34,735 bases of DNA from Bacteroidales bacterium. Lineage in GTDB: Bacteria; Bacteroidota; Bacteroidia; Bacteroidales; WCHB1-69. Location of the stretch: the NCBI GenBank assembly GCA_017525245.1, contig JAFXTE010000001.1, positions 1-34,735 on the forward strand. Direction: 5' to 3'. Both the position numbers and the translations under genes were made by a program. The number at the start of each line of letters is the position of its first letter. Positions within the stretch are counted from its first letter, which is position 1. The notes beneath the pieces are model-generated. The model searched no databases. It was not told the origin of the DNA and worked only from the letters and a program-made list of their open reading frames with translations. Positions 1 to 34,735 of the stretch are shown here, piece by piece.

Positions 1-1
1 T

Positions 2-730
2 GGTGCAGAACCCGATTGCTGGGAAGTAATCATGGAGGATGTAGCTCTTGATTCAGAAACGAGACCTCAGGTGTATGGCAACTTCAACACCACTGCTGGC
101 GGCAGCAAGTCTTTACGTCTGAAGAACCGCTGCGTGTATGCAATGCCGGCGTTCGGTGAATACTATTCTATATCTAACTTCACGATGAACTTCAACTTGC
201 GTCAACCCAAGTCCATCTATCGTCTGCAGGTGGGTCTGGTAGATGCAGAGGGTAACTTCAACATAGTGAAGACGTTTAAATGTTCTAACACCACGGATAT
301 GCAACCCATGTCGGTTAGTTTCAGTAACTTGGACTTCCCCTACACTGATGATATGCGTGTCGCCTTCCGCAACACGTTGGTTCCGGGCACGGGCATGAGC
401 ACCGAGTATTTGGACTACAGTATCAACTACATTGACGACATCAGCTTCTTCTACGAGGCTAAGGGCAAGGTTGAAGCGAACGCCGATGCTTTTGACGCCA
501 ACGCCGATTTGGAGAGCATAGAGGTGTATCCGAACCCGACGACGGGCAACCTGTACATCGATGCCATGGGCATCCAGAAGGTTGAATGCTACAACCAAAT
601 GGGTCAGCTTGTGCGCGTGTATGACAATGTTCTCAACAGCATTGACCTCAACAACCTCTCAGAAGGTGTCTATACGCTTCGTATCACCGTGCCGCAGGGC
701 GTGACCGTGCGCAAGGTGGTGAAGAGGTAG
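2..730 (+). CDS. T9SS-secreted protein, C-terminal part only
   Basis: The reading frame is open from the left window edge, so the start lies upstream; the first in-frame ATG (32) is internal, because the codons before it (GAEPDCWEVI) match the same position in the paralogous domains of the 18081-22163 protein. About 150 residues form one copy of that domain (motifs PDCWEV, NRCVYAMP, LRQPKS, YRLQVG, RIAFRNTL, SINYIDDI). The last ~70 residues are a type IX secretion sorting tail (VYPNPTTGN, then GVYTLRI and a basic end KVVKR), which predicts export across the outer membrane and surface attachment. The function of the missing N-terminal part is unknown. It ends at a TAG that overlaps a 54-bp palindrome and is followed by a strong terminator. 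Confidence 0.9.
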   Translation, partial: GAEPDCWEVIMEDVALDSETRPQVYGNFNTTAGGSKSLRLKNRCVYAMPAFGEYYSISNFTMNFNLRQPKSIYRLQVGLVDAEGNFNIVKTFKCSNTTDMQPMSVSFSNLDFPYTDDMRVAFRNTLVPGTGMSTEYLDYSINYIDDISFFYEAKGKVEANADAFDANADLESIEVYPNPTTGNLYIDAMGIQKVECYNQMGQLVRVYDNVLNSIDLNNLSEGVYTLRITVPQGVTVRKVVKR

Positions 731-783
731 TAGAGACAGCACCAGCGGTGTGTCTCGAGACGCGCCGCTGGCGCCGTCTGTAC
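730..783. repeat. 54-bp imperfect palindrome, GTAGAGAC family
   Basis: Two 27-base arms meet without a loop at GTCTC/GAGAC, with five mismatched positions. The outer ends read GTAGAGAC and GTCTGTAC, like the shorter palindromes at 26661 and 31401. It begins on the last base of the preceding stop codon. Confidence 0.75.
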
Positions 784-792
784 CAAAGCTAA

Positions 793-821
793 GGGCGAGG
801 AGGGATCCTCGCCCTTTTTTT
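793..821 (+). terminator. Rho-independent terminator
   Basis: Perfect 9-bp stem GGGCGAGGA / TCCTCGCCC with a GGGA loop, followed by seven T. It ends the T9SS protein transcript. Confidence 0.9.
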
Positions 822-900
822 GTTCAAGGTTCAAATTGTCTTCGTATGGCTCTTTATCCTCTTGTCCTCTTGTCGTCCGTCCCTTCATCGTATTCGAATA

Positions 901-942
901 CGTCTTAAGTCCTAAGTCTTAAGTCCTAAGTCATACGTCTAA
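901..942. repeat. Heptanucleotide tandem array
   Basis: Six 7-base units, CGTCTTA, AGTCCTA, AGTCTTA, AGTCCTA, AGTCATA, CGTCTAA, in the gap before the CoA-transferase gene. The 292-base gap 731-1022 otherwise holds the palindrome, the terminator, a C/T-rich stretch with an 8-base repeat (CCTCTTGT twice, about 858-873) and a promoter. Confidence 0.8.
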
Positions 943-973
943 AATCAAAAAAACATTCGTAATAAAAAAAATG

Positions 974-982
974 TATTTTTGC
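974..982 (+). promoter_or_regulatory. Bacteroidota-type -7 box before the CoA-transferase gene
   Basis: TATTTTTGC fits the -7 consensus TAnnTTTG. No good -33 TTTG is seen at the usual spacing. It lies 41 bases before the ATG. Confidence 0.6.
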
Positions 983-1022
983 AATCCCAATATTTGTATA
1001 TACAATTTAAATATAAAGCATT

Positions 1023-1667
1023 ATGAGCAAATTAATTTCTATCGAAGACGCGGTTGCGCATGTGAAAGACGGAATGACTCTGATGATCGGTGGTTTCTTG
1101 GGCGCCGGCACAGGTGTGAAAATGGTGGAAGCCATTGCTAACAAAGGAGTTAAAGACTTAACCCTGATTTGCAACGACACGGCTTATCCGAACAAAGCCA
1201 TCGGCATGCTGATTTCCAACAAGCAGGTGAAAAAGCTCTACGCCTCCCATATCGGCACCAACGCGGACACCATCCAACAGCTGAACGAGAAGACCCTCGA
1301 AATCGAATTTTGTCCGCAAGGCACCCTCGCTGAACGTATCCGTTGCGGCGGTGCAGGTCTCGGCGGTGTCCTCACCCAGACCGGTCTCGGCACCGTGGTG
1401 GAGAACGGCAAACGCAAAATCGAAGTCGATGGCAAGGAATACCTCCTTGAACTGCCTCTCCATGCGGATGTCGCCATCATCGGCGCCAGCATCTGCGACG
1501 AGATGGGCAACGCCATCTACAAAGGCACGACCCAAAACTTCAACCCCATGATGGCCGCCGCTGCCGACCTGGTGATTCTGGAAACCAAGGAGTTAGTTCC
1601 CACCGGCTCCATCCCGATGGAACAGATCCACACTCCTGGAATCTATGTCGATTATATCGTGAAGTAA
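1023..1667 (+). CDS. atoD: Acetate/acetoacetate CoA-transferase, subunit A (alpha)
   Basis: 214 residues, the normal length of the alpha subunit of family I CoA-transferases, which move CoA between acyl-CoA and a free acid such as acetate, butyrate or acetoacetate. Visible family features are the N-terminal VKDGMTLMIGGFLGAG loop, ICNDT, the glycine-rich GGAGLGGVLTQTGLGT segment and PLHADVAIIGA. The catalytic glutamate of these enzymes is on the beta subunit, which is normally the next gene; here the next gene is unrelated, so the beta subunit must be encoded elsewhere. In lysine-fermenting bacteria such an enzyme links acetoacetate and butyryl-CoA, which fits the kdd gene at 28509. The exact substrate cannot be told from sequence. 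Confidence 0.9.
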   Translation: MSKLISIEDAVAHVKDGMTLMIGGFLGAGTGVKMVEAIANKGVKDLTLICNDTAYPNKAIGMLISNKQVKKLYASHIGTNADTIQQLNEKTLEIEFCPQGTLAERIRCGGAGLGGVLTQTGLGTVVENGKRKIEVDGKEYLLELPLHADVAIIGASICDEMGNAIYKGTTQNFNPMMAAAADLVILETKELVPTGSIPMEQIHTPGIYVDYIVK

Positions 1668-1694
1668 GACTTGAGACTTGGGACTTAAGTCTAA
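1667..1694. repeat. Heptanucleotide array overlapping a stop codon
   Basis: Units AGACTTG, AGACTTG, GGACTTA, AGTCTAA. The first base is the last A of the TAA of the CoA-transferase gene. The array fills most of the 37-base gap to the next start codon. Confidence 0.75.
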
Positions 1695-1704
1695 AATCGA
1701 AAAT

Positions 1705-3111
1705 ATGAGGAAAGTACTCCTTACAATAATAGTACTAACAACCCTATTCCGTTCGGGCCTCGCGCAAAGCAACCCGAACGGTTTTGATATTGCTTTGGAC
1801 AAAAAGGTCACCAAGATGCGCTGCGTACCCTGTGACGAAAAAGGGCTCTGCCTGGTGCTCGAAAAAAAGGAAAAAAAGATCAAACGACTGATTCTCAATC
1901 ATTACGACACGCTGTTCAACAAGCAGTTCGACACTTCTTTGACCTTGACGTCCGGCATGTTGCCCACAAGCTGTTTTTATGAGAACGGTGCTCTGGTGAC
2001 TATCTGTCAGCAGTTCGTGAAATCCCGTCTGACAGGAGAAGGAGTCCTGTTTATCTACCACCCCGAAAGCCGGCGGCTGGAACAGCGCGTCATTTCCGGG
2101 ATACCTGGAATTGTTTCGGCGGAAAGATGGCACCACTACCAGGGAAACTTTTTCTTCACCGTGCATACCCGCAACGGTATGGAAGTCTGGTTTCTGCCGC
2201 AATCAGCCACGGAACCGATACCATTCTCTTTCACTCTGGAGAATCCAGGACAGGTGCTTACCACCGCCGTCGATACTGCTCAGGGAAAAGCCGTTATCTG
2301 CTTCAACTCCGGCGAACGTACGATGTATTTCGAGACCGACTTTTACGGGAAGTCCTCCTTCGCCAACATCCTCAACGAACCCGCCACCCAAGCGCAATGG
2401 TTACCCATCAGTCGCAACCACTCCGTGCTGATGCTCTATTACCAAGGCGAAGAGATTTTCTACTTTCACCCAGTCAACATCCTGAACCACAAGGTTATAC
2501 CTTCGGAAACCATCTACTGTTCCGACATTTCCGACCCGACTCTCCCCGCTCGTGTCAAGAACAAACAGACGGTGATCATTGCACCTCACACCTTCGTCAA
2601 CTTTCTCTCAGGTGAAACCAGTGTTGACAAAGACGGAATAGCTTGTGTAACAGAGCTTTACTACACCGAATACTACAACTATTTCAACGGATGGTATGTG
2701 GAGCCGCGTTTCAACGGCTACCGTTACGAACGCGCCGACGTACACTTCTTTGACACCAACGGCGTATTTCTGACCAATGTCATTTTCCCCTACGATGAAG
2801 AGTCTTCCCTTCATTCGCATATCATCAAGAAGCTGAAAATCTTCCCGTTACAAAACAACGACATTCTCCTTTACTATCAGAACGCACAGGAGCAGACCTC
2901 CATGCTGATTGACTCCGCCTTCAAAACGAAAGACCCCGTACGTACCACAGCGCTTCCGCTCCCAAAAATCGCGTTCAAGAAGCAGCGTTTCGCAGTGGAT
3001 CGCTTCGACCCGTGGTACGGCGACAACCAGTTCATGCTCACCGCCTTCCGCGTCAATGTCATGTCGCAAAGGAAAGTGGGATATATGGTCCGAAAGTTGG
3101 AATACAATTAG
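1705..3111 (+). CDS. Secreted protein of unknown function
   Basis: 468 residues from the ATG at 1705. An earlier in-frame ATG at 1678 lies inside the heptad array and would put a polar stretch before the signal peptide, so it is rejected. Residues 1-21 are a Sec signal peptide (MRKVLLTIIVLTTLF, cleaved after GLAQ). No lipobox, T9SS tail or transmembrane segment is visible, so a periplasmic or outer-membrane-associated location is inferred. The body alternates short beta-like hydrophobic runs with aromatic and charged turns, which could suit a beta-propeller, but I recognise no family. It follows the CoA-transferase gene by 37 bases with no terminator between them and may be co-transcribed, though that need not mean a shared function. 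Confidence 0.8.
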   Translation: MRKVLLTIIVLTTLFRSGLAQSNPNGFDIALDKKVTKMRCVPCDEKGLCLVLEKKEKKIKRLILNHYDTLFNKQFDTSLTLTSGMLPTSCFYENGALVTICQQFVKSRLTGEGVLFIYHPESRRLEQRVISGIPGIVSAERWHHYQGNFFFTVHTRNGMEVWFLPQSATEPIPFSFTLENPGQVLTTAVDTAQGKAVICFNSGERTMYFETDFYGKSSFANILNEPATQAQWLPISRNHSVLMLYYQGEEIFYFHPVNILNHKVIPSETIYCSDISDPTLPARVKNKQTVIIAPHTFVNFLSGETSVDKDGIACVTELYYTEYYNYFNGWYVEPRFNGYRYERADVHFFDTNGVFLTNVIFPYDEESSLHSHIIKKLKIFPLQNNDILLYYQNAQEQTSMLIDSAFKTKDPVRTTALPLPKIAFKKQRFAVDRFDPWYGDNQFMLTAFRVNVMSQRKVGYMVRKLEYN

Positions 3112-3113
3112 TT

Positions 3114-3144
3114 TTTCAGAGTACCGATAAAAAATGTATTTTTG
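3114..3144 (+). promoter_or_regulatory. Promoter of the methionine gamma-lyase-type gene
   Basis: TTTC (3114-3117), 19-base spacer, TATTTTTG (3137-3144) followed by C: a near-consensus Bacteroidota promoter. Confidence 0.65.
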
Positions 3145-3181
3145 CCCCATTAATTTTAACATCCAAAAATAAGACATAAAA

Positions 3182-4378
3182 ATGGAAAAATTCGATCCCG
3201 CAACCAACCTTGAAAGATTGGACAAAAAAGACGCTTACCGTGGCGTCAACCCGGCTATCTGCGATAGCGCAACATTCATGTTCGAACAGGCCAAGACGAT
3301 GACCGACACCTTCCATGGTGAAACCGAGGGCTACTTCCTCTACTCCCGCCACTGGAATCCCAGCACCCTTTCTTTGGCACAGTCATTGGCTGCCATCGAG
3401 GGCACTGAGCTGGCCTGGACCACCGGTTCCGGCATGGCCGCCATCACCGTTGCTTTGCTGCACGAAGTGAAGAGCGGCGACCATATCGTCTCCAGCATGA
3501 CCACCTACGGCGGCACCTTCGCCTTCCTGAACAACTACCTCAAGAAGTTCAACGTCGATGTCACCTTCGTGAACATGCAGGATCTGGATGCCGTGAAGAA
3601 GGCCATCCGTCCGAACACCAAGGTGCTCTACACCGAGACGATGAACAACCCGTTGCTGCGCATCGCCAACGTTCCCGAGTTGTCGAAAATCGCGCACGCT
3701 GCAGGCGCCAAACTGTTGGTTGACAACACTTTCACCCCGATGATTTTCTCACCCTACCGTTTGGGTGCAGACGTGGTGATTTACAGTATGACCAAGTATG
3801 TGAATGGTATGAACGACTGTGTGGCCGGCGCCATCTGCGGTTCTGCCGAATACATCAACTCCCTGATCGACGTGAACACCGGCACCGCCATGCTGCTGGG
3901 TCCCGTGCTCGACACCTTCCGCTCCACGAGCATCCAGAAGAACCTGCACACCCTGCACATTCGTATGAAAAAGCACAGCGAGAATGCCATGTATCTGGCC
4001 AAACGCTTCAAAGAGACCGGAATCAAATACAACTACCCGGGTCTCCCCGAGCATCCTGACCACGAACTCTTCAAATCGATGATGAACGACGGTTACGGCT
4101 TCGGCGGCATGATCTCCATCGACATGGGCACGGCCGAGAGAGCCAGCGCCATCATGGAGAAGATGCAGGAACTGGGCGTGGGCTACCTCGCCGTCAGCCT
4201 CGGCTATTTCAAGACCCTGTTCAGCAACTCCGGCAAATCCACCTCTTCCGAGGTTCCCGAAGACATCCAACACGAGATGGGTATGAGCGAAGGCCTCATC
4301 CGCTTCTCCATGGGCTTGGACAACGACCCGGAGCGCACCTTCCAACTGATCAAGCAAGCCATCGACGCCACGAAATAA
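3182..4378 (+). CDS. PLP-dependent Cys/Met metabolism enzyme, probable methionine gamma-lyase
   Basis: 398 residues, the usual length for this family. The pyridoxal-phosphate lysine is about residue 205 in YSMTKYVNG; upstream are the cofactor-phosphate loop TTGSGMAAI and the LLVDNTFTP segment that holds the PLP-ring aspartate. Family enzymes cleave or exchange groups at the gamma carbon of methionine, homocysteine or O-acetylhomoserine. A gamma-lyase would yield 2-oxobutyrate, methanethiol and ammonia, which fits a fermenter. The sequence after the lysine (GMNDCVAGAICG) departs from the usual GHxDvvgG, so O-acetylhomoserine sulfhydrylase or a related activity is not excluded. It has its own promoter and a terminator just downstream, so it is probably monocistronic. 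Confidence 0.85.
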   Translation: MEKFDPATNLERLDKKDAYRGVNPAICDSATFMFEQAKTMTDTFHGETEGYFLYSRHWNPSTLSLAQSLAAIEGTELAWTTGSGMAAITVALLHEVKSGDHIVSSMTTYGGTFAFLNNYLKKFNVDVTFVNMQDLDAVKKAIRPNTKVLYTETMNNPLLRIANVPELSKIAHAAGAKLLVDNTFTPMIFSPYRLGADVVIYSMTKYVNGMNDCVAGAICGSAEYINSLIDVNTGTAMLLGPVLDTFRSTSIQKNLHTLHIRMKKHSENAMYLAKRFKETGIKYNYPGLPEHPDHELFKSMMNDGYGFGGMISIDMGTAERASAIMEKMQELGVGYLAVSLGYFKTLFSNSGKSTSSEVPEDIQHEMGMSEGLIRFSMGLDNDPERTFQLIKQAIDATK

Positions 4379-4391
4379 GACGGCGGATTTT

Positions 4392-4412
4392 GGCTATTAG
4401 CTTTTAGCTAAA
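4392..4412. repeat. Short heptanucleotide array
   Basis: Units GGCTATT, AGCTTTT, AGCTAAA between the lyase stop codon and its terminator. Similar units recur at 10086-10113. Confidence 0.55.
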
Positions 4413-4415
4413 CAA

Positions 4416-4451
4416 AACGGGCACGTCAGTGATTGCGTGCCCGTTGTTTTT
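4416..4451 (+). terminator. Rho-independent terminator
   Basis: Perfect 10-bp stem AACGGGCACG / CGTGCCCGTT with a 10-base loop, followed by GTTTTTA. It ends the lyase gene. Confidence 0.85.
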
Positions 4452-4534
4452 ATGTGACATGATTTGTGAATGGTGATTTTGGATACGTCTGTAAAAGAAT
4501 TATGCCTCAAAGGAAACACCTGGGACTACTTTAA

Positions 4535-7138
4535 ATGAGTTCTATAAAAAACATTTTCAGGAGATTACAGAGTATTATCCCTTCCATGTTGATGGGATGC
4601 CTGATTATGTTATGCATTTGCCCCGGTCAAATTACCGCACAAAAACTTTCGGGAAGAGTTTATACCCTTTCAGAAAATGGAGATACGACAACAGTCTATA
4701 TGGCAAGGCTGCAATGGATGAACACTACGGTGGGAGCCTATTCCGACACACAAGGTTTCTTCGAACTCCCTTTCACCAACACCGACACACTGGTGGTTCG
4801 CTACTCCTTCTATAAAGCGGACACTTTGATTATCCCCCGAACTGAAAAGCATCGCGACATCTTCATCAACACCGCACAAGCTCTACAGGAGGTGGTGGTT
4901 TCCAAGAAGCGACAGAAATACGTACGCAAGGGAAATCCTGCCATCGAATTAGCCAAACAAGTCATCAAACATAAAGACGAGAACCGCATTGAATCCGCAG
5001 AGCACTACAAGGCAAGCCGTTACGAAAAATTAGTTCTCGCCTTTGGACGGTTTGACATGAACTTCCAAAAGAACCGCATCAACCGTCAGTTTTCCTTCTT
5101 GGAAAAATACATTGACACATTGTCCTTTGACACTGTACCCGTGCTCACCCTGTCTCTGCGGGAGAGCCTTGCAGACCTCTACCACCAAAAGTCGCCTCAC
5201 CGCGAGGTGACTTACATAAAAGCCCAACGGATGCAAGGTGCCGACGAGGTGTTCGACATGGAAGGTCTTGATGCAAACCTGAAAGCGATGTTCTCTGAAG
5301 TCAACATCTTCGACAATGACATCGAGTTGATGCTCAACAAGTTCGTCAGCCCGCTTTCTTCCACATTTGCGACCTCCTTTTACCATTTCTATATCACCGA
5401 CACGGTCATAATCGACGGCATTCCCTGTATAGAACTCACCTTCACACCGGTAATCAAACGGAGTTACGGATTCACAGGGCGTATGTACATTGTACACGAC
5501 AGCACTTTCGCCGTAAAACAATACATGCTCACCGTTCCAAAAAACATTAACTTGAACTATATCTCGCAGCTATCTGTAGAACAAGAATTTGTGAAAAACG
5601 ATAGTGGTCTGTGGGCTCCGGTGATTGCTCACACTCACGCCAAACTCTCCATTTTCAAACGTTGGAAACGGCAAATATACGCCCGGCAAACCACCTTATG
5701 GTACGATTACGATATGGACACAACCATACCCGACTCTCTTGCCGGCATTCTGCCGATAGAGGAAATTGTCGCCCCGAATGTCCGAAAGTACAGAAGCGGG
5801 AGATGGAGACAGATGCGTCCTGTCCCGCTGTCTGCCAAGGAATCCTTTCTTGACAGTTTGGGGGTGGAGCTGCGCCGCCTGCCGGCATTCAAAGTGATGG
5901 AGAAAAGTGCTGAGATTCTAAGTTCGGGCTATATTGCCACCAACAAAGACCGGAAACTGAGCCGTTTCGACATCGGCCCCATTTACGATCTCGTCAGCTA
6001 CAATCCCGCTGAAGGCGTGCGGCTGCGTATCGGGGGCATGACCACCGCACGCATGCACGACCGCTGGTTCGCGAACGGCTACCTCGCATACGGATTCCGC
6101 GACCGACGGCTGAAGTACAACCTCACCCTGACCCACAGTTTCGTGCCGAAAAACCGCCACCTTAACGAATCGCCGAAAAACGCCCTGTCCTTCAGCGCAA
6201 GCTACGACATGGAAATGCCCGGGCAGACATACTCCTATGTGGATCGCGACAACATCCTGATGTCCTTCAACACCGACAATTCGGAAGTCTCCGCGCAGTA
6301 TGTGCAACGAGTCAGACTACACTACCAAAACGAGTGGCCGAGCCGTCTGAGCATGAACACTTGGCTGCAATACGAGAGCAGGGAAGCAACGGGAAGCTTA
6401 GCCTACTTGCGCATCAACCGCGACGGCACAATCACGCCCGTGAAAGACCTCAAATCCATGGCCTGGTGTCTGAAACTGCGATGGGCCCCCGGCGAACCGG
6501 CATACAACAAACAGATGGGCGACAAAGCCCTTTTCAAACTCTCCAAAAACGCCCCAGTGTTCAGCCTCATGCACACCATCGGCCTTCTTGACCGCCGCTT
6601 CGTCTATAACAAGACCGACTTATCCGTGGAAAAGCGGTTCTGGCTTTCCACCTTCGGATACATCGACGCAGCGGTGCAAGCCGGTATCGTGTGGGACGTT
6701 GTGCCGTTCCCTGAACTGTATGTCCCGCCGGCCAACCAGTCGCTATTCCTCACCCCAAACAGCTTCAACCTGATGAAGCCAATGGAGTTCATCATGGACA
6801 AATACGTTGCGCTTTATGCCACTTACCACTTGAAAGGCTTGATTTTCAACCGTATTCCGTTATGGAACCGGCTAAACCTTCGCGAGGTGGTCTCCTTCAG
6901 TGGCATTTATGGCGGACTTTCGCCGAAGAACATTCCCGGACCGGCCACGCCCGGACTGTATCTGTTCCCAGAAGGATGCGGCACAATAGGCAAAGCACCA
7001 TATATGGAACTGACCGCCGGCATCGAGAACATATTCGGCATCCTTCGCATCGACTATGTCCGCCGCCTCTCCTACGCAAAGGGGCTCAAAGGCTGGGGCA
7101 AGAACGGCATCCGTTTCACGCTCAATATCTCATTCTGA
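4535..7138 (+). CDS. DUF5686 family outer-membrane protein with carboxypeptidase-like regulatory domain
   Basis: 867 residues. Residues ~1-36 are a signal peptide ending ITAQ. Residues ~37-120 (KLSGRVYTLSENGDTTTVYMARLQW..., DTQGFFELPF, ending QALQEVVVSKK) are the beta-sandwich regulatory-like domain placed at the front of many Bacteroidota outer-membrane proteins. The next segment, KGNPAIELAKQVIKHKDENR, is the signature I associate with DUF5686. The C-terminal half has alternating beta-strand patterns and ends in an aromatic residue (RFTLNISF), as outer-membrane beta-barrels do. The molecular function of DUF5686 is not established. A weak Cys near the signal end (LCIC) might suggest a lipoprotein, but the Ala-Gln site is more convincing. 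It has no T9SS tail. Confidence 0.85.
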   Translation: MSSIKNIFRRLQSIIPSMLMGCLIMLCICPGQITAQKLSGRVYTLSENGDTTTVYMARLQWMNTTVGAYSDTQGFFELPFTNTDTLVVRYSFYKADTLIIPRTEKHRDIFINTAQALQEVVVSKKRQKYVRKGNPAIELAKQVIKHKDENRIESAEHYKASRYEKLVLAFGRFDMNFQKNRINRQFSFLEKYIDTLSFDTVPVLTLSLRESLADLYHQKSPHREVTYIKAQRMQGADEVFDMEGLDANLKAMFSEVNIFDNDIELMLNKFVSPLSSTFATSFYHFYITDTVIIDGIPCIELTFTPVIKRSYGFTGRMYIVHDSTFAVKQYMLTVPKNINLNYISQLSVEQEFVKNDSGLWAPVIAHTHAKLSIFKRWKRQIYARQTTLWYDYDMDTTIPDSLAGILPIEEIVAPNVRKYRSGRWRQMRPVPLSAKESFLDSLGVELRRLPAFKVMEKSAEILSSGYIATNKDRKLSRFDIGPIYDLVSYNPAEGVRLRIGGMTTARMHDRWFANGYLAYGFRDRRLKYNLTLTHSFVPKNRHLNESPKNALSFSASYDMEMPGQTYSYVDRDNILMSFNTDNSEVSAQYVQRVRLHYQNEWPSRLSMNTWLQYESREATGSLAYLRINRDGTITPVKDLKSMAWCLKLRWAPGEPAYNKQMGDKALFKLSKNAPVFSLMHTIGLLDRRFVYNKTDLSVEKRFWLSTFGYIDAAVQAGIVWDVVPFPELYVPPANQSLFLTPNSFNLMKPMEFIMDKYVALYATYHLKGLIFNRIPLWNRLNLREVVSFSGIYGGLSPKNIPGPATPGLYLFPEGCGTIGKAPYMELTAGIENIFGILRIDYVRRLSYAKGLKGWGKNGIRFTLNISF

Positions 7139-7155
7139 AAAACTTTTGGAAAGCC

Positions 7156-7185
7156 TTTGTGGTCTCGAAAAAATGTGTACCTTTG
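7156..7185 (+). promoter_or_regulatory. Promoter of the Na/Pi cotransporter gene
   Basis: TTTG (7156-7159), 18-base spacer, TACCTTTG (7178-7185) followed by C: both boxes match the Bacteroidota sigma consensus. The ATG follows 57 bases later. Confidence 0.8.
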
Positions 7186-7242
7186 CCGCCGTATTTTAAC
7201 TTGCCGGAATATTTTTCAAATCAGTTAGAATATCATCACGAA

Positions 7243-8922
7243 ATGGATATTACGAGCATTCTGATCGCGATTTTGACACTGACGGCGGGCATAGGAGTTT
7301 TCCTGGTGGCCTGCCAGATGATGAGCAACAACCTTGAGTCTGCAAGCAGCCGGAAATTAAGACAGCTGTTCGCGAAAACAGGCGACAACAAATGGGTGGG
7401 CGTCGGCATCGGTCTTGCGGGCACTGCCGCCATCCAAAGCAGCGGTGCCGTCACAGTGATGGTCATCGGTTTCGTGAACGTGGGCATCATGAGCCTCGCA
7501 CAAGCGGCCACCATCATCTACGGTTCCAACATCGGAACCACGGTGACAGCCCAATTGGTGGCCTTGGGTATGTTCGGGCGCAACAGCATCTCCACCACCA
7601 TCATCTTCGCGGCTTTCGCGGGCATCGGCGCCTTCATCTCGCTTTTCGCCAAACGCGACAAATGGAAACAGACCGGCGGCATCCTCACCGGCTTCGGCAT
7701 GTTGTTCGTGGGTCTGAGCATGATGTCCTCAGCCATGGAAGATTTTGCCGCACTTCCAGAAGTCAAAACCTTGCTCGCCAACATCAGCAACCCGATACTT
7801 TTGGTCGTCATCGGCGCCCTGTTCACGGCCATCATACAATCGTCGTCTGTGATGACCTCCATTGCCATCACGATGGTCGTCACCGGACTCGTGAGTCTCA
7901 ACCAAGGCATCTATCTGACCATGGGTTCCAACATCGGTTCCTGTGTGGTAGCCATGATTGCCGGTATGACCAGCGGCACGAACGCCAAACGGACAGCACT
8001 CATCCATCTCATATTCAACGTGATGGGTGTTTTCATATTCTTACTGCTGGCCTTGATTCTCCGGATCTCGACTGCCGGTGTTTTGAGTTTCGGCACTCTC
8101 TTTGAACGATGGTTCCCGAACACCCCGCAGGTACAACTCGCCATGTTCCATACTTTCTTCAACGTGTGTACCATGTTTGTGGCATTGCCCATGACCAACC
8201 TCCTGGTGAACACCGCATGCAGGCTTGTTCCCGAGAAAAATGATCCCAACGACGGACGTCCGCGTCTCAAATTCCTCGACCCCTCCATGCTTTCCACCCC
8301 CGCCGTGGCTCTCCGCCAGTTCAAAAGCGAAATCGAGAACATGGCTGAGATGGCCATCACCAATTTCAGGCGCGCCATCAAGATCATCACCACCATGGAC
8401 TACTCCGAGATTGAGGAATTCAGACAAGTTGAAAAGACTCTTAACTTCTTGAACAAAGAACTTTTACGTTATTCCATCGCCCTTTCGGAGAACAGCTTCA
8501 GCAGCTATGACCAGGCCTACCTGACCTCCACCATCCGCACCGTCAGCGATTTGGAACGTGTCGGCGACTACGCTGAAAACATCGTGGAATATGCTGACTC
8601 CCTGAAGGAACAGGATGCCAGATTCTCAAAAGAGGCCACCGACGAAATCCTTCAGATGGAAAAGCTGGTGAACAATCTCTATGACGAGGTGATGTATGCC
8701 TATCACCATAAAGACAGAGAGGCCCTGAAGCGGGCGAATGTCATTGAAGATCAGATCGATGACCTGACCGACGAAATGGAGCGCAACCACATCCGCCGTT
8801 TGAACGACGGTACCTGCAGCCCCGCTGTCGGCGCTGAATACCTCTCCCTGGCGCAGAACTCCGAACGTGTCGCCGACCACCTTATCAATGTCGGAAACAC
8901 GGTTTTGGATCTTTACAAGTGA
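7243..8922 (+). CDS. Na+/Pi cotransporter (NptA/PNaS family) with PhoU-like domain
   Basis: 559 residues from the ATG at 7243; the frame is open further upstream, but that part overlaps the previous gene and the promoter. It is an inner-membrane carrier predicted to import phosphate with sodium. It has the two inverted family repeats: GTAAIQSSGAV (about 60-70) with GSNIGTTVTA, and AIIQSSSVMTS (about 197-205) with GSNIGSCVVA. Roughly eight hydrophobic segments lie in the first 320 residues. Residues ~345-555 are a helical PhoU-like domain (LNKELLRYSIA, SDLERVGDYAENI, NSERVADHLINVGNTV), the usual fusion in bacterial NptA-like proteins and thought to be regulatory. It has its own promoter. Confidence 0.93.
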   Translation: MDITSILIAILTLTAGIGVFLVACQMMSNNLESASSRKLRQLFAKTGDNKWVGVGIGLAGTAAIQSSGAVTVMVIGFVNVGIMSLAQAATIIYGSNIGTTVTAQLVALGMFGRNSISTTIIFAAFAGIGAFISLFAKRDKWKQTGGILTGFGMLFVGLSMMSSAMEDFAALPEVKTLLANISNPILLVVIGALFTAIIQSSSVMTSIAITMVVTGLVSLNQGIYLTMGSNIGSCVVAMIAGMTSGTNAKRTALIHLIFNVMGVFIFLLLALILRISTAGVLSFGTLFERWFPNTPQVQLAMFHTFFNVCTMFVALPMTNLLVNTACRLVPEKNDPNDGRPRLKFLDPSMLSTPAVALRQFKSEIENMAEMAITNFRRAIKIITTMDYSEIEEFRQVEKTLNFLNKELLRYSIALSENSFSSYDQAYLTSTIRTVSDLERVGDYAENIVEYADSLKEQDARFSKEATDEILQMEKLVNNLYDEVMYAYHHKDREALKRANVIEDQIDDLTDEMERNHIRRLNDGTCSPAVGAEYLSLAQNSERVADHLINVGNTVLDLYK

Positions 8923-8949
8923 TTTCCTTCCAAAAAAGTCTTGATTTTT

Positions 8950-8991
8950 AATGGTGCGACTGACAAAAAGTGCCATTTTTTCTTTTTTTTT
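8950..8991 (+). terminator. Weak Rho-independent terminator
   Basis: Imperfect hairpin AATGGTGC ... GTGCCATT (AATGG/CCATT core) followed by a long T tract broken by one C, 27 bases after the cotransporter stop codon. Confidence 0.45.
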
Positions 8992-9040
8992 AGTTCAAAT
9001 TTTCTTCACAACAACCTGTCTTTCTGTAAGATAAAAATAT

Positions 9041-9059
9041 TTGCGTAAAATTTACACAA
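9041..9059. promoter_or_regulatory. Upstream operator, probably for the Nudix regulator
   Basis: A 19-base palindrome, TTGCGTAAAATTTACACAA, with one mismatched pair relative to the perfect copy at 9091. It lies upstream of the promoter; the centres of the two sites are 50 bases apart. Confidence 0.65.
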
Positions 9060-9085
9060 ATTAAGTTTTTGTATTGAAGAAAATG

Positions 9086-9093
9086 TATTTTTG
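9086..9093 (+). promoter_or_regulatory. -7 box of the Nudix regulator promoter
   Basis: TATTTTTG followed by C. Its last bases overlap the start of the second operator (9091), so a bound repressor would block the promoter. The -33 region is weak. Confidence 0.6.
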
Positions 9094-9109
9094 CGTAAAA
9101 TTTACGCAA
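9091..9109. promoter_or_regulatory. Downstream operator overlapping the promoter
   Basis: Perfect 19-base palindrome, TTGCGTAAAATTTACGCAA, around a central A, spanning the end of the -7 box and the likely transcription start of the Nudix regulator gene. Confidence 0.75.
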
Positions 9110-9142
9110 TTAAAAACAAGACAAAAAAAGGAAGGAATCAGT

Positions 9143-10027
9143 ATGAGTTACACCTACCAATATCCGCATCCTGCCGTGGCCACCGACTGCGTGGTGTTCG
9201 GCTTTGACGGCAAAGAACTACAGATTTTGCTGATAGAACGGGGATTGGAGCCATTCAAAGGAATGTGGGCCTTTCCGGGAGGTTTTATGCGCATCCAAGA
9301 GACAGCGGAGGAATGCGCAAGACGAGAATTGTTAGAAGAGACAGGTTTTCCCATTCAAATTCTCAAACAGTTAGGTGCATTTTCGGGTGTGAATCGTGAC
9401 CCGCGTGAACGTGTGGTCTCTGTTGCGTTTTACGCCTTAGTGCGCCCCTCCGATGTAAAAGGCGGTGATGACGCGCATGACGCACGGTGGTTCGCCCTTG
9501 ACGATGTGCCGCAGCTCGCCTTCGACCACGACTTCATCCTCCGCAAGGCGATGCAACAACTGCGCAAGGACATCTACTTTGAGCCGATAGGGTTCGAACT
9601 GTTGGACAAGGCGTTTACCATGTCGGAGCTGCAGCGGCTCTACGAAGCGATTCTCGGTGTGCGCTTTGACCGCCGCAATTTCGAGAAAAAGATGCTGCAG
9701 ACGGGCATCCTCCAACCCATTGATGAGGAATACGACGCGATTGCGGAATCTCTGTCATGCAACGCAGTCCCTGAGCCAAAGAGGGCTTTTTTCGGGGAAA
9801 GGCGGGAAATGCGCACAAAAAACATTGACGCGCTGTTCGGCACCGAGCCGGAGAGACCTCGCGAAACAGTTATTCTCGCAGACATTGCCCCTTGTGAGTG
9901 TGCTTCTTCTATAGAAGAAAATGAAAACACCAGACGAAAACCCGGGCGGAAAGGACGCAAGTTCTCATTCAACAAGGATAAATACGACCGATTCAAACAG
10001 GATAATAATTTCAGGTTTGAGTTCTAA
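9143..10027 (+). CDS. NrtR-type transcriptional regulator (Nudix domain plus winged helix)
   Basis: 294 residues from the ATG at 9143, preceded by an A/G-rich GGAAGGAA site; an upstream in-frame ATG at 9074 would put the -7 box and operator inside the coding region and is rejected. Residues ~8-140 are a Nudix domain with a complete box, G47-x5-E53-x7-R61-E62-L-L-E65-E66-T-G (GFMRIQE...RELLEETGF). Residues ~145-200 fit the C-terminal winged helix of NrtR regulators (FTMSELQRLYEAILG, FDRRNFEKKML). A basic tail follows (RRKPGRKGRKFSFNKDKYD). NrtR proteins control NAD or sugar-use genes and respond to ADP-ribose or related ligands; some keep an intact box, so hydrolysis is possible. Two palindromes at its promoter suggest autoregulation. 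The ligand here is not known. Confidence 0.9.
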   Translation: MSYTYQYPHPAVATDCVVFGFDGKELQILLIERGLEPFKGMWAFPGGFMRIQETAEECARRELLEETGFPIQILKQLGAFSGVNRDPRERVVSVAFYALVRPSDVKGGDDAHDARWFALDDVPQLAFDHDFILRKAMQQLRKDIYFEPIGFELLDKAFTMSELQRLYEAILGVRFDRRNFEKKMLQTGILQPIDEEYDAIAESLSCNAVPEPKRAFFGERREMRTKNIDALFGTEPERPRETVILADIAPCECASSIEENENTRRKPGRKGRKFSFNKDKYDRFKQDNNFRFEF

Positions 10028-10058
10028 CCGGATATTTTTGACTATAACGTTGAACTAT

Positions 10059-10113
10059 GACTTAGACTTAGACTTAGACTTAAACATTGGCTATTGGCTA
10101 TTAGCTAAAAGCC
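10059..10113. repeat. Compound short tandem array
   Basis: Four GACTTA hexamers (10059-10082) followed by heptads ATTGGCT, ATTGGCT, ATTAGCT, AAAAGCC (10086-10113) in the 124-base gap between the Nudix regulator and the VWA gene. Confidence 0.75.
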
Positions 10114-10151
10114 AACATCTAAATTTTCATCAATTCAAAAAACACAAAGTT

Positions 10152-11330
10152 ATGTTTACAAAAAAATTCAAAAAACAACAGGAAGTCAGAGACAATCAAA
10201 GTGAAAGCACAAACACCGTTTCTCAAGAGAGTGGGCATGGAGACAAACTCAAGGTCTATAACCTCGTCATCCTTGACAAGAGCGGTTCCATGAGCAGCAT
10301 CGCCGAGGCTGCCATCTCCGGTTTTAACGAGACTGTGGGCGGCATCCGCTCCGCACAGGAACGCTATCAGGACTCCCAAGAACATTTCGTGTCGCTCTAC
10401 GTTTTCTGCAATTGCGACAAACACTACATCTATGAAAACGTTCCCGTGAATGAGGTTAAGACGCTGACATCCAGGGAGTACCATCCTTGCTGCTGCACAC
10501 CGCTCTTCGATGCTATGGGACTCTCTCTAAACCAGTTGCTGAACAAAATCCAATCGGACAAGAACGCCACTGCTGCCGTCACGGTCATCACCGACGGTTT
10601 GGAGAACGCTTCCAAAGAGTACTCTGGTTCGGCCATCAAAGCCTTGGTGGACAAGCTGAAGGATGAGGAGGGCTGGAATTTCGCCTACATCGGCACCAAC
10701 CAAGACGTGGATGCGGTAGCCGCCCAAATTTCCATCACCAACACTATGTACTTTGAGGATGATTCGGCTGGCATGAAGACCGCGTGGGCGAACGAACGTA
10801 AAGCTAAAATGCGGATGTACGACCGGATGCAGGAGGATTATGTCTGTTGCAGCGCCGCACCCGAACCGATGAGTGCAAAGGTTATGAAGCTGTTCCGTGC
10901 GAAACGTAACCGCGAGGAGAAGAACTACCGCTCCATGGACGAGTTCCGCAACCGCATCACTCCCAACAACATAACCACGCTGAAAGACAACGAGATTTTT
11001 GTATTCGGAAGCAATTTAGCGGGGATGCACGCAGGCGGCGCGGCGAGAATCGCGGTCGAAAAATTCGGCGCGGTCATGGGACAAGGAGTAGGTTTGCAAG
11101 GACAAAGCTACGCCATCCCCACGATGCAGGGCGGCGTGGAAACCATCGTGCCCTACATCAATGAGTTCATCAAGTTCGCTGACTGTCACCCCGAGCTGAC
11201 CTTCCTGGTGACACGCATCGGCTGCGGCATCGCCGGTTTCTCCGATGAGGAAATCGCCCCGCTGTTCGTGAGAGCAATCAACTTACCCAACGTGCATTTG
11301 CCGAAGGAGTTTTGGAAAGAACTGGTGTAG
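10152..11330 (+). CDS. VWA-domain protein with C-terminal macro-like (A1S_2505-type) domain
   Basis: 392 residues from the ATG at 10152; the frame is open back to 9921, but that part only translates the preceding tandem array. Residues ~35-200 are a von Willebrand A domain with a complete metal site: DKSGS (42-46), the Thr of CCCTPLFDA (116) and ITDGLE (147). Residues ~279-390 form a second domain: FGSNLAGMHAGGAARIA, GQGVGLQGQSYAIPT, LVTRIGCGIAG, ending NVHLPKEFW. This resembles small stand-alone proteins named A1S_2505 family phage non-structural protein and has a macro-domain-like glycine pattern, which suggests binding of an ADP-ribose-like nucleotide. That assignment is from memory. There is no signal peptide, so it is cytoplasmic. 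It lies downstream of the NrtR-type gene with no terminator between them. Cys clusters (CCC at 113-115, CC at 232-233) are unusual. Confidence 0.8.
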   Translation: MFTKKFKKQQEVRDNQSESTNTVSQESGHGDKLKVYNLVILDKSGSMSSIAEAAISGFNETVGGIRSAQERYQDSQEHFVSLYVFCNCDKHYIYENVPVNEVKTLTSREYHPCCCTPLFDAMGLSLNQLLNKIQSDKNATAAVTVITDGLENASKEYSGSAIKALVDKLKDEEGWNFAYIGTNQDVDAVAAQISITNTMYFEDDSAGMKTAWANERKAKMRMYDRMQEDYVCCSAAPEPMSAKVMKLFRAKRNREEKNYRSMDEFRNRITPNNITTLKDNEIFVFGSNLAGMHAGGAARIAVEKFGAVMGQGVGLQGQSYAIPTMQGGVETIVPYINEFIKFADCHPELTFLVTRIGCGIAGFSDEEIAPLFVRAINLPNVHLPKEFWKELV

Positions 11331-11350
11331 TCGGGAGATGCACTGCAATC

Positions 11351-11371
11351 CTGCAAGTGTCAGGCTTGCAG
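11351..11371. repeat. Small inverted repeat between convergent genes
   Basis: CTGCAAG, 7-base loop, CTTGCAG, 20 bases after the VWA gene. There is no T tract, so I do not call it a terminator. Confidence 0.45.
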
Positions 11372-11397
11372 CCCGCTTGAGATGGGGTTTGATAATA

Positions 11398-12261
11398 TCA
11401 GTCTTTCACGCAACGGACGGAGAGAGCATACCATTTGTCTGTACCCCAGAGTCCTTCTCTGCCGTCATAAACATCCACACCTGAACTTCCGTAATAGATG
11501 TCCACGAATTGGGCCACTTGGTAATAGTCGGGGCTCTCACCGCTACACCAAAAGTCAGCCCATTTTCCTAACACTCCAGGTGTCGAAGATGCTCTCCCTG
11601 CTGGCACGGCGGAGAAACCGGAAGTGTTGTTGTTGGCCAGATTCGCACCGGGACAATACTGGTAACGCGCCACCAATTCCGCACACTCTATCGAATCGTA
11701 AGAGTTATCCCAAGGGATGTCACTGCCATAAATCTGCGCAAGAGAATCGTATGCGCGGTGAATGGAGTCCACGTTGATGGGAGGATAGTATTGCCATCCA
11801 GCTTGGGAAGCCATAGCGCTGGCGGCATGGTTGCCATAATAACCGTCGCTATGCCCTTCAACAGCCGACACTAATGTTTTCCACTCTTCCGATGTAGGCA
11901 AATGCCAGCCTTTGGGGCAGACTCCCTGGATTTGCCCGTTAGTGTTTTCGGCGTTACGCGTTGCGGCATACCAGTTGTAGAGCAGGCCGTGGGAGACGGC
12001 GTCCACACCAGGAATCTCACAATAGGCGGGTGTCAGCACGTCTTCCCCAACACCCGATGCGATAGGCGTCCCGTCCGAATAGTGGGTGGTGCGGAGGTTG
12101 GTCTGCATCCACGTCTGCTTACCTATTTTGACGGCATCGTACTTGTTGCCATCGTAGTCTTTCACGGCGTTGCGGATGATTTTGGGTTCGGAACCATTGC
12201 GGTTGCAGGAAACGCAGCAGAGAAGCCCTAAAACGGCGATAAGGATGGTGATTTTTTTCAT
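11398..12261 (-). CDS. FISUMP-domain lipoprotein
   Basis: 287 residues. The N-terminus MKKITILIAVLGLLCCVSC is a lipoprotein signal with the lipid-carrying Cys at about residue 19. From residue ~35 to the end it follows the Fibrobacter succinogenes major paralogous (FISUMP) pattern: DYDGNKYDAVKIGKQTWM, NLRTTHYSDG, GLLYNWYAA, GVCPKGWHLPTSEEW, GFSAVPAGR and the terminal YALSVRCVKD. These domains are exposed on the surface of Bacteroidota and Fibrobacteres; their role is not established. Only 34 bases separate it from the BspA-like gene upstream on the same strand, so the two may be co-transcribed. A paralogous domain is in the 32132-33883 protein. Confidence 0.9.
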   Translation of the reverse strand: MKKITILIAVLGLLCCVSCNRNGSEPKIIRNAVKDYDGNKYDAVKIGKQTWMQTNLRTTHYSDGTPIASGVGEDVLTPAYCEIPGVDAVSHGLLYNWYAATRNAENTNGQIQGVCPKGWHLPTSEEWKTLVSAVEGHSDGYYGNHAASAMASQAGWQYYPPINVDSIHRAYDSLAQIYGSDIPWDNSYDSIECAELVARYQYCPGANLANNNTSGFSAVPAGRASSTPGVLGKWADFWCSGESPDYYQVAQFVDIYYGSSGVDVYDGREGLWGTDKWYALSVRCVKD

Positions 12262-12295
12262 ATCTCTTAAATTTGTTTATTAAAGACATTTTTGA

Positions 12296-14650
12296 TTAAT
12301 TCCGGACAATTTTCATTGTTTTCACCACATTCCCGCCTGCTACAGTCTTGATGAAATATACACCAGGGGCGAAACGCGACAAATCAATTTGAGTAGGTCC
12401 ATCATTATTCATCACAATAACGTTCAATAATTTACCGTATGCGTCGAACAAAAAAATTTCCGCCGCCTCTATCTGTACATTGTTCTTGCTACATAGTACA
12501 TAGGCAACACTATTTGTCGGGTTAGGATAAACCTTGAAACAGAAACCGTCATGGTCTTCTATAGCAACGTGGCCGTCAACGATAATAACATCTGAAGTCG
12601 GTCCAAAAAAACCTTCATAGTTTTCAGCACTACCTGAAGGGACGTATATAGTCAGGCCGTTTGAAGCCGGAAATGTGGAATAGAAACATCCATCCAAAGA
12701 AGGAGGCGTCGCACCATCAAATGTCACAGAGGTCAGGTTGCTACAGTCAGAGAAAGCGAAAATGCCAATGGATGTGACGGAACTGGGAATTGTCACGGAG
12801 GTCAAGCCGGTGCAGCCAGAAAAGGCATACTCTCCAATGGACACGACCGTATTGGGAATGACTGTTGTCTTACAACCTGTAATCAACGTATTGTCAGCAG
12901 TTCGGATAATGGCATTGCAATTGTCGCGACTGTCATATACGGGATTACCTGACTCAACAACAATGGAGGTCAACCCTGTGCAACCATTGAACACCCTACT
13001 TCCTATAGATGTAACGGAGCTGGGAATTGTAATGGAAGTAAGGCTTGTGCAACCATTGAAAGCCTGAAGTCCTATGGACGTGACAGAGTTGGGGATTGTA
13101 ACGGAAACCAAACCCGTACAACCATCGAAAACACCAATTCCTATGGATGTGATAGAATTTGGAATGGTCACGGAAGTAAGACCTGTGCAACCTCTGAAAG
13201 CGTAATTCTCAATAACCGTGACAGAATTGGGAATAGTCACGGAAATCAAGCCTGTGCAACCAGAAAAACCTCCAATGGTAGTGACAGAATTGGGGATAGT
13301 AATAGAAGTCAAGCCTGTGCAACCAGAGAAACCTCCAACAGACGTGACCGTATTAGGAATGACTGTTGCCTGACAACCAGTAATCAGCGCATTGTCGGCA
13401 GTTCGTATAATAGCATTGCAATTGTCGCGGCTGTCATATACAGGATTGCCTATCTCTACAACAATGGAGGATAGCCCAGAGCAGCCGTTGAAAGCATCAG
13501 TTCCAATGGATGTAACTGAACTGGGGATTGTTAAGGAGGACAGACTGGTGCAACCATAGAAAGCGGAATTGCCAATGGATGTAACAGAATTGGGGATTGT
13601 CACAGAAGAAAGGCCTGTGCAGTTTCTGAAAGCGTAACTTCCAATAGACACAATGGAAATGGGAATAGTCACGGAGGTCAGACCAGTAAAACCATCAAAA
13701 GCATAATTATCAATGGAAGTGACAGTATTAGGGATGACTGTTGACTGACTACCTTTAATCAATGTGTTATCAGCTGTTAGGATAATGGAATTGCAATTGT
13801 CACGGCTATCATATACGGAATTCCCTGTTTCAACAACAATGGAAACCAGCTCTGTACAACCAAAGAATGCGTAACTTCCAATGGACACAACAGAAGATGG
13901 AATGGTCACGGAGGTCAGACCTGTACAATAATAGAAAGCGAAATCTCCAACAGATGTGACAGAATTGGGGATGACCGTTGCCCGACAACCTACAATTAAC
14001 GTATTGTCAGCTGTTCGGATAACGGCGTTGCAATTGCCGCGACGATTATTGTCAAGACTATTGTATATGGGATTATCTGTTGCCACAACAATGGAAGTCA
14101 AACTCGGGCAATTCGAGAAAGCGCCATTATCAATGAACGTGACAGAACTGGGGATTGTTATGGATGTCAGACTTGCACAACCATAGAAAGCGTTCATCCC
14201 AATGGAGGTAACAGAATTGGGAATTGTTATGGAGGTCAAACTGATGCAATTAAAAAAAGCGAAATCTCCAACAGATATGACAGAATTGGGGATTGTTACG
14301 GAAGTCAGACTGCTGTCACGACTAAAAACACTATTTCCGATGGACGTGACAGAATTGGGAATAATCACAGATGTAAGTTCAGGGGCATCATTAAAAGCTT
14401 GGTTCCCTATTTGTGTGACCGAATAGGTGACCCCATCATGCTCTACATCGTGTGGAATTTCCATTTCTCCGGTCAACCGTTCATGGTCACATTCCCCGCC
14501 ATGAACGACTGCCACGGAACTATTTGAAAGGATTTGAAAATACAACAGCTGGCCAGTAACACAGGTGTCGTAGAAATCATACCCAGCCTGTGCTTTTGCA
14601 CTGGATACAAAGGCCGTAAACACCAGAACTGCAATAATAATCTTTTTCAT
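12296..14650 (-). CDS. BspA-like leucine-rich-repeat surface protein with T9SS tail
   Basis: 784 residues. Signal peptide 1-20 (ends SSAKAQ). Residues ~65-650 are ~23-residue LRR_5 repeats of the BspA type (FxGCTGLTSVTIPNSVTSIG). Four times the run is interrupted by a ~45-residue module (VYDSRDNCNAIIRTADNTLI then TVIPNTVTSIG). Two repeats are shortened to GGFSGCTGL. Residues ~700-784 are a T9SS sorting tail (FKVYPNPTNS, DLSRFAPGVYFIKTV, ending KTMKIVRN). BspA proteins act as surface adhesins that bind host or bacterial partners, which is the likely role here. The nearly identical repeats (e.g. ACAGAATTGGGGATTGT on the + strand) make the gene prone to recombination and assembly error. Confidence 0.95.
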   Translation of the reverse strand: MKKIIIAVLVFTAFVSSAKAQAGYDFYDTCVTGQLLYFQILSNSSVAVVHGGECDHERLTGEMEIPHDVEHDGVTYSVTQIGNQAFNDAPELTSVIIPNSVTSIGNSVFSRDSSLTSVTIPNSVISVGDFAFFNCISLTSITIPNSVTSIGMNAFYGCASLTSITIPSSVTFIDNGAFSNCPSLTSIVVATDNPIYNSLDNNRRGNCNAVIRTADNTLIVGCRATVIPNSVTSVGDFAFYYCTGLTSVTIPSSVVSIGSYAFFGCTELVSIVVETGNSVYDSRDNCNSIILTADNTLIKGSQSTVIPNTVTSIDNYAFDGFTGLTSVTIPISIVSIGSYAFRNCTGLSSVTIPNSVTSIGNSAFYGCTSLSSLTIPSSVTSIGTDAFNGCSGLSSIVVEIGNPVYDSRDNCNAIIRTADNALITGCQATVIPNTVTSVGGFSGCTGLTSITIPNSVTTIGGFSGCTGLISVTIPNSVTVIENYAFRGCTGLTSVTIPNSITSIGIGVFDGCTGLVSVTIPNSVTSIGLQAFNGCTSLTSITIPSSVTSIGSRVFNGCTGLTSIVVESGNPVYDSRDNCNAIIRTADNTLITGCKTTVIPNTVVSIGEYAFSGCTGLTSVTIPSSVTSIGIFAFSDCSNLTSVTFDGATPPSLDGCFYSTFPASNGLTIYVPSGSAENYEGFFGPTSDVIIVDGHVAIEDHDGFCFKVYPNPTNSVAYVLCSKNNVQIEAAEIFLFDAYGKLLNVIVMNNDGPTQIDLSRFAPGVYFIKTVAGGNVVKTMKIVRN

Positions 14651-14691
14651 ATCGCTATTTTTTTTGTCTATATTTCACTGGATGATGGGAG

Positions 14692-14699
14692 CAAAAATA
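14692..14699 (-). promoter_or_regulatory. -7 box of the BspA-like gene
   Basis: Reads TATTTTTG then C on the minus strand, 42 bases before the start codon. No clear -33 box. Confidence 0.55.
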
Positions 14700-14767
14700 C
14701 ATTTTTTACCAATTCACGAAATCCGAAAATCGAAAATTACAAAAATCTTTTTGTGACAATCGTAATA

Positions 14768-15187
14768 TTATGATCTCCGAAACTTATGAAAATCGCTCGC
14801 ATCCCACGACTGATACAACAGGATATGATGGATTTCGTTGATAATCAGAATGAAAAGCCGCAAATCATTGTCGGCGAACCATTTGATGGCCTCCGTTTCC
14901 TTGCGGCAGGCCGCCGCAAACGTAGCTAAAAACGTGCAATGGTACTTGTCTAACCACGCGATGGCGGCGTCCTCGTTGTCGATGGCATTGCTCAGTACCG
15001 CAAACTCAGGGTACCCGTTGTCCAACAACCACTGCAACGCCGCCTCGTTGGAGTGTATCGCCGACGACAACGCCTCCAACTCGCGATACCCGTTGTTCAT
15101 CAGGAAATCGCTGAAATTCCGGTCGCCCTCCAGACTTTTGAGGAAAGCCATCAGGACTTTGGGGTCGTAATCCAGCAAGGATCTCAT
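14768..15187 (-). CDS. Small helical-repeat protein of unknown function
   Basis: 139 residues, no signal peptide, so probably cytoplasmic. It appears to be built from four or five ~30-residue two-helix repeats around the pattern NGYxEhxxLSxAIxxxxxALxWL (e.g. NGYRELEALSSAIHSNEAAL, NGYPEFAVLSNAIDNEDAAI, then CTFLATFAAACRKETEAI). This resembles an alpha-solenoid used for protein binding. I recall similar unnamed proteins in other Bacteroidales but no functional name. It lies downstream of glnS on the same strand across a tandem-repeat region, so it might be read from the glnS transcript. Confidence 0.75.
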   Translation of the reverse strand: MRSLLDYDPKVLMAFLKSLEGDRNFSDFLMNNGYRELEALSSAIHSNEAALQWLLDNGYPEFAVLSNAIDNEDAAIAWLDKYHCTFLATFAAACRKETEAIKWFADNDLRLFILIINEIHHILLYQSWDASDFHKFRRS

Positions 15188-15241
15188 TTGAGTATATCGA
15201 AACTTTTGAAAGAATCGTACGTTTTGGGCTTATTTCGTTAA

Positions 15242-15269
15242 AATGTACAATGTACAATGAACAATGTAC
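15242..15269. repeat. Heptanucleotide array, exact copy of the one at 21954
   Basis: Units AATGTAC, AATGTAC, AATGAAC, AATGTAC. The same 28 bases occur in frame in the 18081-22163 gene. It faces an array of the complementary unit at 15309. Confidence 0.85.
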
Positions 15270-15308
15270 ATTATAATCATCGCAGTTTGACTGCAATTAC
15301 AGTATCAT

Positions 15309-15342
15309 CATTGTACATTGTACATTGTACATTCTACATTGT

Positions 15343-15350
<8 letters not shown>
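15309..15350. repeat. Heptanucleotide array overlapping the glnS stop codon
   Basis: Six units: CATTGTA three times, CATTCTA, CATTGTT twice. It is in inverse orientation to the 15242 array. The glnS stop codon (15343-15345) and its last Gln codon lie inside the final two units. Between the arrays is a small hairpin GCAGT-TTG-ACTGC (15282-15294). Confidence 0.85.
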
Positions 15351-16974
<1,624 letters not shown>

Positions 16975-17009
16975 ATTCTTCGGTTTTAGGGTTGGTAAAA
17001 AACAAACGG

Positions 17010-17040
17010 CAAAGATACGATTTTTTTGGAATACTTCAAA
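17010..17040 (-). promoter_or_regulatory. glnS promoter, full consensus
   Basis: On the minus strand TTTG (17037-17040), 19-base spacer, TATCTTTG (17010-17017) followed by C: a textbook Bacteroidota promoter, 36 bases before the glnS start. Confidence 0.8.
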
Positions 17041-17067
17041 ATCAACAATCAAGATTTGCCGCTGAAA

Positions 17068-17919
17068 TTAAAACCCATCCCTGAACTCTGTGGGAGACAT
17101 TCCTGTCTCGCGGCGGAAGTATCGGCAGAAGGTTGCCTGTTCGTCGAAACCCAGCATGTCAGCGATAGCCTGTACATTGAGGTCGCGGCGAACGTGCAAA
17201 AGCATCTTTGCTTCCGACACAACATGATTGTGTATCCAATAGGAAGCGGTTTGGCCGGTTTCCTGCTTGATTACAGCACTGAAATGCTTGGAACTCAGAC
17301 AAGTTTTTCCTGCATAGAAACCAACGTCCCTATGCTCGCGGTAATGCTGCGCGAGATCGTTGCGGAATTGGTCGCTTACCCGATTGTCCGTTCCGGTTTC
17401 ATTCAGTTTTTGATTGCGATAATAGTTGAGCAATCGCAGCAGAAACTCCAATTGCCGCACCATTAATTTACGTTTGTCAGGGATGTTGATCCGCGATGTT
17501 TCTTGCATCCCCTTCACCACATGCATTATCATCTTGTATTCATGTTTGTCAAGTTTCACGCATGGATGCGGCTCATAGCGATATCGCATTTGCTTGATGA
17601 TCTGCAATAAGGGATCATTCAGTACTTCTCCATCTACAACAATCAGAGAAGCAAGGTAATCTTTGGTCTTACTTATTTCCCTAAGACTATGATTAGGAAA
17701 AATCACGCCAACGGTGTACTTTTCCGAATAGTCAACATAGTCGTCGTACATCAGATCGGTATGACCTCTTTGGCCCACACAAATCACATAATCGGGCGAG
17801 ACAAACGGTTCTTTGCTGGTCGGCAACCCTCTTACATCGTCAAGAACCACGATGCCTTCCTCTTTAATCCTCTGACCATACAGGTACAGGGGATGAATGT
17901 ATGGCTGTTTCTTTTTCAT
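17068..17919 (-). CDS. AraC-family transcriptional regulator
   Basis: 283 residues, a cytoplasmic DNA-binding protein. The last ~100 residues are an AraC/XylS double helix-turn-helix: LAQHYREHRDVGFYAGKTCL, SSKHFSAVIKQETGQTASYWI, then VQAIADMLGFDEQATFCRYF and RRETGMSPTEFR. The N-terminal ~170 residues are an effector domain with no recognisable ligand motif. It is transcribed divergently from the large T9SS beta-helix protein at 18081, whose promoter shares the 161-base gap, so local control of that gene is possible but unproven. Confidence 0.93.
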   Translation of the reverse strand: MKKKQPYIHPLYLYGQRIKEEGIVVLDDVRGLPTSKEPFVSPDYVICVGQRGHTDLMYDDYVDYSEKYTVGVIFPNHSLREISKTKDYLASLIVVDGEVLNDPLLQIIKQMRYRYEPHPCVKLDKHEYKMIMHVVKGMQETSRINIPDKRKLMVRQLEFLLRLLNYYRNQKLNETGTDNRVSDQFRNDLAQHYREHRDVGFYAGKTCLSSKHFSAVIKQETGQTASYWIHNHVVSEAKMLLHVRRDLNVQAIADMLGFDEQATFCRYFRRETGMSPTEFRDGF

Positions 17920-17923
17920 AGTG

Positions 17924-17931
17924 CAAAAATA
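17924..17931 (-). promoter_or_regulatory. -7 box of the AraC regulator
   Basis: Reads TATTTTTG then C on the minus strand. It is very close to the start codon (17919), implying an extremely short leader if used. Confidence 0.45.
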
Positions 17932-18016
17932 CGGATTATTTTGACAATTATGGCGGTATCGGTCTTTTTGCCAATCATTTCCGCCGTTCTGACATTTCTG
18001 TTGGGTGAGGAGTTTG

Positions 18017-18024
18017 TACTTTTG
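18017..18024 (+). promoter_or_regulatory. -7 box of the large T9SS beta-helix gene
   Basis: TACTTTTG, 57 bases before the ATG at 18081. The -33 region (around CATTTCTG) is weak. Confidence 0.5.
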
Positions 18025-18080
18025 AGCATTTTAATGTAAAATTTTTCATTTGAGATAAAAAAACTAAAAACCAACAAATT

Positions 18081-21000
18081 ATGTTCAAAAAAATTATCCT
18101 TTTCGTGATGCTCGGTTTTGCCATCTGTGCCTTTGCGCAGACACCAGGCAACAACACCGTTGAAGTTGTCTATAATGGAACGACGGCGACGGTTAATGTG
18201 GCAGAAAACGTGTCACAGTATCTGACAATCACTCAGAGCGGTGCGCATGTCTCAATCGCGCAAAGCGCAAGCCTCGCCGATGAAATCACGTACAAGCTGA
18301 GCGGTACATCAACCGACGGCGAGTTTTACATGTCAGGATCCTATAAGGCTACCGTTGAGCTGAACGGCCTCACCCTGACCAATCTCACGCCTGTGTATAG
18401 CGGTGCGGCCATTCACATCCAAAACAGCAAGCGCATCAACGTGAAGGTTGCCACCGGCACCACCAACACGCTTGTCGATGCGGCCACGGGTTCACAAAAG
18501 GGCTGCCTTTACGTAAAGGGACACGCCGAGTTCAAGCAGAAAGGCACACTTAACGTAGTGGGCAACGTGAAACACGGCATTAAGGCAGGCGAGTATATCA
18601 GTCTGAAAAATGCTACCATCAATGTGACCTCTGCGGTGGGCGACGGCATTTCGTGTAACCAGTATTTCCTGATGGAAAGCGGCACAATCAACATCAGCGG
18701 CACAGGCGACGACGGCATCCAATGTGACCTTGACGGCGACGCCTCAACAGGCGAAACCACCGACCACGAGGATGAAGACTCGGGCAACATTTATCTCAAA
18801 GGCGGCACTGTTAATATCACCTGCACTGCTGATGCCACCAAAGGATTCAAATGCGCCGGCGATATGTTCATCTCGGGCGGCAACATCACGGTGGATGCCA
18901 ATGGCACGCTGGTTCTGGAAGCTGTTAATAACGGCTACGACCCGAGTTATTGCACTGGAATCAAGACGGGTGGTAACCTAACCGTCAGCGATGGCATTCT
19001 GGAAATCACTTGTCCGAACAATAATGCAGGTGGTCACGGCATCTCCACAGATGGCGACTGCATTTTCAATGGCGGAACGGTGACCATCACGGCAACCGGC
19101 ACGTGTGCTTCTTACACGGATAGCACCGGCATCGTTGATGCCTACAAATCAACCTGCGTGAAGAGCGATGGCAACATCATCATCAGCGGCGGCACACTGA
19201 CTGCCACTGCGGGAGGGCGCGCATTCGCGGCTGACGGCGACTATATGCAAACAGGCGGTAACATAACGTCCACCACTTCTGCCAACGGCTTCACCACCAT
19301 TGGCAGCGGCACATCCTGCACCGACGGTTTCGCCCCGGCTTGTCTGAAGGTTGACGGCGACATTGCCATCACTGGAGGCGTTTTTAAAGGCACCAGCACT
19401 GGTAAAGGCGGCCGTGGCATCTCTTGTGACGGCACCCTGACGGTCGGCCTGCCTGACGCAAACGATGACAATGTATATTTATACGTCACCACCAGCGGCT
19501 CACCGGTGAATGGCGTTTCGACCAACAACAGCAGCATAGACATTTGGAAAGGTCTGCCCAAAGGCATCAAAATTGACGGCAGCATCACCATCAACAGTGG
19601 TCATGTTCAAAGCTATTGTTCCCAGACCAGCGGTGACCCCAACGGAGAGGCTTTGGAAAGCAAAGACTCGCTAATCATCAACGGCGGCTATATTGAGACC
19701 AATGCCTACGATGATGCTATCAACGCAAGCAATTATCTTGAAATTAACGGTGGATATGTGTGGGCCTACGCACGCGGCAATGATGCCATTGACTGCAACG
19801 GCACCTCCATGTACGTCAACGGCGGCAATGTTATCGCCATGGGGTCAGAATGCGGCATTGATGACAACAGCGACCGTGGCGGACATCTCTATATCACAGG
19901 CGGCACATTAGTGGCTGTGGGTAGCAACGGAAGCGGCATGGGTCCCGGCATGGGCGGCACAGAAGGTACTCCCACGATGACCAATCAGAAGTATATCTCG
20001 TTGGGCAGCAGCAGTGGCGGTTCCCCATGGGGCGGCGGCAGTTCCAGCTCATCAGTGAGCGCTACAAATGGCTTCACCATCAAAAACAGCCATTCGAGCA
20101 ATATCCTTACCTTCAAAGCTCCAACTGTCAGTGGCAGTGGATTTCACAATGTTTCCACGTCTAACGATGCGACATCCTCGGGCTCTGTGAACAGCGATGT
20201 CAATAGTCCCAAAGCGGGTCCCGGTGGTCCTGGCGGACAAAGCGGTGTAGGCAAGATACTTGTCTCCTCCCCGGGCATCAACTGCGACAGCTACTCCTAT
20301 TTCACCTCCCCGACCATCAGCGGGGGAAGCAACTGGCACGGGCTGTACAGCGGTAGTACGGTCTCAACTTCCGGTTCCGGTACTTCCGCAACGGCAATGC
20401 CCACTTCCACGATTACGTACTCCACCCATATCAATGTATCCACCTGCGAGCCTTATACTTGGCACGGCACCACCTATAACACCTCGGGTGTGCACTCTGT
20501 AACACTCACTTCAATAGTCTGCGGTGTTGATAGTGTGGTGACCTTGCACTTGACGGTGAACAACCCTGATGCCACGGAGTTCAGCGAAACGGCGTGCGAA
20601 AGCTACGACTGGAACGGCGTGACTTACACGGAATCCGGCGACTATGAGCAGACATTCTCCAACGTCAACGGTTGCGACAGTGTGGTGACCCTGCACTTGA
20701 CGGTGAACCACGGCACGCACAATGCCGAGACCGAAACCGCCCACGAGTTCTACGTATGGCATGGGGAGACCTACACCGAATCAGGAACCTACACGTTCGA
20801 GTATGATAACAACGAGGGCTGCGAAAGCATCGACACGCTGCATCTGACTGTGATTCACTGTGGTATCTCCACTTTACCTTTTACGGAGAATTTTGACAGC
20901 TACACAAACTCCACCGCCAACGAAACAGGCACACAACCCGATTGCTGGGATGTAGTCACGGAGGATGTTGCTCTCACTGAAGCCACGAAGCCGCAAGTAT

Positions 21001-22163
21001 ATCGTGGGTTCGCGACCAGCGGCAGCTATTCCTTGCGGATGAAAAACCGCTGCGTGTATGCGATGCCGGAGTTGAGCGACGAGATTCCCGTCAGCGACCT
21101 GACCATGACGTTCAGCCTGCGCCAACCCAAGTCCGTCTATCGTCTGCAAGTCGGAGTAGTGAACGACGCTGGCGAGTTCAAGGTGGTGAGGACAATCAAC
21201 AACGCCAGTACGGGGATTGAGTCCATCACAGTAGATTTCTCCAACTACACAGGTAATGGTCACCGCATCGCGTTCCGCAACACGCTGGCCAAGGGTTCCA
21301 ATTTGGCTTACAGCTACAACTACATTGACGACATCGTCCTTAGTTACAGTAACTCTTGTGAAATCGCAGTTTTGCCCTACTCGGAAAATTTCGACAACTA
21401 CACGAGTGTGACCGTCATGGAGACAGGTGTACAGCCCAGCTGCTGGGAAGTGGTCACCGAAGATGTCGCGCTCACCGATGCCACGAAGCCTCAAGTGCTT
21501 TACAATCCCTCTTTCGCAACGAGCGGAAACTACACGTTGCGCATGAAGAACCGCTGTGTCTATGCCCTGCCGGCATTGAATCAGAACATCCCGGTCAACA
21601 CTTTGACGATGACGTTCAATTTGCGCCAACCCAAGTCCGTATATCGCCTGCAAGTGGGCGTGCTGAACGACGAGGGCGAATTCACGCCAGTAAAGACGTT
21701 CAAGGGCGGCACGAGCATGGAAACCAAAACGGTGGACTTCACCAACTATACAGGCGAGGGTAACCGCATCGCGTTCCGCAACACACTGACACTAGGTACA
21801 GGCATGAGTGTCAGCTACTTGGACTACAGTATCAATTACATTGACGACATCAACATCGATTACACCGTGGTTGACAAGAATATCGCGAATGATGGAAATG
21901 TGAATGCCGATCTGGATATAGCGGTTTATCCGAACCCGACGAGGGACGTTGTCAATGTACAATGTACAATGAACAATGTACAATATTCGGGAATCGAAAT
22001 TGTTGACGTGTATGGAAAGGTTGTCCGCACCGTAGGGACGCGATTTATCGCGTCCGCCCAATCCCCGACCCAAATCAACGTCTCGGGTCTCGCCGCCGGC
22101 ATGTATTTCGTGCGCGTGACCACAGACAAGGGGGTTGTGACGAAACCGTTCGTGAAGAGATAG
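18081..22163 (+). CDS. Large T9SS-exported beta-helix carbohydrate-binding-type protein
   Basis: 1360 residues. Signal peptide 1-20 (ends CAFAQ). Residues ~40-640 are short Gly/Asn/Asp-rich turns (SGGNITVDANG, NGGTVTITATG, KSDGNIIISGG), matching the right-handed beta-helix carbohydrate-binding domain of the Cthe_2159/DUF4353 type. Residues ~640-770 are Gly/Ser/Pro-rich. From ~786 come three ~45-residue repeats (CESYDWNGVTYTESG... DSVVTLHLTV), then two ~165-residue domains (~925-1092 and ~1092-1270) homologous to the partial protein at 2-730. A T9SS tail ends the protein (VYPNPTRD, GLAAGMYFVRV, PFVKR). The likely role is a surface adhesin or polysaccharide binder. Two short repeat elements (21954 and 22032) are translated within the tail. 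Confidence 0.93.
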   Translation: MFKKIILFVMLGFAICAFAQTPGNNTVEVVYNGTTATVNVAENVSQYLTITQSGAHVSIAQSASLADEITYKLSGTSTDGEFYMSGSYKATVELNGLTLTNLTPVYSGAAIHIQNSKRINVKVATGTTNTLVDAATGSQKGCLYVKGHAEFKQKGTLNVVGNVKHGIKAGEYISLKNATINVTSAVGDGISCNQYFLMESGTINISGTGDDGIQCDLDGDASTGETTDHEDEDSGNIYLKGGTVNITCTADATKGFKCAGDMFISGGNITVDANGTLVLEAVNNGYDPSYCTGIKTGGNLTVSDGILEITCPNNNAGGHGISTDGDCIFNGGTVTITATGTCASYTDSTGIVDAYKSTCVKSDGNIIISGGTLTATAGGRAFAADGDYMQTGGNITSTTSANGFTTIGSGTSCTDGFAPACLKVDGDIAITGGVFKGTSTGKGGRGISCDGTLTVGLPDANDDNVYLYVTTSGSPVNGVSTNNSSIDIWKGLPKGIKIDGSITINSGHVQSYCSQTSGDPNGEALESKDSLIINGGYIETNAYDDAINASNYLEINGGYVWAYARGNDAIDCNGTSMYVNGGNVIAMGSECGIDDNSDRGGHLYITGGTLVAVGSNGSGMGPGMGGTEGTPTMTNQKYISLGSSSGGSPWGGGSSSSSVSATNGFTIKNSHSSNILTFKAPTVSGSGFHNVSTSNDATSSGSVNSDVNSPKAGPGGPGGQSGVGKILVSSPGINCDSYSYFTSPTISGGSNWHGLYSGSTVSTSGSGTSATAMPTSTITYSTHINVSTCEPYTWHGTTYNTSGVHSVTLTSIVCGVDSVVTLHLTVNNPDATEFSETACESYDWNGVTYTESGDYEQTFSNVNGCDSVVTLHLTVNHGTHNAETETAHEFYVWHGETYTESGTYTFEYDNNEGCESIDTLHLTVIHCGISTLPFTENFDSYTNSTANETGTQPDCWDVVTEDVALTEATKPQVYRGFATSGSYSLRMKNRCVYAMPELSDEIPVSDLTMTFSLRQPKSVYRLQVGVVNDAGEFKVVRTINNASTGIESITVDFSNYTGNGHRIAFRNTLAKGSNLAYSYNYIDDIVLSYSNSCEIAVLPYSENFDNYTSVTVMETGVQPSCWEVVTEDVALTDATKPQVLYNPSFATSGNYTLRMKNRCVYALPALNQNIPVNTLTMTFNLRQPKSVYRLQVGVLNDEGEFTPVKTFKGGTSMETKTVDFTNYTGEGNRIAFRNTLTLGTGMSVSYLDYSINYIDDINIDYTVVDKNIANDGNVNADLDIAVYPNPTRDVVNVQCTMNNVQYSGIEIVDVYGKVVRTVGTRFIASAQSPTQINVSGLAAGMYFVRVTTDKGVVTKPFVKR
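21954..21981. repeat. In-frame heptanucleotide array inside a coding region
   Basis: Units AATGTAC, AATGTAC, AATGAAC, AATGTAC, identical to 15242-15269. It is translated as part of NVQCTMNNVQY in the sorting tail of the 18081-22163 protein. Confidence 0.9.
22032..22059. repeat. In-frame palindromic element (GTAGGGACG family)
   Basis: Begins GTAGGGACGCGA; the perfect core is GGACGCGA-TTTA-TCGCGTCC. It is translated as VGTRFIASAQ in the same sorting tail, 50 bases after the heptad array. Confidence 0.8.
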
Positions 22164-22196
22164 TCTCCACGGATCACACGAATCTCACGCATAATG

Positions 22197-22231
22197 AACG
22201 GGTATCGGTTTTACAACCGGTATCCGTTTTA
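22197..22231 (+). terminator. Rho-independent terminator
   Basis: 14-bp stem AACGGGTATCGGTT / AACCGGTATCCGTT (two G-T pairs) with loop TTAC, followed by T-rich sequence, 34 bases after the large T9SS gene. Confidence 0.8.
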
Positions 22232-22257
22232 TCGTCCTTTCATCGCTTCAAATTCAA

Positions 22258-22306
22258 GGTCTCACGTCTCACGTCTTAAATCGCAAATCGCAAATCGCAA
22301 ATCGTA
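22258..22306. repeat. Heptanucleotide array with a switch of unit
   Basis: Seven units: GGTCTCA, CGTCTCA, CGTCTTA, AATCGCA three times, AATCGTA. The unit changes midway while the 7-base phase is kept. Confidence 0.85.
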
Positions 22307-22323
22307 CGTATTCGTAATTTATG

Positions 22324-22331
22324 TACCTTTG
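22324..22331 (+). promoter_or_regulatory. -7 box of the ruvX-def operon
   Basis: TACCTTTG followed by C, 14 bases before the first ruvX ATG. The upstream region is the heptad array and has no clear TTTG -33. Confidence 0.6.
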
Positions 22332-22345
22332 CGCCCCGAAAAAAC

Positions 22346-22801
22346 ATGCCAGTTATGGGTAGGATTATGGCCATCGATTACGGACAGAAGCGTGTGGGGT
22401 TCGCCGTCACGGACGAGCTGCAAATCTGTGCGCACGCCTTGGAGACCGTTCCCGTGGCGCAAGCCTTTGATTTCCTGAAAGATTACCTCAAGAAAGAGAA
22501 GGTCGATGTCGTTGTCATCGGCGAGGCCAAACAGTTAGACAACACCCCTTCGGAGTCGTGCCGCTACATCGAGCCGTTCGTCAACCGCCTGCGCAAGGAG
22601 CTGCCGAACATCTCCCCGGGAACCGAGCTCGCCCGCATGGACGAGCGTTTCACCTCCCGCATCGCCTTCCAGACGATGATCGACATCGGGATGAAAAAGA
22701 AAGACCGGCAAAACAAAGCCAATGTCGATAAGATGAGCGCGGCCATCATCCTGCAATCCTATCTGGAACAACAAGATTTGATTAATTTAAGAGACAAATA
22801 A
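22346..22801 (+). CDS. ruvX: Putative pre-16S rRNA nuclease / Holliday junction resolvase, YqgF family
   Basis: 151 residues, normal for the YqgF/RuvX family, an RNase H-fold nuclease involved in 16S rRNA 5'-end maturation. Family signatures are MAIDYGQKRVGFAVTD (first catalytic Asp at residue 11), VVVIGEAKQLD (Glu) and ARMDERFTSRIA, with a late Asp near DKMSAAIIL. The second ATG at 22355 (MGRIMAIDYG) is an equally plausible start given how close the first lies to the promoter. def starts 2 bases after its stop, so the two are surely co-transcribed. Confidence 0.93.
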   Translation: MPVMGRIMAIDYGQKRVGFAVTDELQICAHALETVPVAQAFDFLKDYLKKEKVDVVVIGEAKQLDNTPSESCRYIEPFVNRLRKELPNISPGTELARMDERFTSRIAFQTMIDIGMKKKDRQNKANVDKMSAAIILQSYLEQQDLINLRDK

Positions 22802-22803
22802 CA

Positions 22804-23355
22804 ATGATATTACCCATTTATTTATACGGCCAGCCCGTGCTTCGGAAAACGGCCGTGGAAGTTGACCTTAACGACGCCACTCTGAAAACCTTCGTGGCGG
22901 ATTTGTATGAGACAATGTACAACGCTGACGGTGTGGGACTTGCCGCGCCTCAAGTGGGCAAATCCGTCCGCGTGTTCGTGGTTGACTCAACCCCCTATAA
23001 GGAAATTTACCCCGACCACGAGCCGTTTAAGGGCGCGTTCATCAATCCCACCATCACCGACCGTTTCGGCAAGGATGTCCCCTTCGCGGAGGGCTGCCTC
23101 AGCCTGCCCAAAATCAACGAGGAGGTCATCCGCAAATCCGACATCCACATCACCTACTATGACGAGAACGGCGAATTCCACGACTGCGACATCAACGGCG
23201 TATTAGCCCGCATCATCCAGCACGAATACGACCACCTCGAAGGCAAGGTCTTCACCGACAACCTCTCCCAAATCAAGAAGATGGTGCTCAAACGCCCGCT
23301 CAACGACATCGCCTGCGGGAAGGTGCATCCTGCGTATAAGACGATGAGACGATAA
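22804..23355 (+). CDS. def: Peptide deformylase
   Basis: 183 residues. It removes the formyl group from the N-terminal methionine of new proteins, in the cytoplasm and using a bound metal. All three family motifs are present: GVGLAAPQVG (43-52), EGCLS (96-100) with the metal-binding Cys, and HEYDH (140-144) with the two metal-binding His and the catalytic Glu. It is the second gene of the operon with ruvX. The last codons and the TAA lie within an 8-base tandem array that also contains the next gene's start codon. Confidence 0.97.
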   Translation: MILPIYLYGQPVLRKTAVEVDLNDATLKTFVADLYETMYNADGVGLAAPQVGKSVRVFVVDSTPYKEIYPDHEPFKGAFINPTITDRFGKDVPFAEGCLSLPKINEEVIRKSDIHITYYDENGEFHDCDINGVLARIIQHEYDHLEGKVFTDNLSQIKKMVLKRPLNDIACGKVHPAYKTMRR

Positions 23356-23388
23356 GAGGATGAGACGATAAGACGATAAGATGAAGAG
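23341..23388. repeat. Octanucleotide array spanning a stop and a start codon
   Basis: Six 8-base units: ACGATGAG, ACGATAAG, AGGATGAG, ACGATAAG, ACGATAAG, ATGAAGAG. The def stop codon (23353-23355) and the next gene's ATG (23381-23383) are both inside it. Confidence 0.85.
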
Positions 23389-23947
23389 ATTTATCACGAT
23401 ATTATTCGCAGGATTGTTGTTGGCGGCGTGTGGTGGCAAGGATCGTGCAAAGAAAACGGAAATCAAAGCGGAAACCGACTCCTTGATGGCCGCTTACCAC
23501 TATTCCGACTCGTTGTACGCGATAGTCGGGCGCATTGACACGGCGGCCTTCAGCGACTTTATCAAGCGGGCGATGGCCTTTGCGGAGGCACATCCCCAAG
23601 ATGAGCTGGCACCGGGAATGCTCTACCGTGCCGGTGTGGGAAGCATGATTCTGGCAAAGTCAGCGGAAACGGCCGAATACCGCGCCACCAACGCGAAACG
23701 CGCCCTCGCCATCTTCAACCAATTCCAAGAGCAGTTCCCCGAACACGAACAGGCCAAGCTCTGTTACTGGCAGCGGGCCATCGTCTATGACGACATCCTC
23801 GGCGACTGGCGCAGCGCGGAAATCGAATACCGCGACTTCATCAACCGCTTCCCCAACGACTCCCTCACGCCCGTCTTCCAGCAGTACCTTTCTCTGCTTG
23901 GAAAATCAGAATCCGAAATCGAAGAGACGTTAGACGTAGGACGTTAG
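23381..23947 (+). CDS. TPR-like lipoprotein
   Basis: 188 residues. MKRFITILFAGLLLAACGG is a clear lipoprotein signal (LAAC, lipidated Cys at 17). The mature part is helical with two or three tetratricopeptide-like pairs: FIKRAMAFAEAHPQDELAP, AKRALAIFNQFQEQFPEHEQA and DWRSAEIEYRDFINRFPNDS. TPR lipoproteins of this kind often serve as scaffolds at the outer membrane (compare BamD), but this one is shorter and no partner can be named. It begins 25 bases after def and is probably in the ruvX-def transcript. Its final residues (ETLDVGR) are encoded by the start of a heptad array, so the C-terminus may have been altered by the array. Confidence 0.85.
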   Translation: MKRFITILFAGLLLAACGGKDRAKKTEIKAETDSLMAAYHYSDSLYAIVGRIDTAAFSDFIKRAMAFAEAHPQDELAPGMLYRAGVGSMILAKSAETAEYRATNAKRALAIFNQFQEQFPEHEQAKLCYWQRAIVYDDILGDWRSAEIEYRDFINRFPNDSLTPVFQQYLSLLGKSESEIEETLDVGR

Positions 23948-23987
23948 ACCTGAGACTTGGGACTTAAGACTTGAGACTTAAGGCTTG
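23925..23987. repeat. Longest heptanucleotide array, overlapping a stop codon
   Basis: Nine units drifting from AGACGTT through AGACCTG to AGACTTG, GGACTTA and AGGCTTG. It begins seven codons before the TAG (23945-23947) of the lipoprotein gene. Confidence 0.85.
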
Positions 23988-24079
23988 AGATATCGGTGGT
24001 TGGATGTATATCAGATTTTAGATGGCAAATTTCCAAAGTAATCTTTATGTATTTTTCAATCATTTTCGATAATCTCAAA

Positions 24080-24114
24080 AGTCTTACGTCTTACATCTCA
24101 CGTCTCACATTGTT
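24080..24114. repeat. Mixed heptanucleotide array
   Basis: Units AGTCTTA, CGTCTTA, CATCTCA, CGTCTCA, CATTGTT join the AGTCTTA and CATTGTT unit types seen separately elsewhere. The 263-base gap 23948-24210 otherwise shows only AT-rich sequence and the prs promoter. Confidence 0.75.
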
Positions 24115-24134
24115 CATAACTAATAATATCTTTT

Positions 24135-24166
24135 TTTGGAGAATCCACGATAAGTGATTATTTTTG
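24135..24166 (+). promoter_or_regulatory. prs promoter
   Basis: TTTG (24135-24138), 20-base spacer, TATTTTTG (24159-24166), 44 bases before the ATG. Confidence 0.75.
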
Positions 24167-24210
24167 TATATCAAAAATCAAAAACGTAAAATATCAAATA
24201 TCAATCATTT

Positions 24211-25143
24211 ATGGATCACGATTACGTATTGGTTGCCGGTCGGGCGAATCCTGAGTTGGCAAAAAAGATTGCAGATTGCCTGCACAAACCGTTGTTGTCA
24301 GTAGATATTCTACAGTTCAAGGATGGAGAAATCCAAGTCTATTACAACGAGAGTATTCGCGGGCGCGATGTGTTCATCATCCAGCCGACCTTCTCACCGG
24401 CGGACAACATCATCGAGCTGCTGATCGCCATTGATGCCGCCAAGCGCGCCTCCGCACGCAGCATCATCGCAGTGGTTCCCTATTTCGGTTATGCACGCCA
24501 AGACCGCAAGGATAAGCCCCGCACCTCCATCGGTGCCAAGCTGATGTGCAATTTGCTCACCACCGCTGGCGTAAGCCGCATCATCACCATGGACTTGCAC
24601 GCTGACCAAATCCAAGGCTTTTTCGAAGTGCCTGTTGATCATTTGTTCGCCTCCAACGTCTTCATCCCGTTGGTGAAGAACTCCGGTTGGGAAAACATCA
24701 GCATCGCCTCCCCCGACACGGGTGGTACCAAGCGCGCCTCCACGTACGCCAAGGCGCTCAATTGCGAACTGGCCATCGGTTACAAACAGCGTGAGAAACA
24801 AAACGAAGTGGCATCATTGCAGATTATCGGCGATGTGAAAGACAAGAACGTAATATTAGTGGACGACATCATTGACACGGCCGGCACGCTCTGCAAAGCC
24901 GCCGCCCGCATCAAGGAGATGGGAGCCCTGAGTGTCCGTGCCATGTGCGCCCACGGCCTTTTCTCCGGCGATGCCTTGGAGAAAATCGAGAACTCCGTTC
25001 TCGACGAGGTGCTCGTCACCGACACCATCCCGTTGAAACGTCCCTGCTCCAAAGTGAAGGTCATTTCCGTGGCCAAGCTGCTGTCCGAAATCATCCTGAG
25101 CGTCGAAGACAACACATCCATCTCGTCGCATTATTACGTATAA
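24211..25143 (+). CDS. prs: Ribose-phosphate pyrophosphokinase
   Basis: 310 residues, the usual length of class I enzymes. It makes PRPP from ribose 5-phosphate and ATP for nucleotide, NAD, His and Trp synthesis in the cytoplasm. Visible motifs: FKDGEIQVYYNESIRG (substrate region, 37-52), VVPYFGYARQDRKDKPR (flexible loop, 88-104), the metal-binding MDLHADQIQGFF (127-138) and the PRPP loop VILVDDIIDTAGT (214-226). Its own promoter and a strong terminator make it monocistronic. Confidence 0.97.
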   Translation: MDHDYVLVAGRANPELAKKIADCLHKPLLSVDILQFKDGEIQVYYNESIRGRDVFIIQPTFSPADNIIELLIAIDAAKRASARSIIAVVPYFGYARQDRKDKPRTSIGAKLMCNLLTTAGVSRIITMDLHADQIQGFFEVPVDHLFASNVFIPLVKNSGWENISIASPDTGGTKRASTYAKALNCELAIGYKQREKQNEVASLQIIGDVKDKNVILVDDIIDTAGTLCKAAARIKEMGALSVRAMCAHGLFSGDALEKIENSVLDEVLVTDTIPLKRPCSKVKVISVAKLLSEIILSVEDNTSISSHYYV

Positions 25144-25149
25144 CCTACA

Positions 25150-25181
25150 AAAAAATCCCCTCCGAATGGAGGGGATTTTTT
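25150..25181. terminator. Symmetrical terminator between prs and the tRNA genes
   Basis: 14-bp perfect stem AAAAAATCCCCTCC / GGAGGGGATTTTTT with loop GAAT. The A-rich 5' side and T-rich 3' side let it work in both directions, ending prs (+) and the tRNA transcript (-). Confidence 0.9.
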
Positions 25182-25182
25182 G

Positions 25183-25256
25183 TGATTCCGCTGCGACTCG
25201 AACGCAGAACCTGCTGCTTAGAAGGCAGCTGCTCTATCCAGTTGAGCTACGGAACC
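25183..25256 (-). tRNA. tRNA-Arg (anticodon TCT)
   Basis: 74 bases folding as a full cloverleaf: acceptor GGTTCCG/CGGAATC, D stem GCTC/GAGC, anticodon stem GCTGC/GCAGC with loop CTTCTAA, T stem CTGCG/CGCAG, discriminator A. CCA is not encoded. It reads AGA codons. Confidence 0.97.
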
Positions 25257-25272
25257 ATTGGCTTGCGCCAAG

Positions 25273-25347
25273 TCGGGATAGCCTGATTCGAACAGGCGAC
25301 CTCCTGCTCCCAAAGCAGGCGCGATAACCGGACTACGCTATATCCCG
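25273..25347 (-). tRNA. tRNA-Pro (anticodon TGG)
   Basis: 75 bases: acceptor CGGGATA/TATCCCG, anticodon stem CCTGC/GCAGG with loop TTTGGGA, T stem GCCTG/CAGGC, discriminator A. CCA is not encoded. It lies 16 bases upstream of tRNA-Arg and is surely co-transcribed with it. Confidence 0.97.
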
Positions 25348-25359
25348 TTTTTCCGGCTG

Positions 25360-25367
25360 CAAAGATA
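25360..25367 (-). promoter_or_regulatory. -7 box of the tRNA operon
   Basis: TATCTTTG then C on the minus strand, 12 bases before the tRNA-Pro 5' end. The rest of the gap up to recF (25368-25514) is AT-rich without further structure. Confidence 0.6.
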
Positions 25368-25514
25368 CACTTTTTTCTGATTTTTCTTTTCTCTCTATTT
25401 AGATTTTTTATTGTTGAAAATCAAAAACTTACAAGTTTTGTCAAAAATCAACTCTTAACTTTTCGTCTATATCAACCTAAAATAATACGCGCGGATTCGT
25501 GTGATACGCGGAAA

Positions 25515-26606
25515 TCAACCCCGTCTTATTTCAAAAATCTCGTGCGCGATGCCGTGCTCACCCAAAATAGCCCTCACCCGCGTCTCGTCGGTGTCAGAGA
25601 TGAAAACCTGCCCGAAATGCTCTTGACCCACCATGTTCAGCAGCTCGGTGATGCGGTTCCTGTCCAACTTGTCGAAAATGTCATCCAATAGCAGGATCGG
25701 TTTGCGCTTGTTGTAGGCGAAGGCGTAGTCGAACTGCGAAAGCCGCAACGCCAACGAAAATGACTTCTGCTGCCCCTGCGACCCGAAATGCTTCACAGGA
25801 TGCCCGTCTATAGTGAAGTCGTAGTCATCCTTATGAACCCCGAAGGTCGTAAAGCCGCATTTGGTGTCCGCCACGAGATTCTTCTCTAACCCCTCGCGGA
25901 ACGTCATTTCTGATAACCCCGACTCATATCGGACTTCCACCGTCTCGTTTCCCCGTGACAGCTGCCGGTAATGCTCCAAAAACATCGGGCGGATGTCCTC
26001 TATGAACTGTTTCCGCCGCTGGTAGAGCAGATTACCGTCTTCAACAATCTGTAAATCAATTACCTGAAGAAGCGAATAATCCGCATGACCTGTTTCCTGC
26101 TGCTGACGAAGCACAGCGTTGCGCTGTTGCAGCAATTTTTTGTAATGGATCAGATGCTGGAGGTAAATTTTGTCGAACTGCGAGATGATTTTGTCGAAGA
26201 AGCGGCGGCGCACCTCATTACCATCATTGATGATGTCGCTGTCGTATGGAGAAACCATCACCACCGGAAACAGTCCCACATGGTCACTCAGCCGGTCATA
26301 TTCTTTCTTGTTGGCTTTCAGCGATTTCGTCCCATTTTTATAGACGCAGCTCACCTGCGTGGTGTTCCCGGACTCCTCATCCGCAAAATCCCCATGCAAC
26401 GCGAAAAAGTCCGTCCCCAACCGCACCGAACTCACGTCCTTCGCCGAAAAGCAGCTCTTCCCGAACGACAGGTAATGGATGGCATCCAGCAGGTTGGTCT
26501 TGCCGCTGCCGTTCGCCCCCACGATGCCGTTCACGTTATCGTTGAAGGTGAATGAGGCTTCGGTGTAATTCTTGAAGTTGGTGAGTTGAAGTGTCTTTAA
26601 GTACAT
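25515..26606 (-). CDS. recF: DNA replication and repair protein RecF
   Basis: 363 residues, standard length. An SMC-like ATPase that helps load RecA at single-strand gaps. Walker A GANGSGKTN lies near residues 33-41, the ABC-type signature FGSQGQQKS near 268-276, and Walker B ILLLDDIFDKLD near 297-308, with the coiled-coil-poor middle typical of RecF (LFPVVMVSPYDSDII, RRRFFDKIISQ). It is not next to dnaA, dnaN or gyrB in this window. The start codon directly abuts a heptad array, so no ordinary ribosome-binding site precedes it. Confidence 0.97.
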   Translation of the reverse strand: MYLKTLQLTNFKNYTEASFTFNDNVNGIVGANGSGKTNLLDAIHYLSFGKSCFSAKDVSSVRLGTDFFALHGDFADEESGNTTQVSCVYKNGTKSLKANKKEYDRLSDHVGLFPVVMVSPYDSDIINDGNEVRRRFFDKIISQFDKIYLQHLIHYKKLLQQRNAVLRQQQETGHADYSLLQVIDLQIVEDGNLLYQRRKQFIEDIRPMFLEHYRQLSRGNETVEVRYESGLSEMTFREGLEKNLVADTKCGFTTFGVHKDDYDFTIDGHPVKHFGSQGQQKSFSLALRLSQFDYAFAYNKRKPILLLDDIFDKLDRNRITELLNMVGQEHFGQVFISDTDETRVRAILGEHGIAHEIFEIRRG

Positions 26607-26648
26607 TTTGCGATTTGCGATTTACGGTTTACGGTTTATGATTTGCGA
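26607..26648. repeat. Heptanucleotide array abutting the recF start codon
   Basis: Six + strand units: TTTGCGA, TTTGCGA, TTTACGG, TTTACGG, TTTATGA, TTTGCGA. It is immediately upstream of recF on the minus strand, occupying its leader. Confidence 0.85.
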
Positions 26649-26660
26649 TCATGGAAAAAC

Positions 26661-26688
26661 GTAGAGACGCGCCATGGCACGTCTCTAC
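26661..26688. repeat. 28-bp palindrome, GTAGAGACG family
   Basis: GTAGAGACG ... CGTCTCTAC around GCCATGGC, with a single mismatched pair. Same ends as the element at 31401. Confidence 0.85.
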
Positions 26689-26727
26689 ATTCTACATTCT
26701 TCATTCTTCATTCTACATTCTACATTA
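26686..26727. repeat. Heptanucleotide array overlapping the peptidase stop codon
   Basis: Units TACATTC, TACATTC, TTCATTC, TTCATTC, TACATTC, TACATTA. Its first three bases are the end of the palindrome, and its last three are the complement of the M49-type gene's TAA. Confidence 0.85.
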
Positions 26728-28371
26728 TTTCAGTCCTAAGACATCCAGTCCTTGATTGAAGCGAATGTCTCTCGGGATGCCGGATTTGTTGATACGGTCG
26801 AGATCGGCTTGCAAATCGGACTTGATGGTGCCGTTGTCCTTGCTGTATTGGGCGGCGAATTCGAAATCGCCTTCCGCTTGGGTCTTGAGAATCAGAGCAA
26901 TCCAGCCTTCCATGGCTTTGCGGGCCTTGTCGTAGTTGATGTGGTAGGTGCCATTGCCGTTGCGGGTAAAAGCGCCGTTCTCAAAGAGATAGTTGTAACA
27001 CATCATGTTGGCGATGCCGTGGGCCTCGGAAGCACCGAAACGGACAGAACGCAACAAACCGACGATATACGTGGTGATGGCATCCTCCACAGAAATGTCG
27101 GTGATTTCACCCTTGTCGATGAGGTTGAGAACGAGGTTCAAACCCACGATGTCGGCTTTGGCTTCTTCCCAGCTTGAGTTTTCGGTCTGCATGGCGTTAT
27201 CTACAGAACCCTTGCCATTGATGGTCTGCTTCACACCCAAACCATGCGCTACCTCATGGAACGTCACATTCCAGAAGAAAGCGTCGAACGTGATATGGTT
27301 CTGCTCTGAAGGCTCGATGATGATTTCCCCAATGGGTTTCATGATTTTGTCAAACTTGGCCTGCATGGCATTGCGAAGCTGGAAGCGACGGGAACCCTTC
27401 TTGGCCTGTACATTGTCGTCATTGGGCAGATTGATGGCGATGGTCTTGCCAGCAGCGTTGCAATCACCGCCGTAGAACACCACATCGTAGAGGTTCATGT
27501 CGCAGGTGGTGCCGGGGACGTATGCTTTGTATGCGGGATCGCAGGGCAGTTCGCGCTGCAGTTGCGGGAGCATTTTCACAAACTTGTCGAGTTTTGTACT
27601 TGCATCCACATCCTTCACTAACACAAACGCTTCCCAAGAGGTCTTCACGGAGTTCAAACCGTCATCATAGTTCTCAATCGGGCCGAACACGAAGTCGATA
27701 TTGGAGTCCTTCAGATCCATCCACGCCATATCGCTGGGATAATAATCGTTGGTCATCAGGGATTTCTTACGCTCCACCAGATATTTCTTCATCGTCGGGT
27801 TGTCGGCGATTTCAATGGCTTGGTCCAAGAGTTCACACACGCGGTCGAGTTTCTCTTTATAAGCCTCGTAGTAACCGACGGTCTTCAGCTTACCATTCTC
27901 GTCACGAGTGAGGATGGTGTAGTGGGAGGATTTCAACGGGTCCTCAAAGGCGTCATATTCGGCCTTGGTGATGTCCTGAGGGTAATAATGGCCCATCACA
28001 GGACGCGGACCGTAACCCGGCACGAAAGGTTTCTCCTCGTCAAGGCGATCCCACGGCCCATAGTTGATCATGGCATAATCCTTCATCCACGGGTCGGAGA
28101 TGGTGTCGAGGAGGGATTTGTCGCCGAAGGTCTGCTCCCAAAAGAGGTCATCCATAATCTGCCCGATTTCAAAGAAAATGGGCAGCAGCTTTTTCTCGCT
28201 GTCGGTCAATTTAGAGAGGTCGGCGGTAAGGTCGAAATAGGCGTATTCCTCCACTTTTTGTTGGAGTTCGCTTTTCTGTTCCTCATTCGGAGTTTCCGTT
28301 TTCTTGTTTTTGCATGACACCAGCATGGCTGTGCAAGCTAAAATCAACATAACTGTGACAATTTTTTTCAT
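26725..28371 (-). CDS. M49-type (dipeptidyl-peptidase III-like) zinc peptidase lipoprotein
   Basis: 548 residues from the ATG at 28371 (an in-frame TTG two codons upstream is not favoured). The N-terminus MKKIVTVMLILACTAMLVSC is a lipoprotein signal, so the protein is anchored in the envelope. The zinc site is HEVAH near residues 371-375, followed by EEAKAD about 30 residues later, as expected for the EExxxD motif of family M49. Classical DPP III has a six-residue HExxGH; here the spacing is the ordinary five-residue HExxH, seen in some bacterial members. The likely role is trimming peptides outside the cytoplasm to feed amino-acid fermentation. Its promoter lies against the kdd terminator. 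Confidence 0.85.
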   Translation of the reverse strand: MKKIVTVMLILACTAMLVSCKNKKTETPNEEQKSELQQKVEEYAYFDLTADLSKLTDSEKKLLPIFFEIGQIMDDLFWEQTFGDKSLLDTISDPWMKDYAMINYGPWDRLDEEKPFVPGYGPRPVMGHYYPQDITKAEYDAFEDPLKSSHYTILTRDENGKLKTVGYYEAYKEKLDRVCELLDQAIEIADNPTMKKYLVERKKSLMTNDYYPSDMAWMDLKDSNIDFVFGPIENYDDGLNSVKTSWEAFVLVKDVDASTKLDKFVKMLPQLQRELPCDPAYKAYVPGTTCDMNLYDVVFYGGDCNAAGKTIAINLPNDDNVQAKKGSRRFQLRNAMQAKFDKIMKPIGEIIIEPSEQNHITFDAFFWNVTFHEVAHGLGVKQTINGKGSVDNAMQTENSSWEEAKADIVGLNLVLNLIDKGEITDISVEDAITTYIVGLLRSVRFGASEAHGIANMMCYNYLFENGAFTRNGNGTYHINYDKARKAMEGWIALILKTQAEGDFEFAAQYSKDNGTIKSDLQADLDRINKSGIPRDIRFNQGLDVLGLK

Positions 28372-28412
28372 ATTCAAGAAATTTAAGAATTGTTTCTAAA
28401 AAAATGCGAGGG

Positions 28413-28420
28413 CAAAGATA
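28413..28420 (-). promoter_or_regulatory. -7 box of the M49-type peptidase gene
   Basis: TATCTTTG then C on the minus strand, 41 bases before the ATG. The -33 region falls in the T tract of the kdd terminator. Confidence 0.6.
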
Positions 28421-28432
28421 CATTTTTTTTGT

Positions 28433-28469
28433 AAAAAAAATAAGCGGTGCTCGTTACACACCGCTTATT
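28433..28469 (-). terminator. kdd terminator
   Basis: 11-bp perfect stem AATAAGCGGTG / CACCGCTTATT with a 9-base loop; on the minus strand it runs into eight T. It is 40 bases after the kdd stop codon. Confidence 0.9.
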
Positions 28470-28508
28470 CCATAAGATAATTATTACTAATGTGATATAT
28501 AGAAAGGT

Positions 28509-29582
28509 TTATGCGTAGAGTTCTTCGAAGATCTTGCGAAGCTCAGGGCTTTCGCGCAACTCTTGAAGGGTGAACTCAGCATGTCCCTTTGTATATCCGT
28601 TACCCATGATCATGTTCACATCGCTTCCGATACCCTCGGCGCCGAGAGAAGCTTTGGTGAAGCTGGTGGCCATGGAGAAGAAATAGACGATACCATCGTC
28701 TTTGGTGCAAAGCACTGCGGTCATCTCCTGATCCGGAACGTTGACACAGTTGATGGTGACATCGGCCATCTTGCCATCGGTGAGTTTCTCGATGAGCTCA
28801 TAGACCTGCACGGGGGTCATGCCGGCAGCGCTTTCCACGATGTCGCAGAAGCCGAGGTCTTTGATGCGTTGGGTGCTCTTCGGGCTGTTGGCGATGCCGA
28901 TGACCTTACCGGTGACACCAACGCGCTTCTTAGCCTCGTAGCAGCAAAGCATACCGCTCTTACCACCGGCACCGAGAATAACGACGGTTTGACCGTATTG
29001 GCATAATTTAGCGGTTTGTGCAGGAGCGCCTGCCACGTCCAATGCGCTCAGAGCGAGCTTCTCCGGCATGTCGGTCGGGATCTTGGCGTAGATACCGCTC
29101 TCGAAGAGGATAGCCTTACCCTTGATATCGACTTGGTCAACATCAGGACGGATTTCAAGGATTTCGTCAATGCGCAGCGGGGTGAGGCTGAGGCTAACGA
29201 GGGTAGCGATGCGGTCGCCCTCTTTGAGGTCGATTTTGCCTTTGAGTGCGTCACCGATTTTTTCAACCTTACCGAGCAACATACCGCCGGAACCAGTGCG
29301 GCGATTACGGTGCTTACCCTGCAATTCAACGTTCAACAGCATCTCTTTCTTCACCTCTTCCATGATTTTCTCTTCAGAAGCGCCAGGACCAGCCTGTTCC
29401 TTGGCATAGTTGTGGATGTCGGTGAATGAAGCGGAGTCAATGTTCAGGGTTTGGACATCAATGAGGATCTCATTGTCCCAAATCTCGTCCATGTTATTGT
29501 CAAGCTTGTTTGCGGGCTGCGGGAGAACACCTTTGGGTTCAATCACGCGATGCGTACCGTATTTGTTGCCTTTTTTCTGCAT
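28509..29582 (-). CDS. kdd: L-erythro-3,5-diaminohexanoate dehydrogenase
   Basis: 357 residues. In the lysine fermentation pathway this enzyme oxidises and deaminates 3,5-diaminohexanoate to 5-amino-3-oxohexanoate with NAD(P). The N-terminus (KYGTHRVIEPKGVLPQPANK, then WDNEILIDVQTLNIDSASF) is a pattern I recognise from Kdd. The rest is a medium-chain-dehydrogenase-like fold with a nucleotide-binding loop VVILGAGGKSGM near residue 200. The usual neighbours (kamA, kamD/E, kce, kal) are not in the window, so the pathway genes are scattered. With the CoA-transferase subunit at 1023 it suggests lysine is fermented to acetate and butyrate. It has its own promoter and terminator. Confidence 0.93.
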   Translation of the reverse strand: MQKKGNKYGTHRVIEPKGVLPQPANKLDNNMDEIWDNEILIDVQTLNIDSASFTDIHNYAKEQAGPGASEEKIMEEVKKEMLLNVELQGKHRNRRTGSGGMLLGKVEKIGDALKGKIDLKEGDRIATLVSLSLTPLRIDEILEIRPDVDQVDIKGKAILFESGIYAKIPTDMPEKLALSALDVAGAPAQTAKLCQYGQTVVILGAGGKSGMLCCYEAKKRVGVTGKVIGIANSPKSTQRIKDLGFCDIVESAAGMTPVQVYELIEKLTDGKMADVTINCVNVPDQEMTAVLCTKDDGIVYFFSMATSFTKASLGAEGIGSDVNMIMGNGYTKGHAEFTLQELRESPELRKIFEELYA

Positions 29583-29638
29583 AATTTTAATGATTTATAG
29601 AGTGATACAAAACTTTTTGCCTCAAAATTTTGAGGGTG

Positions 29639-29667
29639 CAAAGATATATTTTTTTGCGATATGCCAA
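29639..29667 (-). promoter_or_regulatory. kdd promoter
   Basis: On the minus strand TTGG (29664-29667), 17-base spacer, TATCTTTG (29639-29646) then C. Confidence 0.7.
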
Positions 29668-29720
29668 CCTCCATCCTGTTATTTTGTGAAAAATATTTTT
29701 TTGACGGTTGGTTTTGAGCT

Positions 29721-29748
29721 ATAGTGAATAGTGATTAGTCATCAGTCA
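29721..29748. repeat. Heptanucleotide array
   Basis: Units ATAGTGA, ATAGTGA, TTAGTCA, TCAGTCA, followed to about 29781 by looser CATCGTCT-type octamer-like repeats resembling the reverse complement of the array at 23341. Confidence 0.65.
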
Positions 29749-29793
29749 TGTTCATCGTCTCTTCGTTTTCATCGTCTCATCGTAAAAGATTCG

Positions 29794-30204
29794 TCACGCG
29801 CATACCGGCACAGACAACATTGTGGCGCATCGGCCAATGATGTCGTTGGCATATTCAAAGCCTGAATCGCAGGTTTTCTTGTTTCTCGTGCCATCATAAC
29901 CCATGTACAAATGCATGGTATCGTAGCCTATGTTTATGGAATTAAGCAGTTTCCCGTCACGTTTCCTTGCGGCTTCTTTGTATTTCTCTATGGACGGACG
30001 GCCTTTGCCCTTGCGCACCTGCAAAACAGCGTCGAGGGCTATCAGACAGCCTTTCCACAGGTAGTCTCCGGCTGCCTTGATGTATTTGCTGTCGGTATAG
30101 CATTTCAATTCCGGGTCATATTTCGCTTTCTTGATGACCTCTTCTGCATTGGCCACATACCTTCTGGCCTCTTCAATCGGGTTGTTGTTTTTAGTTTCTT
30201 CCAT
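29794..30204 (-). CDS. DUF5618 family protein
   Basis: 136 residues from the ATG at 30204; the longer frame to 30267 would cover the promoter. A helical cytoplasmic protein with the pattern EEARRYVANAEEVI, YTDSKYIKAAGDYLWKGCL, GRPSIEKYKEAARKRDGKLL and a Cys-containing tail (KKTCDSGFEYANDIIG). This matches what I know as DUF5618, small helical proteins of Bacteroidota with an HEPN-like look. Function is unknown, and no toxin or nucleotidyltransferase partner is next to it. Confidence 0.75.
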   Translation of the reverse strand: MEETKNNNPIEEARRYVANAEEVIKKAKYDPELKCYTDSKYIKAAGDYLWKGCLIALDAVLQVRKGKGRPSIEKYKEAARKRDGKLLNSINIGYDTMHLYMGYDGTRNKKTCDSGFEYANDIIGRCATMLSVPVCA

Positions 30205-30239
30205 TATTTTGTTTTTAATATATGAAAAAATCAACGCTG

Positions 30240-30267
30240 CAAAAATACATTTTTTTGATATGGTCAA
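30240..30267 (-). promoter_or_regulatory. Promoter of the DUF5618 gene
   Basis: On the minus strand TTG (30265-30267), 17-base spacer, TATTTTTG (30240-30247) then C. It ends 36 bases before the ATG. Confidence 0.7.
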
Positions 30268-30328
30268 TCAAAATAATAAAATATTTTTTACAGAAGATTT
30301 TTTTGCAATTAACTGTTAGTTTTTACTC

Positions 30329-30631
30329 AAGTTTCGCAAGTATGCCTTAGACTGTTTGAGGAAATTTGTCTTTGAACGGAGGAGATTCCGCCAGTTCCTA
30401 TCGTCACTGGCGGAATGGTGCGCCACATTCAAGAAAAAAGGGGGAAGAAGATGGGCGGCGGTCGTGAAACTTCAGGCAACGGCAGCTATTTCCCCGCCGC
30501 CCATCTTCTTCCCCTTGGTCTCATACGGAGGTGCGCACCATTCCGCCGCGAACGCAGTGAGCGAGCGGAATCTCCAACGGAAAATCACGAAAACACGCCA
30601 ACAGCTGCAACAAAAAGAGCTTGCGAAACTT
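30329..30631. repeat. 303-bp non-coding element with terminal and nested inverted repeats (MITE-like)
   Basis: Its ends are a perfect 12-bp inverted pair, AAGTTTCGCAAG (30329-30340) and CTTGCGAAACTT (30620-30631). Inside are three more nested perfect pairs: 11 bp (30381-30391 with 30565-30575, GGAGATTCCGC), 15 bp (30409-30423 with 30533-30547, GGCGGAATGGTGCGC) and 21 bp (30441-30461 with 30494-30514, beginning GGGGAAGAAGATGGG) around a 32-base loop. A local 10-bp hairpin, TTCCGCCAGT / ACTGGCGGAA (30386-30415), competes with the outer stems. G+C is much higher than the flanks. The short ORFs across it (30356-30637, 30415-30633) look like by-products. No target duplication is obvious. Mobile element, structured RNA or both are possible. 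Confidence 0.8.
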
Positions 30632-30699
30632 AAATAAGGGATAATTCAGAAAATTTTTTAGCCAGCCCTCCCGCCGAAAAAGAGACTCATGTCACCATC

Positions 30700-31296
30700 T
30701 TATCTCGGCACCTGGTGGATGATCTCTACAATATTGTTGACGAACATGTTGATGGCCATCGCCAAGAGGATGACGCCGAAAAACTTGCGGATGATGAAGA
30801 TCACGTTGGCACCCAACAGCTTCTGGATTTTGTCGAGGTAGCGGATGACGAGGTAGTCAAGGATGATGTTCAGCGACAGTCCCAGCAGGATGTTGATGAC
30901 GGCGTAGTCGGCGCGGAGGGAGAGCAGGGCGGTGATGGCGCCGGGACCCGCAATGAGCGGGAAGGCCACGGGCACGATGCTCGCGCCGCCGCTGCTCGGC
31001 TCGTTCTTGATGATGTCGCGACCCAAGACCATCTCCACCGCAAGGATGAAGAGCACCAACGAACCCGCCACCGCAAAGGAGGCCGAGTTGATGCCGAAGA
31101 GCCGGAACAAGGCATCGCCGGCGAAGAAAAAGAGCAAGAACAGACCCAAAGCCGTCAGACAGGCCTGTGCCGCCTTGATGTCCTGGTTTTTCTCACGAAT
31201 GCCCATGAAAATGGGGATGGAGCCCAAAATATCGATGATGGCGAACATCACGATAAACGAGCTGAATATCTCTACGAAGTTGATGGTTCCGAACAT
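30700..31296 (-). CDS. MarC-family integral membrane protein
   Basis: 198 residues from the ATG at 31296; the open frame further upstream runs through another promoter and a palindrome and is rejected. Six hydrophobic segments span the chain. Typical MarC features are FAIIDILGSIPIFMGI near the N-terminus and FPLIAGPGAITALL in the middle, with GVILLAMAINMFVNNI in the last helix. Members are inner-membrane proteins of unknown transport role; the old link to antibiotic resistance has not held up. Confidence 0.92.
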   Translation of the reverse strand: MFGTINFVEIFSSFIVMFAIIDILGSIPIFMGIREKNQDIKAAQACLTALGLFLLFFFAGDALFRLFGINSASFAVAGSLVLFILAVEMVLGRDIIKNEPSSGGASIVPVAFPLIAGPGAITALLSLRADYAVINILLGLSLNIILDYLVIRYLDKIQKLLGANVIFIIRKFFGVILLAMAINMFVNNIVEIIHQVPR

Positions 31297-31319
31297 GATC
31301 TTCCCTTTTTTAACGGCGG

Positions 31320-31327
31320 CAAAAGTA
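31320..31327 (-). promoter_or_regulatory. -7 box of the MarC-family gene
   Basis: TACTTTTG then C on the minus strand, 23 bases before the start codon. Confidence 0.5.
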
Positions 31328-31400
31328 CAAAAATGACAGATGCGGAACTGCTTCCCACAATGTTGTATTTCAAGAAAAGATGTATCTTTCTTCCGAAAGT

Positions 31401-31428
31401 GTAGAGACGTTTCATGAAACGTCTCTAC
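31401..31428. repeat. 28-bp perfect palindrome, GTAGAGACG family
   Basis: GTAGAGACGTTTCA followed by its exact reverse complement. It lies between two divergent genes (MarC and the flavodoxin lipoprotein). Confidence 0.9.
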
Positions 31429-31468
31429 AGCGTCAATTTCATCTGTCTGTGTGTATTCGTATTTTATG

Positions 31469-31476
31469 TACATTTG
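31469..31476 (+). promoter_or_regulatory. -7 box of the flavodoxin lipoprotein gene
   Basis: TACATTTG followed by C, 21 bases before the ATG. Confidence 0.55.
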
Positions 31477-31497
31477 CGGCCTTAAAAAAAGACAGAA

Positions 31498-32040
31498 ATG
31501 AAAAACATCACCTTTATCGTCGCTGCGTGCTGCCTGATGATGGCCGCGTGCGCTCAGTCGCCCAAAGGCACTGAAAACCAAAAGAATTCACAAACCAATC
31601 AGAAAGAGATGAAAAAGACTTTGATTGTTTATTTCTCGGCCACTGGCACCACCAAGGCCGCCGCGCAAAAGCTCGCCAAGGAGTTCAACGCCGACCTTTA
31701 CGAAATCACCCCGGAACAGCCTTACACCGCCGCCGACCTTGACTGGCGCGACAAGAAGTCCCGCTCCACGCTGGAGATGCAGGACAAGAGCTCGCGTCCC
31801 GCTATCAAGGGCAAATGCGAGAACATCGCCGACTACGACACGGTGTGGATCGGCTTCCCCGTGTGGTGGTACACTGCCCCCACCATCGTCAACACCTTCA
31901 TCGAGGCCCACGACCTCAGCGGCAAGGTGCTCAACGTGTTCGCCACCAGCGGAGGCAGCCCTGTGGAACCATGCGCCAACGATCTCAAGAAGGCGTACCC
32001 GCAGTACAAATGGGGCGAAAGCCGTCTGATGAATCGCTAA
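31498..32040 (+). CDS. Flavodoxin-fold lipoprotein
   Basis: 180 residues. MKNITFIVAACCLMMAACAQ is a lipoprotein signal (lipidated Cys about 18), followed by a Gln/Asn/Lys linker and a flavodoxin domain from ~38: KTLIVYFSATGTTKAAAQKLA is the FMN-phosphate loop, YDTVWIGFPVWWYTAPTIV the second FMN loop, and NVFATSGGSP the third. It should be an electron carrier or quinone/flavin reductase held in the envelope rather than the cytoplasm. The chain stops at WGESRLMNR, where related flavodoxins in my memory carry one more helix, so the C-terminus may be trimmed. An internal ATG at 31609 would give a cytoplasmic form. It converges on the FISUMP gene at 32132. Confidence 0.85.
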   Translation: MKNITFIVAACCLMMAACAQSPKGTENQKNSQTNQKEMKKTLIVYFSATGTTKAAAQKLAKEFNADLYEITPEQPYTAADLDWRDKKSRSTLEMQDKSSRPAIKGKCENIADYDTVWIGFPVWWYTAPTIVNTFIEAHDLSGKVLNVFATSGGSPVEPCANDLKKAYPQYKWGESRLMNR

Positions 32041-32131
32041 ATCATCTCCGTCGCTGAGCCTGTCGATGCCATTGCCGGCGTTCTCGCCGGGACGGAAGTG
32101 CTGGATCATTTCAGGCTTTGAGTTGTCTATT

Positions 32132-33883
32132 TCAGTCTTTCACACAGCGCACCGAATAAGCGTCGCCGTCGGCGTCATAAAAGTTATTGTGGATTACGGA
32201 GGCATAGTTCGAATGAAGTCCCCAGTAATAGGTGTTGTTGAAGCCATAAGAGTCGGTTCCCATGGTAGTGGTCCAGAAAAATGTGTTATAGCCAAGCCCA
32301 CCGTAATTGACAAACTCAGGTATGAGGTAATCGCCTCCTTGATAATACCCTGCCGGCAATGCACTGAAACCAGTAGCATTGTTGGTGGCCGGATTGGCAT
32401 TGCCCACCTCGCAGGAGGTACCCCCAAGATCCCAACCCATCGTGGCGGCCAGCGACTTACCAATCTGGTCCTCAATGCCGCCGCATACATTTTGACCATG
32501 GCTTTTCACATAGGTGTGGAGCTGTTCCCATTCGGCATTGCTCGGAACATGCCAGCCGTCAGGACAGATACCCTGCACTCCACTTGGATTGGAATTGGAG
32601 GCGGTGGCGTCGTGCATCAGCGCCGCCCAGTTGTACAGCAGTCCGTAATTCGCTTTGTTGGCGGATTCGTTCATCGGGTAATACCAAAAAGCCGATGTGA
32701 GGGAATAGCTCTCCCCCTGTGGAATGTCGGTGCCATCGGCATACCTTCTTGTACGCAAATTCTCGCGCATCCAGCATTGCTGGCCAATTTGCACCGTGTT
32801 ATACGTATTCCCGTCTATATCCACAACAAACGGTGCGTCTGGACAAGACCTCGCATCACCGTCGGGATTGACAGGTATGAAAAAACTTTGTTTCTCGCCA
32901 TAGGCAATGCCCACAGAATTGATGGCGTATGCACGAACATAATAAACAAGATTGGACATCAGTCCTGTCAATTGGCTGGTGAAGACTCCCAAGCCGCTCC
33001 CGTCGGACGTATGCAGCCCGGCAAGCGTCGGATTGGGCGAAATGCTTACGCAAACGCCTCGGGCCGTTACACTGTCACCGCCATCATCGGTCACAATGCC
33101 GCCACATACAGCGGAAGTGCCGGTAATATTCGTGACATTCGCGGTAACGACGGTTGGAAGACGTAGCTGTACACTCGAAAACGGCAGCACCACCGTCTGT
33201 GAATCCGCAAGGGGCTGTTCGATGTGCGGGCTTTCCTCACCTTGGCCGTTGATGGTGGCATACGCCGAATATTCCATCTGGTCGCCGAGATCGTAAGGAC
33301 GGACGACCGAGCCACGGGTATGGGACTTGGCCGGCGGCGCTTCTCGACTATCCTTCCTTGTATAGCCCACATATTCAACAACATTGGTACCCCCGCCTTC
33401 GTTGCACACCATTTTGACGGAAGACAATTCCCCCTTAAGGCGGGCGCTCATCACGTATGTGCCCGCATGGGAAAGGGTGATGCGGAACTGGTGGCGCCCA
33501 GGATTCAAAAGGATGTCGTCCGCCCAAACAAGCCGTCCGCCAACATCCGCGATATCCAACGTCACCACGCCTGCATCCGCCAAGGTCAAGTGGATGTCCG
33601 TGGTGCCATGAAACGGATTCGGACTGTTTGGCGACAGTTCCAAAGACGGCAGCTGTGACATCTCAGGATTTTGAATGCCAGATCCCTTTTGTAGGGTCAG
33701 CACCGTGTCGGGCCAGTAAAGATACTCCTGCCAGTTCTTTGAAAGGTTGGCCACTCGAAAGAGTTCGGCTTGCACATGGTGGTTGGCGGCGTCCCGTCCC
33801 GTGAAGGTGAGTGTGACGGTCTGCGCGAAACCACAAACCGCAAACAAGGTGACTATGCAGAAAAGAGAAGCCTTTTTGTTCAT
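32132..33883 (-). CDS. Multidomain FISUMP protein with internal sorting-tail-like domain
   Basis: 583 residues. Signal peptide 1-20 (ends VCGFAQ). Residues ~80-170 (LELSPNSPNPFHGTTDIHLT, VVTLDIADVGGRLVW, HAGTYVMSARLKG) look like the beta-sandwich of FlgD/T9SS sorting tails, placed near the front rather than at the end. Residues ~230-330 are fibronectin-III-like (VVTANVTNITGTSAVCGGIV, LVYYVRAYAINSVGIAYGE). Residues ~345-583 are a FISUMP domain: DIDGNTYNTVQIGQQCWM, GLLYNWAALM, GICPDGWHVPSNAEW, ending YSVRCVKD. A surface or secreted role is inferred; no activity is known. The FISUMP domain is a paralogue of that in the 11398-12261 lipoprotein. Confidence 0.9.
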   Translation of the reverse strand: MNKKASLFCIVTLFAVCGFAQTVTLTFTGRDAANHHVQAELFRVANLSKNWQEYLYWPDTVLTLQKGSGIQNPEMSQLPSLELSPNSPNPFHGTTDIHLTLADAGVVTLDIADVGGRLVWADDILLNPGRHQFRITLSHAGTYVMSARLKGELSSVKMVCNEGGGTNVVEYVGYTRKDSREAPPAKSHTRGSVVRPYDLGDQMEYSAYATINGQGEESPHIEQPLADSQTVVLPFSSVQLRLPTVVTANVTNITGTSAVCGGIVTDDGGDSVTARGVCVSISPNPTLAGLHTSDGSGLGVFTSQLTGLMSNLVYYVRAYAINSVGIAYGEKQSFFIPVNPDGDARSCPDAPFVVDIDGNTYNTVQIGQQCWMRENLRTRRYADGTDIPQGESYSLTSAFWYYPMNESANKANYGLLYNWAALMHDATASNSNPSGVQGICPDGWHVPSNAEWEQLHTYVKSHGQNVCGGIEDQIGKSLAATMGWDLGGTSCEVGNANPATNNATGFSALPAGYYQGGDYLIPEFVNYGGLGYNTFFWTTTMGTDSYGFNNTYYWGLHSNYASVIHNNFYDADGDAYSVRCVKD

Positions 33884-33986
33884 AATGACAGATTTTTGGA
33901 CAAAGGTTTTTTGGACTGCGAAATTACTATTTTTTTAATTTTGACACATAAAATAACTCTTGTGCATTTAGTTAGCTAAAAAGTTA

Positions 33987-33994
33987 TAACTTTG
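33987..33994 (+). promoter_or_regulatory. -7 box of the Tat-exported flavoprotein gene
   Basis: TAACTTTG followed by C, 21 bases before the ATG at 34016. Confidence 0.6.
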
Positions 33995-34015
33995 CCCCCT
34001 GAATTTAAACAGCGA

Positions 34016-34735
34016 ATGGACAGACGCGAATTTTTGAAGAAAGCCGCCCTCGGGGTGGCGGCAGTGGCGGCAACCAGCCTGCTGGAGCATCCCGCCGTGG
34101 CTACAGCAAATGAATTGATTAACAATAAAATAACGAATAATATGAAGAAAATAATGATTATCGACGGCGGTCCGCGCCGTAACATGAACACCGCCGCCAT
34201 GCTGGAATCCTTCGCCAACGGAGCCAAAGAGGGTGGGGCGGAAGTGAAACTTGTGCGCCTCTACGACATGGACTACAAAGGTTGCATGTCGTGCATGGCC
34301 TGCAAGCTCAAAGACAAAGCCTCGAACATCTGCAAGTTCAAGGACGCCTTGACCCCAGTTTTGGAGGAAATTGCTGAAGCCGACGGTCTGGTGCTCGGCT
34401 CCCCAATCTACTTCGGCGACGTGACCGGCCAGATGCGCACCTTCCTGGAGCGGCTGGCTTTCCCGTGGCTCTCCTACAACGACTACAGTATGACAGCGCC
34501 CAAGAAGATGCCCGTGGTGCTGTTGGAGACCATGAACGGCACGCCCGCCCGCAACAACAGCAAGGGCTACGGCTCGATGGAGCACTGCATCTCCGCCGCA
34601 CTCGGCGACCCCGAACGCCTGGTCGCCTACAACACCTACCAGGTGAAGAACTACGACCGTTACGAACTGGCCGGCTTCTCCGAAGAGGCCAAACGGAAAT
34701 ACCGCGAGGAACATTGGGAGGAGGACCTGCAGAAG
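34016..34735 (+). CDS. Tat-exported NAD(P)H-dependent FMN reductase / flavodoxin-fold protein (partial)
   Basis: 240 codons are visible; the frame runs off the right edge without a stop. MDRREFLKKAALGVAAVAA is a twin-arginine (Tat) signal, so the protein is probably folded with its cofactor in the cytoplasm and then exported. From ~residue 43 (MKKIMIIDGGPRRNMNTAAM) it follows the NADPH-dependent FMN reductase pattern: GxxRxxxNT phosphate loop, YKGCMSCMACKLK with three Cys, and GLVLGSPIYFGDVTGQMRTF. The Cys cluster might hold metal or a disulfide. An internal ATG at 34142 would give a cytoplasmic form. Confidence 0.85.
   Translation, partial: MDRREFLKKAALGVAAVAATSLLEHPAVATANELINNKITNNMKKIMIIDGGPRRNMNTAAMLESFANGAKEGGAEVKLVRLYDMDYKGCMSCMACKLKDKASNICKFKDALTPVLEEIAEADGLVLGSPIYFGDVTGQMRTFLERLAFPWLSYNDYSMTAPKKMPVVLLETMNGTPARNNSKGYGSMEHCISAALGDPERLVAYNTYQVKNYDRYELAGFSEEAKRKYREEHWEEDLQK

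Follow-up and report, generated by a model that had tools for sequence, protein, structure and literature searches.

The closest described counterparts of the locus studied here are the predicted host systems against viral ADP-ribosylation of Iyer et al. 2022, which are centred on an ADP-ribosylglycohydrolase (PMC9503650). In the passages of that paper devoted to them, these systems bring together repressors of the Nudix- or WYL-HTH type with vWA chaperones and, in some cases, Macro domains, and a little over half of them include a coupled phosphatase. A second point of reference is the NrtR family of regulators, in which an N-terminal Nudix domain is followed by a C-terminal NrtR winged helix. 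According to the parts of PMC4666351 that treat these proteins, R41 and R98 of SoNrtR are ADP-ribose contacts, whereas AraR of B. thetaiotaomicron binds L-arabinose, carries Gly where SoNrtR has R98 and has lost the Nudix catalytic residues; the Nudix box is impaired in AraR as well as in the NrtR regulators of NAD metabolism, and control of NAD genes is, as AraR illustrates, not universal in the family. The macro domains of TARG1 and DarG are also among the closest known systems, as is the A1S_2505 family of phage non-structural proteins (NF049995, PHROG 2072), whose family models name no function.

The DNA analysed here, referred to as the window, is a 34.7 kb stretch on contig C95 of a Bacteroidales genome (111 contigs, 94% complete, 6% contamination). 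Two genes on its + strand occupy positions 9143-11330, with 124 bp between them, and encode an NrtR-type Nudix/winged-helix regulator of 294 aa (9143-10027) and a VWA-macro fusion protein of 392 aa (10152-11330). With the systems of Iyer et al. the locus shares a Nudix-HTH repressor, a vWA protein and Macro domains in one neighbourhood, as well as the predicted release by ADP-ribose. An earlier note on this DNA had taken the pairing to be unfamiliar; it is less so than supposed there, since Nudix-HTH, vWA and Macro had already been grouped around ADP-ribosylglycohydrolase (PMC9503650, in the passages cited above). The locus differs in that its core is the VWA-macro fusion, in that no ADP-ribosylglycohydrolase is linked to it on its contig, and in that its macro domain belongs to a divergent family. 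The text of section 3.8 of PMC9503650 describes no VWA-macro fusion, and we found no description of one in searches of open-licence papers. We read the locus, with a probability of roughly 0.6, as a dedicated, autoregulated two-gene operon of an ADP-ribose network. The adjacency of the two genes and its conservation, the overlap of operator and -7 element, the confinement of the operators to the locus within its own genome and the domain make-up of the proteins are established at the level of sequence.

Gene content and conservation of the locus

Besides the regulator and the fusion, five other window proteins were scanned against Pfam; they matched DUF5686, a Na/Pi cotransporter, a Cys/Met PLP enzyme and Fib_succ_major, and one had no match above the cut-off. 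The scan of all seven recognised no ADP-ribosylating enzyme and no phosphatase of the kinds named in the cited passages of PMC9503650. The window also encodes, at 12296-14650 on the - strand, a large BspA-type leucine-rich repeat protein (Pfam LRR_5, six stretches) with a C-terminal Por_Secre_tail sorting domain.

Conservation of the gene pair was assessed in two sets of loci. The first was drawn from 104 genomes of the family, 70 of which match the fusion to some extent, in most cases over one half of it. The 15 best loci (L001-L015) combine VWA and macro-like parts, three of them imperfectly: one TAG separates the parts in L003, the contig of L008 ends within the macro-like part, and L015 breaks off ahead of that part. 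A Nudix regulator gene was present in the fetched stretch of all 15, upstream in 14 and downstream in one (L014). The second set comprises 52 loci (L034-L085), six of which coincide with places of the first set, and its titled relatives are mostly Bacteroidales from animal guts. The fusion lies in one frame at 50 of these loci, with a Nudix gene in the fetched stretch of 32, less than 400 bp away in 27. Grouped by identity, a linked Nudix gene was found for 24 of the 25 fusions at 53% identity or more, for 8 of the 25 at 41-47%, and at none of 28 stand-alone-VWA loci; L081 and L083 have no fused frame but carry a Nudix gene plus a VWA gene. Of the 18 genomes whose fused locus has no Nudix gene in the fetched stretch, 14 carry a P0002-like gene at another position, with at least 59% identity in 12 of these genomes, and the other four lack one at E 1e-10. 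The co-occurrence proposed as a check in the earlier note is thus seen in 15/15 of the nearest loci and 32/50 of the fused loci of the second set, and we reject a chance neighbourhood for the gene pair on the strength of its conservation across both sets.

When the genes of L034-L113 were clustered, just two clusters, the fusion/VWA family at 77 loci and the Nudix gene at 34, occurred at more than 14 loci. No conserved third gene emerged, the next cluster being present in 14 loci, of which 12 have a stand-alone VWA, with no Pfam match in the two representatives scanned; another cluster beside stand-alone VWA genes carries WG repeats.

The regulator

Pfam recognises both halves of the regulator, NUDIX (PF00293) at 1.1e-23 and the NrtR winged-helix domain (PF21906, residues 150-196, window 9590-9730, + strand) at 6.9e-18. 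The solved chains nearest to it by sequence are B. thetaiotaomicron AraR (5bs6), followed by 2fml and 3gz5 (SoNrtR), and the alignments with SoNrtR and AraR span both domains, so that the regulator has the architecture of the NrtR family. An intact Nudix box, as reported in the earlier note for a Nudix-winged-helix protein, is indeed present at residues 47-69 (9281-9349, + strand). Its catalytic core, R61, E62, E65 and E66, is kept in 54/54 homologous ORFs, a number in which some places are counted repeatedly (46 are distinct); the strict box is kept in 36 of the 54, and the remainder deviate at the last glycine or through insertions. Because the known NrtR and AraR boxes are impaired, a usual though non-defining trait of the family, the preserved box makes the window regulator unusual, and it may be an active hydrolase, judging by its residues. 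The arginines R33 and R88, each present in 54/54 ORFs, align with R41 and R98 of SoNrtR, a correspondence that uses an inferred 3-residue offset in the numbering of chain 3gz5.

The winged helix is followed by a long, poorly conserved stretch (residues about 200-294, window 9740-10027) that leads to a conserved basic C-terminal tail and distinguishes the window regulator from SoNrtR and BtAraR. The same genome has a second NrtR-like gene (L179, G000:C107:9090-9677) with 52% identity to the window regulator; genes like it are common in the genus, and neither the palindrome described below nor an ADP-ribose gene was recognised in its fetched surroundings.

Since the best solved relative by sequence is the arabinose-binding AraR, and since operators vary widely among NrtR groups and their ligands differ (PMC4666351, in the parts cited above), one could also speculate that the regulator is a repressor of the AraR/XylR type that senses a sugar or some other ligand, in which case the VWA-macro protein would answer to a signal other than ADP-ribose. 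The catalytic residues and the equivalent of R98, lost in AraR, are nevertheless kept here in 54/54 ORFs, the Pfam scan of the seven window proteins found no sugar gene, near-exact operators mark a single other place in 104 genomes, and enzymes of ADP-ribose metabolism are among the fusion partners of the macro-like domain (see below). We therefore consider a sugar sensor quite improbable and retain the reading of an ADP-ribose-linked regulator.

Operator and promoter

Upstream of the regulator gene the palindrome TTGCGTAAANTTTACGCAA occurs twice, 50 bp apart, as a distal copy with one mismatch (TTGCGTAAAATTTACACAA, 9041-9059) and an exact promoter-proximal copy (TTGCGTAAAATTTACGCAA, 9091-9109). 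The proximal copy is overlapped by a candidate Bacteroidota -7 promoter element (TATTTTTG, 9086-9093, + strand) of the form TAnnTTTG, which the pertinent part of PMC7366714 gives as the -7 consensus of the Bacteroidota primary sigma factor. A palindromic operator is a feature common to SoNrtR, BtAraR and the window regulator, and the tandem sites resemble those in the AraR figure legend of PMC4666351.

The same arrangement recurs in relatives. At up to 4 mismatches, at least one site was found in 15/15 of L001-L015, with two or more in 14/15, and two sites were found at L020, which has Nudix plus macro-like genes and no VWA; the remaining 14 loci of the first set have no site at this threshold. 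Counted over the 49 distinct loci having any site, which are related to one another so that the counts are not independent, 24 have a second site, 50-55 bp further upstream than the promoter-proximal one, and in 39 a TAnnTTTG starting 0-8 bases upstream overlaps the proximal site, at exactly -5 in 36. The 39 consist of 36 of 40 chosen loci and 3 of the 9 other distinct loci with any site, these nine being mostly distant relatives with weak sites, two of which (in L078 and L102) are probably due to chance. Among the 24 loci that have a distal site as well, the element is present there in only 2. This overlap of the -7 element with the proximal operator fits the geometry of a repressor that would hide the promoter. 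Control from a distance is suggested, again from the sites themselves, by five loci without a linked regulator that keep an operator site ahead of the fusion gene (L059, L060, L062, L069 and L074); the other 13 of the 18 unlinked-fusion loci have no recognisable operator there.

The distribution of the sites across genomes bears on how far the regulator reaches. At up to 1 mismatch, 15 sites were found in 12 of the 104 family genomes, compared with 0 for a reversed-pattern control, and 14 of the 15 are at the module, counting G061, where the regulator is decayed, and G081, which has the regulator and a macro remnant only; the sole near-exact site elsewhere is in G049. In the window's own genome, at up to 2 mismatches, the one further match falls inside a 3-dehydroquinate synthase gene. 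In contrast to SoNrtR and BtAraR, the predicted regulon, by operator scan of its own genome and the 104 family genomes, is thus the regulator's own operon, and the palindrome was rejected as the mark of a wider NAD regulon by the same scans. Characterised NrtR proteins do govern NAD genes (PMC4666351, parts cited above), which would favour a classical regulator of NAD homeostasis that sits beside the fusion gene by chance. Given that the module holds almost all near-exact sites in the family, that the only other match in the genome is the one just described, and that this genome has a separate NrtR-like gene on C107, we regard such housekeeping control as very improbable and prefer a regulator dedicated to its own operon.

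The VWA-macro fusion protein

The fusion protein has no Pfam match at 0.1; it matches PHROG 7371 over residues 35-217 and PHROG 2072 over residues 264-390. Its full-length AlphaFold2 model reaches pLDDT 88.8 and pTM 0.79. The first of its two domains (residues about 32-203, window 10245-10760, + strand) has the fold of VWA/I domains by Foldseek (E 4.7e-07) and the motif DxSxS...T...D of a MIDAS, whose residues D42, S44, S46, T116 and D148 are invariant in 37/37 sequences, so that the complete metal site described in the earlier note is upheld. Four cysteines of the VWA domain (residues 86, 88, 113 and 114, window 10407-10415 and 10488-10493) do not vary among the 12 fusions aligned first, but in the wider set their columns are neither invariant nor nearly so; within the close clade they may form a metal or redox site.

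The second domain is a compact, divergent macro domain of the A1S_2505 / PHROG 2072 family (residues 260-392, window 10929-11327, + strand). Membership of that family follows from the match to NF049995 over residues 282-387 (E 5.4e-43, 145.7 bits against a cut-off of 45), and the structure prediction gives the macro fold that the earlier note had proposed to look for. A simple assignment to the Macro family was considered and is contradicted by profile-profile comparison: hhalign against canonical Macro proteins of the same bacterial family gave a probability of 0.4%, from shallow profiles (Neff 2.7 and 1.9). As the domain also lacks a Pfam Macro match and a sequence match to any PDB macro structure, we call it macro-fold, not a proven member of the Macro family, and in view of this missing sequence relation the predicted fold does not prove ADP-ribose binding. 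Macro catalysis of the TARG1 type uses a lysine. Because no lysine is invariant across an alignment of 40 macro sequences, such catalysis by this domain looks unlikely from its sequence.

The A1S_2505 / PHROG 2072 family is common in phages, with 450 of 50,697 records; the window domain differs from the phage proteins in being fused to a VWA domain within a bacterial operon. Two of the 40 phage records listed, Milano and Possum, already bear the label "macro domain-containing", so the macro reading is not wholly new.

Links to ADP-ribose in relatives

The fusions and neighbours of the two proteins in other genomes point towards ADP-ribose. The macro-like domain is fused to a Nudix domain, without a winged helix by Pfam, in L021, L030, L136 and L137; in L135 its partner is a partial microbial PARG domain. 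In two relatives, and in this they depart from the systems of Iyer et al., an ADP-ribosylglycohydrolase fused to the same macro-like domain accompanies the VWA-macro gene, lying between it and the regulator in L082 and downstream of it in L049. P0002-like regulators in other genomes adjoin an ADP-ribosylglycohydrolase in L145, L146 and L147 and a SIR2 gene in L155, and a SIR2 gene is one gene away in L174, hinting, from gene order, that some of these regulators may control a sirtuin; for 8 of the 12 closest unlinked regulators (L145-L156), neither an ADP-ribosylglycohydrolase nor SIR2 was recognised within about 1.5 kb on either side. The ADP-ribose-linked module suggested in the earlier note is backed by the fusions to Nudix, ADP-ribosylglycohydrolase and PARG and by the conserved contact arginines, and is weakened where the macro domain shows no sequence-profile relation to Macro. 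Neither of the outcomes that the note had named as refuting it, a C-terminal domain of another fold or a gene pair missing from relatives, was observed, so that its interpretation is supported in part.

Some further observations were made in the course of this survey. The P0002-like regulators of L155 and L174 have operator-like palindromes. On the plasmid of Prevotella sp. E2-28 (L170), a stretch of about 3.2 kb contains a gene of the Sir2 family and a vWA gene, alongside a Nudix fragment ORF and a frame that fuses a sigma-region-4-like HTH, scoring below the Pfam cut-off, with the macro-like domain. A comparable HTH/macro-like frame occurs in L127, together with a vWA ORF and an ADP-ribosylglycohydrolase-like ORF. 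The ADP-ribosylglycohydrolase of the window's own genome (L180, G000:C96:35908-36621) shares 63% identity with the glycohydrolase part of the L082 fusion, and its gene adjoins an RtcB RNA-ligase gene.

This glycohydrolase is the genome's single PF03747 match, and as it lies on C96, a different contig from the window's C95, we do not file the operon as a member of the systems of Iyer et al.; by analogy with them, we take it to be a Bacteroidales variant that is built on the VWA-macro fusion and works in a similar way. A more specific proposal would make it an anti-phage module that senses ADP-ribosylation or ADP-ribose signals made by phage and protects the cell, as was put forward for the ADP-ribosylglycohydrolase-centred systems. 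Those predicted systems count Nudix-HTH regulators, vWA and Macro domains among their listed components (PMC9503650, passages cited above), the macro-like family is frequent enough in phages that it may serve host and phage alike, and the module is patchily distributed, with decayed copies in G061 and G081. The fusion has no PADLOC match, however, the only PADLOC match of the regulator (PDC-S07, 9.8e-11) covers the Nudix domain, and the Pfam scan of the other five window proteins shows no defence family. On balance a dedicated anti-phage role seems unlikely, though less so than sugar sensing, and we keep to the broader reading of an ADP-ribose operon.

Discussion

If the locus is an autoregulated operon of an ADP-ribose network, a plausible mechanism can be outlined. 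The Nudix-winged-helix protein would act as a repressor that covers its own promoter. A rise in ADP-ribose or a related NAD-derived ligand would lead to binding in the Nudix pocket and to release of the DNA, so that the regulator and the VWA-macro protein would be made together, and the retained catalytic residues make it probable that the regulator cleaves the ligand as well, by which the switch would reset itself. The VWA domain would grip a protein partner through its metal site, and the macro domain would bind, and may remove, ADP-ribosyl groups on macromolecules, or would bind a soluble ADP-ribose derivative. The module as a whole would then sense and handle unwanted ADP-ribosylation or ADP-ribose release, for which a phage, a rival, a toxin-antitoxin system and a sirtuin are candidate sources.

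A bolder version of this scheme, which we offer tentatively and judge to be well short of even odds, is a self-resetting ADP-ribose switch in which sensor, repressor and signal hydrolase are united in one protein that controls a single-chain VWA-macro adaptor for ADP-ribosylated targets. The macro-like domain would in that case serve as an exchangeable ADP-ribose "address tag" on erasers (ADP-ribosylglycohydrolase, PARG and Nudix) and direct each of these enzymes to one common substrate.

The analysis gives the A1S_2505 / PHROG 2072 family, which is widespread in phages and bacteria and has had no named function, a structural identity in the form of a predicted fold, and the fusion partners give it a likely biochemical theme. 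The operon offers a compact and testable entry to the bacterial answer to ADP-ribosylation: it has two proteins, its operator is mapped and overlaps the promoter, and what should bind to what is clearly predicted.
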